64,000 nucleotides of DNA from contig NZ_ASWB01000003.1 of NCBI RefSeq assembly GCF_000407445.1, positions 434,001 to 498,000 of the forward strand, read 5' to 3'. Of the stretch, positions 1 to 64,000 are shown piece after piece (within the stretch, counting starts at the first letter, position 1; every line of letters begins with the position of its first letter). The position numbers were made by a program, and so were the translations under genes. The notes under the pieces are model-generated. The model made no database searches and was not told the origin of the DNA. It saw only the letters and a program-made list of their open reading frames with translations. The stretch comes from Enterococcus moraviensis ATCC BAA-383 (GTDB taxonomy: Bacteria > Bacillota > Bacilli > Lactobacillales > Enterococcaceae).

Positions 1-1
1 C

Positions 2-241
2 TTAGTGGATATGGACAAAGGATTGACTATGATCCCGATCGAAGGTGGCTATCAAAAAAATCCAAGTATGCTCATGATGACCGTAATCAGCGAAAAAGAC
101 TTTGCTAAGATCAAAGAGAACGTCATGGCAATCGATGAAGAAGCTTTTATTGTTTCAATGAACGCAAGTGAAGTTTTTGGTCGAGGATTCAGTTTGAAAA
201 AAATCGCAGAAGATTATGGGATTGAATCGAATAATCTATGA
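2..241 (+). CDS. YitT/DUF2179 membrane protein, C-terminal fragment
   Basis: Only the last 79 or so codons are present; the reading frame enters from the left edge at base 2, so start and membrane part are missing. The visible part matches the cytoplasmic DUF2179 domain that follows five or six membrane helices in YitT-type proteins: a region of the type MLMMTVISEKDFAKIK, then DEEAFIVSMNASEVFGRGFS, the conserved GRGFS close to the end. The family's substrate is not established, so no function is assigned beyond membrane protein. A very strong hairpin terminator follows 10 bases after the stop. Confidence 0.8.
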   Translation, partial: LVDMDKGLTMIPIEGGYQKNPSMLMMTVISEKDFAKIKENVMAIDEEAFIVSMNASEVFGRGFSLKKIAEDYGIESNNL

Positions 242-250
242 TAAAAAGCA

Positions 251-307
251 TCAGCTAATGAAAAACCTCTGAAGAGACGCATTCTTCAGGGGTTTTTCAT
301 TAGCTGA
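251..307 (+). terminator. Long intrinsic terminator after the YitT-type gene
   Basis: Arms 251-275 and 283-307 are almost perfectly complementary (about 25 bp) around a short loop. The embedded AAAAACC/GGTTTTT gives a U-rich 3' arm. It closes the preceding plus-strand gene. Confidence 0.85.
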
Positions 308-330
308 CACACCTTATTCTGATTGATTTA

Positions 331-403
331 ATAGGTCTGGGACATAACTCTGCGAGTCATATCTCAAACACCTGGTATACGAATAAACGGTGGGAGCAAA
401 AGC
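331..403 (-). repeat. 3'-end repeat element, copy 1 (downstream of hxlR-type gene)
   Basis: Read on the minus strand, this begins with the box CCACCGTTTATTCG, then a short linker, then a hairpin whose arms resemble TGAGATATGACT and AGTTATGTCCCA. The same box and hairpin occur in the same order at 61110-61170, and the hairpin part at 10004-10050. The element follows the stop of the minus-strand HxlR gene, so it would lie in its 3' untranslated region. Confidence 0.65.
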
Positions 404-421
404 AACCTCATTTCATTTTAT

Positions 422-808
422 TTATGCATTATCTTGATTGTCACAATTCAACGTGATTGCTTCACCATTACTAATTAAATGTTCTGCATGTTGTTCGCCC
501 CATGAACAAAGTAAATCGAGAATTTCGCCTAATGACTCACCATAATCACTCAAGCTATATTCAACTTTTGGCGGAATTTGATTATAAGACTTTCTGTTAA
601 CGATATTAGCTTGTTCCAATTCACGTAGCTGTTGTGTCAACATTTTTTGAGAGATATTCGGTATTGCTCTACGTAATTCACTCGTGCGCATAACTTGATG
701 CCTTAGATTACAAAGAATGATTGGTTTCCATTTGCCACCAATAACATCCATCGTAACTTCCACACCTATATTATAGGTTCTTGCCACTGACGCTTGTACA
801 GATTCCAT
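422..808 (-). CDS. HxlR-family winged-helix transcriptional regulator
   Basis: A 128-residue protein made almost entirely of one HxlR/DUF24 winged helix: MDVIGGKWKPIIL (helix 1), RTSELRRAIPNISQKMLTQQ (recognition region, about residues 42-62) and the wing PPKVEYSLSDYG. HxlR proteins are dimeric repressors or activators, often of redox or electrophile detoxification genes. A cysteine follows the KWKPIIL segment, a position often used for thiol sensing in this family. I chose ATG at 808 because GAAGGAAG lies about 9 bases upstream; GTG at 817 in the same frame lies too close to it. It is divergent from the reductase pair and probably controls it. Confidence 0.9.
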   Translation of the reverse strand: MESVQASVARTYNIGVEVTMDVIGGKWKPIILCNLRHQVMRTSELRRAIPNISQKMLTQQLRELEQANIVNRKSYNQIPPKVEYSLSDYGESLGEILDLLCSWGEQHAEHLISNGEAITLNCDNQDNA

Positions 809-877
809 TTCCAACACTTCCTTCTAGCATATATTTAATCAAAAAAATCCCTATAAATCAATTAATTACTTTTTTGT

Positions 878-905
878 TTGTATAGAACTTTAAAGTACGT
901 ACTAT
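878..905 (+). promoter_or_regulatory. Promoter of the reductase operon with overlapping palindrome
   Basis: TTGTAT (878-883), 16-base spacer, TACTAT (900-905). The perfect palindrome AGTACGTACT (894-903) overlaps the -10 box. Repeated GTAC/TACT elements are typical of HxlR-family operators, and the adjacent divergent gene encodes an HxlR protein, so this is a likely operator. The site itself is seen; the binding is inferred. Confidence 0.5.
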
Positions 906-964
906 TCTTTTTCATTCGTTGCTGTTACGATAAGTTTACTTTAACGACGAAAGGAAGAGGACTA

Positions 965-1807
965 TTGATCAATTCTTTAACAGATACAGTTTCATTAAAC
1001 AATGAGGTAAATATGCCAGGTTTTGGTCTTGGTGTATTTCAAGTAAGCAATGACGATACGATATTATCTGTCCAAAAAGCGATTGAGGCTGGTTACACCA
1101 GTATTGATACTGCACAAATTTACGAAAATGAAGCAGGTGTTGCCGAAGGGATACGTCGTGGTTTAGCTTCTACTGGCAAATCTCGAGAAGATCTTTTTAT
1201 CACAAGTAAAGTATGGAACCATCATTTAAGTTACGATCAAACCATCGAGGCTTATCACGACAGTTTGACCAAATTAGGCTTGGATTATTTAGATCTTTAC
1301 TTGATCCACTGGCCTGGAAATAATGCGTTCTTAACCTCTTGGTCTGCTATGGAAGATTTGTACTTTAGTGGAAAAATCAAGGCCATCGGTGTTAGCAACT
1401 TTGAAATCCACCATCTACAAACATTGCTTGAAACAGCACGAATTACACCTGTGATCAATCAGGTGGAGCTTCATCCAAGAATGGCACAAAAAGAAATTCG
1501 AGCTTTCGGAAAAGAAAAAGGAATTTTGACTGAAGCATGGTCTCCACTTATGCAAGGTCAATTGTTAAAAGACGAAACCATTTTGGCAATTGCCAAAAAA
1601 CATCAAAAATCTGCAGCACAAATTATTTTAAGATGGCATGTCCAAAATGAGATTGTTGTGATTCCAAAATCCGTTAAGGACTCTCGAATTAAAAGTAATG
1701 CTGCCATATTTGATTTTGAATTATCAGAAGAAGAGTTGCGCATGATTGACAAACTAGATGATGGAACCCGTGTTGGTCCACATCCAGATAAATTCTTCTT
1801 TGACTAA
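965..1807 (+). CDS. Aldo/keto reductase
   Basis: A 280-residue AKR-fold NADPH-dependent carbonyl reductase, close to the family's usual 275-280 residues. The catalytic tetrad is visible: Asp in YTSIDTAQIY, Tyr in the same motif, Lys in LFITSKVWN and His in YLIHWP. The cofactor segment VVIPKSVKDSRIKSN lies near the C-terminus. The frame is open further upstream, but those residues are unlike AKR sequence and the only good ribosome site, AGGAAGAGG at 952-960, sits 4 bases before TTG at 965, so a TTG start is chosen. It runs as an operon with the dehydrogenase 22 bases downstream; the expected role is aldehyde or ketone detoxification. The natural substrate cannot be read from sequence. Confidence 0.9.
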   Translation: MINSLTDTVSLNNEVNMPGFGLGVFQVSNDDTILSVQKAIEAGYTSIDTAQIYENEAGVAEGIRRGLASTGKSREDLFITSKVWNHHLSYDQTIEAYHDSLTKLGLDYLDLYLIHWPGNNAFLTSWSAMEDLYFSGKIKAIGVSNFEIHHLQTLLETARITPVINQVELHPRMAQKEIRAFGKEKGILTEAWSPLMQGQLLKDETILAIAKKHQKSAAQIILRWHVQNEIVVIPKSVKDSRIKSNAAIFDFELSEEELRMIDKLDDGTRVGPHPDKFFFD

Positions 1808-1829
1808 ACTAGTGTAAGGAGCTATTCGA

Positions 1830-2624
1830 ATGGAAATGAATATCAAAGGAAAAGTGGCACTAGTGACTGGCTCAACAAAAGGAATTGGCAAAGCAATCGC
1901 AATTGAGCTAGCAAAAGAAGGCGCACATGTCTTGATCAACGGCCGCAATGAACACGAGGTCACAACCTTCGTTACCGAATTAAAAGAACGGTTTCCCGAA
2001 ACGTCGCCTCAAGCGGCCGTTGGGGATTTAGTTTCTGTTAATGATCGTCACCGTTTATTTGAGCAGTTTCCTCATGTGGATATTCTGATCAATAACATGG
2101 GAATTTTTCAACCTATGGCTTACGAAGATATCGACGATGAGACTTGGGAAACTTTTTTCCGTACAAATGTGCTTGCCGCTAACTCACTAGTCAAATTCTA
2201 TTTACCAAACATGTTAAAAGAAAACTTCGGCAGAGTTCTCTTTATTGCTAGTGAGGAAGCGATCATGCCTTCAGGCGAAATGCCACAATACAGTATGACA
2301 AAAACGATGCAACTTTCGTTAGCCAAAAGCTTATCCAAGCTGACCAAAGGGACACATGTAACGGTCAATACGATTCTACCAGGCTCCACAATGACCGAAG
2401 GCGTGCGTGATATGCTCGAGGAAATGTACCCTGATCCCGCACTGTCATTAGCGGATAAAGAAAACCTATTTATGGTGAATAACCGCCCTTTATCACAAAT
2501 TCAACGATTGATCGATCCAAAAGAAATCGGACGTTTGGCCGCGTTTATTAGCAGTCCCTATGCATCTGCTTTTAGTGGAGCCGCCATTCGTATGGATGGC
2601 GGGATGGTTCCAACTATATTCTAA
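1830..2624 (+). CDS. Short-chain dehydrogenase/reductase (classical SDR)
   Basis: A 264-residue Rossmann-fold oxidoreductase. The dinucleotide motif TGSTKGIG is at about residues 14-21, NNMG (variant of NNAG) at about 88-91, and the catalytic Tyr-Lys pair is in YSMTK near residue 155, preceded by a Ser in FIASEEA. ATG at 1830 has AAGGAGC at good spacing. It follows the aldo/keto reductase by 22 bases and shares its terminator, so the two probably act on related carbonyl compounds under HxlR control. Substrate unknown. Confidence 0.9.
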   Translation: MEMNIKGKVALVTGSTKGIGKAIAIELAKEGAHVLINGRNEHEVTTFVTELKERFPETSPQAAVGDLVSVNDRHRLFEQFPHVDILINNMGIFQPMAYEDIDDETWETFFRTNVLAANSLVKFYLPNMLKENFGRVLFIASEEAIMPSGEMPQYSMTKTMQLSLAKSLSKLTKGTHVTVNTILPGSTMTEGVRDMLEEMYPDPALSLADKENLFMVNNRPLSQIQRLIDPKEIGRLAAFISSPYASAFSGAAIRMDGGMVPTIF

Positions 2625-2626
2625 GA

Positions 2627-2680
2627 AAAAAGCCAATTGACTTACTATGCTGAATAGTAAGTCAATTGGCTTTTTCTATT
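2627..2680. terminator. Bidirectional terminator between the SDR gene and ftsY
   Basis: A 21-bp perfect inverted repeat (2627-2647 and 2655-2675) with a 7-base loop, an A run on the left and a T run on the right. It can end transcripts from both converging operons. Confidence 0.9.
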
Positions 2681-2681
2681 T

Positions 2682-3914
2682 TTAATCTTCTACTTTCAAT
2701 AATCCTTTAAACAATCCGATAGCAAAATCATTTGCATCAAACGGCTCTAAGTCATCGATTCCTTCTCCAAGTCCAACTAATTTCACGGGAAGATGCAGCT
2801 CATTGCGGATTGCTAAGACGATCCCACCTTTTGCTGTCCCATCTAGTTTTGTTAAGACTAAACCAGTGACATCTGTTGTTTCTTTAAATTGTTTTGCTTG
2901 AGACATCGCATTTTGTCCCGTTGTTGCATCTACTACAAGCAGAACTTCATGTGGCGCGTCTGGTAATTCACGTTGAATGATACGTTTGATTTTTTCCAAT
3001 TCGTTCATCAAATTGACTTTATTTTGCAACCGTCCAGCCGTATCTACCATTAAGATATCCGCCTGTTCAGCTTTAGCACGTTCCACTGCATCAAATACAA
3101 CCGCAGCTGGATCTCCGCCAGCCTTGCCACGAACAACTTCTACACCAGCACGCTCTCCCCAGACAACTAATTGATCGATAGCGCCTGCTCTAAAGGTATC
3201 CGCTGCTGCCATTAAAACTTTTTTGCCGTCCTGCTTGAATTCATGTGCTAGTTTTCCGATACTGGTCGTTTTCCCAACACCATTGACTCCTACAAACAGC
3301 ATGACTGTTAGGCCATTTTCTTGAATATTCAACGCATTGTTTTCTTCAATACCTTCTGCTTCGTACAAATCAACCATTTTTTCAATGATTGTATTTTGAA
3401 CTGCAGCTGGCTTTTTCACGTTGCGTAACTTCACTTCTTGACGGAGTGACTCAGTGATTTTTATCGCTGTATCAAAACCAACATCGGCACCAATCAAGGT
3501 TTCTTCTAATTCTTCAAAGAAATCTTCATCGACTGAACGGAAATTAGCAAATAACTCATTCAAACGCTCACCAAATGTTTTACGTGTTTTTTCCAAGCCT
3601 TTTTCATATTTTTCTTGTACAACAAGTTCCTCTTCAGGTTCTTCAATGATTTCTGGTTCTGGTTCTACAAGTTCTTCTGTTTGACTAACAGGATCGTTAG
3701 GGATCAAAGGCTCTAGTTCAGTTTCAGCGGCTGCCTCTTCGGCTGTTTCAAGAGAAGCTGACTGTTCTTGTTTCAGCGTTTCTTGATCCACTTGATTTGC
3801 TACTGCATCTTCTTCTGGAACGGTTTCTATCAGCTCTTCGTCTGTTTTTATTTCAGCAGGCGGTGTTTCTTTTTCGTTCATAAAGGCCTTTTTTATTTTA
3901 TCGAAAAATCCCAT
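2682..3914 (-). CDS. ftsY: Signal recognition particle receptor FtsY
   Basis: A 410-residue SRP receptor GTPase that docks the SRP-ribosome complex at the membrane for co-translational insertion. Residues 1-100 form the acidic, Glu-rich A domain. The NG domain follows: P-loop [44 protein letters not shown], and the C-terminal [16 protein letters not shown] at 3914 follows GAGGAGGG. It is the last gene of rnc-smc-HAD-ftsY and its start abuts the stop of the HAD gene, an order common in Firmicutes, where smc and ftsY are neighbours. Confidence 0.97.
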
Positions 3915-4742
3915 TTAATTCCCTCCTCTCAATGGTTCTAAGACAAATTTTTCAATAGCTTGTGCTACGCCGTCATTGTCGTTTGTGTCTGTGATCACAT
4001 CAGCCATTTCCTTAACTTTAGCAACTGCATTGTCCATCGCTACACCAAGTCCTGCATATTCAATCATTGGTAAATCATTTTCTTCATCACCGATCGTCAT
4101 GATTTCTTCTTGTTTGATGTCTAAGTCTCTAGCTAATAATGAAATCCCATACGCTTTCGTAATTCCTTTAGGCATAAATTCTAAAAGATTGCTTCTTGTT
4201 TTGATGATTTCATAGCGTTCATAAAATGAAGCTGGTATTTGTTTGATTTGTTCATCTAAATACGTCTCATCCACTGCAACAACTGCCTTATTGTAAATTC
4301 TATCAATAGTCAATTGAGCTATTTCGTAAGGCTCAAATGTCAGTAGTTTGTTTAATTGGCTGTATAAGGATTTATACTCCTGTGTTGTTGGTAATTGTAA
4401 CACGAGTCCGTCAGATAAAATATCCAAAGGCACATTCAATGATGTGGCCAACTCAAATAAGTCATGGACATTTTCTAAGGACATAGATGATTTTTCAATA
4501 ATTTCACCTGTATCATTTTTTTGAACTAAACCACCATTGAAGGTGATGCTGTAATCACCGTTATCTTGTAAGTTTAAGGCTTTTAAATAGATACCAATTG
4601 CTGCCAACGGCCGCCCTGTACAAATAACGATTTTCACTCCGGCAGCTTTTGCTTGTGCCAAAGCTGCTTTATTTCTTTCAGAGATTTCTTTTTTACTATC
4701 TAATAATGTGCCATCTAAATCGATAGCGACTAATTTAATCAA
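3915..4742 (-). CDS. Cof-type HAD-IIB phosphatase
   Basis: A 275-residue haloacid dehalogenase phosphatase of the Cof/YidA type. The nucleophile motif is DLDGTLL at residues 8-14, CTGRP is motif II, a Lys precedes the last motif (GITKAYG), and GDEENDLPM is the metal-binding motif III. Such enzymes dephosphorylate sugar phosphates or flavin and pyridoxal phosphates; the substrate is not predictable here. The start is TTG with GGGAGG 8 bases upstream. It lies between smc and ftsY with little spacing, so it is co-transcribed, though no functional tie to segregation is known. Confidence 0.9.
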   Translation of the reverse strand: MIKLVAIDLDGTLLDSKKEISERNKAALAQAKAAGVKIVICTGRPLAAIGIYLKALNLQDNGDYSITFNGGLVQKNDTGEIIEKSSMSLENVHDLFELATSLNVPLDILSDGLVLQLPTTQEYKSLYSQLNKLLTFEPYEIAQLTIDRIYNKAVVAVDETYLDEQIKQIPASFYERYEIIKTRSNLLEFMPKGITKAYGISLLARDLDIKQEEIMTIGDEENDLPMIEYAGLGVAMDNAVAKVKEMADVITDTNDNDGVAQAIEKFVLEPLRGGN

Positions 4743-4768
4743 CTTGTCTTGCCTCCCATCAGATAAAT

Positions 4769-7700
4769 CTATGCTTCAGCGACAATGGCGCCGCCCTCTT
4801 TTACTTCTTCCAAACGAACCGAAACGATTTTTGAAACACCTGACTCTTGCATCGTAACGCCATACAATACGTCTGCCGCTTCCATCGTTCCTTTACGGTG
4901 TGTTACTACAATAAACTGCGTATCATCTTCAAATTCACTCAAATAATGCCCAAAACGAGAAACGTTCGCATCATCTAATGCTGCTTCAACTTCATCCAAG
5001 ACACAAAAAGGAACAGGTCTAACACGAATGATCGAGAATAATAATGCAATTGCTGTTAATGCTCGTTCTCCACCAGAAAGCAAGCTTAGGTTTTGTAATT
5101 TTTTGCCTGGAGGTTGCGCTTCGATTTCCACCCCAGTATTTAGTAGATCTTCTGGATTGGTTAAAATCAGCTCCGCTCGACCGCCACCAAACATATTAGG
5201 GAATACGACTTTAAATTGTGCACGAATCGCTTCAAAAACTTCACTGAAGCGGGCTTTGACTTCTTCATCCATTTCACCCATTGTTTCAAACAGCTGCTCT
5301 TTAGCATCTAATAGGTCATCACGCTGAGATACTAAAAACTCATGACGTTCATTGACTTGTTCATATTGTTCGATTGCATTGAGATTGACTGGACCCAAGC
5401 GTTCAATGTCACGTTTCAAGCGTTTTACTTCGATTTTTGCTTGCTCTTTATCGATCGTCAACTCGTAATCTTCATTCGCACGCTCAAAGGTTAAACTATA
5501 TTCTTCTTGCAAGTATTGTAAAGAATTATCCAATTTGATTTCTGAACGATTTTTCTCAACTTCGATTTTCGTTTGTTCCGTCAATAAATGTTGCTGTTGT
5601 TTATTTTCTTCGGCCAAACCAGTATCGATTTGATCGACTTGTCCTTGTAGTTGCTGGCGAGTATTTTTAGCCTCTTGAATACTTGTCTGCAGTTGCTCTT
5701 TTTTCTCGGCAAGTTGCTCTAGTTGAACAGCTAAACTTTCTTCCGTCACCTGATGATCTGTCGAATGATCATTCAATTGTTGTAATTGTTGACGTAAGGC
5801 AGTTTCTCTTGCTAAAAATTCATCAAGCTGTGTTTGCTTCTCTGCTACTTGCTCGGTTAAATGAGCTAATTGTTCTGTTACAACTGCTTGATCCGCTTGC
5901 ACTTGATTAAATCGTTCAAATGCTTCAGCTCGTAATGTTTCCATTTGACTCGCTTCTTGGTCTACTTGCTTCATTTCTTGATCTAAGCGGTCTTTGGTTT
6001 CATTCAGTTCTTGCTGTTGCTCTGTCAATTCTTGTTTTCTCGTTTGATATTCTGTTAAAAATTGATGCAGTTCACGGGCCTCAAATTCAAATAAACGTTG
6101 CTCTTTTGTTAAACGAGTGATGGTTTCTTCTTGGTTTGTTAATTTATTTTGCAATTCTTGTTGTTTTAAACGACTTGTTTCACCCGTTGAACGCAATTGC
6201 TCAAGTTTTTCATTGAGTTCTTTCACTTCATCTGTTAGCTGCTGAACTTCTTTTTCATTGAGTGTTAATTGTTTCTCGACTCGTTCCATCTGCTCAGTCA
6301 ACGTTTGAAGTTCTTGTGTTTGGGAGAATAAACTCCCCTGATTTCCTCGCTTGTTGGCCCCACCTGTCATTGACCCACCTGAGTTCATGACATCACCATC
6401 TAGTGAAACTACACGATACTGATAATTGACCGCTTTTGCTAACTGATTGGCACTTTCAAGTGTTTCAGCTAGTAGCGTCACCCCTAGAAGATTTTGAATT
6501 ACATTACTGACTTCAGTAGAAAAGTGGACTACTTCACTAGCAATTCCAAGAAATCCAGGAATAGTATTGACCCGATCACGTACAGCTCCTGAAACATTTC
6601 TCGGTTTGATCGTAGTTAATGGCAGAAAGGTCGCTCGACCGCTGTGTTGTTGTTTTAAAAACGTAATGCCAGCACGGCCATCTTTTTCTGTCTCTACAAC
6701 GACATGCTGCGCTGCGCCACCTAAAGCTGTTTCAATTGCTAACGTATATTCCTTGGGCACGTCGATTAATTCCGCAACTGCGCCAACGATTCCTGTTAAC
6801 TGGTCTTTATGCTTCAACACGGCTCGAACACCTTGATAAAATCCTGAATAATTCTCTTGGATCTCTTGTAAACTTTTTTGACGTGCTTTCGCTTGTTGAA
6901 CTTGGTTCATCGCTTGATACATTTGCTTTTGTTTTACAGCTAATTGACCTTGTTTTTGATCTAGTTGATGCTTCAATTGAGTATATTGTTCTCTTTGATC
7001 GATCAACGATTGTTCCGACGTAGAAACAGTTTCTTCTAGTCGCTCTTTTTCAGTCAGTGCATCTTGCATTTGTTTCTCTAATGCTTCATGCTTTTCAATT
7101 GATTGTTGATTTTTGGCTGTTTCTTGTTGATACTGACGTTCTAGGTATTTTAAATCATTGGTTGTATTCGCTTGTTCTTGCATCACTTCAACGTATTGAC
7201 TACGTAATTCTTCTAATAATTCTTTTGAAGACTTGCTATATTTTTCAACTTCTAATTCAGATGCTTTGATTTCTTCAACTAATGATTCACGTTGTGCTCT
7301 TTTCTCAGCCACTTTTGCCTGTAGTTCTTGGACTTCTTCACGATAGCGAGTGATTTTCTCCGCATTTTCTTCGAGAGACTGTTGGTATTCACTAGTTGTT
7401 TGCATCGTATGTTTTGAGCGTTCAACTAAGACATCTTTTTGTCCTTCAGTTTGTTTCAAGGCTTCTGTGATTTGGAGAAGTTGTTGTTGCTCCGTTTCGA
7501 CTTTTTCATCCAATTTATTGCGTTTGCTACGTAATTGGAATAATTCATCTTCTGAATCACGGATTTTTTTGCTTGCTATCTGTAGTTTTTCTTCGATTGC
7601 TGCAAGCTCCGCCGTTTTGACTTCCCAAACTTCTTTAGCTGCTTCAATTTCGGTCACGGTTAAACTAACATCGATTTCAGTCAAACTCTCTTTAAGTTTC

Positions 7701-8347
7701 AAAAACTCCTTTGCTGCTTCACTCTGCGCAGCTAGAGGAGTCAATTGATCTTCTAATTCATAGATGATATCTTGCACACGGCTTAAATTGTCTTCTGTTT
7801 CAAACAATTTTTGTTCTGCTTTTTTCTTGCGTTGCTTGTATTTCAAGACACCGGCCGCTTCTTCAAAAATTCCCCGGCGATCTTCTGGTTTACTATTAAA
7901 AATTGCTTCAACTTTCCCTTGAGAAATGATTGAGAATGATTCTTTTCCCAGTCCAGAATCCATAAATAAATCATGAATATCTTTCAATCGGCAAGCTTGT
8001 TTATTGATATAAAAGTCACTTTCACCCGATCGACGATATCGCCGTGTCACACTGATTTCAGTAAAATCTAACGGTAAAAAATGATCGCTATTATCTAATA
8101 CAACCGTTACTTCGGCAATATTCAATGCTTTACGGCCTTCTGAGCCTGCGAAAATAATATCTGGCATTTTGCCGCCGCGTAGACTTTTAGCAGATTGTTC
8201 ACCTAAAACCCAGCGAATCGCTTCGGTGATATTACTTTTCCCGCTGCCATTTGGTCCAACGACGGCCGTTACACCATTTTCAAACTCTATAACAGTTCGA
8301 TCCGCAAAGGATTTAAATCCTGCGATCTCAATTCGTTTTAAATACAC
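4769..8347 (-). CDS. smc: Chromosome segregation protein SMC
   Basis: A 1192-residue SMC ATPase, the core of the bacterial condensin with ScpA and ScpB. The N-terminal head has Walker A GPNGSGKSN. Two long Gln/Glu-rich coiled coils flank a hinge at about residues 505-650 (QENYSGFYQGVRAVL through GGSMTGG). The C-terminal head has the signature LSGGERAL and Walker B FCVLDEVEAALDD. I prefer GTG at 8347, 11 bases after AAGGAG, giving the usual VYLKRIEI N-terminus; an in-frame TTG at 8368 would add seven residues and consume the ribosome site. It directly follows rnc. Confidence 0.97.
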   Translation of the reverse strand: MYLKRIEIAGFKSFADRTVIEFENGVTAVVGPNGSGKSNITEAIRWVLGEQSAKSLRGGKMPDIIFAGSEGRKALNIAEVTVVLDNSDHFLPLDFTEISVTRRYRRSGESDFYINKQACRLKDIHDLFMDSGLGKESFSIISQGKVEAIFNSKPEDRRGIFEEAAGVLKYKQRKKKAEQKLFETEDNLSRVQDIIYELEDQLTPLAAQSEAAKEFLKLKESLTEIDVSLTVTEIEAAKEVWEVKTAELAAIEEKLQIASKKIRDSEDELFQLRSKRNKLDEKVETEQQQLLQITEALKQTEGQKDVLVERSKHTMQTTSEYQQSLEENAEKITRYREEVQELQAKVAEKRAQRESLVEEIKASELEVEKYSKSSKELLEELRSQYVEVMQEQANTTNDLKYLERQYQQETAKNQQSIEKHEALEKQMQDALTEKERLEETVSTSEQSLIDQREQYTQLKHQLDQKQGQLAVKQKQMYQAMNQVQQAKARQKSLQEIQENYSGFYQGVRAVLKHKDQLTGIVGAVAELIDVPKEYTLAIETALGGAAQHVVVETEKDGRAGITFLKQQHSGRATFLPLTTIKPRNVSGAVRDRVNTIPGFLGIASEVVHFSTEVSNVIQNLLGVTLLAETLESANQLAKAVNYQYRVVSLDGDVMNSGGSMTGGANKRGNQGSLFSQTQELQTLTEQMERVEKQLTLNEKEVQQLTDEVKELNEKLEQLRSTGETSRLKQQELQNKLTNQEETITRLTKEQRLFEFEARELHQFLTEYQTRKQELTEQQQELNETKDRLDQEMKQVDQEASQMETLRAEAFERFNQVQADQAVVTEQLAHLTEQVAEKQTQLDEFLARETALRQQLQQLNDHSTDHQVTEESLAVQLEQLAEKKEQLQTSIQEAKNTRQQLQGQVDQIDTGLAEENKQQQHLLTEQTKIEVEKNRSEIKLDNSLQYLQEEYSLTFERANEDYELTIDKEQAKIEVKRLKRDIERLGPVNLNAIEQYEQVNERHEFLVSQRDDLLDAKEQLFETMGEMDEEVKARFSEVFEAIRAQFKVVFPNMFGGGRAELILTNPEDLLNTGVEIEAQPPGKKLQNLSLLSGGERALTAIALLFSIIRVRPVPFCVLDEVEAALDDANVSRFGHYLSEFEDDTQFIVVTHRKGTMEAADVLYGVTMQESGVSKIVSVRLEEVKEGGAIVAEA

Positions 8348-8370
8348 GAATAAAACGGCTCCTTCCAAGC

Positions 8371-9063
8371 TTACTCAGGATTTTGTTTCAGCGCTCGTTC
8401 AGCGGCGTCCTGTTCTGCTAATTTCTTCGATTTGCCCTGACCTGTACCGATCATTTTTTCGTTGACATACACTTCAACAAAAAAGATCCGGTCATGAGCT
8501 GGGCCTTCTTCATTGACTAAACGGTAGTCGATGTTGACGTCCCCTTGTCGTTGTAATACTTCTTGTAAATGGGTTTTATGATCCATCTCATGTGAAAAAG
8601 CACCGGCATCGATTTTCGGAAAAATGACTTCTGCAATGAATTTCTTGACTGCATCGACTTTTTGATCTAAGAACAAAGCACCTAAAAATGCTTCAAATAA
8701 ATCACAAAGTAATGCTGGACGTGTGCGTCCACCTGAATTTTCTTCACCTTTGCCAAGAAGAATATATTGATCGAAATGACATTCTTTCGCAAATTTGGAT
8801 AAACTATCTTCACGAACGATTGCTGCACGCATTTTCGTTAGTTTACCTTCTGGCAACTCTGGAAATTGTTTATACAAATATTGCGAAACCAATAATTCTA
8901 AAACGGCATCTCCTAAAAATTCTAATCGTTCATTGTCAGATAGCTTTAAGTATCGATGCTCATTCACATAGGATGAATGGGTAAAAGCCTGTTCTAATAG
9001 GTTGACATCATGGAAAACAATGCCGTAACGTTCTTTCAATTCGGTAGTTAACTGATTGTCCAT
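8371..9063 (-). CDS. rnc: Ribonuclease III
   Basis: A 230-residue double-strand-specific endoribonuclease that processes rRNA precursors and some mRNAs. The catalytic signature [14 protein letters not shown] is near residues 44-57, and the second acidic motif [13 protein letters not shown] is near 117-129. The C-terminal dsRNA-binding domain starts at about residue 158 and ends with the typical [16 protein letters not shown] helix. Length is normal. It is the first gene of the rnc-smc-HAD-ftsY operon. Confidence 0.97.
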
Positions 9064-9100
9064 TTGCTACATTCCTTTAAGTTTATTTACAACCTTCTCT

Positions 9101-9129
9101 ATTATACTTTTTTTTGCGTGATTTTTAAA
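9101..9129 (-). promoter_or_regulatory. Promoter of rnc-smc-ftsY operon
   Basis: On the minus strand, TTTAAA (9129-9124), a 17-base spacer and a perfect TATAAT (9106-9101), about 40 bases before the rnc start. The -35 box is weak, the -10 box is consensus. Confidence 0.5.
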
Positions 9130-9249
9130 TGGTTAGGGGGTAATTGCCCTAAAATGACAGCTGAATTCATCGTATTTGAAGAGTTTCCTAATGATTTTAG
9201 GGTATTTTTATCATAAACTGTAAAATTTCTCGCATTCTTTCAGTTTGAA

Positions 9250-9294
9250 AAGACAAAAAGCGTTCAAGATCAGAGAAAATCTTGATACGCTTTT
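9250..9294 (-). terminator. ndk terminator
   Basis: Complementary arms AAAAGCGTTCAAGAT (9256-9270) and ATCTTGATACGCTTTT (9279-9294), ending in a T run on the minus strand, just after the ndk stop. Confidence 0.8.
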
Positions 9295-9303
9295 GATTTA
9301 ATT

Positions 9304-9705
9304 TTATTCAGTAAAAAATCGTTTAATTTCAACCGCTGCTGCTTCTGGTGAATCTGACGCATGGATAATATTTTCATAACTATTAGCGCCATAATCACCT
9401 CGAATCGTGCCGGGTTCTGCTTCTAAGCAGTTAGTTGCCCCAATCATTTTTCGGACTGTTTTGATGACGCTTGTTCCTTCTAAAACAAGATAAACCACTT
9501 CTGATGAAGTCATGTAGGTCATCATATCTTCAAAGAAATCAAATTTTTTAACATGTGCATAATGTTCTTCTGCTAATTCACGAGACATCTTAGCAACTTT
9601 TAATTGACTAAGCTTCAGTTGTTTTTTCTCAAATCGCTGAAGGATTTCTCCAACCAATTTACGTGAAACGCCATCAGGCTTGATAATGACTAGTGTTTGT
9701 TCCAT
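9304..9705 (-). CDS. ndk: Nucleoside diphosphate kinase
   Basis: A 133-residue kinase that moves the gamma phosphate between nucleoside triphosphates and diphosphates through a phospho-histidine. The N-terminus EQTLVIIKPDGV is diagnostic, and the active-site His is in NIIHASDS near the C-terminus, following the RGDYG loop. It is slightly shorter than the usual 140-150 residues, mainly at the C-terminus, but all key motifs are present. It is monocistronic, with its own terminator. Confidence 0.95.
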   Translation of the reverse strand: MEQTLVIIKPDGVSRKLVGEILQRFEKKQLKLSQLKVAKMSRELAEEHYAHVKKFDFFEDMMTYMTSSEVVYLVLEGTSVIKTVRKMIGATNCLEAEPGTIRGDYGANSYENIIHASDSPEAAAVEIKRFFTE

Positions 9706-9713
9706 TTGATTTC

Positions 9714-10097
9714 TCCCCTTGCTCTTGTTTATCGTTTGATTTGGACCGCACTTTTTTGGAAGCGCTTAACAAGAAGGTTATCACGATTCAAAAATTCTGT
9801 CTAGTGTACAAGTGACAAAAAAAGTTTTCCCTTTGTCACTTGTTAAATATTAGCCAAGCTTCTTAAAATATACACATTCTAACTGAGTACTGTCTGTAAG
9901 TTTTTTCCCATACTTTGATAAAAGCGTTGAGTATTACGTCTAATGGATATCATGCCAATTACTGACTTGATCTGGTAAACCTCAACAGAAATAAACCAAA
10001 GTGACTGGACATAACTATATGAGTTACACCCCCAGCCACCTGAAATCAAAAATATCTTCTTCATTGTTTATCTTATTTAATCCTTTTAATTTAGAAA
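9714..10097. other. Gene-free stretch between ndk and the MFS gene
   Basis: This 384-base gap has no convincing coding region. It contains a 12-bp perfect inverted repeat (ACAAGTGACAAA at 9808-9819, TTTGTCACTTGT at 9832-9843) without a following T run, and a degraded copy of the 3'-end element (10004-10050). ndk must be transcribed from within its right part, but I could not fix a promoter. Confidence 0.6.
10004..10050 (-). repeat. 3'-end repeat element, copy 2 (downstream of the MFS gene)
   Basis: The plus-strand text GGACATAACT-loop-GAGTTACA with flanking CTGG/CCAG aligns closely with the hairpin of copy 1 (331-403), including the trailing CACCTG. On the minus strand it forms a hairpin about 50 bases after the MFS stop and may serve as its terminator. 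The CCACCGTTTATTCG box seen in the other copies is not recognisable here. Confidence 0.5.
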
Positions 10098-11294
10098 TTA
10101 CTCATCGAATAATGTCCTTTTTTTCTTCGCTATCATTGCTACTATAAACAACAATGTTCCCGATACCCCAAATACTGTTTGCACACCAAAGGACTCTGAA
10201 ATCAATCCCATCGATACCGAAGACAATGCAAATGTACCTGTATAAAGTACATTCATTGCAGCATAGATCGGAGCAAGCATGTCTTTTGGAATCGTTTGTT
10301 GTATAGCGGTTGCTTGAGGAATATTTTTGATTTGAGAAAAGATTCCCACAAAGACAGAACAAATCAAAATAAAAACAGGATTCCACCCTGGTGCAACTAA
10401 AAAGGTTACAACTCCGCCGAACAATGAACCCATAATCACAGCTTTCGATTTATGCTGGTTGATCCAATCTGAATTCCGCATTACAATCACACTTCCAACC
10501 ATCGCACCAGCAAAGTAAGTGGCATTTATGTACCCCCACCAACTTTCAGAGACATGTAACACTTCTTTCACATAAACCAAAACAATCGCTGAAACCCAAG
10601 CTGTATTGGCAATGGTTTCAAGAATATCCATTCCGACAACAACCCGAACCAGAGAACACTTGCGAATCCCTTGCCAACCCATAATAAAATTTTCCCATTC
10701 ATTTCTCTCTGATTCCGCGCCTTTAGCAACTTGTGGCAACAGCCATAAAATAATAGCTGACAGCAAAAATAACCCTACATCCAACCACACAAGATTCGTC
10801 ACAGAAAAAATAATCAACAATGATGAACCAATCGCCCAACTACCTATACTAACAACTTGCAGCATCGTACTAAATATACTATTTGCACGAATCAAGTAAT
10901 ACTCCGCCACATAATAAGGAATTAAAGCTGTGCTAACTGGTTCAGCACATCCGTCTAAAAAAGCAATCCCTACGATAAATACATACAAAATAGTTAAGTC
11001 AAGATGCTCGATAGCCACTTGCAAATAAACCGCTAATCCCGCTAAAATCAATGTCTTACACAACTGGCTTATCTGTAAAATTTTTGACAGTGATACTCTT
11101 ACAACAATCAATGGTGTTAACAGTCCTGATAAAACCATACTTCCTGTGATAATAACCGGTACAATAGAAGCCGCTAATGCAGAGTTCGTTAATGTAAATA
11201 CCGAGCTAACGATCGCAATCGTATAAATAGTGTCTCCAATATTGGCAATCATCTGACCTATAATAAGTTTATTGAACGCTTTATTTTTATTCAT
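10098..11294 (-). CDS. MFS efflux transporter, Mef-like
   Basis: A 398-residue polytopic membrane protein with about 12 predicted helices and the arrangement of the MFS_3/macrolide-efflux-type exporters: NKLIIGQMIANIGDTIYTIA at the start, PVSTALIPYY after helix 4, and the long central loop WENFIMGWQGIRK. The likely role is proton-driven export of a drug or amphiphile; the substrate is unknown. ATG at 11294 is preceded by GAAGGTGAG. The gene has a long leader with a three-codon open reading frame and nested hairpins, which suggests inducible expression. The GC content is low, and the gene stands alone between ndk and opp, so it may be acquired. Confidence 0.85.
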   Translation of the reverse strand: MNKNKAFNKLIIGQMIANIGDTIYTIAIVSSVFTLTNSALAASIVPVIITGSMVLSGLLTPLIVVRVSLSKILQISQLCKTLILAGLAVYLQVAIEHLDLTILYVFIVGIAFLDGCAEPVSTALIPYYVAEYYLIRANSIFSTMLQVVSIGSWAIGSSLLIIFSVTNLVWLDVGLFLLSAIILWLLPQVAKGAESERNEWENFIMGWQGIRKCSLVRVVVGMDILETIANTAWVSAIVLVYVKEVLHVSESWWGYINATYFAGAMVGSVIVMRNSDWINQHKSKAVIMGSLFGGVVTFLVAPGWNPVFILICSVFVGIFSQIKNIPQATAIQQTIPKDMLAPIYAAMNVLYTGTFALSSVSMGLISESFGVQTVFGVSGTLLFIVAMIAKKKRTLFDE

Positions 11295-11446
11295 TTTTCT
11301 CACCTTCACTTAGAAGAAACGAAAATTTCGTTCTTCATTTTTTTCGTTCTTGACCAAGTGAAGTATTTTAAATATTCATAAGTAATTTCCTCCAGATTTA
11401 ATAAAAGTTAGTATATTCTTTTATTCGTACCAACTTTTATAATCAT
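11295..11446 (-). promoter_or_regulatory. Structured leader (candidate translational attenuator) of the MFS gene
   Basis: Reading the minus strand from the predicted start near 11446: a hairpin with 13-bp arms (11440-11428 with 11413-11401); a Shine-Dalgarno GGAGGA (11393-11388); a mini open reading frame ATG AAT ATT TAA (11379-11368); then CTTCACTTGG (from 11363), which can pair over 10 bp with CTAAGTGAAG immediately upstream of the MFS ribosome site; and nested inside it a second hairpin with GAAGAACGAAA and TTTCGTTTCTTC arms. There is no T run after the last hairpin, so translational rather than transcriptional control is favoured. Confidence 0.6.
11368..11379 (-). CDS. Leader peptide MNI upstream of the MFS gene
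   Basis: A three-codon open reading frame (Met-Asn-Ile-stop) with a near-perfect ribosome site: GGAGGA with 8 bases to the ATG. It sits at the foot of the RNA structure that masks the MFS ribosome site. Very short leader peptides on which drug-bound ribosomes pause are known upstream of several resistance genes. That this one works the same way is inference. Confidence 0.5.
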   Translation of the reverse strand: MNI

Positions 11447-11452
11447 TTTCTC

Positions 11453-11481
11453 ATATTAATACATTTAGTTCAACCTCTCAA
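11453..11481 (-). promoter_or_regulatory. Promoter of the MFS leader transcript
   Basis: On the minus strand TTGAGA (11481-11476), 17-base spacer, TAATAT (11458-11453). It would start the transcript about 150 bases before the MFS start codon, just ahead of the first leader hairpin. Confidence 0.5.
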
Positions 11482-11483
11482 AG

Positions 11484-11523
11484 AAAAAAGACACCTCCAA
11501 GAAATACTGGAAGTGTCTTTTTT
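11484..11523 (-). terminator. opp operon terminator
   Basis: Arms AAAAAAGACAC-TCCA and TGGA-GTGTCTTTTTT around a short loop, 10 bases after the oppA stop on the minus strand. Confidence 0.85.
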
Positions 11524-11532
11524 CTCAATAAA

Positions 11533-13311
11533 TTAACGTTTTTCTGATGTTAATTCAATGTCATAAAAGTCTTTTGTTTCTTCATAATTCCAAGTAAATG
11601 ATTTCACGCGGTCATTAACTGGCATGATTTCATTACGGTATAATGTTGGAATAACTGGTGCTTGTTCAAACATATACTCTTGCCATGCATCATATGCTTC
11701 TTTACGTTTTGTATCGTCAAATGAAGCTTTTGAATCAATTGCTTTTAACAATTTATCATTTTCTTCTGAAGCAAAACGAGAGTAGTTGAATGCTGCGTTA
11801 CGGCTGTATAATCCTGCTGGTGATGGCGCACTGTTTACACCCCAAGCAGCTTGGAATACGTCGATTTCTGGATCATCATTTTTGATTTTATCATAGAATG
11901 CTTGGAAATCAATCAAACGACCAGTAGCTAATTTCACATCTAATCCAATTTCTTTCCATTGTTGTAGATAGTAATCAGCTAAAGGTTGAGCTGTTTCGCC
12001 ACCTGCCATTGAAGCAAAGTTGATCGTTAATTTTTCGCCCTTAGGATTTTCTCTAAGTCCATCGCCATCTGTATCTTTATAGCCAGCATCATCTAGAATT
12101 TTCTTCGCTTTATCTAGATCATATTGGTAGCCTTTGACATCTGTATTGTGTAATGTTTTGAAGATTGGTGGAATTAATGTTGTCGCACCAGTACGCAACC
12201 CATTATAGAATTTTTGTCCGATTGCATCATTATCCATCGCATAACCCATTGCTTGACGTAATTTCACATCAGCCATTTTTGCATCTGGATTCATGATCAC
12301 TTCGCCTTTTTCTTTATCAAAAGTACCTAGTTTGAATCCAACATAAGTGTATGCTAACTCTTCACGACCTAACATTTGATAGCCTTCTGAATCTTTATAT
12401 GTTGGGAAGTTATCTGTCGGCATTGAGTAAACCATGTCATATTTTTTCGCTTTCACCGCTTCAACGATTGAAGCAGTAGGCACGTTAGTAAATACAATTT
12501 TATCTAATTTAGGTTTTCCTTTGTAGTAATGTTCATTTGGTAAATATTCCACTGATTCACCTGTTACGATTTTACTCATGTAGTAAGGACCGTATGTTAC
12601 AGGATTTTTGCGGACTGCATCACTTTTTTCTTGATCTTTGATCGGAATATCTTTAAAGATATGTTTCGGCATTGCGCTTGTATAAACGCCACCGTCTAAT
12701 TGCAACATACCTGGATTCATTTCTTTATATGTTACTTCGATTGATTGGTCATCCACTTTTTTGATACCAGAAATAGTATCAGCTTTTCCATCATGGTATT
12801 CTTCCATTCCGACAATATTAGTAAAGTTGTCATCATAGCGAATTCCTGTATAATCTTTATTTCCGATTACTTCATATGGATAAATCAAATCATCAGCAGT
12901 TACAGGTTCACCATCTGACCATTTAATATTTTCTTTAAGTGTAATTGTTGCTTTTTTATTATCAACATCTAAATCTAGCTTAGCAGCACCATCATCTGTA
13001 ATAACGAAATCTTCATCATAACCGAACAGTCCTTCATCAGACGGTCTCATATAATGATAGTCATAAGCATCTTGATAATATATCTTAGAGAACAATCCTT
13101 TAAACTGAGTATCTGACGCAACTGCAACTTCCAAAGTCCCGCCTTTGATTGCTTCTTTGTCATTTTTAACCTTCATTGCAAATTTGCTGATATCCTCAGT
13201 TTCTACATTCTTGTTGCCTGAATCTGATTTCTTACCTCCACCACATGCAGCCAATGTTACAGCTACCACTGCTGTCAATGTAATTAAACCCAAAAGTTTT
13301 TTGCTTTTCAC
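11533..13311 (-). CDS. oppA: Oligopeptide ABC transporter substrate-binding lipoprotein
   Basis: A 592-residue SBP_bac_5 family lipoprotein that captures peptides outside the membrane. The signal peptide ends in the lipobox LAAC, with Cys near residue 22, followed by a Gly/Lys/Ser linker. The family signature around LKENIKWSDGEPVTADDLIY (about residues 125-145) is clear, and the C-terminal lobe ends VKSFTWNYEETKDFYDIEL. It is the last gene of oppD-F-B-C-A and the probable ligand-specificity component. In enterococci such proteins may also take up peptide signals; nothing here shows which peptides. Confidence 0.95.
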   Translation of the reverse strand: MKSKKLLGLITLTAVVAVTLAACGGGKKSDSGNKNVETEDISKFAMKVKNDKEAIKGGTLEVAVASDTQFKGLFSKIYYQDAYDYHYMRPSDEGLFGYDEDFVITDDGAAKLDLDVDNKKATITLKENIKWSDGEPVTADDLIYPYEVIGNKDYTGIRYDDNFTNIVGMEEYHDGKADTISGIKKVDDQSIEVTYKEMNPGMLQLDGGVYTSAMPKHIFKDIPIKDQEKSDAVRKNPVTYGPYYMSKIVTGESVEYLPNEHYYKGKPKLDKIVFTNVPTASIVEAVKAKKYDMVYSMPTDNFPTYKDSEGYQMLGREELAYTYVGFKLGTFDKEKGEVIMNPDAKMADVKLRQAMGYAMDNDAIGQKFYNGLRTGATTLIPPIFKTLHNTDVKGYQYDLDKAKKILDDAGYKDTDGDGLRENPKGEKLTINFASMAGGETAQPLADYYLQQWKEIGLDVKLATGRLIDFQAFYDKIKNDDPEIDVFQAAWGVNSAPSPAGLYSRNAAFNYSRFASEENDKLLKAIDSKASFDDTKRKEAYDAWQEYMFEQAPVIPTLYRNEIMPVNDRVKSFTWNYEETKDFYDIELTSEKR

Positions 13312-13328
13312 ACTACTTCCTCCTCTTC

Positions 13329-14234
13329 TTAACCTAAACGTTGTCTAGCATCTGCTGAACGTTTAAACGCTTGGCCAATATAATTTATACATAACATCAT
13401 TACTAAAATCAGTACTGATGCAGGTACCCAGATCCATGTTTTATTTGCTAAAACATCGCCATTGCTGGCATATCCGATCAATGTTCCAAGACTCGGTACA
13501 TTTGTCGGCAAACCAAAACCTAAGAACGTCAGTGTTGTTTCGATCCCAATATTTGCCGCAAAGTTGATTGTTAAGTTGGTGATGATCAATGAACTTAGAT
13601 TCGGCATGATTTCACGAAACATGATTTTAAAATCACTTGTTCCTAACGTTTTTGAAGCACTGACATAATCTCTGCGAACTTCAGATAGCGTTTTACTTCT
13701 AAATAGCCGCGCTTTTGCGACCCAGTAAAAGGCACTCATGATTCCCACAAAAGACCAAACATTATAATTAGGAATGATCGTAACAAACACAATGATGATC
13801 ATCATAATCGGTAAGATCATGATAAAGTCAACCACACGCATCACTGCATTATCAAACATTCCACCATAATAACCTGAAACAATACCAATACCTACACCGA
13901 TGATCGAAGTCAGAATAGTGATTGCAAACCCAATCACAACAGAATTACGGGCACCAATAATCAGTTGCCCCAATACATCACGTCCACCTTCATCAGCACC
14001 TAGTATAAAGTTCCCACCAGGTTCAGCATATTTATCTAAAATACTAACTGTCATTACTTTGTCTTGATCAGTCACAAGAGCACCGATAAAAACAACCAAT
14101 AAAATGGCTACTAACAACACTAGTGAGAAAATCGCTAATTTATCTTTTTTGAATTCTCTTGCGATCATTCTAAATCCCATTGGAGGGATCGTTTCTGGCA
14201 CAGCAACTGCTGCATTTTCTTTATTTTTATCCAT
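13329..14234 (-). CDS. oppC: Oligopeptide ABC transporter permease OppC
   Basis: A 301-residue inner-membrane permease with an OppC_N segment (FRMIAREFKKDKLAIFSL), about six helices, and the cytoplasmic EAA loop that docks the ATPases (EVRRDYVSASKTLGTSDFK-type, about residues 185-205). GADEGGRDVLGQLIIGARNS is the conserved periplasmic-side motif of DppC/OppC. It is paired with OppB 31 bases upstream and followed by oppA. Confidence 0.95.
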   Translation of the reverse strand: MDKNKENAAVAVPETIPPMGFRMIAREFKKDKLAIFSLVLLVAILLVVFIGALVTDQDKVMTVSILDKYAEPGGNFILGADEGGRDVLGQLIIGARNSVVIGFAITILTSIIGVGIGIVSGYYGGMFDNAVMRVVDFIMILPIMMIIIVFVTIIPNYNVWSFVGIMSAFYWVAKARLFRSKTLSEVRRDYVSASKTLGTSDFKIMFREIMPNLSSLIITNLTINFAANIGIETTLTFLGFGLPTNVPSLGTLIGYASNGDVLANKTWIWVPASVLILVMMLCINYIGQAFKRSADARQRLG

Positions 14235-14265
14235 CTCGTCTCTTCCTCTCCTTAAAATTGATTTT

Positions 14266-15228
14266 CTATTGAACCCGAATCCTTGGATCTACAAGACTCA
14301 TCACAATATCTGAAATCAGATTTCCGACAAGTGTTGCAACTCCTAAAATCAATACTAAGGCTGTGATTACTGCATAATCACGTTGTCCGATCGAGTCGAT
14401 AAATAATTTCCCAATACCTGGGTAACCAAAGATTTTTTCAATAACGACTGAGCCACTGATCAACGCTGTGATTTCGTAGCTTAATTGAGAAACAATTGGT
14501 AAAGAAGCATTTCTGAAAATATGTCGCGTATAAACTTTATTGGTTGGTACCCCTTTTGAGCGAGCAGTCCGAACATAATCCAATGACTGAGAATCAATGA
14601 CCTCATTTCGTAAATATTGAATCGTGATCGCTGTTCCAAGAAGTGCTTGAGAGAGTGCTGGTAAGATTAAATGATAGAATCGATCCCAAATATAAGCACC
14701 TGTCCCTGGCTCGACACCACTGGAAATCGACCCCGTTGTAGGGAACCAATCTAAACGGTAACCAAAAATGAATAGCATAACGAGTGCAAAAATAAACGGT
14801 GGTACTGCAAAACTGAAAAAGTTATAGACCACGACAAATTTATCCAAAATAGAATTTTGGTAGCGGCCCGATAAAACGCCTAATGGTAACGCGATCGCAT
14901 ACATGATCACGACGGTTACTAAAGATAAGAGAATCGTATTTACTGCACGGCTTCCAATCAATGTCGATACTGGTAATTTGAAAATAAAACTTTCTCCAAA
15001 ATCGCCATGGAAAACATTGACGATCCAACGAACATATTGTGTTGTCCACGGATCATTCAGCCCAGCTGACTCACGCATTTTTTCAATAACTGCTGGATCG
15101 GTATTTGGATTGATTAGACCAGTAAAAGGATCTCCTGGCATCATTTTAGCTAACATGAAAATAAGTACGCTTAAAATCAAGATTTGAGGAATCATAAAGA
15201 GTACACGTCGTAAAATCGTCTTCCACAT
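14266..15228 (-). CDS. oppB: Oligopeptide ABC transporter permease OppB
   Basis: A 320-residue permease with the N-terminal helix typical of OppB (WKTILRRVLFMIPQILILSV), the MMPGDPF motif, six helices in all and an EAA-loop region (LDYVRTARSKGVPTNKVYTR). The C-terminus SLVDPRIRVQ is the usual family ending. It forms the membrane channel with OppC. Its start overlaps the stop of oppF by one base, supporting a single transcript. Confidence 0.95.
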   Translation of the reverse strand: MWKTILRRVLFMIPQILILSVLIFMLAKMMPGDPFTGLINPNTDPAVIEKMRESAGLNDPWTTQYVRWIVNVFHGDFGESFIFKLPVSTLIGSRAVNTILLSLVTVVIMYAIALPLGVLSGRYQNSILDKFVVVYNFFSFAVPPFIFALVMLFIFGYRLDWFPTTGSISSGVEPGTGAYIWDRFYHLILPALSQALLGTAITIQYLRNEVIDSQSLDYVRTARSKGVPTNKVYTRHIFRNASLPIVSQLSYEITALISGSVVIEKIFGYPGIGKLFIDSIGQRDYAVITALVLILGVATLVGNLISDIVMSLVDPRIRVQ

Positions 15229-16172
15229 TAGATTGCACCTCCATCTTTTAACGCTACTTGATGTGTCGTACTGATTGTACGTAAATCATACACACGGCCG
15301 TTTTGATCGTAATACTCTTTTTGATGTTCGATATATTCTTTTTCTACTTTACGGCGTTGCGCCTTGTGCTCTTCACGATGTGCAACATCTATTTTAGGTA
15401 TAGCTGATAGTAAACGTTTCGTATAAATGTGCTGTGGGTTTGTATAAATATCTTGACGAGTCCCAATTTCAACAAAGCGCCCTTTATACATGATCGCAAT
15501 ATTATCACACATATGTTTTACAACGCCCAAATCATGTGAAATGAATAGATAACTCAAGCCGTATTCTTCTTGGATATTTTTCATAAAGTTCAATACTTGT
15601 GCTTGAACTGATAAATCCAAGGCCGAAACTGGCTCATCTGCAATGATCAGTTTTGGACTAGTCGCAACCGCTCTAGCTACTCCTAAACGTTGACGTTGTC
15701 CGCCTGAAAATTCATGAGGGTATTTATACAATGCATCTTCTGGCATCCCAACGATATCTAAAAGCCCTTTAACTTTTTTCTTTTCTTCTTGATCACTCAA
15801 GCGCTCAAAATTACGGATTGGTTCTGCTATGATGTCCAATACTCTTTTCTTTGGGTTTAAGCTAGACATAGAATCCTGAAAAATCATTTGAACATCTTTA
15901 TTGTATTTCATGGCTTTACGATTATGAGCTTTCGTTACATCTTGATCTTGGTATAAAATACTACCACTAGTCACTTTTTCTAAACCGATGATTGCTTTAC
16001 CTGTGGTAGACTTTCCAGAACCTGATTCACCAACTAAGCCATACGTTTTACCCTTTTCGATAATAAAATCCACACCATCAACCGCCAACACATGATCAGT
16101 CACTCTGTTAAAGAAACCACTACGGATAGGATAATGAACTTTCAAGTCTTTGATTTGAATGATTTCTGCCAT
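15228..16172 (-). CDS. oppF: Oligopeptide ABC transporter ATPase OppF
   Basis: A 314-residue ABC ATPase. Walker A GESGSGKST is at about residues 49-57, the Q-loop is in QMIFQDSMSSLNP, the signature is FSGGQRQR, Walker B is LIIADEPVSALD and the H-loop follows in FISHDLGVV. The oligopeptide-transporter C-terminal extension follows. A charged Lys/Glu/Tyr-rich tail after it is longer than in many homologues. It overlaps oppD by one base. Confidence 0.95.
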   Translation of the reverse strand: MAEIIQIKDLKVHYPIRSGFFNRVTDHVLAVDGVDFIIEKGKTYGLVGESGSGKSTTGKAIIGLEKVTSGSILYQDQDVTKAHNRKAMKYNKDVQMIFQDSMSSLNPKKRVLDIIAEPIRNFERLSDQEEKKKVKGLLDIVGMPEDALYKYPHEFSGGQRQRLGVARAVATSPKLIIADEPVSALDLSVQAQVLNFMKNIQEEYGLSYLFISHDLGVVKHMCDNIAIMYKGRFVEIGTRQDIYTNPQHIYTKRLLSAIPKIDVAHREEHKAQRRKVEKEYIEHQKEYYDQNGRVYDLRTISTTHQVALKDGGAI

Positions 16173-17179
16173 TATACTTCCTCCTGATCGTCTCTAAAAT
16201 GGAAATGCTGATAACAAGTGCAACGAACAAAGTGCCCTTCTGACACTTCATGCAATGTTGGTTCTGCTTCGTGAGCATCTTCTGAAATCCAAGGGATTCT
16301 TGGCGCAAAACGGCATCCCTCTCTTGGTAATTTACTCAATGAAGGAACGACACCTTCGATCACATGCAGTTGACTATCATCTGAATTCTCTTGTGGGATA
16401 GATTGTAGCAATGAGCGTGTATATGGATGCTTTGGATTGTTAAACAATTCTTCAGCTGTTGCAACCTCAACAAATTGCCCAGCATACATCACAGCTACTT
16501 TATCGGCCATTTCAGCTACGACACCTAAATCATGTGTAATCAAAATAATTCCCGAACCTGTTTCTTCTTGTAAATCTTTGAGTAAATCTAAAATTTGAGC
16601 CTGGATCGTTACGTCTAATGCAGTTGTCGGCTCATCCGCAATAATAATTGCCGGTTTACACGCAATAGCGATTGCAATAATGACACGTTGGCGCATTCCT
16701 CCAGATAATTCATGAGGATACTGTTTTCCAACACGTTCAGGATTAGGAATACCTACTTGTGTCAATAATTCAATTACTCGCGCTTGTTTTTGTTCTGCTT
16801 TCATATCTGTATGGTAGGACAAGCTTTCTTTGATCTGATCTTCAATACGCATCAAAGGATTCAATGCTGACAATGGATCTTGAAAAATCATCCCAATATC
16901 ATTGCCACGAATTTTATTATATAATTGCTCATTAAATGTCGTTAAATTTAAATCTTTATAAAGAATTTCTCCCGTTACACGAGTATTATTTGCGTCGTGT
17001 AACCCAATAATCGTAGTAGCTAATGTACTTTTACCACAACCTGATTCACCAACAATCGCTAAAATTTCGTTTTTTCCTAACTCAAATGATACATCGTCAA
17101 CAGCATCATAGTATTCATCTTTAATACGAAAACCTGTATGTAGATGTTGGACATCTAACAATTGATTACCATCACTCAC
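16172..17179 (-). CDS. oppD: Oligopeptide ABC transporter ATPase OppD
   Basis: A 335-residue ABC ATPase, first gene of the operon: Walker [10 protein letters not shown], signature LSGGMRQR, Walker [13 protein letters not shown]-loop ITHDLGVV. The oligopeptide C-terminal domain has the conserved Cys-containing end (GCRFAPR and FVRCTC), which in several OppD/F proteins binds an iron-sulfur cluster. GTG at 17179 is preferred because GGAGGAG lies 9 bases upstream; the in-frame ATG at 17197 lacks any ribosome site and would place that site inside the gene. Confidence 0.95.
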
Positions 17180-17272
17180 GTTTAAACACTCCTCCATATT
17201 CGGTTAAATAACTTATCACAACAGGGAAACTTATTAAAAAAACGTCATTTTTTAATAATTATTTTTCTTTTC

Positions 17273-17316
17273 CTCATTGTAATCGTTTTTAATAAACCCA
17301 TATTCTCATTGTAATC
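17273..17316 (-). promoter_or_regulatory. Spaced direct repeat in the opp promoter region
   Basis: The 12-mer CTCATTGTAATC occurs at 17273-17284 and again at 17305-17316, a 32-base period or about three helical turns, in the AT-rich region 94 bases upstream of oppD. The phasing suggests two sites for one DNA-binding protein on the same face. No regulator is identified, and no clean promoter could be fixed in this 260-base gap. Confidence 0.4.
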
Positions 17317-17388
17317 ATATTTAAGCAATTGTATATAAAATTTGTAAAAATTGCAACATTTTGGTAATGTAAATTTTCCCAAATAAGC

Positions 17389-17431
17389 AAAAAAGTAGAA
17401 CAAAACAGGATTTGTTTTGTTCCACTTTTTT
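17389..17431 (-). terminator. acpP terminator
   Basis: Arms AAAAGTAGAACAAAAC (17391-17406) and GTTTTGTTCCACTTTT (17414-17429) flank a 7-base loop, 10 bases after the acpP stop. Confidence 0.85.
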
Positions 17432-17440
17432 CATTTCAAC

Positions 17441-17680
17441 TTATAAGTTATTCATAATATAATCTACAGCGGCACCAACTGTTTCAATTTGCTCTGCGTC
17501 TTCATCAGAAATTTCTGTACCAAATTCATCTTCAAGCTCTAAAACAAATTCCATTACACTAATTGAATCTGCATTCAAGTCATCTTTAATGTTTAATTGA
17601 TCTGTCACTTTCTCAGCTTCAATATCAAAGTGGTTTGAGATAATCTTCGCTACTTTTTCAAGTACTTCTTCACGAGTCAA
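17441..17680 (-). CDS. acpP: Acyl carrier protein
   Basis: A 79-residue acidic four-helix carrier protein. The phosphopantetheine Ser is in [10 protein letters not shown] (a DSI variant of the common DSL) near residue 38. It carries growing acyl chains in type II fatty acid synthesis and donates them to PlsX. The start is TTG, supported by GGAGGTG 7 bases upstream. It sits after plsX, as in many Firmicutes; this ACP paired with plsX may be distinct from one in a fab cluster elsewhere. Confidence 0.93.
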
Positions 17681-17823
17681 CTGTATTCACCTCCACTGCT
17701 TTTGAAAAGCGTTTCTCACGATTGAGTTAAACGCTATGATACATTGTACTCACAAATCATCGATTTGTCCATCTTTTTTTGCAAAACCATTACAATTCGG
17801 TTGCAAATAGGTTGCGAACAAAG

Positions 17824-18822
17824 TTATTCTTTCGTTTCATAATAGCTAACAAGTTGCGGTACAACCTCTGTTTTTAACATCGTATGAATTTGACGAATTG
17901 TATACCGAACAGCCTCTGGACCCGTTGATCCATGTGTTTTAATGACTGGTGCTTTCAAACCGAATAAAACTGCTCCGCCGTGTTTGGAATAATCCATTTC
18001 ATCTTTCATACCACGTAATGCATTTTTTAAAAGCAAGGCGCCCATTTTCCCTTTGACTCCTTCTGCAAGAATCGATGATTTTAAAAGACCCATCATATTT
18101 AGAGCAGTTCCTTCTATTGACTTCAATACAGCATTTCCTGTAAATCCATCGGTCACAACTACATCAGCTGCGCCACTTAGCAAATCTCGTGCCTCTACAT
18201 TACCAATAAAATGAATACTTTCTTCTTCCGAAAGTAATTCAAAGGCTTTTTTAGTCAATTCACTTCCCTTAGTTTCTTCAGCTCCGTTGTTTAAAAGGGC
18301 CACACGGGGTTTTGTGATATTTCTTACCTTTTCCGCGTAAAAAGAGCCTAATACAGCATACTGAACAAGATGTTCCGGCTTGTTATCAGCATTCGCCCCT
18401 AAATCCAGCATATCAAAGCCACCATCAGGTTGACCGATTACTGGCAAGGTAGACATTAGACCTGGACGCTCAACATTTTTGATCCGCCCAACAATAAACA
18501 AACCAGCTGCTAGTAACGCACCTGTGTTACCTGCCGAGAAAATCGCATCTGCCTCTCCATTTTTTACTGCTTGTGCTGCTAAGACCATTGAAGCTGTTTT
18601 CTTACGACGAATCGCCTTAACTGGTTCATCGTCACTATTGATTTTTTCATCCGTATGGATAATCGTGATATTTGTTTCATCTGTCACATATTTTTTTATT
18701 TCAGACTCTTTTCCATATAGTAAAAACTCAACCTCTGGAAAATCCTGTTTGGCCAACATCACGCCTTCAACAATAGCCTGCGGCGCATGATCGCCACCCA
18801 TTGCATCTACTGCAATCTTCAT
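17824..18822 (-). CDS. plsX: Phosphate acyltransferase PlsX
   Basis: A 332-residue peripheral membrane enzyme that converts acyl-ACP to acyl-phosphate for PlsY, starting phosphatidate synthesis. The N-terminus [14 protein letters not shown] and internal [12 protein letters not shown] are family signatures. ATG at 18822 follows TAGGAGGG. It sits 143 bases upstream of acpP and 538 bases downstream of recG; that gap is filled by palindromic repeats. Confidence 0.96.
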
Positions 18823-18869
18823 AACATAGTCCCTCCTAGGTAAATTACAATAAGTAGTATAACATATCG

Positions 18870-18986
18870 AAAAGCGGAACGAACCGTTTAGACCTCGAAC
18901 AAATTAGGAAAATGATGGAAAGATGCTCTTCATCTTTTCAGCATTTTATCTATTTGTTGAGAGGTCTGGTTCGTGCAGCTAGATCA
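18870..18986. repeat. Palindromic intergenic repeat, cluster A unit 1
   Basis: About 117 bp, almost wholly self-complementary. Left half AAGCGGAACGAACC, AGACCTC, AACAAAT, AAATG, AAAGATG; right half CATCTTT, CATTT, ATTTGTT, GAGGTCT, GGTTCGT, then the terminal GCAGCTAGATCA. The small bulges between paired blocks are conserved with other copies. It lies in the recG-plsX gap. Confidence 0.85.
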
Positions 18987-18989
18987 GCG

Positions 18990-19106
18990 AAAAGCGGAAC
19001 AAAGCGTTTAGCTCTCATGAAAATTAGGAATCTGACTAAGAAACGGTTTTTGTTTCATAGTCAGATTGTCTATTTTCCTTGAGAGTTGCTTTGTGCAGCT
19101 GGATCA
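18990..19106. repeat. Palindromic intergenic repeat, cluster A unit 2
   Basis: Same ends as unit 1 (AAAAGCGGAAC at the left, GTGCAGCTGGATCA at the right) and the shared ATTAGGAA block, but different paired arms: ACAAAGC/GCTTTGT, CTCTCA/TGAGAG, AATCTGACTA/TAGTCAGATT and a GAAAC/GTTTC tip. Both arms changed together, so base pairing rather than primary sequence is kept. Confidence 0.85.
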
Positions 19107-19108
19107 CG

Positions 19109-19281
19109 AAAAGCGGAACGAACCGTTTAGACCTCGAACAACCAAGTAGGTACCTTTCTACATCAACTCATTTTCTATTCGTTGTGTGTCAAGGCAATTA
19201 GGAAAATGATGGAAAGATACTCTTTATCTTTTCAGCATTTTGTCTATTTGTTGAGAAGTCTGGTTCGTGCAACTGGATCAG
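19109..19281. repeat. Palindromic intergenic repeat, cluster A unit 3 with insertion
   Basis: The arms match unit 1 almost exactly, but the left arm is split after CCTCGAACA by about 56 extra bases (19141-19196) that contain a small GTAG/CTAC hairpin. The right arm remains whole, so the insert would form a side branch on one strand of the stem. Confidence 0.75.
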
Positions 19282-19282
19282 C

Positions 19283-19325
19283 GAAAAGCGGAATGAGCCG
19301 CTTTGCTCTGACAGAAAAATTCCGC
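19283..19325. repeat. Truncated palindromic repeat, cluster A unit 4
   Basis: Only the left terminus AAAAGCGGAAT is recognisable. It is followed by a mini-hairpin (GAGC-CGCTTT-GCTC) and then ATTCCGC, which pairs with GCGGAAT. This looks like a deletion derivative next to the recG stop. Confidence 0.55.
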
Positions 19326-19360
19326 GAAAAGAAAATCCCATTTCTCATCTCAACAACTGA

Positions 19361-21397
19361 TCAATCAAAAAACTGCTGCTCGCTATCATTGGGTTTGATT
19401 TTATCCGCAACTCCTCGATACTCCGGCAATACCCACCATTGTTCCTTTTTCCAAATCGTACTTGCTTCTTGACGAGCAACTTCAAGAATATTGAAATCTG
19501 TCACAATATCGCCCACAGCAAATTGTGGAACGCCAGACTGTCTGGCACCAAATACTTCACCTGGCCCTCGAAGCTCCAAGTCTTTCTCGCTCAGAACAAA
19601 TCCATTATTTGTTTCTGTCATAATCTTCATCCGTTCCACACCCATTTCATTTTTAGGGTTGGCAACTAAAATACAATATGACGCATCTGATCCTCGTCCA
19701 ACACGTCCACGAAGTTGATGCAATTGCGCTAATCCGAAACGATCTGCATCCATGATCAGCATGACTGTTGCATTTGGAACATTGACCCCTACTTCAATTA
19801 CAGTTGTTGAAACTAAGAGCTGAAGATCATTTTCTTTAAACTCCTGCATGATCTCTTCTTTTTCCTGGTTTTTCATTTTACCATGAAGCAAACCAACTTG
19901 ATACGTCGGATTGAAAAAAGCAGACATATGTTCAAAAATTTCTGTGGCATTTTTAACATCTAATGCTTCAGATTCTTCAATCAACGGACAAATCACATAG
20001 GCTTGATGACCACGAGCTAATTCTTTTTCCATCCACTCTAAAACTGTATCTAATTGTGGCGGGCGAATCCAACGAGTTTCAATCGGTATTCGGCCAGCAG
20101 GCATTTCATCAATAATCGAAACATCCATCTCACCAAAAGCTGTAATCGCTAAGGTTCTTGGAATTGGCGTCGCCGTCATGAATAAAACATCAGGTTTCAA
20201 GCCTTTTTCTCGCAAGACTCGACGTTGATTCACACCAAATCGATGCTGCTCATCCGTAATAACTAATCCTAATCGGTGAAACAAGACATCTTCTTGGATC
20301 AACGCATGCGTTCCGATAATTATATCGATTTCACCAATAGCCAATTGTGCAAGGATTTCTCGACGTTCCTTCGTCTTAGTTGATCCCGTCAATAGGGCTG
20401 TTCGAACTTCTAAAGGATCGTATAACTGCTGTAGACTTTCCATATGCTGTTGCGCTAAAATCTCAGTCGGCACCATTAAAGCCCCCTGAAAGCCAGCTGT
20501 CATCGTAGCATAAAGTGCAATCGCCGCGACAACCGTTTTACCACTCCCAACATCTCCTTGAAGTAGCCGCTGCATATGATTGGGGCTCATTAAATCTCGA
20601 CAAATTTCATTGGTCACCTTTTTTTGAGCTGCAGTCAATTCAAAAGGCAACTTTTGCGTAAATGATTTTAGACGATCCACATCATATTGAATGATCAAGC
20701 CATTTTTTTCAGCTTTTTCTTGCCTTTTCAATCCTTGCATTTTTAATTGAAATAAGAAAAACTCTTCAAAAACAACTCGCCGTTTCGCCTGATGGCTTTC
20801 TTCTGGATTGCTTGGAAAGTGCATCGCAACCATTGCTTCTCTTCGTGGCATCAAACGATATTTCTCTAACAAGTCTTTTGGTAGAATTTCAGAAATCAGC
20901 TCACCATATTTTTCGAATCCTGTGCGAATCAGCTGAATCAAGCTACTTTGTCGAACTTTCTTATTCACATGATAAATTGGTGCAAAATCTTCTCCATCAT
21001 TTTTGGCCGCTAAAATTTTCATTCCATTCAATGATTTACGTTTTGCATCCCATTTTCCGTAGACGGCGATTTCTTCTGACATTACAATTTTATCTTTTAA
21101 GTAGGGCTGATTAAAGAAGGAAACGTTGATTACAGCATGGTCTTGCATCATTCGAAACATCATTCGACTTTTTTTATACCCATAACGACTAACAACAGGA
21201 TCGGATACTACTAAGCCTTTTAGAGTGACTTTTTCTTGATCTTGGATTTCATTCAACTCTTTTTCTTGAATATCATCATAACGAAAAGGGTAGTAGGACA
21301 GTAAATCTTCGATCGTTTGAATCCCTAATTCTTTTAAGTTTTCTGCTCGTTTTGGACCAACTCCTGGTAACACACCAATGTCATCTGACAAGTCCAT
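19361..21397 (-). CDS. recG: ATP-dependent DNA helicase RecG
   Basis: A 678-residue superfamily-2 helicase that remodels stalled replication forks and branched DNA. The N-terminal wedge/OB domain begins GVLPGVGPKRAENLKELGI. The motor domain has Walker A GDVGSGKTVVAA, the DEQH box in ITDEQHRFG, TATPIPRT, and motif VI in QLRGRVGRG. ATG at 21397 has GAGAGGAGG at normal spacing, so the in-frame ATG at 21415 is rejected. It follows fakA by about 100 bases, across a terminator-like hairpin. Confidence 0.96.
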   Translation of the reverse strand: MDLSDDIGVLPGVGPKRAENLKELGIQTIEDLLSYYPFRYDDIQEKELNEIQDQEKVTLKGLVVSDPVVSRYGYKKSRMMFRMMQDHAVINVSFFNQPYLKDKIVMSEEIAVYGKWDAKRKSLNGMKILAAKNDGEDFAPIYHVNKKVRQSSLIQLIRTGFEKYGELISEILPKDLLEKYRLMPRREAMVAMHFPSNPEESHQAKRRVVFEEFFLFQLKMQGLKRQEKAEKNGLIIQYDVDRLKSFTQKLPFELTAAQKKVTNEICRDLMSPNHMQRLLQGDVGSGKTVVAAIALYATMTAGFQGALMVPTEILAQQHMESLQQLYDPLEVRTALLTGSTKTKERREILAQLAIGEIDIIIGTHALIQEDVLFHRLGLVITDEQHRFGVNQRRVLREKGLKPDVLFMTATPIPRTLAITAFGEMDVSIIDEMPAGRIPIETRWIRPPQLDTVLEWMEKELARGHQAYVICPLIEESEALDVKNATEIFEHMSAFFNPTYQVGLLHGKMKNQEKEEIMQEFKENDLQLLVSTTVIEVGVNVPNATVMLIMDADRFGLAQLHQLRGRVGRGSDASYCILVANPKNEMGVERMKIMTETNNGFVLSEKDLELRGPGEVFGARQSGVPQFAVGDIVTDFNILEVARQEASTIWKKEQWWVLPEYRGVADKIKPNDSEQQFFD

Positions 21398-21457
21398 TGA
21401 TTTTCCTCCTCTCATCTGTTAAATACGAATATTATCGGTATTTATTCTATTTTATAT

Positions 21458-21490
21458 AGAAAAAGCCAAACAACTAGTGTCTGGCTTCAA
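21458..21490 (-). terminator. Terminator-like hairpin between fakA and recG
   Basis: On the minus strand AAGCCAGACA-CTAG-TTGTTTGGCTTTTT, following the fakA stop. It may attenuate rather than abolish read-through into recG. Confidence 0.65.
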
Positions 21491-21501
21491 TAAATCAGTT
21501 A

Positions 21502-23175
21502 TTATTCAGCTGAAAACAAGTATGGATAAACAGGTTGTCCACCTTCATGGAGCTCTGTTTCTAGATCTTCAAATTCAGTAGTCAATGCTTCTACAAATTT
21601 TTCAGCTTCTTTCATTGTGCCGTCTTCGCCGACAATAATCGTGACGATTTCTGTATCTTCATCGATCATTCGTTTTAGAGTATCCAATGATGCTTTGAAC
21701 ATATCCGGTTCAGAAACAACGATCTTACCGTCGATCATTCCTAGATAGTCATCTTTTTTGATTTCGACATTATCGATTGTTGTATCGCGTACAGCTGTTG
21801 TTACCTGTCCACTAACAACACTTTCGATCATTTCTGTCATCGTTGTTTTATTTTCTTCAAGCGATTGTTGATCATTGAATGCAAGCATTGCTGTCATCCC
21901 TTGAGAGATCGTTTTAGTTGGTACGACTGCTACTGGAATATCCGCTACTTCTGCTGCTTGATCTGCTGCCATGAAGATATTTTTATTATTAGGTAAAATG
22001 ATTACTTGATCCGCATTAACTTCTTTAACGGCTTTTAAGATGTCCTCAGTACTTGGGTTCATTGTTTGACCACCACTGATGATGTAACTAGCACCTAAAC
22101 TGCGGAACAACTCTTGCACACCTTCTCCTGCTGCAATTGCAATAACTGCATACGGAACACGTGCTTTTTGAACAGCTGCTGCTTGAGCATCGTGTTCAAC
22201 TAATGTTTCGTGCTGTAAACGCATGTTGTCTACTTTGATTTTCACTAATGAACCAAATTTTTGGCCATAGTTCATTACTTCACCTGGATGTTCTGTATGA
22301 ACATGAACTTTGATGATTTCATCGTCGTTTACAACAAGTAAAGAATCCCCTAATTCGTTTAGGTAGTTTCTAAATGTTTCATAATCGAAATCACTGTCCA
22401 CAGTTGGACCTTCACCGATTTGAACCATGATTTCTGTACAATAACCGAATTTGATATCTTCAGTTGCTACATGTCCGCTGACACCACGGTGATGCTCAGC
22501 ATTGACCATCTCATCCATTTCACCTGGACTAGGTTCATACACTTCAGTAGCCAAAAATTCACCTGATAAAGCTTCTAAAAAGCCTTCATAGATAAATAAT
22601 AATCCCTGACCACCACTATCGACCACACCAACCTCTTTTAATACAGGTAAAAGATCTGGTGTTTTCGCTAAAGCACGTTTTGCACCTTTTACTACAGCTT
22701 CCATCACTTCAATACAATCATCTGTTTCTTTGGCTTTACGTTCACCTGAACGAGCAGCTTCACGAGAAACAGTTAAAATTGTACCTTCTACGGGTTTCAT
22801 TACTGCTTTATAGGCAGTCTCAACGCCATGAGTAAACGCTGCTGCTAAATCTTTTGCATTCAACGTTTCAACATCTGGAATTTGTTTAGAAAATCCACGG
22901 AATAATTGCGATAAGATAACGCCAGAATTACCTCTAGCACCCATCAATAATCCTTTTGAAAGAATTGTTGTTAATTCTCCGACTTTTTCTGAGCGAGAAT
23001 CAGCTACCGCTTTCGCTCCACTCGTCATAGATAAGTTCATATTTGTTCCTGTATCGCCATCTGGCACAGGGAAAACGTTCAATGAGTTGACATACTCTGC
23101 ATTCACATGCAAACGACTCGCACCAGCCTGAACCATCTCTTGGAACTGACTTGCACTGATTTCTGTTACATTCAC
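21502..23175 (-). CDS. fakA: Fatty acid kinase subunit FakA (DhaL/DegV-associated)
   Basis: A 557-residue protein with an N-terminal DhaL-type kinase domain (PVPDGDTGTNMNLSM at about residues 35-49; GARGNSGVILSQ near 98-109) and a C-terminal FakA region with GGQTMNPSTEDI. FakA phosphorylates FakB-bound exogenous fatty acids, producing the same acyl-phosphates that PlsX makes from acyl-ACP. The presence of plsX and acpP further along the same strand therefore makes pathway sense. No FakB (DegV) gene is in the window. ATG follows AGGAGGAT. Confidence 0.93.
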   Translation of the reverse strand: MNVTEISASQFQEMVQAGASRLHVNAEYVNSLNVFPVPDGDTGTNMNLSMTSGAKAVADSRSEKVGELTTILSKGLLMGARGNSGVILSQLFRGFSKQIPDVETLNAKDLAAAFTHGVETAYKAVMKPVEGTILTVSREAARSGERKAKETDDCIEVMEAVVKGAKRALAKTPDLLPVLKEVGVVDSGGQGLLFIYEGFLEALSGEFLATEVYEPSPGEMDEMVNAEHHRGVSGHVATEDIKFGYCTEIMVQIGEGPTVDSDFDYETFRNYLNELGDSLLVVNDDEIIKVHVHTEHPGEVMNYGQKFGSLVKIKVDNMRLQHETLVEHDAQAAAVQKARVPYAVIAIAAGEGVQELFRSLGASYIISGGQTMNPSTEDILKAVKEVNADQVIILPNNKNIFMAADQAAEVADIPVAVVPTKTISQGMTAMLAFNDQQSLEENKTTMTEMIESVVSGQVTTAVRDTTIDNVEIKKDDYLGMIDGKIVVSEPDMFKASLDTLKRMIDEDTEIVTIIVGEDGTMKEAEKFVEALTTEFEDLETELHEGGQPVYPYLFSAE

Positions 23176-23211
23176 CTAAAAAATCCTCCTTTGAGATTCA
23201 CTGTTGCATAG

Positions 23212-23357
23212 AAAAGCGAAACGAACTGCTTAGACCTCGAACAAATTAGGAAAATGCAGGAAAGATGCTCTGTGTCTTTTCGGCATTTTCTCTATTTGTT
23301 GAGAGGTCTGGTTCGTGGAGCTAGATCAATAAAAAGTGAAACGATCACGTCCAGCTA
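23212..23357. repeat. Palindromic intergenic repeat, cluster B (one full unit plus a remnant)
   Basis: The full unit at 23212-23327 closely resembles cluster A unit 1, including TTAGACCTCGAACAAATTAG and CTATTTGTTGAGAGGTCTGG. It is followed at 23330-23357 by what looks like a left terminus (AAAAAGTGAAAC) fused almost directly to a right terminus (CACGTCCAGCT), as if the middle had been deleted. It lies between yloU and fakA. Confidence 0.8.
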
Positions 23358-23380
23358 AACTCTTGCTAACAGCTGGCTAC

Positions 23381-23743
23381 CTAGTCAGGCAACACACGAA
23401 CACCTTGCACAAATACGTTGACTGAATTAGCAGTCACACCTAATAGTGTTTCAAGGTTGTATTTTACTTTTTCTTGTACATTACGAGATACTTCTGAAAT
23501 TTTTGTTCCATAACTTACGATTGTATATACGTCGACCGCAACGCCATTTTCTTCTTGACGTACGACAACACCTTTAGAATAATTTTCTTTACGCAAAATG
23601 CCATTTAAATTATCTTTGATTTGGTTTTTACTAGCCATACCGACGATTCCGTAGATATCTGTCGCAGCTCCGCCTACTACAGTGGCGATAACATCATTGG
23701 TAATCTCAATGGTGCCTGCTGGTGTTTTGATTTTTACAGCCAT
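23381..23743 (-). CDS. Asp23/Gls24-family protein (YloU-type)
   Basis: A 120-residue Asp23/DUF322 protein beginning MAVKIKTPAGTIEITNDVIA, with the core GGAATDIYGIVGM and the ending VNVFVQGVRVLPD. In Firmicutes the yloU-fakA (yloV)-recG order is conserved, and family members associate with the membrane and envelope stress. Its molecular role is not settled. It is the first gene of the operon and is divergent from rpmB; the 265-base gap holds promoters for both. Confidence 0.92.
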   Translation of the reverse strand: MAVKIKTPAGTIEITNDVIATVVGGAATDIYGIVGMASKNQIKDNLNGILRKENYSKGVVVRQEENGVAVDVYTIVSYGTKISEVSRNVQEKVKYNLETLLGVTANSVNVFVQGVRVLPD

Positions 23744-23921
23744 TGATGAAAGCCTCCTTAAAGAGCATAATTGCCCTATTTTCTTCTATAATATTTTAAC
23801 ATAGCCGTACCTTAATGAAAAGGAACTTATCTAGATAATTATAGAGGTCTCATCTATTTTACCAATAATTGTATAATTTACATCGTTTGTAGGAAAATGT
23901 CAAACTGATTTGAAAATTCTC

Positions 23922-23950
23922 TTGCAAAAAAATGCCTTTTATGATAAATT
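23922..23950 (+). promoter_or_regulatory. rpmB promoter
   Basis: TTGCAA (23922-23927), 17-base spacer, TAAATT (23945-23950), about 58 bases upstream of the rpmB ATG. The rest of the gap upstream is AT-rich and should hold the divergent yloU promoter, which I could not place with confidence. Confidence 0.55.
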
Positions 23951-24008
23951 AAGTTAGTATGAGCTGAAGACTAACGCTCCGAGATCAAAGCAAAGGAGGA
24001 AACTAAAA

Positions 24009-24197
24009 ATGGCAAAAGTATGTTACTTTACTGGTCGCAAGACAACTAGCGGAAATAACCGCTCACATGCAATGAACGCTACTAAACGTACTGTTAAACC
24101 TAACTTGCAAAAAGTTCGTGTATTAATAGACGGTAAACCTAAAAAAGTTTGGGTGTCAACTCGTGCTTTGAAATCTGGTAAAATCGAGCGTGTTTAA
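24009..24197 (+). CDS. rpmB: 50S ribosomal protein L28
   Basis: A 62-residue basic ribosomal protein: [20 protein letters not shown], then the [16 protein letters not shown] core and [15 protein letters not shown]. It has the family's normal length. The N-terminus contains a single cysteine rather than the CxxC pairs of zinc-binding L28 forms. The ribosome site AAAGGAGGAAACTAAAA is strong. Monocistronic with its own terminator. Confidence 0.97.
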
Positions 24198-24210
24198 TAG
24201 AACGTAATCA

Positions 24211-24245
24211 AAAAGCTGAACGGCATGCCGTTCAGCTTTTTTTAT
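24211..24245. terminator. Bidirectional terminator between rpmB and thiN
   Basis: A perfect 30-base palindrome (24211-24240) with A and T tracts at the ends. It serves the converging rpmB and thiN transcripts. Its arm AAAAGCTGAAC equals the left end of the cluster C palindromic repeats. Confidence 0.9.
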
Positions 24246-24886
24246 TTACCATCACAACTTTGAATTACGGCTATTATTCCTGCACCGAATGAAAACTCAG
24301 CAGTCGTTCCAACAAATTCATTACTTGCATACGAAGTAGGGACTTTTACATCCACCTGATCTAATGTATATTTGCTTTTTGTCAAAGTCAACTTTTTGAC
24401 TGGTGTTAGACAGCAATACGCTAAATAGTCCATCCCTTCTTCTTTTTCCACTACATAACTTCCTGGAAGGTAATACGCAATACTGTTTTGATGATTCCTA
24501 AGTTTTATTTGATGCGCAAATGGTTGAAAACGTGGCTCCATAGGCAACCATAAATTGGCTAAAAAATGATCTAAACGACCACCCGTTGCACCTATGATCG
24601 TTATTTCCGATTCAGGAAACTTTTCAACAGTCAGTGCTAATGCTAACTGAGTATCTGTATCATCTTTTTCAGCTTGTGCCTGTACTAGCTCTTTTGCTTG
24701 TTTTTGAATCTGTTGATATTCAGTGGACGTTAATGAATCAAAATCACCGACTGCAAGATCCAATGACCAACCTTGTTTCACGATATATAAGCTTCCTCGA
24801 TCAATCCCTACAAAATAGTCAAATGCTGTTGGCTCAAACTGCGGCCAATCATCAGGCGAGCCGCCCGCCACAAGAAGAATATTCAT
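24242..24886 (-). CDS. thiN: Thiamine diphosphokinase
   Basis: A 214-residue enzyme that transfers diphosphate from ATP to thiamine. It has the N-terminal catalytic fold with GIDRGSLYIVKQGWSLDLAV, followed by GDFDS, the acidic KDDTDTQLAL motif, and GATGGRLDHFLANL. The C-terminal thiamine-binding beta domain is shorter and less conserved. It is the last gene of the long priA-thiN cluster and overlaps rpe by one base, an order seen in many Firmicutes (rsgA-rpe-thiN). Confidence 0.94.
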   Translation of the reverse strand: MNILLVAGGSPDDWPQFEPTAFDYFVGIDRGSLYIVKQGWSLDLAVGDFDSLTSTEYQQIQKQAKELVQAQAEKDDTDTQLALALTVEKFPESEITIIGATGGRLDHFLANLWLPMEPRFQPFAHQIKLRNHQNSIAYYLPGSYVVEKEEGMDYLAYCCLTPVKKLTLTKSKYTLDQVDVKVPTSYASNEFVGTTAEFSFGAGIIAVIQSCDGK

Positions 24887-25536
24887 TAATCCAACACAGC
24901 TCTCAACGCTTCTATACGCTCTTTAGGACTTTCTGAATCATAGATATAAGAACCTGCTACAAATACATTGGCTCCAGCTTCTTTACAGCGCTTAGCTGTT
25001 TCTGGAACAATGCCTCCATCCACTTCAATATCGTACGTATACCCTTTTGATTCTTTCCATTCCTTTAATTGCGCGATTTTATCAAGTGAACTTTCTATAA
25101 ATGATTGTCCTCCAAAGCCAGGATTCACTGTCATGATCAAGACTTGGTCGACTAAATCTAATACATATTCAATCGCAGATAACGGTGTGCCTGGATTGAT
25201 CACCACGCCTGCTTTGACACCGGATGCTTTGATCATTTGGATAGCACGGTGGATATGAGGTGTTGATTCTTCATGAATCGTAATAATGTCCGCACCAGCT
25301 TTAGCAAAAGCCTCAATATAATTTTCTGGCTGAACGATCATCAAGTGAACATCTAACGGTAACTTAGTTACTGGTCGAATCGCCGAAACTACGTTAGGTC
25401 CTAAGGTAATATTCGGGACGAATTGACCATCCATCACATCCACATGAATGTAATCTGCTCCTAATTTTTCGACTAATTGAATATCTCTTTCTAAATTGGC
25501 AAAATCGGCACTTAAAATCGATGGTGCTAGTTTCAT
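24886..25536 (-). CDS. rpe: Ribulose-phosphate 3-epimerase
   Basis: A 216-residue TIM-barrel enzyme of the pentose phosphate pathway, interconverting ribulose-5-phosphate and xylulose-5-phosphate. Signatures: LAPSILSADFANLE, HVDVMDGQFVPNITLGP (metal and catalytic Asp), VNPGFGGQ and EVDGGI near the C-terminal phosphate site. ATG at 25536 follows AAGGGAG by about 8 bases, so the in-frame GTG at 25545 is not used. Confidence 0.96.
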   Translation of the reverse strand: MKLAPSILSADFANLERDIQLVEKLGADYIHVDVMDGQFVPNITLGPNVVSAIRPVTKLPLDVHLMIVQPENYIEAFAKAGADIITIHEESTPHIHRAIQMIKASGVKAGVVINPGTPLSAIEYVLDLVDQVLIMTVNPGFGGQSFIESSLDKIAQLKEWKESKGYTYDIEVDGGIVPETAKRCKEAGANVFVAGSYIYDSESPKERIEALRAVLD

Positions 25537-25549
25537 TAAAGCCACTCCC

Positions 25550-26449
25550 TTATTTTTTCTTATAAATTGGTCTACGGTTTTCTATTTCTAATAAAAACTG
25601 CAGATAATTATCATAACGTGTTTGAGCAATCGTTCCAGCTTCTACGCGACTTTTCACTTCGCAACCTGGTTCTTTACGGTGCATACATTCGCGAAATTTA
25701 CAGGATGAAGATGCTTCTACAAATTCTGGAAATTGCTTTGGCAACTCAGTTGTTTCCATTTCTAAAAAGTCGATTGAGCTAAATCCAGGGGTATCTGCAA
25801 CTAACCCATCGTACAATGGCAATAGTTCTACATGACGCGTCGTATGTTTCCCTCGCCCTAACGATTCAGAAATTGCATCTGTAGCCAATTGGAGATCCGG
25901 CGAAATTTTGTTTAGCAAGGTCGATTTCCCTGCTCCTGATTGCCCCATGAAAACGGTCAAGCGTTCTGGAAAATATTGTTCCAGTGCGCGTACTGCTTCT
26001 TCATCATTGGCTTTCGTTGCTGCAATGACTGGATAACCGATTTCTCCATAAACTCTTTTAACCTCATCCACGCTGACTGCTTCTGTGCCGTTCAGCAAAT
26101 CAATCTTCGTTAAGTATAGGATTGGCGCAATCTCTTTATCTTCTAACGTGACTAAAAAACGATCCAATAGATTGTAGGAGAAATTAGGTTCGATCATGCT
26201 CATGACAACTACACCTTGATCCACATTCGCCACTGGCGGACGCACCAACTCATTATGTCTAGGAAATACTTCAAGCAAATAGCCATCCGTTGGATTATCA
26301 CTTTCAAACATAACCTCATCACCGACTAATGGCGTGATTTTTCGATTACGAAAATTCCCGCGGGCTCTCGTTTGAAATGTTGCGCCCTCTGCATAAATAT
26401 AGTAAAAACCGCTTAATGCTTTTCTAATTTGACCTTTCAGAAATGCCAC
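25550..26449 (-). CDS. rsgA: Ribosome small subunit-dependent GTPase RsgA
   Basis: A circularly permuted GTPase that proofreads 30S assembly. N-terminal OB fold (KALSGFYYIY); G4 in LTKIDLL precedes G1 GQSGAGKSTL; G3 is DTPGFSS; a C-terminal zinc knuckle follows in SCKFRECMHRKEPGCEVK. The start is uncertain. The outer GTG at 26449 overlaps the ribosome site GAGGAGG, whereas CTG at 26440 lies exactly 8 bases after it and would give MKGQIRKALSGFYY, the usual N-terminus. I give the outer limit but favour CTG. It lies between prkC and rpe. Confidence 0.93.
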   Translation of the reverse strand: MAFLKGQIRKALSGFYYIYAEGATFQTRARGNFRNRKITPLVGDEVMFESDNPTDGYLLEVFPRHNELVRPPVANVDQGVVVMSMIEPNFSYNLLDRFLVTLEDKEIAPILYLTKIDLLNGTEAVSVDEVKRVYGEIGYPVIAATKANDEEAVRALEQYFPERLTVFMGQSGAGKSTLLNKISPDLQLATDAISESLGRGKHTTRHVELLPLYDGLVADTPGFSSIDFLEMETTELPKQFPEFVEASSSCKFRECMHRKEPGCEVKSRVEAGTIAQTRYDNYLQFLLEIENRRPIYKKK

Positions 26450-26527
26450 CTCCTCGTCTCTGTTGGTTTCATTTTACCATAGGTTGGAGAAAAGCTAAAC
26501 GCAGGGCTTGAGAAATCAATTTTTCTC

Positions 26528-26577
26528 ACAAAAAAAAAGACCGAGCCATAACTTGTAACGTCATGACTCAGCCTTAT
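26528..26577 (-). terminator. Terminator after prkC
   Basis: On the minus strand, CTGAGTCATGAC and GTTATGGCTCGG pair over 12 bp, including G-U pairs, followed by TCTTTTTTTTT. It lies between prkC and rsgA, so the kinase transcript may end here in part. Confidence 0.7.
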
Positions 26578-26655
26578 GAAATCTGGATAAATAGCGAAAA
26601 TAAAAGTGTTTACTCTCGTACATCTTATACTTAAATTTTAGCCGACTAACATATT

Positions 26656-28830
26656 TTATTGATTCTCTTGATCGCTTGTTGAATCTGTTGTGTTTGAATA
26701 GTTAACCGTAATAGTACTTCCTTTTGCACGGCTTTCACCAGCACTTGGTGATGTATTTGAAGCAGTTCCTTTTGAGCGATCACCCGAACCTGCTGCATAG
26801 ACAAAACCATTACTTTCTATCTTGGCTTTCGCCTCAGATTCAGATAATCCCGTAACATCTGGAACTACGCTCGATTCTGGGCCTGAACTGACACGTAGGA
26901 TTACTTTACCTGTTTTGATATCAAATGATGTTCCTTCTTTTGGTTCTTGAGAAATCACTGTTCCTTTGTTTACCGTGTCACTCGCTTCATCGACTTGTTC
27001 ATACTTTATACCAAGGGCAACTAAATCCGTCACGACATTCTCATAAGAGCGTCCTACGTAATTTCCTAAAGAAATAGAACTTGATTCAGAACTCGTCGTT
27101 GTTTTATCTGGTCCGGAACTTACTGTTAAGGTGATTTTACCTTTTTTAGGATTAAATGGATTGCCTGCAGCTGGATTTTGAGCGATAACTAGATCTTTTG
27201 CTATTGTATCGCTTGGTTTATCCACTCGAGTGATTTGGCTTTCTTTGATGCCATAACTTAACAGCTCTGTTATTGCATTGTCGTAGCTGTAGCCTAAACT
27301 TGCATAATCCGCTAGGTAGATGTCATCAGGTCCTTCACTAACGACCAACGTGACTTCATCTGTTTTTGGATCAACTTCCTCGCCTTTTTCTGGCGTCTGG
27401 CTGATGACTTTGTCTTCCTCTACTTTAGAGTCTTTTTCTTTTTCGATTTTGATTTGGCTTTCTTTAAACCCTTGATCACCAAGTTTTTCAATAGCGACTT
27501 TATAACTGTCACCTGTAACGTCAACAATCTTGATTTTTTTGTTTCCAGAGCTGACGTATAGCTCGACTTCACGATTTTTTTTGACAGTCGAATCTATCTC
27601 AGGATCTGTCTTGACCACGTTTCCTTCTTCAATCTCGTCACTTTGTATTTGCTTTGCCTCTGCTTTAACTTTTAGACCAGCATCTTCCAACATTTTTCGT
27701 GCTTCTGCTTCTGTTTTATCCGCTACATTTGGAATCTTGGCTTCACTGCTGCCACGACTCGCAAAAAAGACTAGACCACCGATAACTAAAGTGATTGTCA
27801 GTATAATCATAGCAATAACTAACCTTTTCTTTGTCTTCTTTACTTTTACATCTTGCTCTTCGATTTCTTGATGCTCATTTCGCTCCTCTTTCGGAGTTTC
27901 CATTGTTTTAAACGAAGATGGCATCGCCATTTCATCTGTGATCGGCGTTAAAATTTTTGTTTCCCCCATCAAACCAGTTGGTTGCCATTTGGGTTCATTT
28001 AAACGATTTGCTGCCAACACAGTGTATAAATCCCGTGACATCTCTTCAGCCGTCTTATAGCGATCAGCTGGGTCTTTTGCCGTTGCATGCAAGACCACGT
28101 TTTCCAAAGATTGCGGAATATTAGGATCAAACATTTTAACCGATGGCATTTCTTCTTGAAAATGTTTTAAAGCGATTGTTACAGCGGACTCACCATCGAA
28201 CGGTACGTTTCCAGTCAGCATCTCGTATAAAATGATTCCCACTGCATAGACATCTGACTGATTCGTCGCCATACTACCGCGAGCTTGTTCTGGCGATAAA
28301 TAATGAACAGAGCCTAGCATAGTATTCGTCTGGGTGATGGAAGTTTCCGTCAACGCAATTGCGATTCCAAAATCAGTGATTTTAACAACGCCGCTTTCAT
28401 CCATCAAAATGTTTTGTGGTTTCAAATCTCTATGAATGATTCTATGTTCGTGCGCTAGCGAAACTGCTGATAAAATTTGTTCCATGATATCAACGATTTT
28501 TGCGTATGGAATTGGGTATTGCGTTTGAATAAATCTTTTCAGATCCATTCCTTTTACATATTCCATTACTAAGTATTGTAATCCATCTTCTTCGCCTACA
28601 TCATAAACGCTGACGATATTAGGATGGACCAATTCGGTTGCAGCTAAGGCCTCTCTTTGAAAGCGGCGAATTGCTGCTTGATCATTTTGGAAGTCAAAAC
28701 GTAGTACTTTAACAGCTACATCACGATCCAAAATCAAGTCATGTGCTAAAAACACATTTGCCATACCGCCGCTACCGATATTGCCAATAATATGATATCG
28801 ACCATTCAATTTTCTGCCGATTTCGATCAT
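26656..28830 (-). CDS. prkC: PASTA-domain Ser/Thr protein kinase (PrkC/IreK)
   Basis: A 724-residue membrane kinase. The cytoplasmic kinase domain (about residues 1-270) has [29 protein letters not shown] and DFGIAIA. One membrane helix lies near 340-360 ([20 protein letters not shown]). Five extracellular PASTA repeats follow, the third and fourth degenerate at their starts, then a Ser/Thr-rich tail. In E. faecalis the orthologue IreK controls cephalosporin tolerance and envelope stress, and is opposed by the phosphatase encoded just upstream. The two genes overlap by four bases. Confidence 0.95.
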
Positions 28831-29576
28831 TGGTTTTCCTCCTTCTGCTCGTCAAAATGGATCACTAACACGGTAATATTATCCGCGCCACCTGCTTCGT
28901 TTGCTGTTGCGATCAGCGTTTCAACTTTTTCATTTAATGGTCTTTCTGAAAGTAAAATAGTTAAAATAGTCTCCTCTGAGACCATATTTGTTAAGCCATC
29001 TGAGCATAGTAAAATGTAATCATCGGGCACCCAAAGATGGTTTGCCACATCGACTTCCACCGTTCTTGGCATTCCCAAAGAGCGTGTCAGGACATTTTTT
29101 CTTGGATGATTGGCAGCCATTTCCCGCGTGATTTCTCCAGATTTTACTAGTTCATTTACTAAAGAATGGTCTTCTGTTAGTTGGCGTAATTCATTATTGC
29201 GGACTAAATAAGCTCTACTATCCCCAATATTAGCCAATACAAATGATTGGTCTAATAATACTGCACTGACGATTGTCGTGCCCATACCTAAATATTCAGG
29301 TCGAGACTGGCCTTTTTCATAAATCATCTCATTTTCATCTTGAATCTCTTTGATCAGCCACTGCGCAGCTTTTTCAGATGTATCAATAAGGCTCTCTTGC
29401 CAACGTTCACCAAGATTGTTGACTGCCATTTGACTCGCAACATCTCCTGCCTGATGACCACCCATTCCGTCCGCTAAAATAGCTAAAGACACTCCCGACT
29501 GATTCTCGAATAATCCTGCATAATCTTGATTCGTATTTCGTTTCCGTCCGACATCTGTTTGAAAATTGATTTCCAC
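28827..29576 (-). CDS. stp: PP2C-family protein phosphatase (Stp/IreP)
   Basis: A 249-residue metal-dependent phosphatase. Metal-binding motifs are visible: [48 protein letters not shown] and the C-terminal [11 protein letters not shown]. It reverses phosphorylation by the adjacent PASTA kinase. It follows rsmB by 15 bases and overlaps prkC, so the three are translated from one message. Confidence 0.95.
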
Positions 29577-29591
29577 TATGCTTCACCTCGT

Positions 29592-30956
29592 TTAGCAAAC
29601 TTTTTGCATACAACAAATAAAAAATCCATCCGTCCCTAATTGATGCGGGTATAATGTGAGCATCTGATCTTGTATAGCAGGCTGAACAGCCTCGCTAACA
29701 CTCACGTCGATTTTCTTAAATTCTGGATGCTTTTGTAAAAATGTTGCAATAACTTCTTGATTTTCTTCTTCGGTAATCGTACATGTGCTATAGACCATTA
29801 TACCGCATTGTTTCAATGTTTTGGCAACACTTTCTAGAATTTCTAGCTGAATTTTAGGTAATTGTTCAAAATCTTGTGCAGATTTATTGTATTTAATATC
29901 TGGTTTACGGCGCATTAGTCCTAGACCTGAACAAGGCGCATCTACTAAAATACGATCAAAATATTCTGCTGGAAACTCTTCTCCTACCTTGCGCGCATCC
30001 AATTTTTCAGTATCAACGACATCTTTTACATGAAGACGTTCAGCATTTTGCTTGATTAATTTAATTTTATGATCATGAATATCTAAAGATTTCACCCGAC
30101 CACCTTTTGTTGCATCAAGGAACGTTGCAATGTGCGTTGTTTTCCCTCCAGGTGCTGCACATGCGTCTAATACAACATGATTTTTTTCGATCTGCATGGC
30201 TGGGGCAACAAGCATCGAGCTTTCATCTTGGATCGTCAATTTACCAGCATCGAATAAATAATTCCCTGCTAAAAAACCTTTTTCAGCAACTACTCCATAA
30301 GGTGAAACTTGACTGGCAGACGCATCAATATGATCCTTTTGCAATTCTTCTAAGGCTTCTTCAATACTGATTTCACGAAGATCCACACGCCCACTAACAT
30401 GACTCTTTTCAAAAAGCGATAATCCTAATTTTCTAGTTTCTTCCAGTCCCATTTGATTGATCAGTTTCTCAGTCAACCACTTTGGCATACTGATTTCTAC
30501 AGATAATCGTTCCACAGGATCTTGGATAGCCTCTAAGCTAGGTGCTCCTTCACGTTGAAATGCCCTAAGTACACCGTTCACAAATTTACCGATGCCGACA
30601 TTTCCTCGGTGTTTCCCGATTTCCACGGCTTCATTGATGATAGCATGATCAGGAATTTTATCTAAAAATACTAATTGGTAAATCGACAAGCTAAGTAAAT
30701 TTTTCACCCAGCTATCTACTTTTTTAGGGTTTGTAATAAAGGGTGTTAAATAATATTCTAGTAGCAACTTGCGGCTGATTGTGCCATACACAAGTTCCGT
30801 GAACAAACGACTGTCTTTTTCTCCTAACGCCGATTTATTGATCATTTCATTTAATAATAAATTGGAGTACGCTCCACCGTTATCTACACGCTCAATCGTT
30901 CTTAATGCCACATAGCGGACAGAACTCTTTACTCTTGCTGGTATTTTTTTCCCCAT
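29592..30956 (-). CDS. rsmB: 16S rRNA (cytosine-967-C5) methyltransferase
   Basis: A 454-residue fusion of an N-terminal NusB-like RNA-binding domain (about 1-150) and a SAM-dependent m5C methyltransferase. SAM site DACAAPGGKTTHIA; the two conserved cysteines are in VDAPCSGLG and YSTCTITEEEN. Length and order are normal. It is placed fmt-rsmB-stp-prkC, as in B. subtilis and most lactic acid bacteria. Confidence 0.95.
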   Translation of the reverse strand: MGKKIPARVKSSVRYVALRTIERVDNGGAYSNLLLNEMINKSALGEKDSRLFTELVYGTISRKLLLEYYLTPFITNPKKVDSWVKNLLSLSIYQLVFLDKIPDHAIINEAVEIGKHRGNVGIGKFVNGVLRAFQREGAPSLEAIQDPVERLSVEISMPKWLTEKLINQMGLEETRKLGLSLFEKSHVSGRVDLREISIEEALEELQKDHIDASASQVSPYGVVAEKGFLAGNYLFDAGKLTIQDESSMLVAPAMQIEKNHVVLDACAAPGGKTTHIATFLDATKGGRVKSLDIHDHKIKLIKQNAERLHVKDVVDTEKLDARKVGEEFPAEYFDRILVDAPCSGLGLMRRKPDIKYNKSAQDFEQLPKIQLEILESVAKTLKQCGIMVYSTCTITEEENQEVIATFLQKHPEFKKIDVSVSEAVQPAIQDQMLTLYPHQLGTDGFFICCMQKVC

Positions 30957-30961
30957 ATTGA

Positions 30962-31903
30962 CTAGCCCACCTTATCTGATTCTGCAACTGTTTTGCCGAC
31001 CCCGTTTAAGAAGTCTTGGATGAATAACTTACCTTTACCCGAAGGCTGAATCGTGTTTATCGAAAGAACCGTTCCTTCGCCACATGCGATCCATAGCTCT
31101 TTTTTACTACGTTTGATGATTGTTCCAGGAATAGCTGTCGTTGTTTCTGCGATAGGTGTAACATCCCATAGCTTCCAGTTCGTGTCATTATATGTGGTAA
31201 ATGCAGTTGGCCATGGACGCATGCCACGCACTTGATTGTCCACTTGTTCTGCTGTTTTCGCCCAGTCGATTCGTTCTTGTTCTCTTGTAATGTTTGGAGA
31301 AAATGTCACTTGATTTTCGTCTTGAGGAATCGGTGTAATTTCATTAGCTAAAAGTTTAGGTAATGTATCTAACAACAATTCTTTTCCGACCACACTTAAA
31401 CGTTCAAACATCGTACCTACATCATCCGATTTGGTGATTGGAATCGCCCGTTGCGAAAGAATATCGCCAGCATCCATTTTCTTCACCATTTCCATGATTG
31501 TAACGCCTGTTTCTTTTTCTCCTTCGATAATGGAGTAATGAACAGGAGCGCCGCCACGGTATTTTGGCAATAATGACGCATGAACATTGACTGCACCAAA
31601 CTTAGGTGCGTTTAAAATTTTCTCTGGTAAAAATTGTCCAAAAGCGGCTGTCACAATTAGATCAGGCGCAAGTTCGATGATTTTTTCCATTTCAGGTGAA
31701 CCTGAGATTTTTTCTGGTTGTAAAACAAGCAATCCGTGTTTGACTGCTGCTTCTTTTACTGGTGTTGGCGTGATTACTTTTTTCCGTCCAACTGGTCGAT
31801 CAGGTTGTGTCACGACTGCTTGTATTTCATAACCATTTTCGATCAGTCCTTCTAAAATAGGCACTGAAAAAGCGGGTGTTCCCATAAAAATTAGTTTAGT
31901 CAT
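30962..31903 (-). CDS. fmt: Methionyl-tRNA formyltransferase
   Basis: A 313-residue enzyme that formylates initiator Met-tRNA using 10-formyl-THF. N-terminal FMGTPAFSVPIL, catalytic region NVHASLLPKYRGGAPVHYSI, and a C-terminal OB-like tRNA-binding domain from about residue 205. The start overlaps def by eight bases; the deformylase that later removes the formyl group is thus co-translated with it. Confidence 0.96.
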   Translation of the reverse strand: MTKLIFMGTPAFSVPILEGLIENGYEIQAVVTQPDRPVGRKKVITPTPVKEAAVKHGLLVLQPEKISGSPEMEKIIELAPDLIVTAAFGQFLPEKILNAPKFGAVNVHASLLPKYRGGAPVHYSIIEGEKETGVTIMEMVKKMDAGDILSQRAIPITKSDDVGTMFERLSVVGKELLLDTLPKLLANEITPIPQDENQVTFSPNITREQERIDWAKTAEQVDNQVRGMRPWPTAFTTYNDTNWKLWDVTPIAETTTAIPGTIIKRSKKELWIACGEGTVLSINTIQPSGKGKLFIQDFLNGVGKTVAESDKVG

Positions 31904-32390
31904 CTAAATGTTCCTCCATATATGCTTCTAAATCTTCTGGTTTGATTGGGTCAATGATTTTATCAATAAATAATTCCCCATTGAGATGATCGATTTCATG
32001 TTGAAACGCTCTAGCTAGATAACCATATGCCGTTACCTCGATTTCGTCTCCTTCGCGATCAAAATAACGAACAGTTACCTCATCGGCTCGCTCCACAGTT
32101 CCATAAGTCTCTGGAATACTCAAACAGCCTTCCACATCGATATCGCTACCTTTACGCTCGATGATTTCAGGATTGATCAATTCAAATAAACCTGTTTCTT
32201 CATCGACTTCAATCACTGCAAGTTGAAGATTTTTCCCAATTTGGGGTGCTGCCAAACCGATGCCGTCATGGGCAACCATTGTTTCATACATATCTTCTAA
32301 AAGTGTAATGGTTTCATCCGTGATCATAGTCACAGGTTTTGCTTTTTGTTTCAGACGTTCATTAGGGTGTATCACTATAGGATAGCGCAT
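31896..32390 (-). CDS. def: Peptide deformylase, type I
   Basis: A 164-residue metalloenzyme removing the N-formyl group from new proteins. Three motifs are present: GIGLAAPQIG, EGCLSIPETYG (metal-binding Cys) and QHEIDHLNGELF (HEXXH). The short, insert-free sequence fits type I and not the longer type II typical of many Gram-positives, so a second deformylase may exist elsewhere in the genome. Confidence 0.95.
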   Translation of the reverse strand: MRYPIVIHPNERLKQKAKPVTMITDETITLLEDMYETMVAHDGIGLAAPQIGKNLQLAVIEVDEETGLFELINPEIIERKGSDIDVEGCLSIPETYGTVERADEVTVRYFDREGDEIEVTAYGYLARAFQHEIDHLNGELFIDKIIDPIKPEDLEAYMEEHLDD

Positions 32391-32413
32391 AGAGTTTCCT
32401 TTCTTTGATAAAG

Positions 32414-34846
32414 CTAGATAAAGTTCATCGGCTCAGCATCGATCGATAATTTCAAGCCATGAGCTGTTGCTCTTTGAGTGTCGGTCAGTATTTTTTTTAA
32501 GATATTTTGTAAATTAGGTTCGTTTTTATATTTTATGATTACTTGGTAAAAGTAACGATTATTGACACGCATGATCGCGTTAGGCGTTGGTCCAAGTAAA
32601 ATACTTTGGTCAGACAAGCCTGCTTTCAGTTCCTTGACGATTTCAAACATCTGCTTCGCTGCTTGATTTTCTTCTGGATGGCTTGCTGTGATTTGTACCG
32701 TAAAATAAAACGGTGGGTAATCCCCGCGATGACGGACGTACATTTCTTTTTGATAAAAGTCCTCATAATCTTGGGCTTTTGCTAATTGAATAGCGTAATG
32801 TTCAGGATTAAACGATTGGATAATCACTTCTCCCGGCTTTTCTGCTCGCCCTGCTCGACCGCTGACTTGGGTCAATAGCTGAAATGTTCGTTCACTTGAT
32901 CTAAAATCCGGCAAATTAAGTGCGGTATCAGCATTTAAAACACCAACTAACGTTACATTTGGAAAATCCAATCCTTTAGCAATCATTTGTGTTCCAAGCA
33001 AAATATCTGCTTCATGATTACCAAAAGCTGTCAAAATTTTCTCATGCGCTCCTTTTCGCCTTGTTGTATCCACGTCCATTCGCAAAACACGACTTTCAGG
33101 GAATAACGCTTTAAGCTCTTCTTCCACTTTTTGCGTTCCAGTTCCATAATAACGGATTTTATCTCCCCCGCAATTTGGACAATGATAAGGAATACGTTCT
33201 TCATGACCACAATAATGGCATTTCATTGTTTTGGTATCCATATGGAGCGTCAGCGAGATATCACAGTTTGGGCAAGGTAAAACATACCCGCAATCTCGGC
33301 ACATCACAAAAGAAGAATAGCCACGACGATTTAGTAATAACACGCTTTGTTCTTTTTTTACTAAACGATCTTGGATTTTCTCTTGTAGCGCTAGTGAAAA
33401 GGATGAAGTATTTTTATTTTGAATTTCTTCCCGCATATCCACAACCTCAATTGTTGGTAGTGTCGCTGTTTGATTGGCTCTTTTGGATAACACTAAGCGT
33501 TCGTACACATTTTTTTGCGCCCGTGCTCGTGTCTCTAATGAAGGTGTCGCGCTTCCTAAAACCACTGGACAATTGTGATACACACCTCGCCAAATCGCTA
33601 AATCCCGTGCATGATAACGTGGCGTTTCTTCTTGTTTATAGCTCGCCTCATGTTCTTCATCTATAATCACAACACCCAAGTTTTCCAATGGAGCAAAAAT
33701 CGCTGAACGTACGCCTACTACAACTTGGGCTTCACCACGTTCGATTTTGCGCCATTCATCATATTTTTCACCTTGAGATAACGCACTATGCATGACTGCG
33801 ACCTGTTCGCCAAATCGACTTTTAAAGCGATGGACCATCTGAGGCGTTAACGAAATTTCAGGTACTAGCATCATAGCTGTTTTCCCTTGATTCAAGACTT
33901 CTGCAATGACTTGGAGGTAAACTTCGGTTTTCCCACTACCCGTAATTCCTTCTAGTAAGTATGTTTTACTTAGGCCTTGATTCATCGATCCTAGAATTTT
34001 ATCTACGGCATTTTGTTGTTCATCGTTTAACGCTAATGCTGTTGTTTTTTCAAATGTATGATTTGCAAATGGATCACGATACGCTTCAGCTTCTATGAAC
34101 GTCAACCATTGTCTATTCGCTCCGTCATTTAACACAGCTGTACTAAAGCCTAGCTCTTTCATTTCTTTGACCGTAGTCATTTTTTCTAAGCCTAATTGCT
34201 GTAGGTAGTTGATCAATTGTTCTTTTTTCTGTGAGCCTTTTCTAAGCTCCATTCGTGCTTCTTCTAGCTGATTGAAATCTTTTAATGCTTGTATATAACG
34301 AATCGTTTTTACTCTGTTTCGCGTATTTACCTCATAGCGAATATCCACTTTTTGTTGTTTTCTAAGTTGCATCAACTGCGGTAAAATATTCCGAGCCAAA
34401 GCATCTTCCCAAGCAATTTCATCTAAGCCGTAAAATAACTCGTCTTGCAGTACTTCATTTAATTCATCTGTTAAATATATGTATTTGCTATAATCTGCAC
34501 GCATTACGCTAGGCAGCATTGTTTGTAAGCAAGTGATTTTAAAGGCAAATGTTTTTTCTTTCATATAATCAGCCAGTTCCAACAATTCAGTATTAAGGAC
34601 TGGTTTTAAATCTAATACAGAAAGAATTTCTTTCCATTCGAACTTTTGAGCTGCAATCACTTCGTCAGAAACGTCGTCTATCGCTAAAACAAACCCTTGT
34701 AAATGCCGGTTTCCATTCCCAAAAGGAACTTCTACTCGCATCCCAACCGTTAATTGTTGTTCTAAGTTAAAAGGAATCAGATAAGTAAACGGTTGATCTG
34801 TCTGCATTGTCGGTACATCAACGATCACTTGGGCCGCTTTTCTCAT
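32414..34846 (-). CDS. priA: Primosomal replication protein PriA
   Basis: An 810-residue helicase that reloads the replisome at stalled forks. N-terminal 3'-end DNA-binding domain, Walker A GITGSGKTEVY, the DEEH box in IIDEEHEASYKQ, then a zinc-binding insert with paired cysteines (CRDCGY, CPNC, CHYCG, CPNCGG), and motif VI in QVSGRAGRAEK. First gene of the priA-def-fmt-rsmB-stp-prkC run, separated from rpoZ by a terminator. Confidence 0.96.
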   Translation of the reverse strand: MRKAAQVIVDVPTMQTDQPFTYLIPFNLEQQLTVGMRVEVPFGNGNRHLQGFVLAIDDVSDEVIAAQKFEWKEILSVLDLKPVLNTELLELADYMKEKTFAFKITCLQTMLPSVMRADYSKYIYLTDELNEVLQDELFYGLDEIAWEDALARNILPQLMQLRKQQKVDIRYEVNTRNRVKTIRYIQALKDFNQLEEARMELRKGSQKKEQLINYLQQLGLEKMTTVKEMKELGFSTAVLNDGANRQWLTFIEAEAYRDPFANHTFEKTTALALNDEQQNAVDKILGSMNQGLSKTYLLEGITGSGKTEVYLQVIAEVLNQGKTAMMLVPEISLTPQMVHRFKSRFGEQVAVMHSALSQGEKYDEWRKIERGEAQVVVGVRSAIFAPLENLGVVIIDEEHEASYKQEETPRYHARDLAIWRGVYHNCPVVLGSATPSLETRARAQKNVYERLVLSKRANQTATLPTIEVVDMREEIQNKNTSSFSLALQEKIQDRLVKKEQSVLLLNRRGYSSFVMCRDCGYVLPCPNCDISLTLHMDTKTMKCHYCGHEERIPYHCPNCGGDKIRYYGTGTQKVEEELKALFPESRVLRMDVDTTRRKGAHEKILTAFGNHEADILLGTQMIAKGLDFPNVTLVGVLNADTALNLPDFRSSERTFQLLTQVSGRAGRAEKPGEVIIQSFNPEHYAIQLAKAQDYEDFYQKEMYVRHRGDYPPFYFTVQITASHPEENQAAKQMFEIVKELKAGLSDQSILLGPTPNAIMRVNNRYFYQVIIKYKNEPNLQNILKKILTDTQRATAHGLKLSIDAEPMNFI

Positions 34847-35008
34847 AACTATTCCTCCATTCTGTATTTATTGAATTATGCCATCACTAGATAATCTGCT
34901 CAGCTTTTCTTTGCCTATTGTACTAAAGAATCAGGCATTTGTCTTGTTCCTCTGATTTCTGTTACTAAAAATTAAAGCACTTATTCATTGTTCCACTTCG
35001 AAACATAT

Positions 35009-35052
35009 AAAAACTGAGATGAAAACTTTTTATGGTTTCATCCCAGTTTCAA
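35009..35052 (-). terminator. gmk-rpoZ terminator
   Basis: Arms AAACTG-GATGAAA and TTTCATC-CAGTTT (35011-35049), ending in T residues on the minus strand. It is placed just after the rpoZ stop and before the priA promoter region. Confidence 0.8.
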
Positions 35053-35057
35053 CTATT

Positions 35058-35363
35058 TTATAAACTTTTTTCTTCGCGAATGCGGTTTTCAAGTTCTTTT
35101 TGTTCTTGTTCGTGTCTCATTTTTTGTTCTTCTTTTGCCATACGCATTCTTTCGCGTTTTTCTTCTGGGCGAGGATCATTGATCACTGTTGCAGCGTCGA
35201 TTTCTTCCAATGCTTGGCCTACGCTTTTTACAGATTCAAAGCTTTCTAGTGTTGGTTGTGCACCTTCGTCTAATTCGTGAGCACGTTTACTTGCTAAGAT
35301 AACAAGTGAATATTTTGATGGTACTTCTTTTAATAATGAGTCAATAGATGGTTTTAACATCAT
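35058..35363 (-). CDS. rpoZ: RNA polymerase omega subunit
   Basis: A 101-residue omega subunit that helps assemble beta prime into RNA polymerase. [20 protein letters not shown] and [11 protein letters not shown] are the conserved N-terminal core. The C-terminal 40 residues are a charged Glu/Arg/Lys helix ([14 protein letters not shown]) that is longer than in Proteobacteria. It sits 4 bases after gmk, as usual in Firmicutes. Confidence 0.95.
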
Positions 35364-35367
35364 AAGG

Positions 35368-35994
<627 letters not shown>

Positions 35995-35999
35995 TCATT

Positions 36000-36118
36000 A
36001 AAAGCTGAATGAACCTGTTTAGTTCTGACTGAAAAATAGGGAAAGATGATTGTGCCGGTTTTTGGCACTAGCAGCTTTCATCTTTTTTCCGAAGAACTGG
36101 TTCATAAAGCTAGATAAG
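36000..36118. repeat. Palindromic intergenic repeat, cluster C unit 1
   Basis: Left end AAAGCTGAATGAACC, right end GGTTCATAAAGCTAGATAAG. Internal shared blocks GTTTAGTTCTGACTG and AAAAATAGGGAAAGATG pair with CATCTTTTTTCC and AGAACT. The tip carries an extra GTGCC-GGTTTTT-GGCAC hairpin. Confidence 0.8.
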
Positions 36119-36120
36119 TT

Positions 36121-36236
36121 AAAAGCTGAACAGGCTCGTTTAGGGTCGACTGGAAAATAGGAAAATATGAGAGTGGCGCTTTTTGCCACAATCAGATTTT
36201 ATCTTTTTCCCAAGAGACTAGCCTGTAAAGCTAGAC
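36121..36236. repeat. Palindromic intergenic repeat, cluster C unit 2
   Basis: Same plan as unit 1, with arms changed in concert: ACAGGCT at left pairs with AGCCTGT at right. The tip is GTGGCG-CTTTTT-GCCAC. The right end is AAAGCTAGACATT. Confidence 0.8.
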
Positions 36237-36240
36237 ATTT

Positions 36241-36358
36241 TAAAGCTGAATGAACCCGTTTAGTTCTGACTGAAAAATAAAGAAACAGGACTAAGGCGCT
36301 TTCTGCCTCATTCAGGTTTTATCTTTTTTCCGAGAGACTAGCTCATGAAGCTAGATAA
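36241..36358. repeat. Palindromic intergenic repeat, cluster C unit 3
   Basis: Close to unit 1 at the left end (AAAGCTGAATGAACC), with GGCG-CTTTC-TGCC at the tip and GAAGCTAGATAAG at the right end. The right arm (GAGACTAGCTCAT) pairs only partly with the left, suggesting drift or exchange between units. Confidence 0.75.
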
Positions 36359-36442
36359 GTTAATAAAGTATTAGTTCTATAATGCACTTTTTTTCAGCAA
36401 TTTTCAAGACTTTACTGTAGAATATTTTCAAAACTAATGTTA

Positions 36443-36501
36443 TTGATTTATTTGTGACATATGGTAAAATTGAAATTCGCTGATATAAACTCTTTATATC
36501 A
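36443..36501 (+). promoter_or_regulatory. Promoter and palindrome upstream of the WxL gene
   Basis: TTGATT (36443-36448), 16-base spacer, TAAAAT (36465-36470). Just past the expected start point lies a perfect palindrome with arms TGATATAAA (36481-36489) and TTTATATCA (36493-36501), separated by CTC. It may be an operator or a 5' stem-loop; it ends 22 bases before the WxL start codon. Confidence 0.5.
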
Positions 36502-36523
36502 ACGAAAGAAAGGATGTTGAAAT

Positions 36524-37249
36524 ATGAAAATCAAAAAGTTAGTTGTTGGTACTTCTATGCTTGTATGTACACTTATGTTGAGCGCAACGAGTGTCGCAGC
36601 AGAAGAAATACAAGCCAAAAGTGAGGTCAGCATAGACGTTACTCCAGGAGAATTGGAGTTAGTAGCCGCTCACCCACTAGAATTTGGAGAAATAAAATAT
36701 TCATCTACTAAACAAGAGATACCTGTAAGAATTAATGACATTAATAGTTATCGTTCGGCTTTTCTAGAGCCTCTACCAATTGGCTGGACTGGGGGTCCTA
36801 TAAACCCTTCATTAATCGAGATTAAAGATGATCGTGTTATGGAAAATCATACCTGGCAACTCGTTGCAAGTATGGCCCCTCTAAAAAACAAAACAACAGG
36901 TTCTGAAATTACTAATGCGAAATTAATATTAAAAAAACCGATAGATCATTATAATCAACTGACGACACATACTAACTCGTTTGAATTAAAATCAAATAAT
37001 ACACCTGTACAAATCGTGCATGCCACGGGTGATTACGCTCCAGGACGCCATGCAATTAGTTTCTTTGAAAATATAAAATTCGTAGGCGCACAACAAAACA
37101 ACTACGCTCTCACGCCAGGTCCATATACAACAAATGATATTACCTTAGAGATCCCTAGTGGCACATCAAATCAAGAAGGATCATTATCAACTGAAATCAC
37201 TTGGACTTTGACAGATACTCCCGGCGATTATGTAATTGAGATTCAGTAA
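36524..37249 (+). CDS. WxL-domain surface protein
   Basis: A 241-residue secreted protein. The signal peptide (about 1-27) ends SATSVAAEE. The C-terminal WxL domain attaches such proteins non-covalently to peptidoglycan; both WxL motifs are seen, TWQLVAS in the middle and ITWTLTDTPG near the end. Little lies outside the domain, so this is a small WxL protein without an adhesin module. It sits 21 bases before a DUF916/DUF3324 gene, the standard partner in WxL loci of enterococci, lactobacilli and Listeria. Confidence 0.92.
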   Translation: MKIKKLVVGTSMLVCTLMLSATSVAAEEIQAKSEVSIDVTPGELELVAAHPLEFGEIKYSSTKQEIPVRINDINSYRSAFLEPLPIGWTGGPINPSLIEIKDDRVMENHTWQLVASMAPLKNKTTGSEITNAKLILKKPIDHYNQLTTHTNSFELKSNNTPVQIVHATGDYAPGRHAISFFENIKFVGAQQNNYALTPGPYTTNDITLEIPSGTSNQEGSLSTEITWTLTDTPGDYVIEIQ

Positions 37250-37270
37250 TCAACAACAAAGGAGTCGTTC

Positions 37271-38305
37271 ATTATCAAACAAGCACTCAACAAAATTACA
37301 GCTATTTTCTTTATAATAGCTGTTTTTTCAATTTTCCCGACCAAACATTATGCTGAACAGTTTTCTGTTCGCACCCATCAGCCAGATAATCAACAAAATA
37401 AAGCCGTTTCTTATTTCGATTTGAAAACAGAACCTGGTCAAAACCAAACACTCTCTATCACAATTGAAAATAAGGAAGCAACAGATATCAAAGTAGACAT
37501 TCAAACTGATTCAGCAACAACTAGTGCCTTAGGGCTAGTTGACTACTCGAATAAGGAGAAGCTGCCTAAGGATGAATCGCTAAAGTACGATTTAAAAGAG
37601 TTGCTAACACCTGCTCAGACATCATATATCATACCTAAAAATTCTAAAATCGATGCTCAACTGACCTTACAAATGCCAAAACAAGCATTTACAGGGATAT
37701 TAGCTGGCGGTATCAGAATCACGCAAGCTGATACCACACAAACAGATGCAGTTAATAGCAAAATCGCTTATGAAATTGGTGTAATCATACGTGAAAAAGA
37801 TACTGTACTAGAGAAACAGCTCAATTATTTAGAATTGAAGCAACGTTCTGATTCGTTGAACCTTGTCTTTCAAAATCCAGTTAGTACCTTCATCAATGAC
37901 TTATCATTAAAAACAGAAATAACTAAAGGGGATGTGAAACAGAAAGTTTTTTCTGACGAAACAAAAAAATTACAGATGGCTCCGAATACGCAGCTTAATT
38001 TTCAAATCCCCACACCAGAAAATCTACCAGCAGGAACATACCAAATCAAGATTCATGCTTCTTCCGAAAAAAATAAATGGCATTGGACTTTCGATGATAC
38101 TTTCCATATTTCTAAACAAACGGCAAAAGTAAAAAAGAACACGGCACTAAAAAAACAGCCAACTTCACTCTTCATTTATATTTTAATAGGGATTCTTATT
38201 GTTATTTTACTTTTAATTGCCCTCCTTATTCTGTTAATAAAACAACACAAGTTAAAAAAAGAACACTTAAAGCGACGAAAAAAGAAAAAACGAATGAAAA
38301 AGTGA
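37271..38305 (+). CDS. DUF916/DUF3324 WxL-partner membrane protein (AUU start)
   Basis: A 344-residue cell-surface protein: signal peptide (KQALNKITAIFFIIAVFSIF), DUF916 (peptidoglycan-binding, YFDLKTEPGQNQTLSITIEN), DUF3324 (KIAYEIGVIIREKD), one membrane helix near residues 300-322 and a basic tail of the KKEHLKRRKKKK type. No ATG, GTG or TTG precedes the signal peptide in frame. The only plausible start is ATT at 37271, 6 bases after AAAGGAG; the first standard codon (TTG at 37421) would remove the whole signal peptide. Such proteins are thought to bridge WxL proteins to the cell wall. Confidence 0.85.
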   Translation: MIKQALNKITAIFFIIAVFSIFPTKHYAEQFSVRTHQPDNQQNKAVSYFDLKTEPGQNQTLSITIENKEATDIKVDIQTDSATTSALGLVDYSNKEKLPKDESLKYDLKELLTPAQTSYIIPKNSKIDAQLTLQMPKQAFTGILAGGIRITQADTTQTDAVNSKIAYEIGVIIREKDTVLEKQLNYLELKQRSDSLNLVFQNPVSTFINDLSLKTEITKGDVKQKVFSDETKKLQMAPNTQLNFQIPTPENLPAGTYQIKIHASSEKNKWHWTFDDTFHISKQTAKVKKNTALKKQPTSLFIYILIGILIVILLLIALLILLIKQHKLKKEHLKRRKKKKRMKK

Positions 38306-38376
38306 GCTTTCATCTTCCAGCCTAAAATTAGTTTATTGAATTGGACCAAACTCTCCCTTTTTCATTGCAAACAATT

Positions 38377-38405
38377 TTTCAAAAAAGTACAAAAAACAGT
38401 ATACA
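38377..38405 (+). promoter_or_regulatory. Promoter of the first DD-carboxypeptidase gene
   Basis: TTTCAA (38377-38382), 17-base spacer, TATACA (38400-38405). It lies inside the upstream open frame, which argues that translation starts downstream at 38455-38491. Confidence 0.45.
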
Positions 38406-38490
38406 CTCTGCCTATTTTTCAAGTAGAATAAAGTTGTTACTCAATTGTACTGATATGAGAAAAGTACTAACAATGAAGGGATTTAAATCT

Positions 38491-39939
38491 ATGTTCACAA
38501 GAAACACACCTTTAAAAATAATTAGTTGTCTTCTGCTGGCTGCTTGTATTTCATTCGGAAGTTTTATTCAAACAAGTTACGCTGAAGAAGACCTAATGGA
38601 TTTCGCAAAAGAAGCAGGCTATCCTATCAAAGAAGGGTATCAGCCAAAAGCATCCATCGTAATCGATGCTGAATCAGGACAAATTTTATGGGCAGATCAA
38701 CCTGATTTAGCTTGGCATCCTGCAAGCATCGCTAAAATCATGACCATGTATTTAGCTTTTGAAGCGATGGAACAAGGCAAATTTACTTTAGATACAACCG
38801 TTGTGGCAAATGAAAAATATGTCAATATTTCTCAAATTTATGCACTTAGCAATAATAAAATCACGCTTGGCATTGATTATCCCGTACGCGATTTGCTTTC
38901 AATGATGATCGTTCCTTCATCCAATGTAGCAACTTTAATGGTCGCTAATCTTGTGTCCGATAATGATGAAGCAGCATTTATTCATAAAATGAATGAAAAA
39001 GCGGCAGAATTAGGAATGACGAATACAACTTACTATAATAGTAGCGGTGCACAAGTGAGCGCATTCGAAGGGTTTTATCAACCAGAAGGGATCGATCCAA
39101 ATGGTGATAACTTATCAACTGCGAGGGATTTAGCTATTTTGGCGTATAACTTAATTAAAAAATATCCTGATGTTTTAACCTATACTAGTCAGCCAGTTGT
39201 TACGACGATGAAAGATACTCCTTATGCCGAAACGTTTGAAACCTATAATTATTCACTCCCAGGCGCTAAATATGGCTACGATGGGGTTGACGGTTTAAAA
39301 ACTGGTTCAAGTCCATCTGGCGGATTCAACTATATCGCAACTGCTAAAAAAGGCGATGTGAGACTGATAGAAGTAATCTTAGGAGTAGGCGATTGGTCAG
39401 ATCAGGAAGGCGAATATGAACGCCACTTAGCTGGAAATGCCATTTTAGATCACGCCTTTTCTACTTATGAATATAAAAAATTACTTTCAAAAGGCCCCAA
39501 TACGATTAATCAAGAAAACATAATTTTAGACGAAGATTTTTATGGGTTTGTAAAACAGAATAGTGGACCTCGCTTTGCTTTGTCAAATGGGCAATTGACA
39601 TTAGACAATGAGCTCGGTCAGGTGTCTCCAAATATCCCAGCTCAAAGTGTTCGCTATCAACAATCAGATCAAAAATCAGCTGATACTCAGACAGATAAAC
39701 AAGCTAAACAAAAGAAGACTCAACAGGCTCCTACAGAAAAAAGAGGCCATAATTACTTATTAAGTGGTAGTTTAGCAGCTTTAGGTATACTACTAATCGC
39801 TTTTTCAAGGTTATTTAGAAAACGTATTTCTGGCGTGAGACGTGGCAGTCGAAAAACCTCTACGACCACATCACGTCTATTATGTACTTTAGGTGCTTTG
39901 TTCATTCTTTCAGCCATCATCGTAATTATCTTCTTATAG
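38491..39939 (+). CDS. D-alanyl-D-alanine carboxypeptidase, paralogue 1
   Basis: A 482-residue PBP5/DacA-type serine peptidase that trims pentapeptide stems of peptidoglycan. Signal peptide ends TSYAEED; catalytic SxxK in HPASIAKIM, SxN in VPSSNVA, KTG in GLKTGSSPSGG. The C-terminus has two membrane helices rather than the amphipathic anchor of PBP5. I chose ATG at 38491 (AAGGG upstream, typical signal peptide); the frame is open to 38341 but that part precedes or spans the likely promoter. Over 60 percent of motif-bearing segments are shared with the copy at 47081. Downstream of the WxL pair. Confidence 0.88.
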   Translation: MFTRNTPLKIISCLLLAACISFGSFIQTSYAEEDLMDFAKEAGYPIKEGYQPKASIVIDAESGQILWADQPDLAWHPASIAKIMTMYLAFEAMEQGKFTLDTTVVANEKYVNISQIYALSNNKITLGIDYPVRDLLSMMIVPSSNVATLMVANLVSDNDEAAFIHKMNEKAAELGMTNTTYYNSSGAQVSAFEGFYQPEGIDPNGDNLSTARDLAILAYNLIKKYPDVLTYTSQPVVTTMKDTPYAETFETYNYSLPGAKYGYDGVDGLKTGSSPSGGFNYIATAKKGDVRLIEVILGVGDWSDQEGEYERHLAGNAILDHAFSTYEYKKLLSKGPNTINQENIILDEDFYGFVKQNSGPRFALSNGQLTLDNELGQVSPNIPAQSVRYQQSDQKSADTQTDKQAKQKKTQQAPTEKRGHNYLLSGSLAALGILLIAFSRLFRKRISGVRRGSRKTSTTTSRLLCTLGALFILSAIIVIIFL

Positions 39940-39977
39940 AAAAAGAAAGAGAGTTTATCCCACTCTCTTTCTTTTTT
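39940..39977. terminator. Bidirectional terminator
   Basis: Arms AAAAAGAAAGAGAGT and ACTCTCTTTCTTTTTT with loop TTATCCC, between the converging carboxypeptidase and 95-residue unknown genes. Confidence 0.9.
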
Positions 39978-39987
39978 ATTCATTCTT

Positions 39988-40275
39988 TTAAAAGCCCATA
40001 TTTGATAACGTGTTTACAACACCCATGATTTCATCATGTCGTTTTATTTTTTTATCTACAGGACCATCGACTTCTTCTACATCCACTCGGACGACAAAAC
40101 GACGATTCAATGCCACAAATGTATCTTCATTTACGCGAATATTTAACACATCATCTGTAAATGAAGCACAAGCATCTTCCCAAACATCAAAAGGTTCTTT
40201 ATCTGAGATAATTTCTCTTTTCACAACTGATTTTCCACTTAATTCATGAAATGTAACATCATAATATTTTGACAT
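39988..40275 (-). CDS. Uncharacterised 95-residue protein
   Basis: I do not recognise this family. The sequence is acidic and soluble, with no signal or membrane segment; it alternates predicted strands (YYDVTFHEL, FVALNRRFVVRVDVEEV) and ends in a short helix (HDEIMGVVNTLSNMGF), compatible with a small beta-sheet domain. The start ATG has GAGGTG upstream. It stands 70 bases after yicC on the same strand and has its own terminator, so it may be a late operon member. Confidence 0.7.
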   Translation of the reverse strand: MSKYYDVTFHELSGKSVVKREIISDKEPFDVWEDACASFTDDVLNIRVNEDTFVALNRRFVVRVDVEEVDGPVDKKIKRHDEIMGVVNTLSNMGF

Positions 40276-40345
40276 ACTTATTCACCTCTGTACTTTCTTC
40301 TCTTTTATTATATCTTTAAAACTTAGAATCACAAACTATTTATTA

Positions 40346-41230
40346 TTATTCAACATTTTGGATTTGCTCACGAATTTTTTCTAGGATTGTTTTCATCTGT
40401 ACAACAATGTTCTTGATTTCGATTGGACTTGACTTTGAACCGATCGTGTTCACTTCACGATTCATTTCTTGAATCAAGAAATCTAATTCACGGCCAACTG
40501 GTTCTAATTGGTTCAATAGTTCTTGTAATTTTTCCACATGAATCGCTAGACGATCTAGTTCCTCGTGAATATCTCCTTTTTCAAGTAAAATCGCCAATTC
40601 TGTCAACAAGCGGGTTTCGTCAACTTGACTACCTAACCAATCATTTAAGCGTATTTCAAATTTTTCCCGATAGTCTTTTTCATAAATCTCAACAAAACTT
40701 GCCAACTCAGTTACTAACGCAATGAAATCTTGGCTATAAGTAGTCATCACTTGCTGAATTTTTTGACCCTCTTGTAATCGACTTGCATCCACCCGTTCGA
40801 TTGCTTTTCTTACAACTTCTAAAATCAATACGCCAAAGGTCTCGTCGGCTTCTTGTTTTTCTGTAACCTCAACATAATCTGAATTGTTCAACAGTTGATT
40901 GATGTTTTTAGCAGGATCAAATTGAGCTTCTGGATAATGTACAGATAGTTCTTGTTGAACCTCTTCTAACAATTGATGAATCAACCCCCAATGAACCTCC
41001 ACCTCTTTATTGCCGCTACCTGTTTGCTTGATCGTGATATAGGCTTCGACACGTCCGCGTTGTAGCGTTTCTTTCATTAATTGACGAATCGCCATTTCGT
41101 AAGGATTCACTTCTTTTGGCATACGTAACTGAATATCTAAAAAACGTTGATTGACGCTTTTGATCTCAACGTCGATTTGATAGGTATCATTTAAAAATGA
41201 TTCTTTCCCAAAACCAGTCATACTTTTCAT
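40346..41230 (-). CDS. yicC: YicC-family endoribonuclease-like protein
   Basis: A 294-residue YicC/YloC protein: N-terminal KSMTGFGKESF, VEIKSVNQRFLDIQLRMP, and the C-terminal DUF1732 segment ending in GRELDFLIQEMNREVNTIGS-type sequence and IVVQMKTILEKIREQIQN. E. coli YicC has RNase activity and takes part in stationary-phase survival; the role in Gram-positives is less clear. In many Firmicutes it precedes gmk, but here gmk lies about 5 kb away, so WxL and peptidase genes now separate them. Confidence 0.92.
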   Translation of the reverse strand: MKSMTGFGKESFLNDTYQIDVEIKSVNQRFLDIQLRMPKEVNPYEMAIRQLMKETLQRGRVEAYITIKQTGSGNKEVEVHWGLIHQLLEEVQQELSVHYPEAQFDPAKNINQLLNNSDYVEVTEKQEADETFGVLILEVVRKAIERVDASRLQEGQKIQQVMTTYSQDFIALVTELASFVEIYEKDYREKFEIRLNDWLGSQVDETRLLTELAILLEKGDIHEELDRLAIHVEKLQELLNQLEPVGRELDFLIQEMNREVNTIGSKSSPIEIKNIVVQMKTILEKIREQIQNVE

Positions 41231-41246
41231 TGACAGGGTGTCCTCT

Positions 41247-41465
41247 CTACATAGATTTTATTGCATTCGATAGAATTTCAAATTCTTCATTTGTTAATGT
41301 GATCCCTTTGCCCATTTTTTCGTGATCCGCAGACCAATCTCTTAAATCAAATTTTGGCGGACGACCATTCCAACTAACTAGGTTAAATTCTTTGCGCCAT
41401 CCCTTTCCGTTATCTGATAATACAGCAATTTCTTCTACGATTTCATATGAAAATTCTTGTGCCAT
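41247..41465 (-). CDS. YdbC/PC4-like nucleic-acid-binding protein
   Basis: A 72-residue protein matching the PC4-like YdbC family, whose Lactococcus member binds single-stranded DNA: FSYEIVEEIAVLSDNGKGWR, FNLVSWNGRPPKFDLRDW, and a closing helix LTNEEFEILSNAIKSM. It starts on the last base of the patatin stop codon (TAATG) and precedes yicC by 16 bases, implying translational coupling in one operon. Confidence 0.85.
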   Translation of the reverse strand: MAQEFSYEIVEEIAVLSDNGKGWRKEFNLVSWNGRPPKFDLRDWSADHEKMGKGITLTNEEFEILSNAIKSM

Positions 41466-43159
41466 TATTCATTCGCTCCTTCTTGTATAAACTCTTTCAT
41501 TAAAATTTGTAATGCTTGAACTGGTAATTTATCCAGGAAAAACATCAGCCGTTGTGGTTTTTCTATTCTATCTGCTTCAAGTACATTGTTCATCAGTATC
41601 AGCTGTTGTTTATCCGAAAGTAAAAAGTAATCTTCGTAATACTTCTTCAACCACTCTTGAATAGAAATCATTCCGATTGCCTCAACCAAATCAGGTTTCA
41701 TTTCTTCACTCTTTCGTAAAATCCCTACTAATTCGTTGATGTTATAAAGCTTAGAAGCAGAAATGTCTTGGCTTTTTGCCAGCAACTCCACTAAAACTAA
41801 ACCGATGTTTTCAGTATACACCCTGTCTTTATAAACTTTACGCAATTTTTTGCAGATTTTATTTTGTTTTTCAGTAGTATTTCCTATTTTTAATTGATAC
41901 GTCTCTTCAACAAAGGTAAAAAATTCCTGTTGAAATGCCTCTACACTACTCATTGTTTCATCAAATGTGTACCAATAACCAACGTACTTTTTACTGAGTG
42001 CTTTCATTGTTTCTAAATACCCTAATTGAATATTCTTTGCTGAACGAATACCATCGAACAACAAGACTGCGCCCATTGTCCAAGGTGTTTGTAATGTTAG
42101 ACAGCTCACCATTGCGGGTATTTTGGTTGCTTTAGTGATTCCCGGCCCTTTCACATCTACAATAATACATTCTGTTGCATCTTTACGTAATGCAAGATCA
42201 ACTGGAATATTATTTCGATATCCACCATCTACATAGTATTTATTCGCAATTTTCGTTGCTGCCATGGCTGGAAAAAAGGAGGCAGAAGCGAGCAACCAGC
42301 TTTGCCATTGATCACGCTGACACTCGTTAAAATGAATATTTTTTTCTTGCATACTTGGTAATTCTGTAGCAACCAAATAGAAATCGGTGGTCACTGCCGC
42401 CATTTTTTCTTGTGAGAATGTATCACGAATCAAAGATTGTAAAGGTTGTGTGGAAACACCCATCGATTGAATTGCACTTAGCGTAAACGAACCAATTTGA
42501 CTCACCATTCCGCCTAAAGTATCACTCGATGCTACAGTTGTGGGAAAAGACAAAATTTTCTGCGTATCGATTTTTTCCCACATATTTCTAGCCGCTTCAA
42601 AATCATCTTGTAAAATCAACGCACCATTTAGCGCACCAACTGATGTTCCTGTAATGATTTCGATTGGGATCGCTAGCTCTTTTAATGCTTGCCAGACACC
42701 GATTTGATAAGCACCACGTGCCCCTCCGCCACCTAAAACTAAGCCCGTATGATACGCTAAGTTTTTGACAGCTGTTTTATCTTCTTTTATTACGTAATCA
42801 TGTTTTAGAAAAACTTCTTGTAAATGTAAATTAAGCGCTTGGGGAAACGAAAAAATCACCCTAGACTGAAACGTTTGCTTAAAAAATCGATCAATTGCTA
42901 AAAAGACAATAGACCAGCTTGTTTTGCTAGTTTCTTGGATCAATACGTTCGTTACATTCCCTGCTTCCACGCTTAAAAATAAATAGGGCGTTTTCCCTTT
43001 ATAAATCACATAGGCCGTACCACTGTTACCCCGTACATTTTTACTGAATACTTGCCTCGCTATCGTATGTGTCTCGTAAAACGGTAGCAATTGAATACTT
43101 TTAGATAATTGGTGTGAAAGTTTAGACCACTCTGAAGCAACCAGTTGTTCACTTCTCAT
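41465..43159 (-). CDS. Patatin-like phospholipase family protein
   Basis: A 564-residue protein. An N-terminal part of about 135 residues is not recognised. The patatin lipase domain follows: oxyanion-hole [12 protein letters not shown], nucleophile GTSVG and catalytic Asp in [12 protein letters not shown]-terminal helical region of about 200 residues is also unassigned. No signal peptide, so a cytoplasmic or membrane-peripheral acyl hydrolase is likely; the substrate is unknown. ATG at 43159 follows GGAGGTG by 7 bases, so the ATG at 43174, which contains the ribosome site, is rejected. Divergent from the Hsp70 operon. Confidence 0.88.
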
Positions 43160-43320
43160 TCCAAACACCTCCATCAGTTAAAGTATACCAAAATTTCTTA
43201 AAATTTACTTTTTATTAAATAAAGAAAAAAAGAACCTTTTGATTTCCCTTTTAACGTAGAATAATAATGGTATACTTTTTATTATAATTATATAGAAGTT
43301 GGTTAATAAAGGAGAAGAAT

Positions 43321-45009
43321 ATGGGAATAATTGGGATTGATTTAGGAACATCAAATAGTTTGGTGTCATTTTGGGATGGAGAAGCCGTCCAATTGATCAA
43401 AAATCAATTTGGTCAAACACTCACACCCTCTGTTGTTGGTATCGATGATAATGGGGATATTTTGATTGGAGCAATCGCTAAAGAACGACTGATCAGTCAT
43501 CCACAGCTAACTGCTGCAACCTTTAAACGATTTATGGGAACCGATAAACAGTATGATTTAGGAGAACATACTTTCACACCTGTGGAATTATCTTCTCTAG
43601 TCTTACGTAGTTTAAAAGAGGATGCCGAAGCCTTTTTGAAGCAGCCTTGTACGGAAGTGGTGATCAGTGTCCCTGCCTATTTTAATAATGTCCAGCGAGA
43701 AGCAACAGTAGAAGCAGCAAAATTAGCAGGTTTGACCGTACAAAATTTAATTAGTGAACCCACTGCTGCCGCAATGGCATATGGTTTCCATAAAGAAGCG
43801 GATCAATCGATTTTAGTCGTAGACTTGGGTGGTGGAACTTTCGACGTATCCTTACTCGAAATGTTTGACGGTATCATGCAAGTTGAAGCAATATCTGGTG
43901 ATAATCACTTAGGCGGTGAAGATTTTACCCACGTTATTGTGCGAGATTGTCTAAGCGAACATAAACTGACCGGCACTGTTTTATCTGCCACAACACAGTC
44001 AGTTTTATATCAAAAAGCGGAATTATTAAAACATGCCCTGACGACACAAGAAGCAGGTTCATTTGAATTTGATTGGGAAGAACATACCTATTCTTATCAA
44101 TTGAATCAAGAGCAATACAAGGTTCTTTGTGAACCATTGCTAGCAAGAATGAGACAACCGATTGGGCGTGTTTTAAACGATGGACAAATCACGATCCAAG
44201 ATATCGATCAAGTCATTTTGATTGGTGGCGCTACGAAAAATTCAATCGTCCGCAACTATTTTGCCCGCTTGTTAAAAACCATCCCTTATACACAAATCAA
44301 CCCTGATGAAGCGGTTGGTCATGGTGCAGGTATCCAAGCAGCATTAAAACAAGACCGTTCTATGGTCAATGAAATGATTTTAACAGATGTTTGTGCCCAC
44401 ACATTGGGCGTTGATTCTGTCAGTCAAACAAGTACCGGCTATATTGAAGGTGTTTTTTCTCCGATTATTGAGCGAAACACTACGATTCCTGTTAGTAAAA
44501 TGAAAACTTTTTATACACTAAGAGACAACCAAGAACATGTGAATTTCGCTATTTATCAAGGTGAAAATCCAATGGCCAAAGATAATTTAAAAATTGGCGA
44601 ATTGGAGATCAAGATTCCACGAGCACCAGAAAATACACCGATTGATTGTCGTTTTACTTATGACTCAAATGGTCTTTTGGAAGTTATTGTCACTGATCAA
44701 AGTGGTCATTCTAAACAGCTGATTATTGAAAGTGCACCAGGAAAACTGACTTCTGAGCAAATGGAAGAGAGTTTCGCAAAATTAAATGCACTAAAAGTTC
44801 ATCCGCGAGACCGCGCTGAAAATCGTTTATTACTTGCTCGCTTAGAAAGACTTTATGCAGAAACGACTGGATTACAACGCGAACAAATCCAAGCTTTATT
44901 ATTTCATTTTAGAAGCGTCTTAGAAAAACAAGAAGAGATTTTAACAAAAAGAACCGCTGCAGACGTTACCCAGCAATTAAATGAACTTGAAAAAGACTTG
45001 TGGCTATGA
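43321..45009 (+). CDS. hscC: HscC-type Hsp70 chaperone
   Basis: A 562-residue Hsp70 relative with an intact ATPase domain: GIDLGTSNSLVSFW, VVISVPAYFNNVQR, VVDLGGGTFDVSLLE and LIGGATKNSIVRN. It is shorter than DnaK (about 610) and lacks most of the C-terminal lid. Segments such as FSPIIERNTTIPVSKMKTF and YQGENPMAKDNLKIGE place it with E. coli HscC (Hsp62) and not with DnaK. HscC works with membrane J-proteins DjlB/DjlC in E. coli. Here the next gene, overlapping by four bases, encodes a membrane J-like protein, so the pairing is conserved. Confidence 0.88.
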   Translation: MGIIGIDLGTSNSLVSFWDGEAVQLIKNQFGQTLTPSVVGIDDNGDILIGAIAKERLISHPQLTAATFKRFMGTDKQYDLGEHTFTPVELSSLVLRSLKEDAEAFLKQPCTEVVISVPAYFNNVQREATVEAAKLAGLTVQNLISEPTAAAMAYGFHKEADQSILVVDLGGGTFDVSLLEMFDGIMQVEAISGDNHLGGEDFTHVIVRDCLSEHKLTGTVLSATTQSVLYQKAELLKHALTTQEAGSFEFDWEEHTYSYQLNQEQYKVLCEPLLARMRQPIGRVLNDGQITIQDIDQVILIGGATKNSIVRNYFARLLKTIPYTQINPDEAVGHGAGIQAALKQDRSMVNEMILTDVCAHTLGVDSVSQTSTGYIEGVFSPIIERNTTIPVSKMKTFYTLRDNQEHVNFAIYQGENPMAKDNLKIGELEIKIPRAPENTPIDCRFTYDSNGLLEVIVTDQSGHSKQLIIESAPGKLTSEQMEESFAKLNALKVHPRDRAENRLLLARLERLYAETTGLQREQIQALLFHFRSVLEKQEEILTKRTAADVTQQLNELEKDLWL

Positions 45010-47063
45010 ATCCTTGGCAACTATTAGGAATCACAGCAACTTCAAATAAACGTGCAATCAAACAAGCCTACGCTACTAAACTTAAACTGCTTGTACCTGA
45101 TGAACAACCCGAAGAGTTTCAGCGTTTAAAAACAGCATTTGATTTAGCGTTGACTTTGGCAAAAAACGATAGTTTAATAGAAGATGATGCGTACAATTTA
45201 TTTGCTGATATGTCTGATTCTTTTGAATCAGTTGCTCCCTCTATAGAGGATGATATGTACAATCATGAAGGACTTGTTTTCCCCGCTTCCCAAACAAAAA
45301 GCTCCTTTTCCGATGCGCTACAACAAATAATACGCTATGAGAATTATTTTGGAAATCTAGCTGTTTGGGAGAAATTAGTTGCCTCGATTAATGAATGGTC
45401 TATTGATGAATATATGCAAAATACGTATACGATTCAATTATTCTTGGTGGAAAACTATTCCTGTTTAGCGAGAGAAATCATTCGTTTCTTATTTAAAACA
45501 TTTGATTTAACTAATTTAACGGATCATATTGGACAAGAACTCTTTGTTTCGAGTACATTTCTCTATTTAAAAAAAACAATTTATACTGTACCGCCCTTTT
45601 CTTTTCAACTTGCAGAAACTATTCCTGCCAACCTACGAAAACAGTATTTTACTTTACGTTTTGACATTTATCAGCTAATTGCGCAAAAACAAGGTTTCGC
45701 TGTAAATATTGAAGACCTGATAGCAAAATGTGCGGATCTATTTGCTGAGGATAGTGAACTTTGGAATCTTAAAATGATCGATTGGCTAGATAAGACAAAT
45801 GGCTTGGTGGATACTTATGAATCTAAAGAATTAGTTGAAGATTTCATTACCCGTACGCAAACGATGAATGACAATCCCACAACCACTTTCTTGATTGCGT
45901 ACTTCCAATTAGTAAAGGGTGACGCTAAAGATGATTCGATTTTCAATTGGAACAAAGAACAACTGACTCTCCCCGATGAATTATTTATTCTGATACTGGG
46001 TTCTATTTTCTTTCACAAAAAGGACTTTGTTCCTGCATTCAACCTCTGGAAACAACTCAGCTTGTCCAGGAAAATTGCCTTAAAAAAACAATTAGAGGAC
46101 ATCTCTCGTCATCTGCCTAGACAGGAAAAAAAGGAATATAGACAGATTAAGAAAGAAATTCGAAACGTTCAAAAGAAAAAGCATCCCGTTCTGTTGGCTC
46201 TTATGCAATTTTTTACTTTTCCAGTGATCATTGTCGCGTTTGCATTCCTTAGTAATGGAACATCTGATAACCATCTCCCTGATGAAACATTATCAGCGTC
46301 ACAAGAGCACTATATGGAAGAGTTCAGCGAAACGAAACAACTCTACGATGGTCCTTTAGAAGAACAATTCGTTTATTATTTTTATGCCTCCAATGATCCT
46401 GAAGGCAAGCAATTATTTATTGATTCAACGGTTTATAATGATCAATTGAAAGAACGTTTAGAACATTATGTATACCAAGACACAAACAAGTACAGTGACA
46501 TGTCTGCATTTAAATTCAAATCTGATGCGTTGAGCGATTCCGAAAACCAAAAAATTGCCGTTTACTACAAGGATGAATTCCTATGTATTTTGGTATTTGG
46601 GAAGTATAAAGTTCTTTTGGATGATATCTATGGAGATCAATGGCAACCACTTTCTGATGCGCAATTGGAAAGCATGTCTCGTTCCATACGCATAAATCCA
46701 GAAAGTACTACGACAATTTTTCTGAGAAAATTCCTATTTTCTGACAACAAACAACAAAATCTGTTAGAATACACTGACTACCTTTCAGAAAATATGAAAA
46801 TAGTAATAGAAAACAACTTAAATGCACCCATTCCTGTAAATATGGAAAAAGGCTATCTATATCTCGTACGCGAACCCCAGGTGAAAATGATTGTTTCTGA
46901 TTTAAATAAGAATGAAGAAAAATTGATTCTTACTTTTGATGAATCAGGCAGATTGGCACATGTTTTCGGCCCAAACTGGGAAGAAGTCGACGAAGAGATG
47001 ATTCATTACTCCAATAGAGAAGCTTTTAAAAATATTTCTACTTTACTAGAAGAACCTGATTAA
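45006..47063 (+). CDS. Membrane J-domain-like protein (DjlC-type partner of HscC)
   Basis: A 685-residue protein. Residues 1-60 form a J-like domain (NPWQLLGITATSNKRAIKQ, then PEEFQRLKTAFDLAL), but the HPD tripeptide is VPD: the His is replaced by Val. A helical cytoplasmic region follows to about 390, then one membrane helix (LLALMQFFTFPVIIVAFAFL, about 395-415) and an acidic extracellular part of about 265 residues with no recognised domain. Its ATG overlaps the hscC stop (ATGA), so the two are translationally coupled. The expected role is to recruit the Hsp70 to the membrane; the His loss questions ATPase stimulation. Confidence 0.82.
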   Translation: MNPWQLLGITATSNKRAIKQAYATKLKLLVPDEQPEEFQRLKTAFDLALTLAKNDSLIEDDAYNLFADMSDSFESVAPSIEDDMYNHEGLVFPASQTKSSFSDALQQIIRYENYFGNLAVWEKLVASINEWSIDEYMQNTYTIQLFLVENYSCLAREIIRFLFKTFDLTNLTDHIGQELFVSSTFLYLKKTIYTVPPFSFQLAETIPANLRKQYFTLRFDIYQLIAQKQGFAVNIEDLIAKCADLFAEDSELWNLKMIDWLDKTNGLVDTYESKELVEDFITRTQTMNDNPTTTFLIAYFQLVKGDAKDDSIFNWNKEQLTLPDELFILILGSIFFHKKDFVPAFNLWKQLSLSRKIALKKQLEDISRHLPRQEKKEYRQIKKEIRNVQKKKHPVLLALMQFFTFPVIIVAFAFLSNGTSDNHLPDETLSASQEHYMEEFSETKQLYDGPLEEQFVYYFYASNDPEGKQLFIDSTVYNDQLKERLEHYVYQDTNKYSDMSAFKFKSDALSDSENQKIAVYYKDEFLCILVFGKYKVLLDDIYGDQWQPLSDAQLESMSRSIRINPESTTTIFLRKFLFSDNKQQNLLEYTDYLSENMKIVIENNLNAPIPVNMEKGYLYLVREPQVKMIVSDLNKNEEKLILTFDESGRLAHVFGPNWEEVDEEMIHYSNREAFKNISTLLEEPD

Positions 47064-47080
47064 TCACAAAGGATGTTTAT

Positions 47081-48511
47081 ATGAAAAAAAGAAACGTTTT
47101 ACTGAAGTTCAGCTCTCTTGTTTTAGCACTAGGTTACCTTTCAGGCATTTTTACAGCCGTTAATGCCTATGCACAAGAAGATATTCTGACAGTCACTCAA
47201 AATGCTGGTTACCAGACAGATGAATTTTATAAGCCTAAAGCCTCAATCGTGATTGAAGCTCAAACTGGACAAGTCCTCTGGGCAGACAATCCTGATTTAA
47301 AATGGAACCCTGCCAGCATTGCTAAACTAATGTCTGTTTATTTAGTTTTTGAAGCAATGGAAAAAGGGCAATTTACTTTAAATACAATGGTTAAAGCCAC
47401 AGAAAGCGATCAAGCGATTTCGCAAATCTATGAATTAAGTAACAATTCAATCGTTGCTGGTGTAGAATATCCCGTTAAGGACTTACTTTATGCCACACTC
47501 GTTCAATCATCAAATGTTGCCACTGTCATGTTAGCCAATCTTGTTACGGCGAATGACGAAGCAAAATTCATCCACATGATGAATGACAAAGCAAAAGAAC
47601 TCGGCATGACCAATTCAACATTTTATAACTGTAGCGGTGCTGAAACAGGATCGTTCAATGGCTATTATAAGCCTGAAGGGATCGATCAAAATGCTGACAA
47701 CGTAACGACTGCACGGGATTTAGCCATTTTGTCTTATCACTTACTAAAAAATTATCCTGATACTGTTACTTATACTAGTCCAACTCAAATTACGATCATG
47801 GAAAATACACCTTATGCAGAGGTTTTAGAGAATCATAATTATTCTTTACCTGGCTTAGCTTACGGCTATGAAGGTGCAGACGGTTTAAAAACAGGTTCTA
47901 GCCCCTCTGGTGGTTTTAATTATGCAGCGACAGCCAAACGAGAAGACACACGCCTGATCGAAGTCGTGTTAGGTGTAGGTGATTGGGAAGATCAAGAAGG
48001 AGAATTGCAGCGTCACGCGTTTGGTAATGCGATTTTTGATCAAGCTTTTGCTACTTATGAATACAAGAAATTACTCTCTAAAGGAAACAATACCATAAGC
48101 CAAGAAGAAGTCATTTTGGATCAAGATTTTTATGGTGTGATTCAACGAAATACTACACCTAACTTTAAACTATCTGCTGACAAAGTAGAGATGGAGACTG
48201 GTCTTACCGAAGTCTCACCAACAATCAAAGCTCCAAGTGTATCCTTTAAATATGCAAAAAAACTAAAGGCATTACAAAACTCTGCTCTCTTAAAAACTGG
48301 CAAGAAAAAAAATGTATTTTCGACCTTTTTTATTAACGGCTTGTTCATCATTTTAGGGCTCCTATTTCTTGCATTATCGAAACTCTTTAAAAAAGAACCG
48401 ACATCAAATAAAAAAAATAAATTCAATCTCTTATTTATTTTAGGAATCTTGCTTGTTTTAGCAGGAATAGCTTCCAGCGTCTACACTGTTGTTATTGGCC
48501 CTTGGATCTAA
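47081..48511 (+). CDS. D-alanyl-D-alanine carboxypeptidase, paralogue 2
   Basis: A 476-residue DacA-type peptidase: signal peptide ending AVNAYAQED, SxxK in NPASIAKLM, SxN in VQSSNVA, KTG in GLKTGSSPSGG, and two C-terminal membrane helices. It aligns end to end with the protein at 38491. It is only 17 bases behind the J-like gene with AAAGGATG as ribosome site and no terminator between, so it is the third gene of the hscC operon. A Cys replaces the second Ser in its YNCSGAETG segment (YNSSGAQVS in paralogue 1). Confidence 0.9.
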   Translation: MKKRNVLLKFSSLVLALGYLSGIFTAVNAYAQEDILTVTQNAGYQTDEFYKPKASIVIEAQTGQVLWADNPDLKWNPASIAKLMSVYLVFEAMEKGQFTLNTMVKATESDQAISQIYELSNNSIVAGVEYPVKDLLYATLVQSSNVATVMLANLVTANDEAKFIHMMNDKAKELGMTNSTFYNCSGAETGSFNGYYKPEGIDQNADNVTTARDLAILSYHLLKNYPDTVTYTSPTQITIMENTPYAEVLENHNYSLPGLAYGYEGADGLKTGSSPSGGFNYAATAKREDTRLIEVVLGVGDWEDQEGELQRHAFGNAIFDQAFATYEYKKLLSKGNNTISQEEVILDQDFYGVIQRNTTPNFKLSADKVEMETGLTEVSPTIKAPSVSFKYAKKLKALQNSALLKTGKKKNVFSTFFINGLFIILGLLFLALSKLFKKEPTSNKKNKFNLLFILGILLVLAGIASSVYTVVIGPWI

Positions 48512-48512
48512 T

Positions 48513-48547
48513 AAAAAACAGCACCCTGAGCAAGGTGCTGTTTTTTT
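48513..48547 (+). terminator. Terminator of the hscC operon
   Basis: AAAAAACAGCACC and GGTGCTGTTTTTTT arms with a short loop, immediately after the carboxypeptidase stop. Confidence 0.9.
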
Positions 48548-48636
48548 ATTAGTCTATATTAATAACGAGTACATTTTATAAAATTCACACAAATAAGGGT
48601 TAGAAGGTTAAAAGGTAGTGATTCATTATTAAAAGA

Positions 48637-49290
48637 TTATTTATTTTTTTTTAGTTGTTTGATTTCTTTTTCGATTTGATCGATTTGTTTACCTAAAGCT
48701 TTTTGTTCGTTTTTATCGCGTGATGATTTTTTCTTGTTCACTAATTCTTGTTTTTCTTGAATCAACGCATTGATTTTTGCTGCATTGTCTTCTCCTGGTG
48801 TTGATGGTGGTGTTGTATTATCAGTTGAACCACTTGTTGTATTTCCACTTTTCAGTGCTTGGATTTCACGTTCGATTTCGCTGATACGAAGTCCTAGTGC
48901 TTTTTGTTCTTGCCAATCAGTGCTCACTTTTTTCTTGTTGATCAATTCTTGTTTTTCTTGAATTAAAGCATTGATTTTTGAAGCTGTATCTTCACCTGGT
49001 GTTGTAGGTGTTGTTGTGCTTCCAGTTGAACCACCTTTTTTTAATACTTTGATTTCGCGTTCGATTTCGCCAATACGAATACCTAATGCTTTTTGCTCTT
49101 GTGGATCACGACTAACTTTTTTTCTATTGATCAATTCTTGTTTTTCTTGGATCAATGCATTGATTTTCGCTGTGTTATCTACTAATTGAGCTGAAGCAGC
49201 ATGTGCTTGAGCTGAAGTCGCAACTAAACCTGTTCCTCCGATTGATAAAGCTAAACCAGCAACTACTGCACCTTTAATAAATTTGTTCAT
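48637..49290 (-). CDS. Secreted protein with three coiled-coil repeats
   Basis: A 217-residue exported protein of unknown function. The signal peptide ends TSAQAHAA; GTG/ATG alternatives further upstream are ignored because ATG at 49290 has GGGGGAA and a normal signal peptide. The mature part is three repeats of about 63-67 residues, each with KINALIQEKQELINKKK, a short turn with EQKALG, then IGEIEREIKVLKK, joined by Thr/Ser/Pro/Gly linkers. Each repeat looks like a two-helix coiled hairpin. No anchor motif (LPxTG, WxL, LysM) is seen, so it may be released or held by binding. Confidence 0.8.
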   Translation of the reverse strand: MNKFIKGAVVAGLALSIGGTGLVATSAQAHAASAQLVDNTAKINALIQEKQELINRKKVSRDPQEQKALGIRIGEIEREIKVLKKGGSTGSTTTPTTPGEDTASKINALIQEKQELINKKKVSTDWQEQKALGLRISEIEREIQALKSGNTTSGSTDNTTPPSTPGEDNAAKINALIQEKQELVNKKKSSRDKNEQKALGKQIDQIEKEIKQLKKNK

Positions 49291-49355
49291 TATAAATTCC
49301 CCCAATTTTTTTATTCGAACACTACTGTTCATATGATAATAGTTCCGATACACAG

Positions 49356-49384
49356 ATTATAACCACAGTTTCAAAAAAAGTAAA
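49356..49384 (-). promoter_or_regulatory. Promoter of the coiled-coil repeat gene
   Basis: On the minus strand TTTACT (49384-49379), 17-base spacer, perfect TATAAT (49361-49356), about 65 bases before the ATG. Confidence 0.6.
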
Positions 49385-49500
49385 CTATTATTTTATAAAT
49401 AGTAGTATCAAATTTTTTGGAAATTATCGAAAAAAATGAAAATAACTGATATATCAAGGTTTACTGCCCTCTTTTTATCCAAAAAATACTTGCACAAAAT

Positions 49501-49549
49501 AAAAAAAACTAACTTTCACGCTTTATTTCAAGCAGGAAAGTTAGTTTTT
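49501..49549 (-). terminator. pgsA terminator
   Basis: Arms AAAAACTAACTTTC and GAAAGTTAGTTTTTT (49501-49549), with a second GCTT/AAGC pair inside the loop, 22 bases after the pgsA stop. Confidence 0.85.
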
Positions 49550-49571
49550 TAAGCTTCTTTAGGAACAATTT

Positions 49572-50150
49572 CTACATAGAACCTTTAAATACACTTGCAT
49601 TTTTTACAAAATAATCGACTCCTGAATAAATCGTAAAGATCAAACAAATGTACAACATGATTTGATCTAACGGGAAGCCAATTGCTGCAAAAGGAATATT
49701 GTTGATGAACAATAATATAATTGCCACCATCTGTGTTGCTGTTTTTACTTTACCTGGCCACGCAGCAGCCATTACTTCGCCGCCCTCAACTAATAGTAAA
49801 CGTAATCCTGTAACAGCTAGCTCTCTACAAACAATGATTGCCACTACCCAAGTAGGTGCTTTTTGTTGTCCAACTAAAACGATGAATGCTGTCATCACTA
49901 GCATTTTATCTGCTAATGGATCAGCAAACTTACCGAAGTTCGTTACTAAACCTCGTGCTCTAGCAATTTTTCCATCTAACCAATCGGTAATACTTGCCAC
50001 TGCAAAAATGATTGCACCAACTAATTGCGTGACTGCTAATGATGTCCCTGCAACCGTGATTGTGCCCCAATCCATTGGGATGCTAACAACTGCAATAAAA
50101 ATCGGAATCATAAATATTCTAATAACTGTTAATTTATTTGGTAAATTCAA
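49572..50150 (-). CDS. pgsA: CDP-diacylglycerol-glycerol-3-phosphate 3-phosphatidyltransferase
   Basis: A 192-residue integral membrane enzyme making phosphatidylglycerol phosphate. It begins MNLPNKLTVIRIFMIPIFI, and the CDP-alcohol phosphotransferase motif DWLDGKIARARG followed by FGKFADPLADK is complete. Four or more membrane helices. It follows rodZ, as in B. subtilis. In many Firmicutes cinA and recA come next, but here a terminator and the repeat-protein gene follow. Confidence 0.95.
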   Translation of the reverse strand: MNLPNKLTVIRIFMIPIFIAVVSIPMDWGTITVAGTSLAVTQLVGAIIFAVASITDWLDGKIARARGLVTNFGKFADPLADKMLVMTAFIVLVGQQKAPTWVVAIIVCRELAVTGLRLLLVEGGEVMAAAWPGKVKTATQMVAIILLFINNIPFAAIGFPLDQIMLYICLIFTIYSGVDYFVKNASVFKGSM

Positions 50151-50271
50151 TGCTTGTTACCCCTCTCTTCTCTTACTCATTTTACGTTATCTCATAGAAG
50201 CTGTCACGAAAAAAGACAAATTTTTAATCTAAAAAACTTATTTCGCTAAGCTTTCCCTACTCTTAATAAAT

Positions 50272-50325
50272 GAGCGAGAAAAATACTTGCGTCGACTTCT
50301 CCTCTATCGCAAATTTTTCTCGCTC
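50272..50325 (-). terminator. Stem-loop between rodZ and pgsA
   Basis: Arms GAGCGAGAAAAAT (50272-50284) and ATTTTTCTCGCTC (50313-50325), extended by TTGCG/CGCAA inside. No T run follows on the minus strand, so processing or attenuation is as likely as termination. Confidence 0.5.
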
Positions 50326-50345
50326 CTATTATTATGAACAATTGT

Positions 50346-51293
50346 TTATTGTGGTTGTTGAGATTGTTCTGTTGATTCTGATTGTTGTGTTTGTGCATAA
50401 GCCAAACTCAAGTTGATATTTCTTGGTCCGATTCCAGTATTATTCGGATTAAATTGTGCTGTTTGGCCGTCTAATTTGAATTCCATATACTCAGATGCGC
50501 CTAAACTTATAACCACTTGCGTTGTTCCTGCAGGTATTTCGACTGATTTAGCTTGTCCAGGCTGAATCGTTTCTTGGTAAAAGTAGCCATGGTCATTATT
50601 CGCTTCAGTCGCAATATAGACACCGACCCAACATGGTCCTGTCACAGCATTAAACTCAAGTTTAGCTGGACTTGCTACATTTGTTGCGCTCATATTGACT
50701 GTTTGCCCAGACTCACCAATAAAACTCACTTCCGTTGGTGCCTTGGGTTCTGATGAAGAACTAGTCGAAGATTCTGTACTGCTTGAACTTGATACTGATG
50801 CTTGACTTGCTTCAGAACTTGATGATGACTCAGATTCTCTGATAATTTCAGAAGCAGGTGGTGTGATCATCGGTGCTGCTTGACGGTCTTGCCACGTAAT
50901 GTAAAAAACAACAATTGCAATCGCTAATCCGATCAAAGAAAAAATAATTGCTGGCAAACTACGTATGAAGCGTTTTGTCGGACTATATTCATCGTACATT
51001 TGTGTTCGTGATTCATCTAGCGTTTCATATTGAATCGCTGTTTCTATGTCTTCAGGTTCGTCTATCCCATCATAAATTTCGACTAATTCGTTGCCATCTA
51101 ATCCAACTGCACTTGCATACTGACGAATAAATGCGCGTACGTAAAAAGTCCCTGGCATAGAGTCAAAATCATTCTCTTCAATTGCTATCAAATAGCGCTT
51201 TTGTGTTTTAGTAATTTGCTGCAGTTCGTCTAATGACATATTTTGCTGCAGTCGTGCGTCTCTTAATTTTTTTCCTATATTTACGCTGGCCAC
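50346..51293 (-). CDS. rodZ: RodZ-like helix-turn-helix membrane protein
   Basis: A 315-residue cell-shape protein: N-terminal HTH_25 (IGKKLRDARLQQNMSLDELQ, TKTQKRYLIAIEENDFDSMP), a membrane helix at about 108-130 (LPAIIFSLIGLAIAIVVFYI), a Ser/Glu-rich linker and a C-terminal DUF4115 beta domain, then a Gln/Ser tail. RodZ ties MreB to the cell wall machinery in rods; cocci keep the gene though they lack MreB. GTG start with GGAGAAG upstream. Homologous to B. subtilis YmfM, and the ymfF-ymfH-rodZ-pgsA order is conserved. Confidence 0.9.
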   Translation of the reverse strand: MASVNIGKKLRDARLQQNMSLDELQQITKTQKRYLIAIEENDFDSMPGTFYVRAFIRQYASAVGLDGNELVEIYDGIDEPEDIETAIQYETLDESRTQMYDEYSPTKRFIRSLPAIIFSLIGLAIAIVVFYITWQDRQAAPMITPPASEIIRESESSSSSEASQASVSSSSSTESSTSSSSEPKAPTEVSFIGESGQTVNMSATNVASPAKLEFNAVTGPCWVGVYIATEANNDHGYFYQETIQPGQAKSVEIPAGTTQVVISLGASEYMEFKLDGQTAQFNPNNTGIGPRNINLSLAYAQTQQSESTEQSQQPQ

Positions 51294-51695
51294 TCGTCCA
51301 TCTTCTCCAGTCTCTCTAATTTATCAGTTTTGCCTCTCTCGATCAGGCGATTTTAATTATGCAGTTTTCAGGTGATTAAGATAAATCATCTCTGAATAGA
51401 TTCGTGTCTAACTGCGATTGGTATACGTCATTCATTGACTTTATTTTATGTAAAACGTTTGAGTGAAATAGCAAAACTTACTCAATCAAATAGTTAGTTA
51501 TTTCTATGCACCCGACTATTCTAAGGATAACATAAAAAAATACTGATGAGGATAACAATTTTGAAAGTTTTAACTAAATATCGGACTTTTTTTATTTAAC
51601 CTATCTCTCCTTGTAGCATCTGATGATTTTTCTCATAAACGAGGAAAATCATCAGCGTACAAGATCTCTTTTTATCAACTACCCTTGTCTATTTT
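51294..51695. other. Gene-free stretch between ymfH and rodZ
   Basis: This 402-base gap has no coding sequence that I can support. It is AT-rich and contains one stable stem-loop at 51611-51662 (CTGATGATTTT with AAAATCATCAG, framed by TTGTA/TACAA) near the ymfH end. It lacks a following T run on the minus strand. The rodZ promoter must lie in the rest but could not be fixed. Confidence 0.6.
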
Positions 51696-52988
51696 TTACT
51701 TTTTTGGATACATGTAAAAACGGCTTAATCCATCTTTGTTGATAAAAGATTGTGCTAAATCTTTTATGTCAGTCAATTGGATGCTTTCAATCACTTCTGG
51801 TGTATCAAACAACGTTGTTTCTCCATAGAGTGATTGCGAAAATTGATTCGCAATATATTCTAGTGAATTTAATGATTGAAAATATTTTCCGATCATTTTT
51901 TTCTTTAATAGTGATAAATTATCCTCAGTTATTTCAGAACTTTCGTCCACAGTTAAAAGAATCTCCTCGATTCGTTCAGCTAATTGTTCAGGATGATCAC
52001 TATCTCCACCAAAATCTGCAAAATGGAAGCTACGATCTAAATTAAATTCATACCCAAAACTATCATCCAGTAACCCTTCATTATACAAATTCAAATAGTT
52101 TTGTGACGTATTTCCAAATAGTAATTGGAATAATAGATTTGCTGTTGTTTTGTATTTAAGCAAAGCTTTTCCATCTGTAGGAACGTTATCTAAGCCCTTT
52201 AGACCCACAATAACTTTGGGACGACTTATCGCCATCGACAACGAACTCTCCTTAACGATATCTGTTGCTGTTTCATTTGGAAAATGACGTTTGATCGGTT
52301 CAGCTTTCGCAAATGTTTTAGCAGACTGATTCTTACGAATAAAGGCCATCATTTCTTCTGGCTCCATTTTACCGACAACAAATAACGTCATATTACTTGG
52401 GTGATAAAAGGTGTTGTAACAAGTATATAAATCTTCTGCAGTAATTTCAGCAATACTTTCCACAGTTCCTGCAATATCGATATGCAACGGATGTTTTGGA
52501 TAAAGATTCCCTAATGTGCCAAAAAATAAGCGCCAGTTAGAATCATCTAAATACATTTGAATTTCTTGTCCGATGATCCCTTTTTCTTTTTCAACAGTTT
52601 CTTTTGTAAAGTAAGGTTCTTGAACAAAATCAAGTAAAGTTTCTAAGTTTTTCTCTACTTGATCCGTTGTAGAGAACAAGTAGCTTGTTTTTGTAAAACT
52701 TGTAAAGGCATTAGCTGAAGCTCCTTGTTTCCCAAATTGTTGGAACACGTCGCCATCTTCTTTTTCAAACATTTTATGCTCTAAGAAATGCGCAATACCA
52801 TCTGGTACTTTCACAAACTCTTTTTCGCCTATCGGGACAAATTCGTTATCGATCGAACCATAGTTTGTTGTAAATAAGCCATAGGTTTTGTTGTATTCTT
52901 TTTTCGGTAGCAAATAAACAGTTAAGCCATTTTCTAAGACTTCTGTGTAGAGTACTTCATTGATTTGTGGATATTCTTTTTTATTCAT
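51696..52988 (-). CDS. ymfH: M16-family zinc peptidase (YmfH-type)
   Basis: A 430-residue insulinase-family protein. The inverted zinc motif HXXEH is intact (AHFLEHKMFE, about residues 67-76), with the downstream Glu in KEKGIIGQEI, so this is the catalytic member of the pair. Its start overlaps the end of ymfF by eight bases. M16 pairs of this kind form a heterodimeric chamber; in B. subtilis and relatives, they are near rodZ and pgsA. Substrate unknown; peptide-signal processing is possible for such pairs but not shown here. Confidence 0.9.
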   Translation of the reverse strand: MNKKEYPQINEVLYTEVLENGLTVYLLPKKEYNKTYGLFTTNYGSIDNEFVPIGEKEFVKVPDGIAHFLEHKMFEKEDGDVFQQFGKQGASANAFTSFTKTSYLFSTTDQVEKNLETLLDFVQEPYFTKETVEKEKGIIGQEIQMYLDDSNWRLFFGTLGNLYPKHPLHIDIAGTVESIAEITAEDLYTCYNTFYHPSNMTLFVVGKMEPEEMMAFIRKNQSAKTFAKAEPIKRHFPNETATDIVKESSLSMAISRPKVIVGLKGLDNVPTDGKALLKYKTTANLLFQLLFGNTSQNYLNLYNEGLLDDSFGYEFNLDRSFHFADFGGDSDHPEQLAERIEEILLTVDESSEITEDNLSLLKKKMIGKYFQSLNSLEYIANQFSQSLYGETTLFDTPEVIESIQLTDIKDLAQSFINKDGLSRFYMYPKK

Positions 52989-54249
52989 CGCCTTTTTCTC
53001 CTTCCAAAAAGTAAATGGCTTGTAGTTGCACTAACTTAGCAACTCGCTGAACATCAGCTAATGTGACAGCTTCCATTCGGCGAATCCATTCATCATCTTT
53101 TAAACGAAGGTGAGGAATCAAATCGTTCAAATACTCATTTTCTAATACAGATCCTGCATTATCTAAAGAAAGTAAGTATTGATTTTTCAACATTGCTTTG
53201 GTTTGTTCAATTTCAAGATCTGTCACATTGCCTTTACGGATATTTTCTAATTCCACTGAAATCAAACGCAGAACTTGATTACGATTTTTACCATCAATCC
53301 CTGTTTGAACGCTTAAAAATCCACGGAATGTATCGATACTACTTGATGCATAGTAGGCTAAGTTTTCTTTTTCACGGACATTCATAAACAATTTAGAATG
53401 AGGAAACCCACCAAAGACACCATTGAAAATTTGTAATGCAAAATAATTTTCGTCGCCATAATACACATCTGTATGGTAGCCTAAATTCAATTTAGACTGC
53501 GCTAATGTTTCTTGTTCCGCACGTTCTTCGATCACATTTCTCGAAGGCTGCGTATAAAAAATATCCGCAATCCCAGATATACGATCTTCAAACGGCAAAC
53601 GACTAAATAAAGCTGTGACTTCCGCTTCATCCACATCCCCAAGGACAAAAATATCCACTTGGTCTTCTCGCAACATTTGTTGGTGATACGCAGCAATACT
53701 TTCTGCAGTTTCTTTTTCTAAATCAGTAACGGTCCCAAAACTTGGCATTTTTTGATCTTCAGATTGGTTAAAGTATAAATTTTGCAAAGCTAAAGAAGAA
53801 TAGACTTGCTTGTCTTCTGAAATACTTTCGTAATAGGCTTTTAGATTTTCTTTTTCACGTTGGAACGTTTCAGTTTCGAATTTTCCGTCAATAATATTAG
53901 GATAAAACAAAATTTCTTTTACAAAATCCGCAGCATCTGCTAAAACGTGACTCTCCCCTAAATACTTATCATTCACTAAGTTCATTGAGAGGTTCAACCA
54001 ATGTAAATTTCCTTTTTTATTTACATTGATCCCAAAGCTAGCACCATATAATTCTGCTAACTTTTCACTTAGCTTCACTTGATCTGGGTAATTTAAACTA
54101 TTCGTTTCTAATAGACTAGATAAAAGTGTTCGTTTCGTGATTGTTTCTTTATTCAAACGCGTATTAAAACGAACTAAAATACGCACTGTCTTATATTTTT
54201 CGGTTGGAACAACATGTAAGTTGACCCCTTGTGCTAATGCAATCGGCAT
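52981..54249 (-). CDS. ymfF: M16-family non-catalytic partner (YmfF-type)
   Basis: A 422-residue insulinase-fold protein without an HXXEH motif, matching the inactive partner of M16 heterodimers (TKRTLLSSLLETNSLNYPDQ, GGFPHSKLFMNVREKENLAY with the conserved REKENLAYY of the C-terminal half). ATG at 54249 is preceded by GAGGAG at 8 bases and gives the usual MPIALAQGVNLHVV start; the in-frame extension to 54348 lacks a ribosome site. First gene of the ymfF-ymfH pair. Confidence 0.88.
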   Translation of the reverse strand: MPIALAQGVNLHVVPTEKYKTVRILVRFNTRLNKETITKRTLLSSLLETNSLNYPDQVKLSEKLAELYGASFGINVNKKGNLHWLNLSMNLVNDKYLGESHVLADAADFVKEILFYPNIIDGKFETETFQREKENLKAYYESISEDKQVYSSLALQNLYFNQSEDQKMPSFGTVTDLEKETAESIAAYHQQMLREDQVDIFVLGDVDEAEVTALFSRLPFEDRISGIADIFYTQPSRNVIEERAEQETLAQSKLNLGYHTDVYYGDENYFALQIFNGVFGGFPHSKLFMNVREKENLAYYASSSIDTFRGFLSVQTGIDGKNRNQVLRLISVELENIRKGNVTDLEIEQTKAMLKNQYLLSLDNAGSVLENEYLNDLIPHLRLKDDEWIRRMEAVTLADVQRVAKLVQLQAIYFLEGEKGDE

Positions 54250-54453
54250 CTTATCAGCTCCTCTTTGTTTTTCATCATAATAAAGCCCAGCTTGAAATAC
54301 AATCATCTGGACGTTTTTAAATGTTTTTTTAAGATTTTCCGTATTCATTTAATTATAGCACAGCTCAACTGTCTTTCCTTGATGTAAGAGTCTTTCATTT
54401 TAATTTTTTCTAATTTTTCTGTATACTAAAATTGAGAAAGGGAGGTTAAACTT

Positions 54454-54891
54454 ATGATCAAAGAATTTAAAGAATTTATTATGCGTGGAAATGTTCTTGA
54501 TTTGGCCGTTGGGGTCGTGATCGGTTCTGCTTTTACTGCTATCGTGACACAGATCGTTAATGGCTTGATTACGCCTTTAGTTAGTTTAGTATTTGTATTG
54601 ACTACTGGAGAAAAAAGTGCAGACGACGCATTGGGTGCCTTAGTGTTTCATGTAAAAGGCGTAGCGTTCAACATTGGCGATGTCATCAGTGCTCTTATTA
54701 CATTTTTAATCACTGCCTTTGTGTTATTCCTAATCGTAAAAGCTGTTAACAAGATGAAAAAGAAACCGCAAGCTGAGGAAGAAGAAGTTTCAGGACCAAC
54801 GACAGATGAATTGTTGGAGCAAATCCGTGATTTGTTGGCCGCTCAAACAACAACTGTCCCAAAAGATACAATTGAAAACAGTAAAAAATAG
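54454..54891 (+). CDS. mscL: Large-conductance mechanosensitive channel
   Basis: A 145-residue channel that opens under membrane tension and protects against hypo-osmotic shock. The diagnostic N-terminus IKEFKEFIMRGNVLDLAVGV is followed by helix 1, an outer loop (about residues 48-70), helix 2 (VISALITFLITAFVLFLIVK) and a C-terminal helix LLEQIRDLLAAQ. The ribosome site GGGAGG is strong. Confidence 0.97.
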   Translation: MIKEFKEFIMRGNVLDLAVGVVIGSAFTAIVTQIVNGLITPLVSLVFVLTTGEKSADDALGALVFHVKGVAFNIGDVISALITFLITAFVLFLIVKAVNKMKKKPQAEEEEVSGPTTDELLEQIRDLLAAQTTTVPKDTIENSKK

Positions 54892-54924
54892 CCATTATTT
54901 ACAACGCTAAATTGCGTATAACCT

Positions 54925-54970
54925 AACGTTCTCCAGTAAATCCTTAGGTATTTACTGGAGAACGTTTTTA
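54925..54970 (+). terminator. mscL terminator
   Basis: A 17-bp perfect stem (54925-54941 with 54950-54966) and a T run, 34 bases after the mscL stop. Confidence 0.9.
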
Positions 54971-55007
54971 ATTAACAACATGTGAAAACATATTCATGAC
55001 CTAAAAT

Positions 55008-55038
55008 GTAATGTATACTAATAGAAAGCATACATTAC
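55008..55038 (+). promoter_or_regulatory. Inverted repeat at the -10/ribosome-site region of a small membrane gene
   Basis: GTAATGTAT (55008-55016) and ATACATTAC (55030-55038) are perfect 9-bp arms 13 bases apart. The left arm overlaps a possible -10 box TATACT (55014-55019), and the right arm touches the Shine-Dalgarno GGAGG. It could bind a repressor or act as an RNA hairpin. Confidence 0.5.
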
Positions 55039-55049
55039 GGAGGAAAAAA

Positions 55050-55313
55050 ATGAAAAAGAAGCAGATTACGTCTAATTACCTTCTCTATATTCTTATTTTC
55101 GGGTTTATTTTGGAAATTATTTTGAAAGACAGTTATCCCCGTTTAGGAACACTTATTTTCAATTGTGTGTTAGGGATCACGTTCATAGTTAGCGGTTGGC
55201 GATGGGATTTAAAGAGAAGCTGGCTGGCTCGCATTGTATTTAGCTGCGGGGTTCTTTGGCTTGGCTATTTATTTCTATATTATGTAACGGGGTTCAATAA
55301 TCATCCGTTTTAA
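55050..55313 (+). CDS. Small three-helix membrane protein, unknown
   Basis: An 87-residue protein with a basic N-terminus (MKKKQ) and about three hydrophobic segments (YLLYILIFGFILEIIL, LIFNCVLGITFIVSGW, IVFSCGVLWLGYLFLYYV). I do not recognise the family. ATG at 55050 has GGAGG at ideal distance; the frame is open from 55011 but that part lies in the inverted repeat. It has its own terminator, so it is a free-standing gene whose operator-like dyad suggests control. Confidence 0.75.
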   Translation: MKKKQITSNYLLYILIFGFILEIILKDSYPRLGTLIFNCVLGITFIVSGWRWDLKRSWLARIVFSCGVLWLGYLFLYYVTGFNNHPF

Positions 55314-55328
55314 TTTCTATTTCTAACT

Positions 55329-55380
55329 AAAAAGAAAGCGGAACAAAAGTGTCTATCCCCTTTTGTTCCGCTTTCTTTTT
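55329..55380. terminator. Bidirectional terminator
   Basis: A 19-bp perfect stem (55331-55349 with 55360-55378) with A and T tracts. The arm AAAGCGGAACAAAAG resembles the left end of the cluster A palindromic repeats. Confidence 0.9.
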
Positions 55381-55813
55381 AGTTTGTTTTTTTCATATCT
55401 ACGTGAGGAATATCATCTTCTAAATAAACTTCAGAAATTCGCTCAAAACCAAACGAGCCATAAAAATCTGCTAAATGTGCTTGAGCGCCAATAACAATTG
55501 GTCGATTTGGGTACTTATCCTCAACTACTTTTAACGTTTTTGCTACAAGTTTTTGCCCTAATTTCTTGCCACGATAATCTGGATTGATCAATACTCTTCC
55601 AAACGTTACAGTATCTCCTTTATCAATGATTCGAGTGTAACCAATAATAGTTGTTCCCTCTTGTAGCCATGTATGCCATGCCCGCTCATCCGCTTCATCT
55701 ACTTCTTGATAGGGACAGTTTTGTTCAACTACAAATACAGCGATTCTAAGCTTTACAATTTCTAAAAACTCTTTCGTTGTAAGGTCCGTAAACTCTTTTA
55801 CATGATAATCCAT
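55379..55813 (-). CDS. GNAT N-acetyltransferase, ElaA-like
   Basis: A 144-residue acetyltransferase. The N-terminal ELRIAVFVVEQNCPYQEVDE-like segment (here VKLRIAVFVVEQNCPYQEVD) is typical of ElaA. The acetyl-CoA pyrophosphate loop is NPDYRGKKLGQKL, and the closing YGSFGFERI is present. The acceptor is unknown. It shares a bidirectional terminator with the small membrane gene. Confidence 0.88.
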   Translation of the reverse strand: MDYHVKEFTDLTTKEFLEIVKLRIAVFVVEQNCPYQEVDEADERAWHTWLQEGTTIIGYTRIIDKGDTVTFGRVLINPDYRGKKLGQKLVAKTLKVVEDKYPNRPIVIGAQAHLADFYGSFGFERISEVYLEDDIPHVDMKKTN

Positions 55814-55871
55814 TATATCCCTCCATCACTCGTTCGTTACATCTACACGTTGATTCTTTCTTCAAAACTCA

Positions 55872-56666
55872 TTATAAAAACAATTGAATTCCATTCCAAC
55901 TATTTAAAAGTAAAACAAGCAGAATTACGATTTGATACACTTGGGTTACTCGTTCAGATGAAATTCTACCACTGATCAGAGCTCCTACAAAACCACCCAA
56001 AATTGCTGCTGGCACTACGTAAAACAAGACAGACAAATCAAATCGTCCGAAACCTGTTACTTGTGCTATCGTAACTAATTTAGCTGCTTGTGAAAAGAAA
56101 ATCGTGATGATCGAATACACAGTAGCTTCTTTGATTGCAATGCCAAAGCACAACATCAATAATGCTACGTTGATCGGTCCACCACCAATTCCTAGTAAAG
56201 TCGAAATAAATCCTAGAAACAGACCAACGATCACATACCATATAGGTTGAGTCAGCTCAAATGAACGCCCGTTACCAATCTTTGTATAAAAGTAGGCAAA
56301 TAATAATGTTAAAATCGTCAAAATGATTTGGATCAATTGAACATACTTTTCCTCAGAAAACAACTGCAATAAAGACTCAAACACTGTATTTCCAGTAACT
56401 CCGCCTACTACTGAACCTATAGAAACAAATACAGCAATCGGAAATCGTAATTTCAACCCATTCTTCAGCTGTCTTAATGTAGAGACGATCGACATGGTGA
56501 ACACAGCTACACTGGAATAAAAGGAAATAGCTGCTAATGAATGAAAATGCATTGTATCCAGTACTGGTTTTATAATTACTCCGCCACCCATGCCTGAAAT
56601 TGCACCGACAGTATTGGCCAAAATAATAACAATAAAATAAATAATTCCTACATACACTATTTTCAT
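55872..56666 (-). CDS. Sulfite exporter TauE/SafE (TSUP) family permease
   Basis: A 264-residue protein with about eight membrane helices and the paired TSUP repeats: GAISGMGGGVIIKPVLD near residues 22-38 and LLGIGGGPINVALLML near 160-175. TSUP proteins export organosulfur or carboxylate anions; the substrate here is unknown. It follows treR by 24 bases on the same strand and has AGGAG as its ribosome site, so it may be co-transcribed with it. Confidence 0.88.
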   Translation of the reverse strand: MKIVYVGIIYFIVIILANTVGAISGMGGGVIIKPVLDTMHFHSLAAISFYSSVAVFTMSIVSTLRQLKNGLKLRFPIAVFVSIGSVVGGVTGNTVFESLLQLFSEEKYVQLIQIILTILTLLFAYFYTKIGNGRSFELTQPIWYVIVGLFLGFISTLLGIGGGPINVALLMLCFGIAIKEATVYSIITIFFSQAAKLVTIAQVTGFGRFDLSVLFYVVPAAILGGFVGALISGRISSERVTQVYQIVILLVLLLNSWNGIQLFL

Positions 56667-56690
56667 CTCCTAAAAATAATCGATTCCTCT

Positions 56691-57404
56691 TTACCCTTTT
56701 CTCCGTCTAGCGAAATCAACAAATTTAAACTTGTCTAGTCTATGTCTAGACTCCGTGTATTCAAAACAACGGGTATCTTCTAAACTTACAACGCTACGAA
56801 CAACAACGACATGGGTATCTTGGTGAATAGTCATTAATTCTTGATCGGCATCTGTTATAGGCTCTACTGTAATTTCTTTTTGAGCATAACTAATTGCTAA
56901 GCCTAAATCGTTTTCAAAATAATCGTAAATAGAATCTGCCGCCCGATCTTCAGGTAATTCTTGAACGATGTCTTTTAGCAAATAATCAATATCCACGATC
57001 ACTACTTCACCATCGATTTCTCTTTGTCGGACTAAACGCCAAACAGCGCTATCTTTCTTCCATCCAGTTAGACGAGCCAAAGACTCACTCACTTTTTCCT
57101 CCTCTAGTTCCACAACCTTAGTGACACTATGTATTTGTTGTGCGCTCTGTAATTCCTTGTAGCTGATCACTCCAGATATTGGTAAATCAAACTTTCTAAC
57201 ATTTAAAACAATCGAACCTTTCCCTTGTTTCTTTTGGATATATCCAGCATTTATTAACAAATTCAACGCCTTACGGATTGTTTCTCTTGAAACAGAGTAC
57301 TGTTCAACTAGCTGATTTTCACTTGGTAACAATGAGCCTGGTTGATAGTCACCTTCTAAAATACCTTTTTCAAGTTCTAAAAATATATCATGAAACTTAT
57401 TCAT
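56691..57404 (-). CDS. treR: GntR-family repressor, TreR-type
   Basis: A 237-residue GntR/HutC regulator: winged helix LEKGILEGDYQPGSLLPSEN and QYSVSRETIRKALNLLINAG, GKGSIVL wing, then a UTRA effector domain from about residue 85. KFDLPISGVISYKE is typical of TreR, which senses trehalose-6-phosphate. ATG at 57404 has GGAGGGG 5 bases upstream, so the GTG at 57410 inside it is not used. It is divergent from the GH65 gene, whose promoter carries TreR-like palindromes. Confidence 0.85.
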   Translation of the reverse strand: MNKFHDIFLELEKGILEGDYQPGSLLPSENQLVEQYSVSRETIRKALNLLINAGYIQKKQGKGSIVLNVRKFDLPISGVISYKELQSAQQIHSVTKVVELEEEKVSESLARLTGWKKDSAVWRLVRQREIDGEVVIVDIDYLLKDIVQELPEDRAADSIYDYFENDLGLAISYAQKEITVEPITDADQELMTIHQDTHVVVVRSVVSLEDTRCFEYTESRHRLDKFKFVDFARRRKG

Positions 57405-57519
57405 GTCCACCCCTCCACCTTAGGATACTCAAAGAAAATGATAGCACATTCTGCCTTAAAAAAATAGCATTCTCAAAAAGCACGTTCTAAAATCAACACA
57501 ATTCTTTTTGATTCTCTCA

Positions 57520-57581
57520 CTTGTATTTATAAGACTTTCATACTATAATGAAAACGAAAACAACAACATGTCTATACAAGT
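57520..57581 (+). promoter_or_regulatory. GH65-pgmB promoter with TreR-like operators and a cre site
   Basis: TTGTAT (57521-57526), 17-base spacer, TATAAT (57544-57549). Around it: CTTGTATTTATAAG (57520-57533) over the -35 and CATGTCTATACAAG (57567-57580) downstream, both resembling the TTGTATATACAA operator of TreR; and TGAAAACGAAAACA (57549-57562), fitting the CcpA cre pattern TGNAANCGNNNNCA, directly after the -10. This predicts repression without inducer and under glucose. Confidence 0.65.
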
Positions 57582-57611
57582 TAAAAATAATCACAGTCAG
57601 GAGCCTTATAA

Positions 57612-60320
57612 ATGAACTATCTATCATTAACCCTTAATCCAAATAGTTTAATGATCCAAGAAAAAAAGCAACAACGCATACTCTCAGAACAAACACTTCC
57701 CTTTTCAGCTTTTGACTTTCCAAAAACTGTTGAGGTTTTAGCTAGCCAAATCAAAGAGCAATTTCCAACTGCTCAAGGCTCTATTTTTAATGATATACCA
57801 ATGGAATTTTATACTGAACATGCACAAGTATCACGATTAAATGCGAGTAGAGAAAATCTTATCAAACACTTTTCAGAATTAATAGGCTTTCCGATTCTTA
57901 CGTCATCTGAACTTGCATCTTCCTCAGATTTAGTAGCAGCATTTGAGGAAAAAACAGCCTATTTAACGTGGAATCTAGATTATTTTGGCTATACGCCAGG
58001 AAAAGAAGAATATTCGGTTGAATCATTGCTAACAATCGGAAATGGTTTTATGGGCTTGCGTGGAACTATCCCTGAAATGACCCTTTCAAAAGATCATTAC
58101 CCAGCAACTTATATCGCTGGCCTTTACAATGAAGAAAAATCAGAAGTTGCTGGTCAAATTGTTGAAAATGAAGACTTTGTCAACACGCCAAATAACCAGT
58201 TTATCAGTATTCGAGTAGACGGAACAGAAGAATGGTTGACTCTTGAGACAGCTACTTTACACTTGCTACACAGAAATTTAGACTTAAAAACAGGGCTATT
58301 TACCGCTCATATGATTATTGAAGATACTCAAAAACATCAATTAAAAATCACCGCCTATAAAGTAGTAAATATGGCTAAAAAGAACAATTATAGTATTAAA
58401 TATTCGATTGAACCATTGAACTTTTCTAAAGATATCACAATTAAAACAACAACTGATGGTTCTGTATATAATTTCAATGTAGAAAGATATCGTAATTTGA
58501 CTGCCAAACATTTCCATATCACACAACTACAAGCGCAAGAAAATAATGCAGTCATTCAAGTCCAAACCAACCATTCAAAAATAGATATCCAACAAACTTC
58601 CTATATTACTGGTAATTTTTTTGAGGCAAATACTATCAAAAATTCTATTGGTGATGAAATCATTGAACAAGAGGTTACTTTTACTGCGGAACAAAACAAG
58701 AGGTATACTTTTGAAAAGCATGTTCAAGTCAAGGCTTCTATAGCTGAAGAAAATTGGCATGAACACTTACTTCCAGCAACTTCTTTCGACGCAGAATTCG
58801 AGGAAAGCAAACAAGCTTGGGAAACACTATGGAACAAATCCGATATTCAAATCACAGGAGATTTGATGTCGCAAAAATTATTGCGAATCCACACATATCA
58901 TTTGTTAGTCTCTGCTTCTCCATTTAACAATAACGACTTAGATGTTTCAGTAACTGCTCGTGGTTTGCACGGTGAAGCATACCGTGGTCATATCTTTTGG
59001 GACGAGATCTTCATCTTGCCGTTTTATATCTTGCATTTCCCACAAACGGCAAAACAACTTTTAATGTATCGCTATAATCGTTTAGGGAAAGCAAAAGAAA
59101 ATGCTAAAGAAAGTCATTACGAAGGCGCTATGTATCCTTGGCAGTCTGGTCTTGACGGAAGCGAAGATACACAAAAACTCCATTTAAATCCGCTAAACGG
59201 CGAATGGGGTGAAGATCATAGTATTCTTCAACGCCATGTTTCATTAGCAATTGCGTATAATGTTTGGATGTATTGGAATAATTCTGGTGATGATACATTC
59301 ATCAAAGAATATGGCGCAGAGATGCTGCTAGAAATCGCTAATTTTTGGCGTAGTGCAGCAACCTTTGATGAAACAACCCAACGTTACTATATCGACAAAG
59401 TCATGGGACCCGATGAATTCCATGAAGCATACCCTGATAGTCATGAAAGTGGTCTAAAAAATAATGCCTACACAAACCTGATGGTCGTTTGGCTATTTGA
59501 AGAATTAGAAAACATCCTTTCACTATTAAATACGCAAGAAAAAGCGGAATTATTTACGAAAACAGGAATCACGCAAGAAATTTTGAAACAAATGAATGAC
59601 ATTCGCAAACGACTATCGATTGAAGTCAACGATGAAGGGATCATCGCCCAATACGAAGGGTATTTTGATCTAAAAGAAATCGACTGGGAACAAGCGAAAG
59701 AAAAGTATGGCAATATTTATCGCATGGATCGTATCTTAAAAGCAGAAGGTCAATCGCCCGATGATTACAAAGTTTCTAAACAAGCAGATACGTTAATGCT
59801 GTTTTATAATTTAAACAAAGAAAAAATCGATGAGATATTAGAGGAACTTGGGTACGATTTACCTGAAGATTATCTTGAAAAAAATCTATTATACTATTTA
59901 AATAGAACGTCTCATGGGTCAACTTTATCCAGAATCGTCCATGCGCAATTAGCAGAAGAAGTGGCTTTTCATGATCTATCTTGGAAATTGTATCAAGAAG
60001 CTTTATACTCTGATTATCAAGATATTCAAGGAGGAACAACAGCTGAAGGAATCCATACTGGTGTAATGGCTGCGACAATTTATGTTACATTAACTACGTA
60101 TGCTGGAATCGACATTAAAAAGAAACATCTAACGATTCAACCAAATTTACCAAAAAACTGGACTGATATGACGTTTAATATCGATCATAAAGGCATTCAC
60201 TATCAGCTAACTGTTGGAAAACACTCTGTTCAAATTTTAGCCTCACAAGATACAATGGTCATTGTTAAAAATCAGTCTCATCAATTGACTGCACATAAAG
60301 AAACAACAATCAACTATTAG
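57612..60320 (+). CDS. GH65 disaccharide phosphorylase (trehalose/kojibiose type)
   Basis: A 902-residue glycoside phosphorylase. The GH65 part starts at about residue 117 (WNLDYFGYTP, LTIGNGFMGLRG). The general-acid Glu is in VMGPDEFHEAYPD, the phosphate-binding HGSTLSRI follows near 770, and the small C-terminal domain ends ITIQPNLPKNW-like. YIAGLYN at the sugar site fits trehalose/kojibiose enzymes better than maltose phosphorylases. With TreR and beta-phosphoglucomutase flanking, trehalose-6-phosphate or trehalose is the best guess. The first 115 residues are an extra domain I cannot assign. No PTS gene is nearby. Confidence 0.87.
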   Translation: MNYLSLTLNPNSLMIQEKKQQRILSEQTLPFSAFDFPKTVEVLASQIKEQFPTAQGSIFNDIPMEFYTEHAQVSRLNASRENLIKHFSELIGFPILTSSELASSSDLVAAFEEKTAYLTWNLDYFGYTPGKEEYSVESLLTIGNGFMGLRGTIPEMTLSKDHYPATYIAGLYNEEKSEVAGQIVENEDFVNTPNNQFISIRVDGTEEWLTLETATLHLLHRNLDLKTGLFTAHMIIEDTQKHQLKITAYKVVNMAKKNNYSIKYSIEPLNFSKDITIKTTTDGSVYNFNVERYRNLTAKHFHITQLQAQENNAVIQVQTNHSKIDIQQTSYITGNFFEANTIKNSIGDEIIEQEVTFTAEQNKRYTFEKHVQVKASIAEENWHEHLLPATSFDAEFEESKQAWETLWNKSDIQITGDLMSQKLLRIHTYHLLVSASPFNNNDLDVSVTARGLHGEAYRGHIFWDEIFILPFYILHFPQTAKQLLMYRYNRLGKAKENAKESHYEGAMYPWQSGLDGSEDTQKLHLNPLNGEWGEDHSILQRHVSLAIAYNVWMYWNNSGDDTFIKEYGAEMLLEIANFWRSAATFDETTQRYYIDKVMGPDEFHEAYPDSHESGLKNNAYTNLMVVWLFEELENILSLLNTQEKAELFTKTGITQEILKQMNDIRKRLSIEVNDEGIIAQYEGYFDLKEIDWEQAKEKYGNIYRMDRILKAEGQSPDDYKVSKQADTLMLFYNLNKEKIDEILEELGYDLPEDYLEKNLLYYLNRTSHGSTLSRIVHAQLAEEVAFHDLSWKLYQEALYSDYQDIQGGTTAEGIHTGVMAATIYVTLTTYAGIDIKKKHLTIQPNLPKNWTDMTFNIDHKGIHYQLTVGKHSVQILASQDTMVIVKNQSHQLTAHKETTINY

Positions 60321-60336
60321 ATAGGAGAATATACGT

Positions 60337-60987
60337 ATGAAAAAAGGGTTTGTTTTCGATTTAGATGGTGTTATCACCGATACAGCTAAGTTCCACTATA
60401 TTGCTTGGAAAGATTTAGCCAAAAATTTAGGTATCACCATTGATGAAGCCTTCAATGAGACTTTAAAAGGCATTAGCCGTATGGACTCCTTAGATAAAAT
60501 TTTAACTTATGGAAACCGAGAAAATGATTTTACGTTGGCAGAGAAAGAAGCCTTGGCCCAAACAAAAAATGATGAATACGTCAAACTTTTAGCCGATCTT
60601 TCAGCCGAAGATTTATTACCAGGCGTGCACGACTTTTTAGTTCAAGCAAAAGAAAACAATATCCCGTGTGCTATTGCTTCAGCTTCTAAGAACGCGCCAA
60701 TGATTTTAGAAAAATTAGGTGTACTTGATTTCTTTGGTCATATCGTTGATCCAGAAACACTAAAAAAAGGAAAACCTGATCCAGAAATTTTCGTAAAAGC
60801 CGCTGAAAGTATCAATGTTGAACCAAAAGACGCAATTGGTTTTGAAGATGCCCAAGCAGGGATTGAAGGAATTAAAGCAGCTGGAATGTATGCTGTAGGC
60901 ATTTCTGAGACAGAAACATTATCTGGAGCTGATTTACAAGTAGCTTCTATGACTGAATTATCTGTTGAACAGTTCATGCATATTTAA
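60337..60987 (+). CDS. pgmB: Beta-phosphoglucomutase
   Basis: A 216-residue HAD enzyme that converts the beta-glucose-1-phosphate released by the GH65 phosphorylase to glucose-6-phosphate. Nucleophile and acid Asp in FDLDGVITDTAKFHYIAWK, cap residues KGISRMDSL, phosphate Ser in ASASKN, Lys in KKGKPDPEIF and metal Asp in GFEDAQAGIEGI. It lies 16 bases after the GH65 gene with TAGGAGA before the ATG, so they form one operon. Confidence 0.95.
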   Translation: MKKGFVFDLDGVITDTAKFHYIAWKDLAKNLGITIDEAFNETLKGISRMDSLDKILTYGNRENDFTLAEKEALAQTKNDEYVKLLADLSAEDLLPGVHDFLVQAKENNIPCAIASASKNAPMILEKLGVLDFFGHIVDPETLKKGKPDPEIFVKAAESINVEPKDAIGFEDAQAGIEGIKAAGMYAVGISETETLSGADLQVASMTELSVEQFMHI

Positions 60988-60999
60988 AAAAGAACGAGA

Positions 61000-61130
61000 G
61001 ATTGGGACAGAAGTGCTTAACTCCGAGAAATAAGAAGCCTTCAAATCTTAGTGCTTAGCACTTAGAATTTGATGTGATCGAAGCGAAGCGCAGTAGTTCC
61101 TTCTGCGCCCACCGTTTATTCGGACACTAA
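61000..61130 (+). repeat. 3'-end repeat element, copy 3 (upstream part)
   Basis: Downstream of pgmB: GGGACAGAAGT start, a TCAAAT/ATTTGA plus AGTGCT/AGCACT hairpin (61041-61072), a GCGCAG/CTGCGC hairpin (61088-61108), then CCCACCGTTTATTCG, the box shared with copy 1. The terminator hairpin that follows belongs to the same element. No coding frame is apparent. Confidence 0.65.
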
Positions 61131-61178
61131 GAGCCTGAGACATAACTAAAAAAGTTATGTCTCAGGCTCTTTTTTTGT
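61131..61178 (+). terminator. Terminator of the GH65-pgmB operon, part of repeat copy 3
   Basis: A 17-bp perfect stem, GAGCCTGAGACATAACT (61131-61147) with its complement at 61154-61170, loop AAAAAA, then a T run. Confidence 0.92.
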
Positions 61179-61227
61179 CGATCCATTGAACAAAAAATTC
61201 TTAAATCCACCAAATGTTACATTATAG

Positions 61228-61256
61228 TTTCAAAAACAAGTCTATTATGTTACAAT
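61228..61256 (+). promoter_or_regulatory. Promoter of the VanW-family gene
   Basis: TTTCAA (61228-61233), 17-base spacer, TACAAT (61251-61256). Transcription would begin near 61263, which rules out the in-frame ATG at 61257 as a normal start. Confidence 0.5.
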
Positions 61257-61289
61257 ATGATTACAAAAAAGGAATGGAGTTATAGAATA

Positions 61290-62114
61290 ATGAAAAGGAA
61301 ATTGTTTAGCGAACTATCACCTCTGACTTACAAAATCTCTGTGAAAAAGAATATTCTGCAAAGAAAACTACGAGACTTTATCCAAGATGAAAATCTTGCC
61401 CAAACGAAACAAATTGAACCTCTACCTGTATCCGTTTACAAACATACTTCTTTGATACACCGAAAATTAGGAAATACCGATTTGACATTGCAGGAAAATA
61501 AGGCAACGAATCTGCGAATTGCTGCACCTAAAGTATCACATATTTTAATCAAACCAAATGAATCTTTTTCTTTTTGGTACTTAGTAGGGAAATGTTCTAC
61601 ACGTAAAGGTTATAAAGATGGCGTAACGGTTTTTAATGATGCTGTTCGACCTGGTCTTGGTGGTGGTCTTTGCCAATTTACTAATTTGATTCATTGGATC
61701 ATTCTCCATTCTCCGTTAGAAATCACTGAACATCATCACCATGATGGCTTAGATTTGTTTCCAGATTATGGGCGTAAAATTCCTTTTGGGACTGGGACAT
61801 CGATCGTTTATAATTATTTAGATTACCGTTTTAAAAATAATACAAAAAATACGTATCAACTGATTATCTCAGTTAGTGAAACCCATCTTAATGGTGAACT
61901 TCGCTCAGACAATGAACAAATGAACAGCTACCATATTCGTGCTAAAAATGACTATTTTTCAAGGGAAAACGGACAGGTCTTCCGTAATGGTCAAATTTTT
62001 AGAAAATGTATCGATAAAAGAACAGGCAATTTAGTAGAAAATAAATTAATCAAAGAGAATCATGCGCGTGTGGTATATGACACAGAACATTTAGACATAA
62101 AAGAAACGCATTAA
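61290..62114 (+). CDS. VanW-family protein
   Basis: A 274-residue protein with the VanW core: NLRIAAPKVSHILIKPNESF, FSFWYLVGKCSTRKGYKDG, GGGLCQFTNLIHWIILHSPL and the His-rich EITEHHHHDGLDLFPDYGRK. VanW is an accessory gene of vanB-type clusters of unknown function, but this copy stands alone with no van ligase, so it is a chromosomal family member and not evidence for glycopeptide resistance. No signal peptide or membrane helix is seen. Own promoter and terminator. Confidence 0.88.
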   Translation: MKRKLFSELSPLTYKISVKKNILQRKLRDFIQDENLAQTKQIEPLPVSVYKHTSLIHRKLGNTDLTLQENKATNLRIAAPKVSHILIKPNESFSFWYLVGKCSTRKGYKDGVTVFNDAVRPGLGGGLCQFTNLIHWIILHSPLEITEHHHHDGLDLFPDYGRKIPFGTGTSIVYNYLDYRFKNNTKNTYQLIISVSETHLNGELRSDNEQMNSYHIRAKNDYFSRENGQVFRNGQIFRKCIDKRTGNLVENKLIKENHARVVYDTEHLDIKETH

Positions 62115-62144
62115 TGGATTAGCCATTATATTACTTATAAATAC

Positions 62145-62190
62145 AGACTAGAACAAACATGGAAGATACGTTCGTTCTAGTCTCTTTTTA
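62145..62190 (+). terminator. Terminator after the VanW-family gene
   Basis: AGACTAGAAC (62145-62154) pairs with GTTCTAGTCT (62174-62183), followed by CTTTTTATT. It overlaps the end of the converging gene. Confidence 0.75.
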
Positions 62191-62706
62191 TTCGCTATGT
62201 TTTGATAATTTCTTCCACTTCCGTATCTTTGTACGAAAATTTGTAAATGGCGCTACGGTATTGATATGCACCCATTTATAGACGGGCCACATCGCTTTTG
62301 TCGTCGCCCAATCTCTTTGTCCAGGTTCAAATAACTCTTTATCGGAAAGTGTTTGAAGCCATTCACACAACTCGGTAACTGAATTATTTAACATTCTTCT
62401 TTGTTCAGTAAGGCTATACTTTCCATATGTTTCATAAAATGATTGGTAGAGTCCACCTAAATTATTCCATTTGTAACCTGGAGCAGGCGTTGTTACTACT
62501 TTCCCAGCCTTCTCATCTTTCTCCCATTGCAGGATCAGATTCACCCAGCCTAGCTGATACGATAGATTTTCAGAAGGTGTTTTATCTACTTCTTCAATTC
62601 GTTCATTTTTTAAGGTTTCAGGTACTTGTTCAAATTCTACGTCATACTTCTCGTATCTTTTTTTGATTTCTGCAATCAGTTCTTGCTTCGTTTCATATGT
62701 GCGCAT
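62188..62706 (-). CDS. ClbS/DfsB-family four-helix protein
   Basis: A 172-residue DUF1706 protein related to DfsB and to ClbS, the colibactin self-protection cyclopropane hydrolase. Conserved segments: [36 protein letters not shown], and [19 protein letters not shown] near the end. Most homologues have no known substrate, so a detoxifying role is only a possibility. It is divergent from the MerR gene at 62815 and may be controlled with it. Confidence 0.85.
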
Positions 62707-62749
62707 GTTGGCGCTCCTTTCATTTCATCATTTATCCTTAGTTTAAACC

Positions 62750-62777
62750 TTGTCATACTGTCAAAGTCAAGTATACT
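62750..62777 (+). promoter_or_regulatory. Promoter of the MerR-family gene
   Basis: TTGTCA (62750-62755), 16-base spacer, TATACT (62772-62777), with the ribosome site AAGGAG at 62802-62807. The spacer is not the extended 19-20 bases of MerR-activated promoters. Confidence 0.45.
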
Positions 62778-62814
62778 GATAACAATCGATCAACTAATTT
62801 TAAGGAGCCAAAAT

Positions 62815-63618
62815 ATGTTTAAAATCAGCGAATTTTCCGAACTAACAAATATAAGTCCACGTATGCTACGTCACTATGATAAACTCAATCTATTAAAACC
62901 AACGAATGTCCAAAAGGAAAATGGCTATCGCTACTATACTCCAGAACAAATCAATCAGGCAAATCAAATTCTTTCACTTAAAAATGCTGGTTTTCCGTTG
63001 AAAGAGATCCAGTCATTTTTAAACGATGAATTTGATTTACATGATTATTTAGCTAAACAGCGAAATTCACTTGAACGGGACATCGCTGATAAAAAGCTGC
63101 AACTGACCTATTTAGCTTTACTGGAAAATAAATGTGCTGCCGACACAGTCGAAATAATAAATTATCCGATTGAATCAAAAATAATGGATGATACCTTTGT
63201 TCTTAGCTATCGCCAAAAAGTAGCGTCTTATTACCATGAAGAACAACTTTGGCAGACGCTATTCGCTAAAATCAGACCCCAAGATCAAACAACATTAGGC
63301 CAAGCGATCGCCATCTTCCATAATAGCTCACCAAATGTTATAGATATCGAAGTCATGATTGGTATTCCTAAAAAGCTCAAATCCATTTATCCTGAAGCAA
63401 AAGTATTTAGTCCTGGTCTGATTGCCTCTGTCGTGATTAGCGGTTCTTATGAAACGATACCTAAAATCCACACTGATATGGGTGAATGGCTGCAATTAAA
63501 TTCCTACACACTATCAGGAAAATTATTTAATATTTATCATTCCAGCCCTGCTACAGAGGAGCACGAAGAATTGTTCATCACAGAAATTTGTTATCCAATA
63601 AAAAAGCAAAATGATTAA
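62815..63618 (+). CDS. MerR-family transcriptional regulator
   Basis: A 267-residue regulator: N-terminal winged helix FKISEFSELTNISPRMLRHY, the wing ENGYRYYTPEQINQ, a dimerisation coil (about residues 78-110) and a C-terminal GyrI-like ligand-binding domain with the VVISGSYETIPKIHTDMGEW and ELFITEICYPIKK segments. Proteins of this design sense drugs or other amphiphiles. ATG at 62815 is preceded by AAGGAG at 7 bases; the frame is open from 62626 but that part overlaps the divergent promoter region. The last bases overlap the converging partial gene. Confidence 0.9.
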   Translation: MFKISEFSELTNISPRMLRHYDKLNLLKPTNVQKENGYRYYTPEQINQANQILSLKNAGFPLKEIQSFLNDEFDLHDYLAKQRNSLERDIADKKLQLTYLALLENKCAADTVEIINYPIESKIMDDTFVLSYRQKVASYYHEEQLWQTLFAKIRPQDQTTLGQAIAIFHNSSPNVIDIEVMIGIPKKLKSIYPEAKVFSPGLIASVVISGSYETIPKIHTDMGEWLQLNSYTLSGKLFNIYHSSPATEEHEELFITEICYPIKKQND

Positions 63619-64000
63619 ATACTAAGTTTATTCAAGACAATATCTCTTTGACGGTCGATTGTATATAACATGGGTTGGCTGTAGACATATATAAAATCAT
63701 ATTGTCTACCGACCTTGTTTCTATAGATATGTTTCGCTAATTCTTGAATACTTTTTTCATCTTCACCAAACACAAAAATGAATAGATTATTTTCTTTATA
63801 CAGCTGATAATTACCGCTTTGAAGTTTTTCAACTTTGTTATCGTAGGCTTCAATCAAATTAAATAGCGAATGCCAGTTGGCTATTGAAATAGCAATCTTT
63901 TTCTCTGTATTGTCTGGTAAAGGTAAATCGATTTTAAGGACATCATTGCCATATCTTTCCTTGATGATGCCAAGAATTTTTTTATCATTGTGTACATTGA
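63615..64000 (-). CDS. Unknown protein, partial (N-terminus beyond window)
   Basis: The frame runs in from the right edge and ends at 63615, giving about 127 C-terminal residues with no stop. I do not recognise the family. Visible text includes KKIAISIANWHSLFNLIEAY, then a beta/alpha pattern (YQLYKENNLFIFVFGEDEKS, VGRQYDFIYVYSQPMLYTI). No membrane segment. The TTG at 63857 lacks a ribosome site and should not be taken as the start. The stop overlaps the MerR gene by four bases, convergently. Confidence 0.6.
   Translation of the reverse strand, partial: NVHNDKKILGIIKERYGNDVLKIDLPLPDNTEKKIAISIANWHSLFNLIEAYDNKVEKLQSGNYQLYKENNLFIFVFGEDEKSIQELAKHIYRNKVGRQYDFIYVYSQPMLYTIDRQRDIVLNKLSI

Follow-up and report, generated by a model that had tools for sequence, protein, structure and literature searches.

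An MFS exporter gene with a structured leader region was analysed on the minus strand of a 64,000-nt stretch of the Enterococcus moraviensis ATCC BAA-383 genome (contig NZ_ASWB01000003.1, positions 434,001 to 498,000), referred to hereafter as the window. The encoded protein scored above the Pfam cut-off for MFS_1, and its gene is solitary, with oligopeptide-uptake genes on one side and ndk/rnc on the other (neighbour names assigned by eye). Along the minus strand, the 3' end of an oligopeptide-binding-protein gene is followed by a terminator-like hairpin, a promoter-like site, a hairpin at the 5' end of the transcript, a three-codon leader ORF, a stem-loop region of 60 nt and the start of the MFS gene at 11294 (Table 1). 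All elements listed in a preliminary description of this DNA, namely the promoter, the 13-bp hairpin, the ribosome site, the ORF ATG-AAT-ATT-TAA and the nested alternative stems, were present on this strand, and arm D overlaps the start of the exporter ribosome site, in line with the claim that the outer stem lies next to it. The promoter-like site matches only 9 of 12 consensus positions, and 15 such sites occur in 3 kb compared with 11.6 in shuffled sequence. Within the leader, a scan restricted to loops of 3–8 gave no terminator-like site between promoter and exporter on the minus strand, and by eye no T run follows either stem. The 5' hairpin, whose place is taken in alignments of the second Enterococcus group by a hairpin of other sequence (judged by eye), may serve to protect the mRNA.

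Table 1. Features of the exporter leader region and their positions in the window
Feature	Position	Strand	Remarks
Terminator-like hairpin with T run	11523-11485	-	By eye; loop too long for the terminator scan
Sigma-A-type promoter-like site TTGAGA-17-TAATAT	11453..11481	-	9/12 consensus matches; consensus only
Promoter-like site, parts	TTGAGA 11481-11476; TAATAT 11458-11453	-	17 bp spacer
5' hairpin of the transcript	11395..11444	-	Inner helix 13 bp; weak in L002
Leader ORF ribosome-binding site GGAGG	11389..11393	-	9 nt before the ATG
Leader ORF ATG AAT ATT TAA (MNI*)	11368..11379	-	Three codons
Arm A (CTTCACTTGG)	11354..11363	-	5' side of the repressing outer stem; starts 4 nt past the leader stop
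Segment B1 (AAGAACGAAA)	11342..11351	-	First alternative partner of C
Segment B2 (GAAGAACGAA)	11327..11336	-	Second alternative partner of C
Segment C (TTCGTTTCTTC)	11313..11323	-	Partner of either B1 or B2
Arm D (CTAAGTGAAG)	11304..11313	-	3' side of the outer stem; pairs with arm A
Exporter ribosome site AAGGTGAG	11306-11299	-	Start overlapped by the last bases of arm D
MFS exporter	10098..11294	-	398 aa

Homologs of the exporter, distant MFS proteins included, were detected at E 0.001 in 21 of 60 related genomes. Within the genus, 10 of 22 genomes carry an exporter of at least 57% identity, and the mini-ORF and the stem were found in all ten; named copies are those of E. caccae (taken to be locus L004), E. 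termitis, E. crotali, E. ureasiticus and Enterococcus sp. DIV0212c. From the leader ATG to the exporter ATG, the window and the E. caccae locus are identical at 85 of 85 bases, compared with 86% identity over the 76 nt upstream and 69% at exporter third codon positions. The same 85 bases are retained in L005 (upstream 79%, third positions 68%). In L002, whose exporter protein is 96% identical, the leader (81 of 85 bases, 95%) is little better conserved than the exporter third positions (92%).

A covariance model of the leader, applied with strict filters on which the distribution given here rests, recovered it in 12 of 105 genomes of the family, i.e. the ten of the same genus together with G101 and G103. 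A sample of the order, comprising 395 genomes, gave 15 matches, of which one is due to chance. Newly found in these searches were the leaders of G101 (MNRR*), G103 (MNQTK*) and five genomes of the genus g28, where the peptide reads MRRI* in one genome and MRQI* in two, the leader being decayed in the other two. The leader peptides across relatives are therefore MNI, MNS, MNRR, MNQTK, MRRI and MRQI. In three of the five g28 genomes the exporter is deleted or broken, with internal deletions in L052 and L054 and a broken frame in L053; the L053 leader lacks its stop codon, that of L054 lacks both frame and ribosome site, and that of L052 is intact. Judged from these sequences, decay of the leader seems to follow loss of the exporter gene. 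A second model matched 4 of 398 genomes of the class, none of them new. Every accepted match precedes this exporter or its remains; matches lying in a coding frame (G250, L055) were discarded as chance, as were L038 and weak model matches at E 0.2–0.9. Upstream regions were read in the 33 genomes with exporter matches except G155, G228 and G230, and no comparable leader was found in the 200 nt upstream of the exporters L056, L057, L013 and L061–L074 (family f3). As far as these searches reached, the leader would thus be confined to the family of the window and one other genus of its order. Literature searches returned no paper describing it among the titles and opening parts of abstracts listed.

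Folding of the leader, one of the checks proposed in the preliminary description, gave a z score of -3.6 for the 212-nt leader, with 1 of 200 shuffles as stable, and of -2.5 for a 104-nt core (3 of 200); the L006 leader folds no better than shuffled sequence (z -0.02). Two alternative inner stems can form in each of 16 leaders. Pairing of B2 with C amounts to -6.1 to -8.3 kcal/mol in all 16, and the weaker B1:C pairing to -2.5 to -6.2 kcal/mol in 15, the remaining value of -0.3 being that of L053 with its broken exporter frame.

A comparison across relatives for covariation, also proposed earlier, was carried out on 17 leaders. The eight core pairs of the outer stem are formed in 17 of 17, with double changes at three of the eight, in an alignment that had been fitted to this stem. 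An unfitted MAFFT alignment of 16 leaders again gave 100% pairing of the outer stem; for outer and inner B2:C stems together, 96.6% of cells were paired and 6 of 13 pairs showed double changes, a number reached in 0 of 500 shuffles, for a structure that was itself derived from the alignment tested. Of the five pairs counted in the B2:C stem taken separately, three had double changes, and 91.3% of cells were paired. Sliding the partner by one to three columns reduced the paired cells to 41–61%. One of five covariation measures, that for further standard pair types, was reached or exceeded by 492 of 500 shuffles. The pairing of the outer stem and its double changes in relatives support a translational attenuator.

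The layout by itself is uncommon in random sequence. Among 5000 dinucleotide shuffles of the 200 nt upstream of the exporter, 22 contained the combination of mini-ORF, ribosome site, gap of 3–7 nt and 8-bp arm reaching the ribosome site of the gene. Applied to 532 candidate starts, belonging to 286 ORFs in the window and the fetched loci, this screen gave 14 positives, of which 13 are the leader of this exporter in 13 genomes and one is unrelated; at least the E. caccae copy was missed. The screen also picked up a two-codon mini-ORF together with an 8-bp arm that extends to a ribosome site, at about 55050 on the plus strand of the window; this is probably due to chance, the ORF downstream being only 87 aa long. 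We regard conservation and covariation in relatives as the decisive evidence for the attenuator elements. Two features by which an attenuator is recognised were found, namely a short leader ORF (predicted to be translated) with its own ribosome site across lineages, and alternative RNA structures of which one hides the ribosome site of the exporter. Lack of conservation of the mini-frame or the stems among orthologues had been named beforehand as the outcome that would speak against such a leader; on examination, both proved to be conserved. The conserved ORF, the position of its stop codon, the stem and the compensatory changes together give strong support to the proposed translational attenuator with its mini leader ORF, and the leader is very probably an attenuator of some kind.

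The position of the leader stop codon relative to the repressing stem varies little. In five lineages the distance from the AUG to the repressing arm is 16, 17, 19, 22 and 19 nt, and that from the stop codon is 4, 5, 4, 4 and 4 nt; the comparison covers five lineages only, one of which (L049) has a frameshifted exporter, and so short a gap is expected to collect fewer indels than the ORF. Toeprinting puts the leading edge of a 30S subunit some 16 nt past the start of the P-site codon, counted from its first base (as reported in PMC9226507). With this edge, a ribosome carrying the last sense codon of the window leader in its P site would cover 7 of the 10 bases of arm A. A partition-function folding model with ribosome masking, covering 11 of the 17 leaders, predicted for all 11 that such a ribosome makes the exporter start easier to open, the cost falling from 3.9–8.3 kcal/mol in the free RNA to 0.5–5.8 kcal/mol, with a gain of only 0.8 kcal/mol in L048. 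The codon at which opening is easiest is earlier than the last in three cases, being the preceding codon in L048 and L050 and the second codon in L004.

A ribosome on the AUG has a less uniform predicted effect. It lowers the opening cost by 0.6–4.3 kcal/mol in six of seven modelled three-codon leaders; in the window it reaches the first base of arm A, and the cost drops to 5.5 kcal/mol from 8.3 kcal/mol without a ribosome. Where the leader has four or five codons, it stops short of the arm. No lowering was predicted for L048, L050 and L051, and no appreciable lowering for L006 and L049; the effect in the MNQTK leader is 0.5 kcal/mol. From this geometry and the modelled opening we infer that a ribosome stalls on the leader and that, in contrast to vmlR, for which stalling at the start codon is reported, the regulatory ribosome has the stop codon in its A site.

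We propose that the leader acts as a cis-acting translational attenuator. In the resting transcript, A would pair with D and B1 with C nested within, hiding the ribosome site of the exporter. Ribosomes would load at the strong mini-ORF site, form two to four peptide bonds before arriving at the stop, and depart quickly. A ribosome stuck with the last sense codon in the P site and the stop in the A site would cover arm A over roughly 7 of its 10 bases and release arm D, while pairing of B2 with C would hold the intervening RNA folded away, so that the exporter could be translated. The nascent peptide would be of little weight and the place of the stop codon the conserved feature. It thus appears that a leader strongly conserved in enterococci and relatives lets ribosomes stuck at the end of a mini-gene turn the exporter on. 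That the sensing position is the stop codon itself is a reading we hold to be somewhat favoured by these data.

The most serious alternative is control of the type described for vmlR and cplR, in which a pleuromutilin, lincosamide or streptogramin A would keep the ribosome on the start codon or one of the first codons and the position of the stop would be incidental. Upstream ORFs that encode three to four weakly constrained residues have been described for vmlR (MIN), cplR (MR[I/M]), vmlR2 (MK[L/Q]) and lsaA (MAGN), and vmlR and cplR respond to lincomycin and retapamulin (both points as given in PMC10201436 and PMC9226507); these published ORFs also remove the reservation, made in the preliminary description, that a leader of three residues is unusually short. 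Drugs of the lincomycin and retapamulin type probably stall ribosomes at start codons, as stated in PMC12121999, and the easier opening modelled for an AUG ribosome in the window and in six of seven three-codon leaders fits such a stall. The distance from AUG to arm nevertheless ranges from 16 to 22 nt, which places the arm out of reach of an AUG ribosome in the longer leaders, and we consider this explanation possible, if unlikely.

A second alternative dispenses with any drug. Translation of the mini-ORF might transiently open the stem and/or protect the mRNA, and so set a basal level or report translation capacity, much as a two-codon minigene raises translation of txe in cis in a manner that depends on stop distance (as reported in PMC8708949). 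An outer stem and two competing inner stems kept over families would be needless for a simple loading site, and this account seems to us improbable.

Peptide-specific arrest by a macrolide, phenicol or oxazolidinone, as in erm and cat leaders, is more doubtful still. Six peptides of 3–5 residues share one layout and have only Met in common, with Asn2 in addition in one family; since neither the sequence nor the length of the peptide is constant whereas the stop codon keeps its place, erm-type stalling, to which the preliminary description had likened this leader, is very improbable. Asn2 is common to all Enterococcaceae leaders found (MNI, MNS, MNRR, MNQTK), and the leader peptide is therefore not wholly free. 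A switch of structure only (a thermometer, a protein-binding or a metabolite-sensing RNA) with a fortuitous mini-ORF would suit the fact that no part of the leader is as well conserved as the stem, but is scarcely credible given an ATG and a stop kept in five lineages despite differing sense codons, a ribosome site that is mostly recognisable (weak in L049) and the lack of any Rfam match reaching its gathering score in the window, the six weak matches between 11100 and 11700 all lying under it.

The relationships of the exporter bear on what it may transport. The best NCBIfam match was the ryptide export family NF041056 (246.9 bits against a curated cut-off of 575), and by sequence the protein would be a relative of exporters of ryptides, which are radical-SAM RiPPs, and not a member of NF041056. 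Comparison with the Mef macrolide exporters gave 24.5 bits for Mef(En2) and 21.3 bits for Mef(B), far from the cut-off of 800. A PDB sequence search returned no match at E 0.01 and a search of phages no relative at E 1e-5; a plasmid collection contained 41 records with relatives, all below 60% identity and the best at 42%. One of the plasmid-borne relatives (L035, 32% identity), on the S. aureus plasmid pPH1-1, typed as mobilizable, adjoins two genes annotated as HEXXH-motif putative peptide modification proteins. In an exporter tree that carries a long-branch warning, the leader-bearing exporters fall in one group (support 91/93) with L056 and L057, which have no leader, and with L079.

The L079 exporter, which is split and has no leader, directly follows a radical SAM gene, a point of likeness to the ryptide-type MFS exporters of radical-SAM RiPP operons; the window gene differs in being solitary and in having a promoter-like site and an attenuator of its own. 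The L079 locus (genome G028, 1416-7435) comprises an Rgg-like regulator (27 bits, below the cut-off of 37), transposase-like ORFs and a small precursor-like ORF (both by eye), the radical SAM/SPASM gene and the exporter, and is a candidate radical-SAM RiPP locus on this gene content. An Rgg-family gene above the cut-off (51 bits) also lies near the exporter in G056. A SPASM-like relic, recognised by eye from its cysteines, is present upstream of the leader in L006, L008 and L010 only. SPASM-like C-terminal fragments, again by eye, adjoin the leader upstream at L030 2532-2792 (E. termitis) and L032 2567-2818 (E. crotali), and these are possibly the remains of a RiPP operon. In S. thermophilus, the ryptide operon is reduced to the transporter alone in 264 of 265 strains (figure given in PMC12445099). 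Lone ryptide-type exporters are thus common in that species, which makes a role in immunity or in export of foreign peptides plausible.

The preliminary description had inferred that the exporter is induced by a ribosome-targeting drug. If the stop codon is indeed the sensing position, a ribosome-targeting compound is quite likely to be the signal, and the leader probably senses antibiotics or peptides that block ribosomes. By a further step, the exporter might remove that signal, a ribosome-targeting antibiotic or peptide.

More distant relatives of the exporter have putative leaders of other kinds. An apparent start-stop ORF, ATG TAA, precedes the exporter in L034 (upstream of 2998), on a Lacticaseibacillus paracasei plasmid (exporter 42% identical), and in L059, L086 and L087 (L059, in G107, 33% identical). 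In L034 the arm after the stop is predicted to pair over the exporter ribosome site, with pairing from 1 nt past the stop and probabilities of 0.8–1.0 at the paired bases; in L059 the predicted pairing is over the exporter start codon and runs from 3 nt past the stop (0.5–0.8). The plasmid collection and 18 genomes of the family of G230, which may not be L034's own, yielded no second L034 leader, and the only other L059 copy has a protein 98% identical to it (two of four genomes); the start-stop ORFs are for this reason suggestive only of attenuator-like leaders. In L060, upstream of an exporter relative in G251, the leader encodes eleven residues (MPNQLVTHSII*) and extends into a hairpin (CTCCATTAT...ATAATGGAG) covering the ribosome site, and its sequence points to a different attenuator design on a related exporter. 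The genome of the window also carries an Lsa-family ABC-F gene (L089, G000:C2:737837-739312; 781 bits against a cut-off of 750) preceded by a very long leader hairpin and candidate ORFs of two to three codons, which may be a second mini-uORF attenuator.

A wider version of the proposal, quite unlikely to hold in full, is that the leader is a termination sensor. Irrespective of the peptide, it would respond to ribosomes detained at a stop codon, even that of the bare start-stop ORF of the distant relatives, and switch on an orphan exporter that derives from a radical-SAM peptide operon; the signal would be a ribosome-targeting RiPP or a termination inhibitor from neighbours, and the exporter would remove it. 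If the proposed mechanism is right, an exporter family would be added to the genes switched on through ribosome arrest, by a leader design in which neither the peptide nor the start codon but the stop codon is the sensing position. Such a leader could be used as a simple reporter of compounds that inhibit termination or early elongation, and would hint that RiPPs of the ryptide-type class, or competitors, act on ribosomes. Read conservatively, the data predict an inducible exporter in several Enterococcus species that is undescribed in the literature found.

The nearest known counterparts include the leaders of the ARE ABC-F genes vmlR, cplR, vmlR2 and lsaA, which likewise have an upstream ORF of three to four variable residues and, in vmlR and cplR, a downstream structure masking the ribosome site of the gene; the comparison is one of layout and not of sequence homology, and the window leader precedes an MFS exporter instead of an ARE ABC-F gene. 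Control of vmlR and cplR is described as combining transcription termination with masking of the ribosome site and as involving arrest of initiating ribosomes, whereas no terminator was found in the window leader and the stop codon appears to be the anchor. In erm-type attenuators and in toiL-topAI, as proposed here, a ribosome on the leader ORF frees a hidden ribosome site through refolding of the RNA. The erm leaders are longer and peptide-specific, and toiL, with eight codons, is also longer than the window leader. The txe minigene mg2 resembles it in being a very short upstream ORF whose stop distance matters; unlike the window leader, mg2 is modelled without a conserved masking stem in the account of it given in PMC8708949. 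In the leader of msrD, MsrDL (MYLIFM), the regulatory ribosome holds UAA in the A site, as we suggest for the window leader; there the arrest depends on the peptide and a macrolide and a terminator is bypassed, whereas the peptides of window-type leaders vary. If the stop-anchored reading is right, the window leader would, by analogy, combine a tiny ORF as in the vmlR group with the stop position of MsrDL.
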